From NCBI GenBank assembly GCA_902783435.1, contig CACZQV010000019.1, positions 1 through 14,093 of the forward strand: 14,093 bases of DNA, in the 5' to 3' direction. A program made the translations under genes and the position numbers. The notes under the pieces are model-generated. The model was given only the letters and a program-made list of their open reading frames with translations. It was not told the DNA's origin and searched no databases. How positions within the stretch are numbered: the first letter of the stretch is position 1; each line of letters starts with the position of its first letter. Source of the stretch: an uncultured Erysipelotrichaceae bacterium. Lineage in GTDB: Bacteria > Bacillota_I > Bacilli_A > RF39 > UBA660. Positions 1 through 14,093 of the stretch are shown piece after piece.

Positions 1-565
1 CCTTAGGTCAAGTAGGATTTCCCTGATTTCTACAAATCCGTTACCAGAAATGTGGTTCCCCTTTAAAGAAATCAATATGGCGTTACCGCTTCATACGACT
101 TGATTACCACTTAGTGTCCACTGCAATCCTATATTAAAATACACTCTAGGAGATTTCCTCTCCAACACTTTACTATTAGTTCTTTTTTGCAAAAATAATT
201 TCAAAATGCAATTTTTATTATAAGTGGCCGCTTATAAATAAAATAGATCATTTATCCCAATATTTTCACTCAAGACAGGCTACGCTGCACATAGCTTTCG
301 CCACAATACAGGTTCTATCCAATTTCGTAGTTAAATCATCAGTAGAAGTCCGTATAGATTTTACCACAATAATTGGTCTCCACGAATAATGGGTCGGGAT
401 TCGTATGCCATTACGAGTCGCCCAAGATTCTTCATCTCCAGCATCCACCCCAAACTGGGCGTAAGAAGCAGACACCAAAGGTTTCATCGATGTGCCCTTT
501 AACGAATTTTTAAGCTCGTCTTCCTAATAAAGTAATTGACTAGAATAATGTGCCATCAATTACGT
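1..565 (-). ncRNA. large structured non-coding RNA, 5' part (3' end beyond window)
   Basis: A consensus promoter at 571-599 fires leftward into this stretch, which has no convincing gene. Positions 361-480 are about 45-52% GC, far richer than the flanking genes. Read on the minus strand, many local hairpins are visible: a perfect 8-bp stem at the start (532-539 with 556-563), 401-405 with 412-416, 279-284 with 290-295, 218-224 with 231-237 (7 bp), 149-153 with 159-163, and a two-tier stem (70-75 with 100-105, 77-79 with 92-94) capped by a GNRA hairpin GCG-GUAA-CGC at 80-89. No U-run terminator is seen, so the RNA is at least about 565 nt and continues leftward. The size and ornate folding resemble the large bacterial RNA classes (OLE, ROOL, GOLLD), but I cannot assign one. 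I do not see the conserved cores of RNase P RNA or tmRNA. The class is unknown; existence as an expressed structured RNA is likely. Confidence 0.68.
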
Positions 566-570
566 GTATA

Positions 571-599
571 ATTATAGCATATTTTCAGTAAAATGTCAA
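571..599 (-). promoter_or_regulatory. consensus sigma-A promoter of the large RNA
   Basis: On the minus strand, TTGACA (599-594), a 17-nt spacer, then TATAAT (576-571). The -10 is also extended (TGC before TATAAT). Transcription should start near 563-565, just at the first hairpin of the RNA. This is one of the best promoters in the window and has no ribosome binding site plus gene behind it. Confidence 0.85.
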
Positions 600-612
600 A
601 TTTTACACTATA

Positions 613-1710
613 TTATATGCTTATAATATCGTTATTTTTCACGTATTTTTTAGTGTCATTATTACCTTCTATATCTTCATAATAATCTATGTGATACGGA
701 TTATTATATTTATCTTTTAATTCTTCAGAAAAATATGGTTTTATATAATATCCATTTTCTACTATATTACAAATATATTTAATATTAGGAGTTTTATCAT
801 ATAATCCTTTTACTATATTTTTATTATATAAATACATTTCATATTCTATTGAATTATTATCTATATTTTCATAATATCTATCTAAGAAAACTATTATATC
901 TCGTACTTTTTCTGCATCTATTTTTTCATTGTTTTGTAGTGCAGTAGTAGTTGATTCCATACGTTCTATTATTTCTTTTGGTTCACTTATATTTGTTTTA
1001 TTTCTTAATTCTTCTTCTACTATTGTCATATCCTCTTTTGAATATGCTTCTAGTACTTTATCTTCACCTACTATTTCACATAGTATTTTTACCATTGTAA
1101 TTTCATATGGATAAGATGTTGTTTCTTTAAAAGGATTTTTACTAAAGTATTCGTTTGCTAATATTTCTGTCATTCCTTCATTAAAGAATCTAGGTAATCT
1201 TTTTATATATCTATGGGAATATATACAATGTATCACTTCATGGAATATTGTTCCTTTTTCTGGTGTATCTTCTATAATTGTTATTTCATTATCTGTATTT
1301 ATATATACTCCCATTACATCTTTGCCATAATCTGCATTTTTGTCATATATAATATCTAGTTTTTTTAAGTTATTATATGCATTTGTTTTATCTAAATATG
1401 GATTATCTTCTAATAAGTTTTTATAACTATAAATAAATTCTTTTTCTGATTCAGTTAAGTTTTCATTTTCAATAACAGCATCTAATACTATAGAATTATT
1501 ATTTATTGTAATTTCTTCACCTACTGTTTCACTTACTAGTTCTTCCATTTCTTCTATTTCTTTATCACTTAGTTTTATTTCATTATGATAGTATATATTA
1601 TCTTTATATGCATATAGATCAATTGCAGTTAATGTTATTACACTAGTAGTTAATGAAAATAAATATATTTTTAGAAATGATTTTAGTTCTTTTAATGTCC
1701 TTTTTTTCAT
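613..1710 (-). CDS. membrane-anchored HExxH zinc metallopeptidase-like protein
   Basis: 365 residues. A hydrophobic segment at about residues 12-32 after a lysine-rich start suggests a signal anchor, with the rest outside the cell. The zinc-peptidase motif HEVIH is at residues 157-161 and is followed 16 residues later by NEGMTE (177-182), where Glu178 or Glu182 would be the third metal ligand, as in gluzincin-type enzymes. The C-terminal half is rich in Asn, Lys, Tyr and Glu and shows nothing I recognise. The start is supported by a GGGGAT ribosome binding site ahead of the ATG. An extended -10 lies at 1733-1741. No strong terminator follows the stop at 613 (only an AT-only hairpin), so transcripts may run into the large RNA. 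The peptidase fold is well supported; the substrate is unknown. Confidence 0.75.
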   Translation of the reverse strand: MKKRTLKELKSFLKIYLFSLTTSVITLTAIDLYAYKDNIYYHNEIKLSDKEIEEMEELVSETVGEEITINNNSIVLDAVIENENLTESEKEFIYSYKNLLEDNPYLDKTNAYNNLKKLDIIYDKNADYGKDVMGVYINTDNEITIIEDTPEKGTIFHEVIHCIYSHRYIKRLPRFFNEGMTEILANEYFSKNPFKETTSYPYEITMVKILCEIVGEDKVLEAYSKEDMTIVEEELRNKTNISEPKEIIERMESTTTALQNNEKIDAEKVRDIIVFLDRYYENIDNNSIEYEMYLYNKNIVKGLYDKTPNIKYICNIVENGYYIKPYFSEELKDKYNNPYHIDYYEDIEGNNDTKKYVKNNDIISI

Positions 1711-1732
1711 TGTAATCCCCCAATTGCTGCAT

Positions 1733-1741
1733 ATTATATCA
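1733..1741 (-). promoter_or_regulatory. extended -10 promoter (TGATATAAT) for the metallopeptidase
   Basis: TGA-TATAAT on the minus strand, just after the T-run of the preceding terminator. There is no good -35, but the TGN extension can compensate. The leader would be about 15 nt and carries GGGGAT. Confidence 0.5.
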
Positions 1742-1750
1742 TATTTTATT

Positions 1751-1778
1751 ATAAAAAAAAAACTACTTTCGTAGTTTT
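1751..1778 (-). terminator. intrinsic terminator after the glucosaminidase
   Basis: AAAACTAC-GAAA-GTAGTTTT (GNRA loop) followed on the minus strand by a long T-run. It begins one base after the stop codon of the 1780-2439 gene. Confidence 0.9.
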
Positions 1779-1779
1779 C

Positions 1780-2439
1780 TTAGGCAGATTTTAATCTTCC
1801 TACATACCAATTGATTTTACTAATCCATTCACCACTTTCGGCATATCTTGGACCAATTGATTCTACTGTAGTAAGACCTCTAGCATAGTAATTTCTATAT
1901 AGGTTACTAATCATTCCTTCTAGTCCTTCATCTATTGAACCATATCTTTGATAAGCTCCACAACCTGAACCTTTTTGTCCACCAAAGTTATAGCATGTTC
2001 TTGCAATATGACTACAACTATTTTGTCCACATCCAGTTTCATGCATTATGATTGCGGTAGCTACGAATGGGTCTACACCTAGTTCTAATGATTTAGATGC
2101 AATAAACATACCCTTACCAGCTATTTCATTTTTTAAACTTTTATTTAATTGAGCAGCTACTTCATCTAGAGTCATACCTTCATATACTTCTTCTCTAAGT
2201 ACTCCAGCTTTAGCAACTTCCATATTTATATCTGTTACAGTTGGTGTTTCTACTTCTTGTTGTTTATTTGTTTTAGTAGCTTGACTAACACTAGCTGACA
2301 TATTTTCAATTTTAAATTCTTTAGCGTTTACTCTACTTAAACTTTTATATGCTGATTCATTTTGAATAATAATTCCTACAGAAAGCATAATTACTGATGC
2401 ACATAAAGTAAGTCCGCCTATTATTTTTTTTCTTTTCAT
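1780..2439 (-). CDS. secreted glucosaminidase-domain cell wall hydrolase (GH73-like)
   Basis: 219 residues. An N-terminal hydrophobic segment (about residues 6-25, after MKRKK) is a signal peptide or anchor. A polar, low-complexity linker spans about 40-85, and the catalytic domain about 88-215. The motif AIIMHETGCG carries the likely acid Glu134, and CYNFGG (149-154) matches the NFGG motif of the LytD/FlgJ-type glucosaminidase family, which cuts N-acetylglucosaminyl bonds in peptidoglycan. Four cysteines (137, 142, 149, 160) cluster around the active site, which is unusual and suggests one or two disulfides outside the cell. The start is backed by GAGGT ahead of the ATG. The promoter lies at 2486-2514. 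The gene stands alone, divergent from the sirtuin, and ends in its own terminator. Confidence 0.85.
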   Translation of the reverse strand: MKRKKIIGGLTLCASVIMLSVGIIIQNESAYKSLSRVNAKEFKIENMSASVSQATKTNKQQEVETPTVTDINMEVAKAGVLREEVYEGMTLDEVAAQLNKSLKNEIAGKGMFIASKSLELGVDPFVATAIIMHETGCGQNSCSHIARTCYNFGGQKGSGCGAYQRYGSIDEGLEGMISNLYRNYYARGLTTVESIGPRYAESGEWISKINWYVGRLKSA

Positions 2440-2485
2440 ATTTATAACCTCATCAATCTCATCTTCAATGATAATTGACTATGTC

Positions 2486-2514
2486 ATTATACCAAATTTT
2501 AGGCTTTTTGTCAA
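2486..2514 (-). promoter_or_regulatory. sigma-A promoter of the glucosaminidase
   Basis: TTGACA (2514-2509), 17-nt spacer, TATAAT (2491-2486) on the minus strand: a perfect consensus match. The -35 lies almost wholly on top of the -35 of the divergent sirtuin promoter. Confidence 0.85.
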
Positions 2515-2536
2515 ATTTGACGGTATGTTGTATAAT
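2508..2536 (+). promoter_or_regulatory. sigma-A promoter of the sirtuin gene
   Basis: TTGTCA (2508-2513), 17-nt spacer, TATAAT (2531-2536). The start point should be near 2542-2544, giving a very short leader of about 10 nt before the ATG at 2553. Confidence 0.75.
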
Positions 2537-2552
2537 GAATTTGGTGATGTAT

Positions 2553-3278
2553 ATGAACGATATTAATACATTAATTAATTGGATAAAAGAGTCTAAAAAA
2601 ATAGTATTTTTTGGAGGAGCTGGGGTATCTACGGAATCAGGTTTAAAAGATTTTAGAAGTAAAGATGGCTTATATAATGAAAAGTATGATTATCCACCAG
2701 AAGAAATATTATCACATTCTTTCTTTATAAATAAAACAAGTGATTTTTATAAGTTTTATAGAGATAAATTAGATACTAGAAATTATAAACCTAATATTAC
2801 TCATGATGTATTATCTTTAATGGAAAAGAAAGGTATACTTAGTAGTGTTATTACTCAAAATATAGATGGTTTTCATACTGATGCGGGAAGTATTAATGTA
2901 TTAGAATTACATGGTTCTATTAAGAAAAACTATTGTATGGATTGTGGTAAGTTTTTTGATGAAAAAATAGTATTTGAATCTTCTGATATACCTAGATGTA
3001 GTTGTGGTGGAATAATAAAACCTGATGTAGTATTATATGAAGAAGGATTAAATACTGAAACGATAAAAAAAGCTATTAATGAAATAAGCAATTGTGACTT
3101 ATTAATAATTGGAGGTACTAGTTTAAATGTATATCCGGCAGCGGGATTTATTAATTATTTTAGAGGAAAACATTTAGTATTAATAAATAGAGATAAAACA
3201 CAATATGATCATTTATGTGATTTAGTTATTTATGATAGTTTAGGAAAAGTTTTTGAGCAAATAAAAAAGGAAATTTAA
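2553..3278 (+). CDS. NAD-dependent protein deacylase (sirtuin)
   Basis: 241 residues, the normal size for a bacterial CobB-type sirtuin, which removes acyl groups from lysines using NAD+. Visible motifs: GAGVSTESG (22-30) and DFRS (33-36) for NAD binding, TQNIDG (101-106), catalytic His120 in ELHGS, a zinc site Cys128/Cys131 (CMDC) with Cys149/Cys151, then GTSLNVYPAAG (188-198) and INRD. The frame is open back to 2475, but that would place the start upstream of the promoter. I chose the ATG at 2553; GGTGATG lies just before it, and the ATG at 2547 is the alternative. The second zinc pair is CxC (CSC) rather than the usual CxxC, so the zinc knuckle is slightly short. The gene stands alone and is convergent with the surface protein gene. 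Confidence 0.93.
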   Translation: MNDINTLINWIKESKKIVFFGGAGVSTESGLKDFRSKDGLYNEKYDYPPEEILSHSFFINKTSDFYKFYRDKLDTRNYKPNITHDVLSLMEKKGILSSVITQNIDGFHTDAGSINVLELHGSIKKNYCMDCGKFFDEKIVFESSDIPRCSCGGIIKPDVVLYEEGLNTETIKKAINEISNCDLLIIGGTSLNVYPAAGFINYFRGKHLVLINRDKTQYDHLCDLVIYDSLGKVFEQIKKEI

Positions 3279-3289
3279 TTTCCTTTTTT
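3263..3289. terminator. bidirectional intrinsic terminator between convergent genes
   Basis: AAAAAAGGAAAT (3263-3274) pairs with ATTTCCTTTTTT (3278-3289). A-run and T-run flanks make it work for both the sirtuin (plus) and the surface protein (minus). The sirtuin stop TAA (3276-3278) lies in its loop. Confidence 0.85.
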
Positions 3290-3297
3290 TATTCTTA

Positions 3298-3912
3298 TTA
3301 ATTAGATTTATGTTGTTGATAATTAACATCTAATTTAAACATATAATTAATTGAATCTTGTCCATCTGGTATTGTTGGTAATTCAGTTGCTTCTGGATCA
3401 AATTGTACTTTTACTTTATATGTTTTAGCTGTTGGATGTGTTGCATCTGTTCTTTTTGCTAATACATCAGTATCAACTACTGGTGTAGTATTATCTCCAT
3501 AAGTTACTGTAAAGATTAAATCTTCTGGATAACCATCATCTCCTGGTTCTAATAAAGTAGTACCATCTGCAGTATATACTGCTGGTGTAAATGATTTTAA
3601 CATACCATCAATAGTACCTGCATTTACTGCATCTACAGTAAATTCATAGTAATCACCTGGTAAATCAAAACTTACAGCAAATTCGATTTGTTGATTATCT
3701 GATCCATCAACGATTGCTGCTGGAGTTGTAGCTGTTACACTTCCTTGTGTTTCAGTAATACTTTCTCCATCCCAATGGATATCCCATACGTTTCCTTTAA
3801 TTGTTGAAGTACCATTAATATATAATGTTGTACTTAATAGCGCAAATCCAACAGTAATTCCTAATAAAACAACTAGTAATAAAATTAAATTTCTTTTCTT
3901 TTTACTTTTCAT
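3298..3912 (-). CDS. SipW-dependent / TasA-camelysin-like surface protein
   Basis: 204 residues. After MKSKKKR comes a hydrophobic signal segment (about 8-28), then a segment containing STTLYINGTSTIKGN and WDIHWD. This layout is common in TasA/camelysin-like extracellular proteins of Bacillota that a SipW-type signal peptidase processes, some of which form fibres. The rest is a Thr/Asp/Val-rich beta-strand domain with FTVTYGDN and YKVKVQFDP strands. No cysteines or sorting motif are seen, and no signal peptidase gene is in the window. Its base and codon use is less AT-biased than its neighbours, as expected for a highly expressed secreted protein. A strong GGAGG sits 7 nt before the ATG, and a promoter lies at 3937-3965. 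It ends at the shared terminator with the sirtuin. Confidence 0.72.
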   Translation of the reverse strand: MKSKKKRNLILLLVVLLGITVGFALLSTTLYINGTSTIKGNVWDIHWDGESITETQGSVTATTPAAIVDGSDNQQIEFAVSFDLPGDYYEFTVDAVNAGTIDGMLKSFTPAVYTADGTTLLEPGDDGYPEDLIFTVTYGDNTTPVVDTDVLAKRTDATHPTAKTYKVKVQFDPEATELPTIPDGQDSINYMFKLDVNYQQHKSN

Positions 3913-3936
3913 ATTATATCCTCCTATATTACTTTT

Positions 3937-3965
3937 AGTATATATAATATTTTTTTAAATATCAA
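3937..3965 (-). promoter_or_regulatory. sigma-A promoter of the surface protein
   Basis: TTGATA (3965-3960), 17-nt spacer, TATACT (3942-3937) on the minus strand; leader of about 18 nt carrying GGAGG. Confidence 0.65.
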
Positions 3966-3979
3966 TTATTTTATACTTT

Positions 3980-4996
3980 TTATTTGTCTAATGTGTAAAA
4001 TAATTTACATTTACCTTTACTATAATCAATATGAGCAATACTTCCATTAATTATAGGTAAACTAGGTCCCTTATGAGATACATCTGCATCATATATTACA
4101 GGTATATTTAATTTAGATAAAATACTATCTTTTAAACATGATTTAACATCATAATCATAACAAGATGTTTCTACTCCAAATCTTCCAAATATAATTAATT
4201 TTGTGTATTTAAAATAATCATATTCATTCATTTTCCATAATACTCTAATTGTTTCTTCCATTGATAATTCACAATTATCAAAATACCATATTATTCCATC
4301 ATTTTTATACTTCTCATTAAATTCAGAAATACCATCATATTTAGTACCAATAAGTTCACTAATTAAATCAAAACATCCACCTATTATTCTACCTTCTACT
4401 TTGATATTTTTATTATCTAAAGATTTCCATTCTACTTTTTCTGTCAGATTTAATCCTTCTAAACCAGTAATTTTTTCAGATCTTTCATTTTCATATAAAT
4501 CATATGAAGTTAATTCTTTTAAATCACCTTTAATAGTATCTAAAAAATCATAATGACATTTATAGAAGTTTTCTTCGCCAAATGATGCGAAATTAGATCC
4601 ATAAATGGTTGCGATATCTAACTTAGTAGTTATTGGAAATAATAGTCCAGTAGGATCAGAAAAACCTACGATAAATTTTGGATTATTTTTTATAATATCA
4701 AAATCTACATAAGGTAGACATTCTATTAAGAAATCTCCACCAGCTGCGCATATTAGAAAATCAATGTTTTTATCTTTAAACATATTATTTATTTCTAATC
4801 CTCTAGTCTTAGGATCACTACTTCTACCTTTTTCTGAATTATATAAATTATCTGATATTGTTACTTTATAATTATTATCTTCAAAATACTTAATAGAGTG
4901 TTTAAATTTATTTGCTTTAAATTTATCTTTTGCCCCATCTGATGGTGCAGGTACACCTATCCTATCTCCTTCTTTAAGAAATTTGGGATACTTCAT
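3980..4996 (-). CDS. S66 family peptidase (LD-carboxypeptidase / MccF-like)
   Basis: 338 residues, the family's usual length. The N-terminal start GDRIGVPAPSDG matches the first strand of S66 proteins. AAGGDFLIECLPYVDF and VGFSDPTGLL follow, with Ser113 in GFSD the likely nucleophile. Near residues 233-245 is the segment GIIWYFDNCELSMEE, where the family's catalytic Glu is expected; by eye Asp240 falls there, with Glu243 as an alternative. The catalytic His is His308 in DADVSHKGPSLPI. S66 enzymes cut LD-peptides of recycled murein or cleave peptidyl-nucleotide antibiotics (MccF type); I cannot choose between these. The start overlaps the end of the upstream membrane protein gene by 23 nt, with GAGGAAGTG before the ATG, so the two are co-transcribed and probably coupled in translation. 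No clear terminator follows. Confidence 0.85.
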   Translation of the reverse strand: MKYPKFLKEGDRIGVPAPSDGAKDKFKANKFKHSIKYFEDNNYKVTISDNLYNSEKGRSSDPKTRGLEINNMFKDKNIDFLICAAGGDFLIECLPYVDFDIIKNNPKFIVGFSDPTGLLFPITTKLDIATIYGSNFASFGEENFYKCHYDFLDTIKGDLKELTSYDLYENERSEKITGLEGLNLTEKVEWKSLDNKNIKVEGRIIGGCFDLISELIGTKYDGISEFNEKYKNDGIIWYFDNCELSMEETIRVLWKMNEYDYFKYTKLIIFGRFGVETSCYDYDVKSCLKDSILSKLNIPVIYDADVSHKGPSLPIINGSIAHIDYSKGKCKLFYTLDK

Positions 4997-5834
4997 TATT
5001 AATCACTTCCTCACTATTTTTGTTTTTAGTAAGAATATCATATACAACTTGTATTAGTATTCCTAATATAGTAATTATTATTCCTAGTATTATTACAAAT
5101 TTAATATTAAAACTAACTCTAGTAACTGTATATACTATTAAATATACTGCTCCACCAGTAATAAGTGTAAATATACCATTTGTAGTTAAAGATATTGCGA
5201 ATAATTTAATCCATTTATAAATAGATTTTTGTAGTAAAGCTATTAATACTATATCTATTATCATTATAAGGAATAGTATTAATTTGAATTTTAATGATAT
5301 AAAGAATTTATATCCTTTTAGTACTTTAATTGTCTCTTTAGGCATAGTTTTTCTTGTACTTTTTATACTTTCTTTTACTTTATCATCAATATTCATTTCT
5401 TTTATTTCTTCTTTTGCTTGATCTATTGTTTCTTGAGTTATTTCTTGTCCTGTTATTTTTTCTAGTTTATCTTTATTATTTTCTAAATAGTTTATCATAT
5501 CTTTTTCTAATTCTATTTCATTAAGTTTTTCTTCATCTATATATCCATCTATTATTTTATCCATATATTTATCTATTAGTTCTGTTACTTCATCACTTTT
5601 TAATAATTCTTTTACTCGTTCATCATTTGTTATTTTATTTATGTTTTCATCATTATTTATTTCATATCTATATTGATAATTAGATGTTTCAAATATTGGT
5701 AAATCTATTTGATTAACTATTACTTCTTTTACTATTCCATCTACTAATATGTTTTTTAATGTAAAAGATAGTATTAATAATCCTATAACATTAATTAATA
5801 TAAATACTAATAAACCTATTAAAAATTTTCTCAT
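4974..5834 (-). CDS. membrane protein of unknown function, four predicted helices
   Basis: 286 residues from the ATG at 5834, chosen because TAGGTGAT lies just before it; the frame is open to 5891, but that would include the preceding terminator. Predicted membrane segments: about 4-26, 184-202, 208-238 and 245-268. Between the first and second lies a long charged, helical, Glu/Lys/Ile-rich domain (about 55-170), presumably outside the cell. The tail is short and acidic. I recognise no family. Its 3' end overlaps the S66 peptidase gene, which suggests joint expression and perhaps a shared role at the cell envelope, but that is inference. Confidence 0.8.
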   Translation of the reverse strand: MRKFLIGLLVFILINVIGLLILSFTLKNILVDGIVKEVIVNQIDLPIFETSNYQYRYEINNDENINKITNDERVKELLKSDEVTELIDKYMDKIIDGYIDEEKLNEIELEKDMINYLENNKDKLEKITGQEITQETIDQAKEEIKEMNIDDKVKESIKSTRKTMPKETIKVLKGYKFFISLKFKLILFLIMIIDIVLIALLQKSIYKWIKLFAISLTTNGIFTLITGGAVYLIVYTVTRVSFNIKFVIILGIIITILGILIQVVYDILTKNKNSEEVINNEVSQIS

Positions 5835-5850
5835 ATTATCACCTAATTTA

Positions 5851-5859
5851 ATTATAACA
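5851..5859 (-). promoter_or_regulatory. extended -10 promoter (TGTTATAAT) for the membrane protein/S66 pair
   Basis: TGT-TATAAT on the minus strand, directly after the terminator T-run of the DUF5662 gene, without a good -35. The 17 bases 5851-5867 are identical to 6441-6457. Confidence 0.5.
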
Positions 5860-5860
5860 T

Positions 5861-5885
5861 AAAAAAGTATACTATTTAGTATACT
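5861..5885 (-). terminator. intrinsic terminator of the DUF5662 gene
   Basis: AGTATACT (5866-5873) and AGTATACT (5878-5885) pair across a 4-nt loop; a T-run follows on the minus strand. The gene's last codons and its TAG stop (5874-5872) are inside the hairpin. Confidence 0.85.
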
Positions 5886-6423
5886 CATCATATAATTTTT
5901 TTAAATATTTCTTTTTTAATACTGGTTTTAATCCTTGGATGCTTACTTCTGTATATACTCGTTCTAGTAAGTCTTTTATTTTTTGATTCATTATAGCTTT
6001 ATCTTTTACTTTATTCCAATAAGTTAATTGATATCCTTTATCCCAATTTTTGCCTTGATAAGTTTGTCCTGCGGCAAATGAATCACATATCATTTCAAGT
6101 ACATATTTAAATGGAATAATTGGAGTTACTACCGGTGCATTATAATCAAACCAATATTCATAGTGATGTTTATTTCTACCTTTATGATGTATCCATGCTT
6201 TAGAATAACCATTTTCTTTTTTACAATTATGAATAGGACTATGAGTACCTTCATAATATTTTACACTTTCCCAAAATTCTTCAGGAGAATATTTTGATAA
6301 ATCATGTAGTAATCCTTGTAGTGGTATACCTACTCTACAGCATAATAAAAACACTTTAAATCTATGTTTATTTACTGTATGTAGATGTTTAAATGTTCTT
6401 TTTAAAGTAATTTTATATTCCAT
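5872..6423 (-). CDS. DUF5662 family protein
   Basis: 183 residues. It shows the family's pattern in order: a His-rich N-terminal helix (HLHTVNKHR), CCRVGIPLQGLLHDLSKYSPEEFW with an HD pair, an SPIHNCKKENGYSKAW segment, then HHKGRNKHHYEYW, and a C-terminal helical region with LTYWNKVKD. The conserved His/Asp residues suggest a metal-binding, HD-like helical fold, but no activity is established that I know of. I chose the ATG at 6423 because AGGTGA sits 5 nt before it; a GTG at 6432 would add three residues but overlaps that ribosome binding site. It has its own extended -10 and terminator, so it is a single-gene unit. Confidence 0.85.
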   Translation of the reverse strand: MEYKITLKRTFKHLHTVNKHRFKVFLLCCRVGIPLQGLLHDLSKYSPEEFWESVKYYEGTHSPIHNCKKENGYSKAWIHHKGRNKHHYEYWFDYNAPVVTPIIPFKYVLEMICDSFAAGQTYQGKNWDKGYQLTYWNKVKDKAIMNQKIKDLLERVYTEVSIQGLKPVLKKKYLKKLYDEYTK

Positions 6424-6440
6424 ATAATTCACCTATTAAA

Positions 6441-6449
6441 ATTATAACA
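6441..6449 (-). promoter_or_regulatory. extended -10 promoter (TGTTATAAT) for the DUF5662 gene
   Basis: Identical to the element at 5851-5859, again placed right after a terminator T-run and about 20 nt before the start codon. Confidence 0.5.
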
Positions 6450-6450
6450 T

Positions 6451-6484
6451 AAAAAAGAGTTTATTTTTTTATAAACTCTTTTTC
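6451..6484 (-). terminator. intrinsic terminator of the 216-residue protein gene
   Basis: AAAAGAGTTTAT (6453-6464) pairs with ATAAACTCTTTT (6471-6482); six T follow on the minus strand. The TAA stop (6463-6461) lies inside the 3' arm. Confidence 0.85.
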
Positions 6485-7111
6485 TTTTCTAATACTATTA
6501 AATTCTGTTTCATCAGATATTGATACAGTTATATCTAATTCGTCAAATAGATTTAATGCTTTTCTATAGTTTATATTTCTAGATTCTTCTTGTTTAAGAC
6601 ATAGAATTATTCTATCATTAAATTCTATTAACCCTTTAACTTCTTTAGAAATTAATTCTTCCTTTGTATCATCTCTTAAATAATATTTTAGATTTAGTTT
6701 ACCATTTACTCTAGGATAATAAATACATTCATTTCTATTATGTCTTTTACTATCTTCTAATGTTTCTCTTAAAGATTTTAATCCACGTACAAAAACAATT
6801 TTTTTATTATCTTGTGGTGGTTTATATTCATATGTTTCTTCTTGAAAATCAACTTCATGAAAAGATATATTCATTTCATCTAGTTTTTTTATAAACTTTT
6901 CTTGATCTTTTTCATTTAATAGTAATAATAATTCATTTCTATTACTAGTAAAAGCAGTATCATAAGGAATAAAAAAAGATGATTGTCCTAGTTTTAAGTT
7001 TATTAATACTTTAGTAAATAGTATATGTAATCCTCTTACATCAAAGTTCCAAAAGACTCTTTCAATTTCTCTTTTATTATTTAATAGTTTTATATCATAA
7101 TTATTGGTCAT
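6461..7111 (-). CDS. hypothetical protein, unknown family
   Basis: 216 residues, soluble, charged, no membrane segment. It has alternating strand and helix stretches (FFIPYDTAF, KIVFVRGLKSLRE, DRIILCLKQEE, ELDITVSISDE), which look like a compact alpha/beta protein. VFVRGLKSLRETLEDSKRHN and a Tyr-rich YYPRVNGKLNLKYYLRDD are its most distinctive segments, but I cannot tie them to a family. The start is supported by GGATGTGAT before the ATG. It is its own transcription unit, with an extended -10 at 7134-7142 and a terminator overlapping its last codons. Confidence 0.75.
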   Translation of the reverse strand: MTNNYDIKLLNNKREIERVFWNFDVRGLHILFTKVLINLKLGQSSFFIPYDTAFTSNRNELLLLLNEKDQEKFIKKLDEMNISFHEVDFQEETYEYKPPQDNKKIVFVRGLKSLRETLEDSKRHNRNECIYYPRVNGKLNLKYYLRDDTKEELISKEVKGLIEFNDRIILCLKQEESRNINYRKALNLFDELDITVSISDETEFNSIRKEKEFIKK

Positions 7112-7133
7112 TTTATCACATCCAGTTCCTAAT

Positions 7134-7142
7134 ATAATAACA
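7134..7142 (-). promoter_or_regulatory. extended -10 promoter (TGTTATTAT) for the 216-residue protein
   Basis: TGT-TATTAT on the minus strand, again directly behind a terminator T-run, with no recognisable -35. Confidence 0.45.
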
Positions 7143-7169
7143 AAAAAAGGTAGATATTTCTACCTTTTT
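7142..7169 (-). terminator. intrinsic terminator ending the exporter/acetyltransferase operon
   Basis: AAAAAGGTAGA (7144-7154) pairs with TCTACCTTTTT (7159-7169) around a 4-nt loop, with a T-run on the minus strand. The TAG stop of the acetyltransferase (7162-7160) is in the stem. Confidence 0.88.
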
Positions 7170-7717
7170 ATTTGATTTGCATAAATTTTTTCATTTTCTC
7201 TTAGTGATTTTTCTATATCTATTTCGTATCTTACACAATTCATACATTCTACTTCATTATAAAATTCTTTTATTCTTTTACCACCTAGAGCTTCCATAGT
7301 TTTCCAAGAAGGTTCATTTTCTATTTCAGCATCTAATAATACTTTATCTAAGCCATATTTTTGACATACTTGTAGTCCTAAATAAAGATTTATTTTATTA
7401 TACCCCTTTTTTCTTTCTGTAGGACGAATACCATAACCGATATGTCCTCCACATTTTTGTAGTCTTTCATTTAATATTAGGCGAATGTTTATCATACCAA
7501 TAATTTTATTATCATTTTCTCTTACTAAAAAGTATGTTAATTCACCGTTTCTTTTTCTTAATTCTATTTTTGATAACCATGTTTCATAATCATCTATATA
7601 ACTTCTTAAACCACCAGTACCATTAATTTCTGAATTATATTTTTTATGTTCATTAATATAATCTATAGCATCTTCTTTTCTTTCTATGGTAGGTTCTTCA
7701 AATTTGAAAGTTTCTAT
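7160..7717 (-). CDS. GNAT acetyltransferase with a non-canonical start (ATA or ATT)
   Basis: About 185 residues. The first ATG in frame is only at 7495, yet the frame stays open for 74 more codons upstream, and these encode the expected N-terminus of a COG3981-type acetyltransferase: TGGLRSYIDDYETWLSKIE and YFLVRENDNKIIGMINIR. Downstream come GGHIGYGIRPTERKKGYNK (the acetyl-CoA loop) and ENEPSWKTMEALGGKR. No ATG, GTG or TTG exists between the upstream stop and 7495. The run AGGGGG (7730-7725) lies 7 nt before an ATA at 7717, an ideal distance; an ATT at 7723 (reading I-N-I-E where M-N-I-E would be natural) is the other candidate. Translation may depend on coupling to the preceding acetyltransferase gene, whose stop is 7719-7721. 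The substrate is unknown. A start-codon mutation is also possible. Confidence 0.7.
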   Translation of the reverse strand: METFKFEEPTIERKEDAIDYINEHKKYNSEINGTGGLRSYIDDYETWLSKIELRKRNGELTYFLVRENDNKIIGMINIRLILNERLQKCGGHIGYGIRPTERKKGYNKINLYLGLQVCQKYGLDKVLLDAEIENEPSWKTMEALGGKRIKEFYNEVECMNCVRYEIDIEKSLRENEKIYANQIKR

Positions 7718-7718
7718 A

Positions 7719-8513
7719 TTAATTCCCCCTTACTTTGAAGTTTACTAAGTATCCTCTATCTTCATAACCTACTTTTTTGTATGTATGATTACTTGCTGCA
7801 TAATGAAGATCTGTATATAAGACTGGAGTTAATCCTTCTTCTAATAATTGTTTAGTTACTTCGTACACTAAGCTTCTACAATATCCCTTACATCTTTCTT
7901 TGGGAGGTGTATATACATGGGATAACTTAGCTAAACCATTATCAGTACCATAACATCCTAGTGATACTGCACGTCCTTCATTATTTCGCCATACAAAATA
8001 ATGTTCATCATCTAACCATTTTGAAACTTCTTCTAAGGCTTCTTCGTATGTTAGTTCTTCTTGATAATCCATTTCTTTAGAATTATCTTGCCAGTACTTG
8101 GCTACTAATGTTTTATCAGAATACTTTACATGATCTAGAAATCCATTTGCTTTTTCTACATCATTTAATTCTTTACATAAAAGAAAGCCCATTTCAAAAT
8201 AATCATATGTATCTAAATTATTTTTAAAATATTCATAAACTTCTTTCTTACAAGTAAATTTATTTTCATCTTCTGTTAAATAGTTTTCTTTTAAAAGATT
8301 TAATACTTCTTTAAGTTTTTCGTTAGATAAATTATCTTTAGTCCAGACCCAGGTAGGATACCCTTTAGTTCCTTTTGCTAATAGATAATTTTCTTCATCA
8401 CTTAGAAATAGTTTTTCTTTGGATTTTAACATTTTATAAACTAGAGAAAATTTTTCTTTATCTTTTAGAAAATCTTTATTTAAAAATAGTTTACTATAGG
8501 AATGGTCTGACAT
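7719..8513 (-). CDS. GNAT family N-acetyltransferase with a long N-terminal domain
   Basis: 264 residues. The C-terminal part (about 165-262) is a GNAT domain: EHYFVWRNNEGRAVSLGCY strands, KLSHVYTPPKERCKGYCRSL (acetyl-CoA binding loop), then VLYTDLHYAASNHTYKKVGY near the end. The N-terminal part (about 1-160) is helical and charged, typical of the two-part acetyltransferases of Bacillota; its job is unknown. A very strong AGGAGGTGAG lies just before the ATG, and only about 20 nt separate it from the permease gene upstream, so it belongs to the exporter operon. Its last codons (AGG GGG AAT TAA) also form the ribosome binding site of the next acetyltransferase. Confidence 0.85.
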   Translation of the reverse strand: MSDHSYSKLFLNKDFLKDKEKFSLVYKMLKSKEKLFLSDEENYLLAKGTKGYPTWVWTKDNLSNEKLKEVLNLLKENYLTEDENKFTCKKEVYEYFKNNLDTYDYFEMGFLLCKELNDVEKANGFLDHVKYSDKTLVAKYWQDNSKEMDYQEELTYEEALEEVSKWLDDEHYFVWRNNEGRAVSLGCYGTDNGLAKLSHVYTPPKERCKGYCRSLVYEVTKQLLEEGLTPVLYTDLHYAASNHTYKKVGYEDRGYLVNFKVRGN

Positions 8514-8534
8514 AGAGACTCACCTCCTTTTTTG

Positions 8535-9365
8535 TTACACTCTTACGTTCATTAAGTTTGTACTACTATATTTTCTTAATCCCCTATAGAATATAAAGAA
8601 AGCTAATAGTACTAAGAATATAGTTATTAAAATTACTATAATTGTATTAAATAAATTGAATGTACTCATTATTTGAATTGGTAAATATATAGAGAAACCT
8701 AATGGAATAATTGTATAGAATAATGTTTTTATTATTCCACTAAATATACCTTCTGGATATGTAGCAAAGTTTGTCATTAATCCATTAACAGTATCTCCAA
8801 ACACATCACTTTTACCAAACCAAAAAGCTAATGATCCAGTAATTATTGCGATACTTGTGATTATTAATCCACTAGTTATAGAAAATAATATGAATAATCC
8901 TAATACTTTTATACTAAATCCATAAAAGAATAATAATATTATTCCATATAATAAATCTCCTAGAGCTGATACTTCTACATTACTAGTAATTAAAGATAAT
9001 AATACATTTTTTGGTTGTATTAAATAGTTATCTAATTTACCACTATTAATATTTTCTGATAGTTTGAATGATTCTTTAAAGAAGAAGTGAGATATACCAT
9101 ATCCACCTGCGGCTAATCCCCATAGTAGTAGGACTTGTTTAAAACTATATCCACCTACATCTTCTTTAATGGCATAAAGAATTATCCATTGAACTATAAA
9201 GCATGCGTTATTTAATATCATAAATATTATATTAGAGAAAAATGTAAATTTATTTAACATTTCTCTTTGTAGTGCATATTTAATTGATAGTAATGATATT
9301 TTAATTTGATTTAGGATTGACCTAAACTTCGGATGAATTGATTTGTGATTAACCACCGTTGACAT
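8535..9365 (-). CDS. ABC-2 type exporter permease (COG3694 type)
   Basis: 276 residues with about six hydrophobic segments. Recognisable family features are SGKLDNYLIQPKNVLLSL after the second segment and the loop YPEGIFSGIIKTLFYTIIPLGF before the last two segments. It would form the membrane channel with the adjacent permease, driven by the ATPase two genes upstream. The start overlaps the end of the preceding permease gene by 17 nt and has GGGGTGAG before it. The substrate of this transporter type is not established. Confidence 0.87.
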   Translation of the reverse strand: MSTVVNHKSIHPKFRSILNQIKISLLSIKYALQREMLNKFTFFSNIIFMILNNACFIVQWIILYAIKEDVGGYSFKQVLLLWGLAAGGYGISHFFFKESFKLSENINSGKLDNYLIQPKNVLLSLITSNVEVSALGDLLYGIILLFFYGFSIKVLGLFILFSITSGLIITSIAIITGSLAFWFGKSDVFGDTVNGLMTNFATYPEGIFSGIIKTLFYTIIPLGFSIYLPIQIMSTFNLFNTIIVILITIFLVLLAFFIFYRGLRKYSSTNLMNVRV

Positions 9366-10140
9366 TTAATTTTCTCACCCCTTTCTTATATATTAAATGA
9401 CATATTATAAAACTTATAATTACATAAATAATTTGCGCAATTATTATTTTTATAAAACCACTATTAGTAAAATTAACAAATAATTTAGCTGGTCCATAAG
9501 ATACAACGTATATTGGACTAAATTTAATTATTGGCTGCATAAATTGTGGGAAAAATTCTATTGGGAATATTGTACCTATAACTAGAATCATTTTTGAATA
9601 TAACCAGTAAAATGGAGAAGCATCTTCTATGAAGAAACTTATAAGAGCTAAACTAGTAATTAAGAATATATTTATTATAGTAGCTAATATACATGATAAA
9701 AGAATTCCTAATATTTGTATAAAGTTAATTTGAGGAAAAGTATGAAGGAATAAGAATCCTAATATCATACCTATAATAGTAACTATAACAAATTTTAATG
9801 TTACATTTCCTAAGTGATTAAATAAAGTATATTCTACATAGTTATATGGTTTATTTATGTTATATGCAATATTACCACTTTTAACATCACTACTAATCTT
9901 AGCGCATAATTTTCTTCCTTTTAAACTCATCCATAATATTTCAGTAACGATAACATACCATATCATTTGATTCATATTGTATCCATTTATTAATTCTTCT
10001 GGATCACTATAGATATATTTCCATAAATTAAGAAATATAAATATCATGATTATATAAGATATAAATCCTATTATGATATCAAATACATATTGTAGATTAG
10101 TCATTAATTCTGATTTATAAATGTATAAGTATTTTTTCAT
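9349..10140 (-). CDS. ABC-2 type exporter permease (COG4587 type)
   Basis: 263 residues with about six hydrophobic segments. The short SSDVKSGNIAYNINKPYNY element and the loop IFPIEFFPQFMQPIIKFSPIYVVSYGPAKL match the partner permease family of this three-gene transporter. Its ATG overlaps the stop of the ATPase gene (TAATG), and its end overlaps the second permease, so the three are translated together. Confidence 0.87.
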   Translation of the reverse strand: MKKYLYIYKSELMTNLQYVFDIIIGFISYIIMIFIFLNLWKYIYSDPEELINGYNMNQMIWYVIVTEILWMSLKGRKLCAKISSDVKSGNIAYNINKPYNYVEYTLFNHLGNVTLKFVIVTIIGMILGFLFLHTFPQINFIQILGILLSCILATIINIFLITSLALISFFIEDASPFYWLYSKMILVIGTIFPIEFFPQFMQPIIKFSPIYVVSYGPAKLFVNFTNSGFIKIIIAQIIYVIISFIICHLIYKKGVRKLNVNGG

Positions 10141-11120
10141 TATTTACCACCATCTTTATAAATATCACTAATTATATTTTCTAGAGGTACATTTGTAATA
10201 TTAATATCCACTATATTATCGGGATTTAATAATTTTATAGCGTCAGATACACTTTTCTTTTTAGTATCTACTTCTATCTTAAGATTATATCCTTTGTCTT
10301 TAAGAATAGTTAAACCTTCTTCATCATCTAAATTAACTTGTTTATTCATTTTAACTTCTACTATTTTTTTATTTAAGTAATGGTACTTTAAGTTTTCCAT
10401 AGTATCATCCATTACTATCCCACCATTATTAACAATTATTACTCTCTTACATAATTTTTCTATATCTGATACATCATGTGAAGTTAATACTACTGTAGTT
10501 TTATATTCTTTATTCATTCTCTTTATAAGTACTCTTATATTTTCTTTAACTACTGGATCTAGTCCTATAGTAGGTTCATCTAAGAATAATACTTTAGGTT
10601 CATGAATTAGTGATGCAACTATCTCACAACGTATTCTTTGTCCTAAACTCAAATTACGTACTGGAGTATTTATGAATTCTTCTAACTCAAATAATTCTTT
10701 CATTTCTTCTATTTTTTTCTCTACTCTTTTTTCAGGAATGTCATAGATGGCACCGAAGAATTTAAAATTATCGTATGGAGTTAAATGAGTCCATAATTGT
10801 TCTTTTTGTCCAAAAACACAACCTATTTCGTAGGCTAGTTTTTTTCTATCCTTGACTGGATCTAATCCTAAGATATCTACTTTTCCTTTGTCTGGAAAAA
10901 GGATACCTGTCATCATTTTAATTGATGTAGACTTACCTGCACCATTTGGTCCAATGAATGCAATCATTTCCCCTTTTTCTACCTCAAAAGAAATATTTTT
11001 AACAGCCTTGATGATTTTATATTTAGGTTTTACTAGCGATTTAAAACTTCCAATAAGTCCTTTTTCTTTTAGTTTTACTTTAAAAGTCTTTGATAGATTT
11101 TTTACTGTAATAACTGCCAT
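10140..11120 (-). CDS. ABC transporter ATP-binding protein (COG4586 type)
   Basis: 326 residues from the ATG at 11120, chosen because AGGAGTGG sits just before it; the frame is open to 11153. All ATPase motifs are present: Walker A GPNGAGKST (57-65), Q-loop Gln105, signature LSLGQR (157-162), Walker B VLFLDEP (177-183) and switch His215. The insert KLKEKGLIGSFKSLVKPK near residues 16-33 and the C-terminal domain of about 90 residues are typical of the ATPase that works with the two following permeases, a family compared with NodI/DrrA-type exporters. The gene is preceded by a leader with two tandem terminator-bearing RNA elements (11198-11422), which probably control the whole operon. Confidence 0.93.
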   Translation of the reverse strand: MAVITVKNLSKTFKVKLKEKGLIGSFKSLVKPKYKIIKAVKNISFEVEKGEMIAFIGPNGAGKSTSIKMMTGILFPDKGKVDILGLDPVKDRKKLAYEIGCVFGQKEQLWTHLTPYDNFKFFGAIYDIPEKRVEKKIEEMKELFELEEFINTPVRNLSLGQRIRCEIVASLIHEPKVLFLDEPTIGLDPVVKENIRVLIKRMNKEYKTTVVLTSHDVSDIEKLCKRVIIVNNGGIVMDDTMENLKYHYLNKKIVEVKMNKQVNLDDEEGLTILKDKGYNLKIEVDTKKKSVSDAIKLLNPDNIVDINITNVPLENIISDIYKDGGK

Positions 11121-11197
11121 ATAACCACTCCTTTCAAATATTTTTGTCTTCATAGATTCTTATATCATCAAAACTATTATAAATTATTTTAGTAAAT

Positions 11198-11244
11198 AAA
11201 AAAACACGGAAAGACACTACTTTACAAATTAGTGACTCCGTGTT
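11198..11244 (-). terminator. intrinsic terminator B of the exporter leader
   Basis: ACACGGA / TCCGTGT (11204-11210 with 11237-11243) plus inner CACTA / TAGTG (11215-11219 with 11230-11234), then seven T on the minus strand. It lies about 80 nt before the ATPase start, so it must be bypassed for expression. Confidence 0.85.
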
Positions 11245-11294
11245 TACGTGTAAGATTTCTCCCTATGCAGCTCGTTTAACTTATGCATACTCAC
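11244..11294 (-). promoter_or_regulatory. tandem leader RNA element, copy B
   Basis: Same architecture as copy A. Outer stem GUGAG (11294-11290) with CUUAC (11254-11250); inner 6-bp stem UAUGCA/UGCAUA (11289-11284 with 11269-11264) closing a 14-nt loop UAAGUUAAACGAGC. Conserved AAUCUUACACG and CGGAGUCACUA lead into terminator B. It looks like an aptamer or attenuator followed by its expression platform. AGUGA in the outer stem could alternatively pair with UCACU of the terminator, a possible switch. No known riboswitch class recognised. Confidence 0.6.
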
Positions 11295-11318
11295 TTTAAT
11301 CTATGAAAACTAGTCGAG

Positions 11319-11360
11319 AAAAAACAAAAACGGAGCACTACAAAACATGTAGTGACTCCG
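11319..11360 (-). terminator. intrinsic terminator A of the exporter leader
   Basis: CGGAG/CTCCG outer stem and CACTACA/TGTAGTG inner stem (12 bp with a one-base bulge), then TTTTTG and six T on the minus strand. It shares CGGAGTCACTA with terminator B. Confidence 0.88.
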
Positions 11361-11422
11361 ATAATTCGTGTAAGATTATTAATCTCTGTGTAGCTCGTTA
11401 AACTTATACACACTCACTCGAC
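11361..11422 (-). promoter_or_regulatory. tandem leader RNA element, copy A
   Basis: Starts within a few bases of the predicted transcript start. Outer stem GUGAG (11417-11413) with CUUAC (11374-11370); inner stem UGUGUA/UACACA (11412-11407 with 11392-11387) around the loop UAAGUUUAACGAGC. Compared with copy B, two base pairs of the inner stem change in a compensating way (G-C to A-U, U-A to C-G) while 13 of the 14 loop bases are identical. GUCGAG (11422-11417) could also pair with CUCGAC just after terminator A (11318-11313), enclosing the whole copy. Confidence 0.6.
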
Positions 11423-11431
11423 TTGTCATAC

Positions 11432-11460
11432 ATAATACTATAAATATATTTATTTGTCAA
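11432..11460 (-). promoter_or_regulatory. sigma-A promoter of the exporter/acetyltransferase operon
   Basis: TTGACA (11460-11455), 17-nt spacer, TATTAT (11437-11432) on the minus strand. The predicted start, near 11425, gives a leader of about 305 nt that holds both tandem elements before the ATPase ATG. Confidence 0.82.
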
Positions 11461-11482
11461 CATTTAGTCAGATTTCTATTTT
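11454..11482 (+). promoter_or_regulatory. possible divergent promoter of the 24-residue peptide
   Basis: TTGTCA (11454-11459), 17-nt spacer, TATTTT (11477-11482). The -10 is weak, but the -35 overlaps that of the opposite promoter exactly as in two other places in this window. Confidence 0.4.
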
Positions 11483-11520
11483 TTTGTTAATAATATATAT
11501 GAGGATGCTTGATAGATGTT

Positions 11521-11550
11521 TTCCTTTCTGGGTTCGGTTGAATCAAGGAA
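11521..11550 (+). promoter_or_regulatory. stem-loop next to the peptide's ribosome binding site
   Basis: TTCCTT (11521-11526) pairs with AAGGAA (11545-11550), enclosing GGTTC/GAATC with a GGTT loop and a 4-nt bulge. The AAGGAA arm runs into the Shine-Dalgarno region (11546-11559), so folding could limit translation of the peptide. Confidence 0.55.
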
Positions 11551-11564
11551 GGTGGTGATTAATT

Positions 11565-11639
11565 ATGACATATAGAGAACGTTCTTTATATCTAATAATT
11601 ATATTACTATTTATTTTGATATTTGTAATATTAATATAA
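11565..11639 (+). CDS. 24-residue single-helix membrane peptide
   Basis: A short gene on the strand opposite to its neighbours. It encodes MTYRERS followed by an uninterrupted run of about 17 Leu/Ile/Phe/Val residues (with one Tyr), enough for one membrane helix. An excellent extended ribosome binding site (AAGGTGGTGAT, 10 of 11 matches to the ideal) lies 5 nt before the ATG. Its arrangement (tiny hydrophobic product, structured leader, isolated unit) resembles type I toxins or small holin-like peptides; a small sporulation membrane peptide is also possible given the neighbouring spore coat genes. I recognise no family. No antisense promoter could be identified. Confidence 0.6.
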   Translation: MTYRERSLYLIIILLFILIFVILI

Positions 11640-11667
11640 AAAAACATCTAGCTCAAAAGAGCTAGAT
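11638..11667 (-). terminator. intrinsic terminator of the cotJ operon
   Basis: ATCTAGCTC (11646-11654) and GAGCTAGAT (11659-11667) form a 9-bp stem with a 4-nt loop; GTTTTTTT follows on the minus strand. The plus-strand side lacks a T-run, so it is probably not a good terminator for the small peptide. Confidence 0.88.
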
Positions 11668-11733
11668 TAACACCATAGGAAAACACAACAATCTTGTATT
11701 CTCATTTATATTATACTACTATTTTTATTTTTT

Positions 11734-12381
11734 TTACATATAATTTTCATATGTATTAAAATTTAAATTATTTATAAAGAAGTCTTCATTGTTATATTTC
11801 ATTTTAGTTGGTTCATTATTACCATTTTTTAATGTTTTTTCATAGTGTTCAAATAGTTCTTTAAATCTATCGAAATGTACTATTTCTCTTTGTCTTAACC
11901 ATAGAAGTGGTCCTATTACATCAGGGTCATCAGTAAGGTCTATTAGGTTTTCATATACAGCACGCGCTTTTTGTTCTGCTGCCATATCTTCTGAAATATC
12001 AGCTAGTGGATCTCCTGTAGTTGCGAAATAAGATACAGTAAATGGTACTCCATTAGCATCTGTTGGGAATAATGCTTTAGCATGTTCTGCATAATGAGTA
12101 TCAAGTCCTGCTTCTTTAATCTCTTCTAGTGTTGCATCTTTCATTAATTGATAAATCATTGTTTCTAACATTTCAACATGACCTAACTCTTCAGTACCTA
12201 TATCGTTTAGTAGAGCTTTACCTTTATTATCAGGCATAGTTAATCTTTGATTTAAATAACGAAGTGCTGCCCCTAATTCACCATTAGCACCTCCATATTG
12301 AGTAACTAAATATTTAGCCATTCTTAAATCTTTCTTTTTAATATTTACAGGATACTGTAATCTTTTAACATATTTAAACAT
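11734..12381 (-). CDS. cotJC: spore coat protein CotJC, manganese catalase family
   Basis: 215 residues. The opening MFKYVKRLQYPVNIKKKDLRM and the domain order are typical of CotJC. Likely dimanganese ligands are Glu35 (GGANGELGAALRYL), Glu65 and His68 (GTEELGHVEML), Glu136 (EDMAAEQKARAVYE) and His169 (LRQREIVHFDRF). The family is placed in the inner spore coat and resembles manganese catalase, breaking down hydrogen peroxide. The C-terminus carries an extra Asn-rich tail of about 30 residues (from KNGNNEPTKMKYNN on), which is less conserved. It overlaps the end of the CotJB-like gene by 8 nt and ends at the terminator 11638-11667. Its presence implies the organism sporulates or descends from sporulating ancestors. 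Confidence 0.95.
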   Translation of the reverse strand: MFKYVKRLQYPVNIKKKDLRMAKYLVTQYGGANGELGAALRYLNQRLTMPDNKGKALLNDIGTEELGHVEMLETMIYQLMKDATLEEIKEAGLDTHYAEHAKALFPTDANGVPFTVSYFATTGDPLADISEDMAAEQKARAVYENLIDLTDDPDVIGPLLWLRQREIVHFDRFKELFEHYEKTLKNGNNEPTKMKYNNEDFFINNLNFNTYENYM

Positions 12382-12775
12382 TGTCTACCTCCCATGGCCA
12401 TTTATTATTAACCCATTCATTAATATTACTATTAATGGTCATTGGACCATATTTTGATTCATATTCTTTAATTAATTCTTCTTCTTTCTTTAAATAATCA
12501 TTAAAAAGAGTTAACATAGACTGATCATTAGGATTCATATCTAGATATAAATTCAAGTCATGCGCAGCAAAACAAATAGTCTGAATATTATATAACAATC
12601 TTTCTTGATCATTTGTAGGTTTTAATACTTCTGGTTTATAGTTTTTATATTCACTATAAATATTTTCAAACATATTACCTTTTTCAAATCCTTCTTTTGG
12701 ATTAAACAAATTTACTTTATTCATATTATTCATTGGATTATGTCTCCAATCATATTGATAATAATAGTTATTCAT
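12374..12775 (-). CDS. cotJB: CotJB-type spore coat protein with a CotJA-like N-terminus
   Basis: 133 residues. The C-terminal part (about 58-130) is a CotJB domain: LLYNIQTICFAAHDLNLYLDM, then a LFNDYLKKEEELIKEYESKYGP helix and a Trp/Pro-rich ending (WVNNKWPWE). The first 55 residues contain NLFNPKEGFEKGNMFENIYSEYKNYKP, which resembles the short CotJA protein usually encoded by a separate gene just upstream; no such gene precedes it here, so this may be a CotJA-CotJB fusion. The Asn/Tyr-rich opening MNNYYYQYDW fits a coat protein. GGGAGAT precedes the ATG. It forms an operon with cotJC. A mother-cell sporulation promoter is expected in 12776-12834 but I cannot place it safely. Confidence 0.88.
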   Translation of the reverse strand: MNNYYYQYDWRHNPMNNMNKVNLFNPKEGFEKGNMFENIYSEYKNYKPEVLKPTNDQERLLYNIQTICFAAHDLNLYLDMNPNDQSMLTLFNDYLKKEEELIKEYESKYGPMTINSNINEWVNNKWPWEVDNV

Positions 12776-12834
12776 AATATCTCCCTTCTCTTTAATTTAT
12801 GAGTATAGGTAAATATCTGTATAGGCATATAACT

Positions 12835-12860
12835 AAAAAAGAATACTATTTAGTATTCTT
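12835..12860 (-). terminator. intrinsic terminator of the 341-residue protein gene
   Basis: AAGAATACT (12839-12847) pairs with AGTATTCTT (12852-12860) across 4 nt; six T on the minus strand. The TAG stop (12848-12846) is at the loop. Confidence 0.87.
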
Positions 12861-13871
12861 CTTTTCATTTTCATCTGAATTACTCATTATTTCATCATAA
12901 AACGCTCTTGCTTGTTTATCACTCATTGCATTTAAGAAATTAGGATCTTCAAAACCTAAGATTCCTGATGCCATTAATATTTGATTATAAGTAGTATCAC
13001 TACTATATTCTTTTATAGAAGCAATTAGTTTATTAAGTTGATCTTGTAAACGAATTCTTTCTTTTTCTTCATTTTTATATAATCTTATTACTTCATTTGT
13101 AGTTTCTAAAGCTATATCTATTTCTTGTTTTGGTTTAACATAACTAATATTATAGTTAACTTCATTAGGATTATTTTCTAGTATATTTAATATTTCATTT
13201 GCACTTTTATATTTATTATTAGTAGCTTGTTCTAATATATAAGATAATACTGATTGAAATACTTTATTATTTAAATAATCACTATAATTATTATTTCCTG
13301 TACCATTATGGATATATATTACATTATTGATACTACCATAGTGATCAAATATACTATCTCTTTCAGTTTCTTTTAATATATTTTTATAGTCTTCTGTAAA
13401 TTCTGTTTCAGTTTCTTTATTATTAACATCTGTGAAAACTATTGAACTAGATTTTAAAATACTAGTATCTACTTTACTTAATAAAGATATTAAAGTTATT
13501 CTTGATAAAATACAATTTGTTTGTTCTTGATTGCATCCTAAGTCTTTTATTTTTAATTCTAAAATAGATTCAATTACTTTATATAAAGTAACATTATCAC
13601 CTGTAGCAATGAAATTTAATTTATTTAATTTATTTGAACGTATAAGTGGTAATATTATTTTATTTGCTATTTCTTCTGATTTAGAAACATTACTATCATC
13701 AAAATACTTTATTCCAATAATATCTATATTTTCATTATTATTCTTATTTATTATAGAAGTATTTAGTACTTCATCAGTTTCATCTAAACTTATAATAAAT
13801 GGATTAGTAGCCTTATCAAGGCTTTCTATTTCTACTTCTTTGTTATTTTCTTTTTTATATAGTTTAATCAT
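12846..13871 (-). CDS. hypothetical acidic protein, unknown family
   Basis: 341 residues, no signal peptide or membrane helix, rich in Asn, Glu, Asp, Ile and Ser. The N-terminal half looks like alternating strands and helices (PFIISLDETDE, NIDIIGIKYFDD, NKLNFIATGDNVTLYKVIESILELK). A likely coiled coil spans about residues 255-290 (ETTNEVIRLYKNEEKERIRLQDQLNKL). The end has MASGILGFEDPNFLNAMSDKQARAFYDEIM. I cannot name a family. GGGAGG lies just before the ATG. It has its own promoter and terminator and is divergent from tRNA-His, so it is not part of the cotJ operon despite lying just upstream. Confidence 0.78.
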   Translation of the reverse strand: MIKLYKKENNKEVEIESLDKATNPFIISLDETDEVLNTSIINKNNNENIDIIGIKYFDDSNVSKSEEIANKIILPLIRSNKLNKLNFIATGDNVTLYKVIESILELKIKDLGCNQEQTNCILSRITLISLLSKVDTSILKSSSIVFTDVNNKETETEFTEDYKNILKETERDSIFDHYGSINNVIYIHNGTGNNNYSDYLNNKVFQSVLSYILEQATNNKYKSANEILNILENNPNEVNYNISYVKPKQEIDIALETTNEVIRLYKNEEKERIRLQDQLNKLIASIKEYSSDTTYNQILMASGILGFEDPNFLNAMSDKQARAFYDEIMSNSDENEKKNTK

Positions 13872-13942
13872 TTTTTCCTCCCAGTAATTGCTTCGAATAA
13901 AATATATTTTAATACAATAATACTTATTTGTATATAATTTAT

Positions 13943-13971
13943 TATTAAAAAATTAAAATAATACTTGTCAA
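13943..13971 (-). promoter_or_regulatory. probable promoter of the 341-residue protein gene
   Basis: TTGACA (13971-13966) with TTAATA at 17 nt (or TAATAA at 18 nt). The -35 overlaps that of the tRNA-His promoter. The leader would be about 65 nt. Confidence 0.5.
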
Positions 13972-13993
13972 AATGAGGAAAAATTGCTAAAAT
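13965..13993 (+). promoter_or_regulatory. sigma-A promoter of tRNA-His
   Basis: TTGTCA (13965-13970), 17-nt spacer, TAAAAT (13988-13993), with the start predicted near 14000, about 12 nt before the mature tRNA. Confidence 0.7.
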
Positions 13994-14011
13994 AAATGTG
14001 TATTTTGAAAT

Positions 14012-14088
14012 GGCGCCGTTGGTGAAGTGGTTAACACGCTAGTTTGTGGCACTAGTATGCATGAGTTCGATTCTCATACGACGCCCCA
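14012..14088 (+). tRNA. tRNA-His (anticodon GTG)
   Basis: A full cloverleaf with encoded CCA. The extra 5' base G-1 (14012) faces discriminator C73 (14085), the histidine hallmark. D stem GTG/CAC; anticodon stem CTAGT/ACTAG with loop TTGTGGC (anticodon 14046-14048); T stem ATGAG/CTCAT with loop TTCGATT. The acceptor stem pairs except for one C-A mismatch at position 4-69 (14016 with 14081). Confidence 0.96.
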
Positions 14089-14093
14089 GTTTA

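Follow-up and report, generated by a model that had tools for sequence, protein, structure and literature searches.

Tandem copies of one RNA element precede an exporter operon

What kind of RNA lies between the promoter and the first gene of an ABC exporter operon in an uncultured Erysipelotrichaceae bacterium, and could it control the genes behind it? The locus was analyzed as part of a 14,093-nt stretch of DNA, here called the window. A first-pass annotation, made from the sequence alone, had described two copies of one RNA element on the minus strand at 11198 to 11422, and this repeat was confirmed: copy A and then copy B lie 3′ of a promoter that is as strong as had been claimed (TTGACA and TATTAT boxes; Table 1). 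Loop and flanks are conserved between the copies, and the inner stem differs by compensating pairs (UGUGUA/UACACA in A, UAUGCA/UGCAUA in B), again as first described. Each copy has its own intrinsic terminator, a hairpin followed by a U-run, so that two complete copies, A and B, stand in front of one operon. A pattern made of the loop plus flanks matched twice in the window and not once in 200 shuffles, which, together with the 84 model matches at an E value of ≤1e-4 described below, excludes chance as the source of the copies.

The predicted RNA start of the window promoter falls near copy A. The 5′ arm of the copy A terminator (GGAGUCACU) includes the 3′ strand of the closing helix, P1; that of the copy B terminator shares bases with P5 and with the 3′ strand of this helix. 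Behind the copies are the exporter genes that the annotation had named, consisting of an ATPase gene and two ABC2_membrane_6 permease genes and followed by a GNAT acetyltransferase gene, which is likely the last clear member of the operon. Sequence searches of the PDB returned no match for the GNAT or for permease 2.

Table 1. Features of the element and its operon in the window
Feature	Position	Strand	Details
Promoter	11432..11460	-	-35 TTGACA, 17-nt spacer, -10 TATTAT; 11/12 consensus matches
Copy A, aptamer-like domain	11351..11418	-	P1 AGUGA/UCACU, P2 UGUGUA/UACACA, P4, P5; 83.0 bits (copy used in building the model)
Copy A, intrinsic terminator	11318..11359	-	-19.9 kcal/mol (extended hairpin), U-run
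Copy B, aptamer-like domain	11231..11295	-	P2 UAUGCA/UGCAUA; 85.4 bits (copy used in building the model)
Copy B, intrinsic terminator	11195..11245	-	-15.0 kcal/mol, U-run
Ribosome-binding site of first gene	11128..11135	-	GAAAGGAG; by eye
ABC transporter ATPase	10140..11120	-	ABC_tran; nearest NCBIfam DrrA, below its cut-off
ABC-2 permease 1	9349..10140	-	ABC2_membrane_6 domain match
ABC-2 permease 2	8535..9365	-	ABC2_membrane_6 domain match
GNAT acetyltransferase	7719..8513	-	Acetyltransf_1, FR47

The element belongs to a family found in one bacterial order

A pattern scan of one genome per species (84,980 species) returned 24 loci. Only one of these, locus L116 from an uncultured Erysipelotrichaceae bacterium, was judged by eye to be a true homologue; the other 23 were judged to be chance matches. 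The L116 element precedes the same type of operon, an ATPase gene and two permease genes (assigned by clustering with the window proteins). A second, more diverged copy lies upstream, directly behind a perfect promoter, so that the tandem arrangement recurs with copies that differ in sequence.

A covariance model was built from four copies, the window's A and B and the two of L116, and was run against 385 genomes of the order to which L116 belongs, which we take to be GTDB order RF39. Matches with an E value of ≤0.05 were found in 58 genomes. Six weak matches (L210 to L214 and L216; E values of 1.8e-4 to 0.0081), representing 5 of the 58 genomes (G379, G124, G151, G209, and G122), were dropped before counting, which left strong copies in 53 of the 385 genomes. 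A repeat search of 65 sources at an E value of ≤1e-4 yielded 84 copies, 81 of them distinct and the four model-building sequences (the window's two among them) included, with a median pairwise identity of 0.68 and up to four copies per genome. This covariance search had been suggested in the first-pass annotation with transporters and acetyltransferases in mind, and the genes behind the family that it recovered are most often those of ABC exporters and GNAT acetyltransferases.

With a refined model, 7 of 395 genomes matched at the class level, one of them weakly (G006; E value of 0.0014) and all with handles from the order set, and 2 of 392 matched at the phylum level (G001 and, weakly, G006); both searches used stricter filters, with which some weak matches are lost. 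Across the roughly 900 distinct genomes sampled (by handle number, all from one phylum), the family is confined to one order. Many of the related genomes are fragmented assemblies.

Covariation supports a junction closed by P1

The copies share an architecture in which P1 (AGUGA/UCACU) closes P2 (six pairs), P4 (GGG/CCU), and P5. Among the 81 distinct copies, 96.3% of pair cells held standard pairs, compared with 80.7% in shuffled alignments, and both-sided changes occurred at 12 of 17 pairs; when partners were shifted by 1 to 3 columns, pairing fell to 31 to 49%. Not one of 500 shuffles attained the observed number of paired cells, number of both-sided cells, or covariation score. For both-sided pairs, the observed count was attained by 11 of 500, which is weakly above shuffles, and for pair types by 282 of 500, which is not above them; support for covariation therefore rests on the first three measures.

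P2 was paired in 100% of its cells and covaried at all six pairs. P1 showed a change from U-A to C-G in five rows, and its outermost pair was broken in 34 of 81 copies. Since the structure used for the alignment contained P2 and P4 and not P1 or P5, the covariation of the latter two helices is not an artefact of fitting. A scan of all column pairs returned the same four helices along with cross-pairs that link P2, P5, and the edge of P3, which we read as linkage within subtypes. The inner stem P3 (at least two pairs) was present in 64 of 81 copies, compared with about 13 expected from shuffling. The runs GUGAG, U(A)A...AGC, GGG, UACAC, and GGAGUC are nearly invariant. A local closing stem, GUGAG/CUUAC, had been suggested by single-sequence folding; it was rejected, as the alignment gives AGUGA/UCACU instead. 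In being conserved and covarying, and in lying in the 5′ leaders of genes, the structure shows what is expected of the transcriptional riboswitch kind; its leader position rests on predicted promoters.

Held-out copies were obtained by searching 213 genomes of the family to which G373 belongs, 27 of which matched. Ten new genomes and G055, which the first model had missed, made up a set of 11 genomes with 13 copies that were found and aligned with the refined model but had not been used in building it. In these copies, 93.2% of cells were paired, P2 covaried at five of six pairs, and none of 500 shuffles attained the covariation score; at least as many both-sided pairs (7) arose in 136 of 500. 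The outermost P1 pair was broken in 9 of 13 copies and no P1 pair varied, so the held-out set adds no support for P1. At least one of the gene clusters seen downstream of the other copies was found again in 9 of the 11 genomes (exporter or GNAT in eight, a phosphodiesterase-like protein in one), and one of these nine contexts begins with a gene for a nucleotidyltransferase-domain protein. None of the same clusters was present among the downstream genes at L304 and L306.

Promoters and terminators frame the element

A hairpin with a U-run was found at or directly behind the end of the element in 83 of 84 copies and reached ≤-6 kcal/mol in 82; 17 of 252 shuffled controls passed the same energy cut. 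In 69 of the 82 strong terminators, four or all five of the UCACU bases fall in the predicted 5′ arm. The terminator-compatible fold was more stable than the P1-compatible fold in 83 of 83 copies, by a median of 10.6 kcal/mol in a comparison that leaves cotranscriptional folding out. P1 and the terminator are thus predicted to be mutually exclusive in most copies, and because P1 would exclude the terminator yet needs help to win, an ON switch is predicted.

Promoters with at least 10 of 12 consensus matches lie just upstream of 62 of 70 scored first copies (the first copy of L189 had no promoter match and was left out of the 70). The -10 box ends 6 to 15 nt upstream of AGUGAG, most often 9 nt, and on average 7% of shuffled versions of these upstream bases matched the score. 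Among the 84 copies, 13 follow a first copy at a distance of no more than 300 nt, and a promoter of this quality precedes one of these 13 second copies. Of the eight scored first copies with fewer than 10 matches, five lie behind another element's gene (c4 in four cases, c7 in one). We conclude with high confidence that the element is a cis-acting terminator/antiterminator RNA.

Exporter and acetyltransferase genes recur downstream

Downstream genes were compiled as 71 gene sets, counted by distinct first gene; genes were called by proximity on contigs that are often truncated, and labels were given to whole clusters on the basis of scans of one or a few of their members. An exporter ATPase was found in 27 sets, a GNAT (three clusters) in 32, either of these in 45, and the small protein c4 in 12; 18 of the 71 sets held none of these tracked classes. 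Four loci (L165, L167, L176, and L187) each contribute one exporter to the count two times, because one element immediately precedes it and another lies one or two genes farther upstream; about 23 exporters are thus independent. The cluster of the window GNAT (c5) was found again behind other elements, and the nearest PDB structures to the L208 GNAT are those of aminoglycoside N6′- and spermidine N1-acetyltransferases.

The c4 proteins (L167:4414-4953, minus strand, and 11 relatives) are encoded by the first gene behind 12 elements. One scanned member had no Pfam or NCBIfam match, and a profile search returned nothing below an E value of 0.4. For a structure model of c4 (mean pLDDT of 82.9), the seven best PDB matches were all structures of the Spo0A trans-activation domain, with Foldseek probabilities of 0.99 to 1.00 and E values of 0.11 to 0.65; this likeness is a predicted resemblance of fold, with homology not proven. 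Other downstream genes encode a SAM-dependent methyltransferase, an S51 peptidase, a nucleoside phosphorylase, LeuA, and SpoVT. The diversity of these remaining sets (Spo0A-like, SpoVT, and LeuA genes) blurs what can be said of a ligand. Eight proteins were scanned with PADLOC, and weak PglZ matches to one of them were the sole result.

The exporter was also followed from the protein side. Permease 2 matched in 32 of the 385 genomes, and a strong element was carried by 25 of the 26 genomes with permease matches at an E value of ≤1e-20 (Fisher P value of 1.7e-23, uncorrected for phylogeny), by 21 of 22 at ≤1e-50, and by 27 of 32 at ≤1e-10. When coordinates were compared by eye, the element lay upstream on the same contig in 21 of the 26 genomes. 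In G110, the element is counted as upstream by inference, because a contig break divides the exporter, whose translations on the two sides overlap; in G376, where the exporter ends at a contig break, the link to the element is a guess. Neither an element in the stretch read nor, by eye, a recognizable regulator directly upstream was found for the exporters of G237 and G052, and the stretch read around a broken exporter fragment in G324 held no element. Five weaker permease homologues (L274 to L278) were checked and had no element.

P2 subtypes partly follow gene context in the tabulated copies. Eleven of 12 c4 genes stand behind GAGAUA copies and the other one behind a GGAAUA copy. UAUGxA and UGUGxA copies mostly precede the exporter, which is also found behind GAGAUA copies, while UUUGAG copies, in which UAGC replaces GAGC, mostly precede GNAT, phosphorylase, or LeuA genes. 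This tracking could reflect ancestry or altered specificity.

A transcription-terminating ON switch is the preferred reading

Our best reading of the window is that it holds two complete switches in series from a new orphan riboswitch class. We give a probability of roughly 70% to the proposal that each copy forms an entire ON switch, acting through transcription termination and belonging to an orphan, riboswitch-like class with a putative ligand. The first-pass proposal that riboswitches or attenuators in tandem, of a class not yet known, stand before the exporter is in this way supported, with the word riboswitch, taken strictly, still putative. From the near-invariant junctions and the adjacent exporter and modifying-enzyme genes, we infer that the RNA probably binds a small molecule directly, which we favor over sensing by a partner.

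In the proposed mechanism, transcription would begin on or close to the 5′ strand of P1. During synthesis, P2 (with the inner stem P3 and the UAA/GAGC internal loop), P4, and P5 would form, and the near-invariant junction nucleotides would shape the putative binding site. With ligand present, P1 (AGUGA/UCACU) would be held, the 5′ arm of the terminator would be locked away, and RNA polymerase would read through; with ligand absent, the far more stable terminator would form and transcription would stop. In the window, polymerase would have to read through both copies in series, an arrangement expected to give low leak and a steeper response. ON polarity, sharpening by the tandem, and the type of ligand are features that we infer. 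The downstream genes suggest that the ligand may be a toxic amine- or drug-like compound subject to export or acetylation.

Orphan and validated transcriptional ON riboswitches share with this element a compact covarying aptamer-like domain, a near-invariant junction, a P1-type helix exclusive with the terminator, and exporter or modifying genes; the consensus and architecture of the element, however, match no Rfam 15 family convincingly. The tandem resembles the pseudo-cooperative arrangement of, for example, tandem TPP riboswitches, in which two complete copies with their own terminators precede one operon (PMC9481103). Here, too, the copies would act as two checkpoints in series; the RNA differs, and a ligand common to copies A and B is putative.

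We consider the element a strong candidate for a new riboswitch class, given the depth of its covariation, the promoter and terminator logic that it carries, and its recurring neighbor genes. The gene set points to chemical defense, for which, to our knowledge, few RNA sensors are established. A broader and distinctly tentative proposal is that the class acts as a sensor of a toxic molecule, antibiotic- or polyamine-like in nature, and that it coordinates a resistance-like regulon in one order of Bacillota with small genomes. Besides an ABC-2 exporter and several GNATs, this regulon would comprise a SAM-dependent methyltransferase, a nucleotidyltransferase, and Spo0A-like regulators of a single domain. 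Tandem copies would then provide a sharp response, and a chemical threat would be tied to a developmental regulator.

Alternative explanations

The main rival to the riboswitch is a protein-bound antiterminator. The occurrence of the family in one order only leaves room for a lineage-specific RNA-binding protein as the sensor, which would bind the folded element and stabilize P1. A global regulator of this kind would suit both the order-restricted distribution, as far as sampled, and a diverse regulon that includes Spo0A-domain-like and SpoVT genes. Yet the near-invariant nucleotides are placed in junctions and an internal loop, as in ligand pockets, and the adjacent exporter and modifying-enzyme genes are suited to direct chemical sensing. 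We regard protein-directed antitermination as a real but minor possibility.

The switch could instead work in the OFF direction, with the ligand stabilizing a P1-open fold so that the signal causes termination. GUG can pair with the conserved CAC of UACAC (in 97.5% of cells), and such pairing would free UCAC for the terminator. This rival GUG/CAC register, however, showed zero covariation and is broken in five copies that have C at position 3, precisely where AGUGA/UCACU covaries. Exporters and acetyltransferases are also usually induced by their own substrates, and OFF polarity is accordingly improbable in our estimate.

It is somewhat more doubtful still that a described class, such as guanidine-IV or Gd4v, includes the element as a divergent member or variant that the Rfam models missed. 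Searches of Rfam returned nothing overlapping the element in the window at E values up to 5 or at 13 further loci at E values up to 1, and thus no convincing match even at such relaxed values. An overlap with mir-306 at L116 (19 bits against a cut-off of 52 bits; E value of 2.6) was dismissed as chance. No T-box model, which Rfam presumably includes, matched in the window or at the 13 loci; the Rfam scan that the first-pass annotation had called for thus gave neither the known riboswitch nor the T-box that it had named as contradicting its reading. Among the papers listed for the terms used in the open-licence PMC literature, no description of the element was found; the nearest was the account of Gd4v (PMC9788692), and the passages compared from PMC11109978 did not match the element. 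Gd4v is similar in gene classes (GNAT and exporter genes) and in using a terminator mechanism, one that raises expression (PMC9788692). The observed architecture differs: guanidine-IV and Gd4v consist of two hairpins and a pseudoknot, the second hairpin being terminator-like (PMC9788692), whereas the window RNA is a junction of P2 to P5 with a closing P1 in competition with the terminator. The exporters named for Gd4v are MATE-like (PMC9788692), those behind the window element ABC-2.

A mobile repeat or terminator cassette with no regulatory link to its neighbors, which had likewise been named as a reading that could overturn the proposal, would account for up to four copies per genome in varied contexts. 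It is contradicted by the narrow promoter spacing, the same-strand genes behind the element, the recurring exporter and GNAT contexts, and the covarying helices. Searches of phage records with one copy, of plasmid records with the window pair, and of viral contigs with two strict patterns gave no match, and we consider this explanation very unlikely. A looser pattern returned 100 stretches from viral contigs, none of which was judged to fit.

T-box leaders and leader-peptide attenuators also make a terminator/antiterminator choice in the 5′ leader; the element differs from them in having neither a T-box model match nor a conserved peptide. Ribosome-mediated attenuation through a leader peptide can be practically discounted: copy B and one homologue share an open frame (readable as MHKLNELHREKSYT and MYKFNELHREKSYTS), but no short ORF is conserved across the 84 copies, an ATG occurs in the first 14 bases of only 20 of them, the peptides are mostly short and unalike, the predicted RNA start close to AGUGAG leaves little room for a ribosome-binding site, and the variation follows pairing.

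Other features of the window

Downstream of the operon, a short GNAT-like ORF (7160 to 7495, minus strand; 111 amino acids) has a weak Acetyltransf_3 match, below its cut-off, and looks truncated. A similar split pair from a GNAT cluster (87 and 123 amino acids) stands behind an element at L180. Divergent from the element, a possible 24-amino-acid hydrophobic ORF on the plus strand (11566 to 11640) lies, by eye, behind a good ribosome-binding site. Mn-catalase-like and CotJB genes occupy 11734 to 12775 on the minus strand, and a terminator-like site at 11667 to 11646 separates them from the element's promoter. A few genes past the exporter and GNAT genes, an LD-carboxypeptidase family S66 protein is encoded at 3980 to 4996 on the minus strand. 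At the edge of the window, which cuts it, a match to OLE RNA (RF01071; 386 bits) covers positions 1 to 572 of the minus strand.
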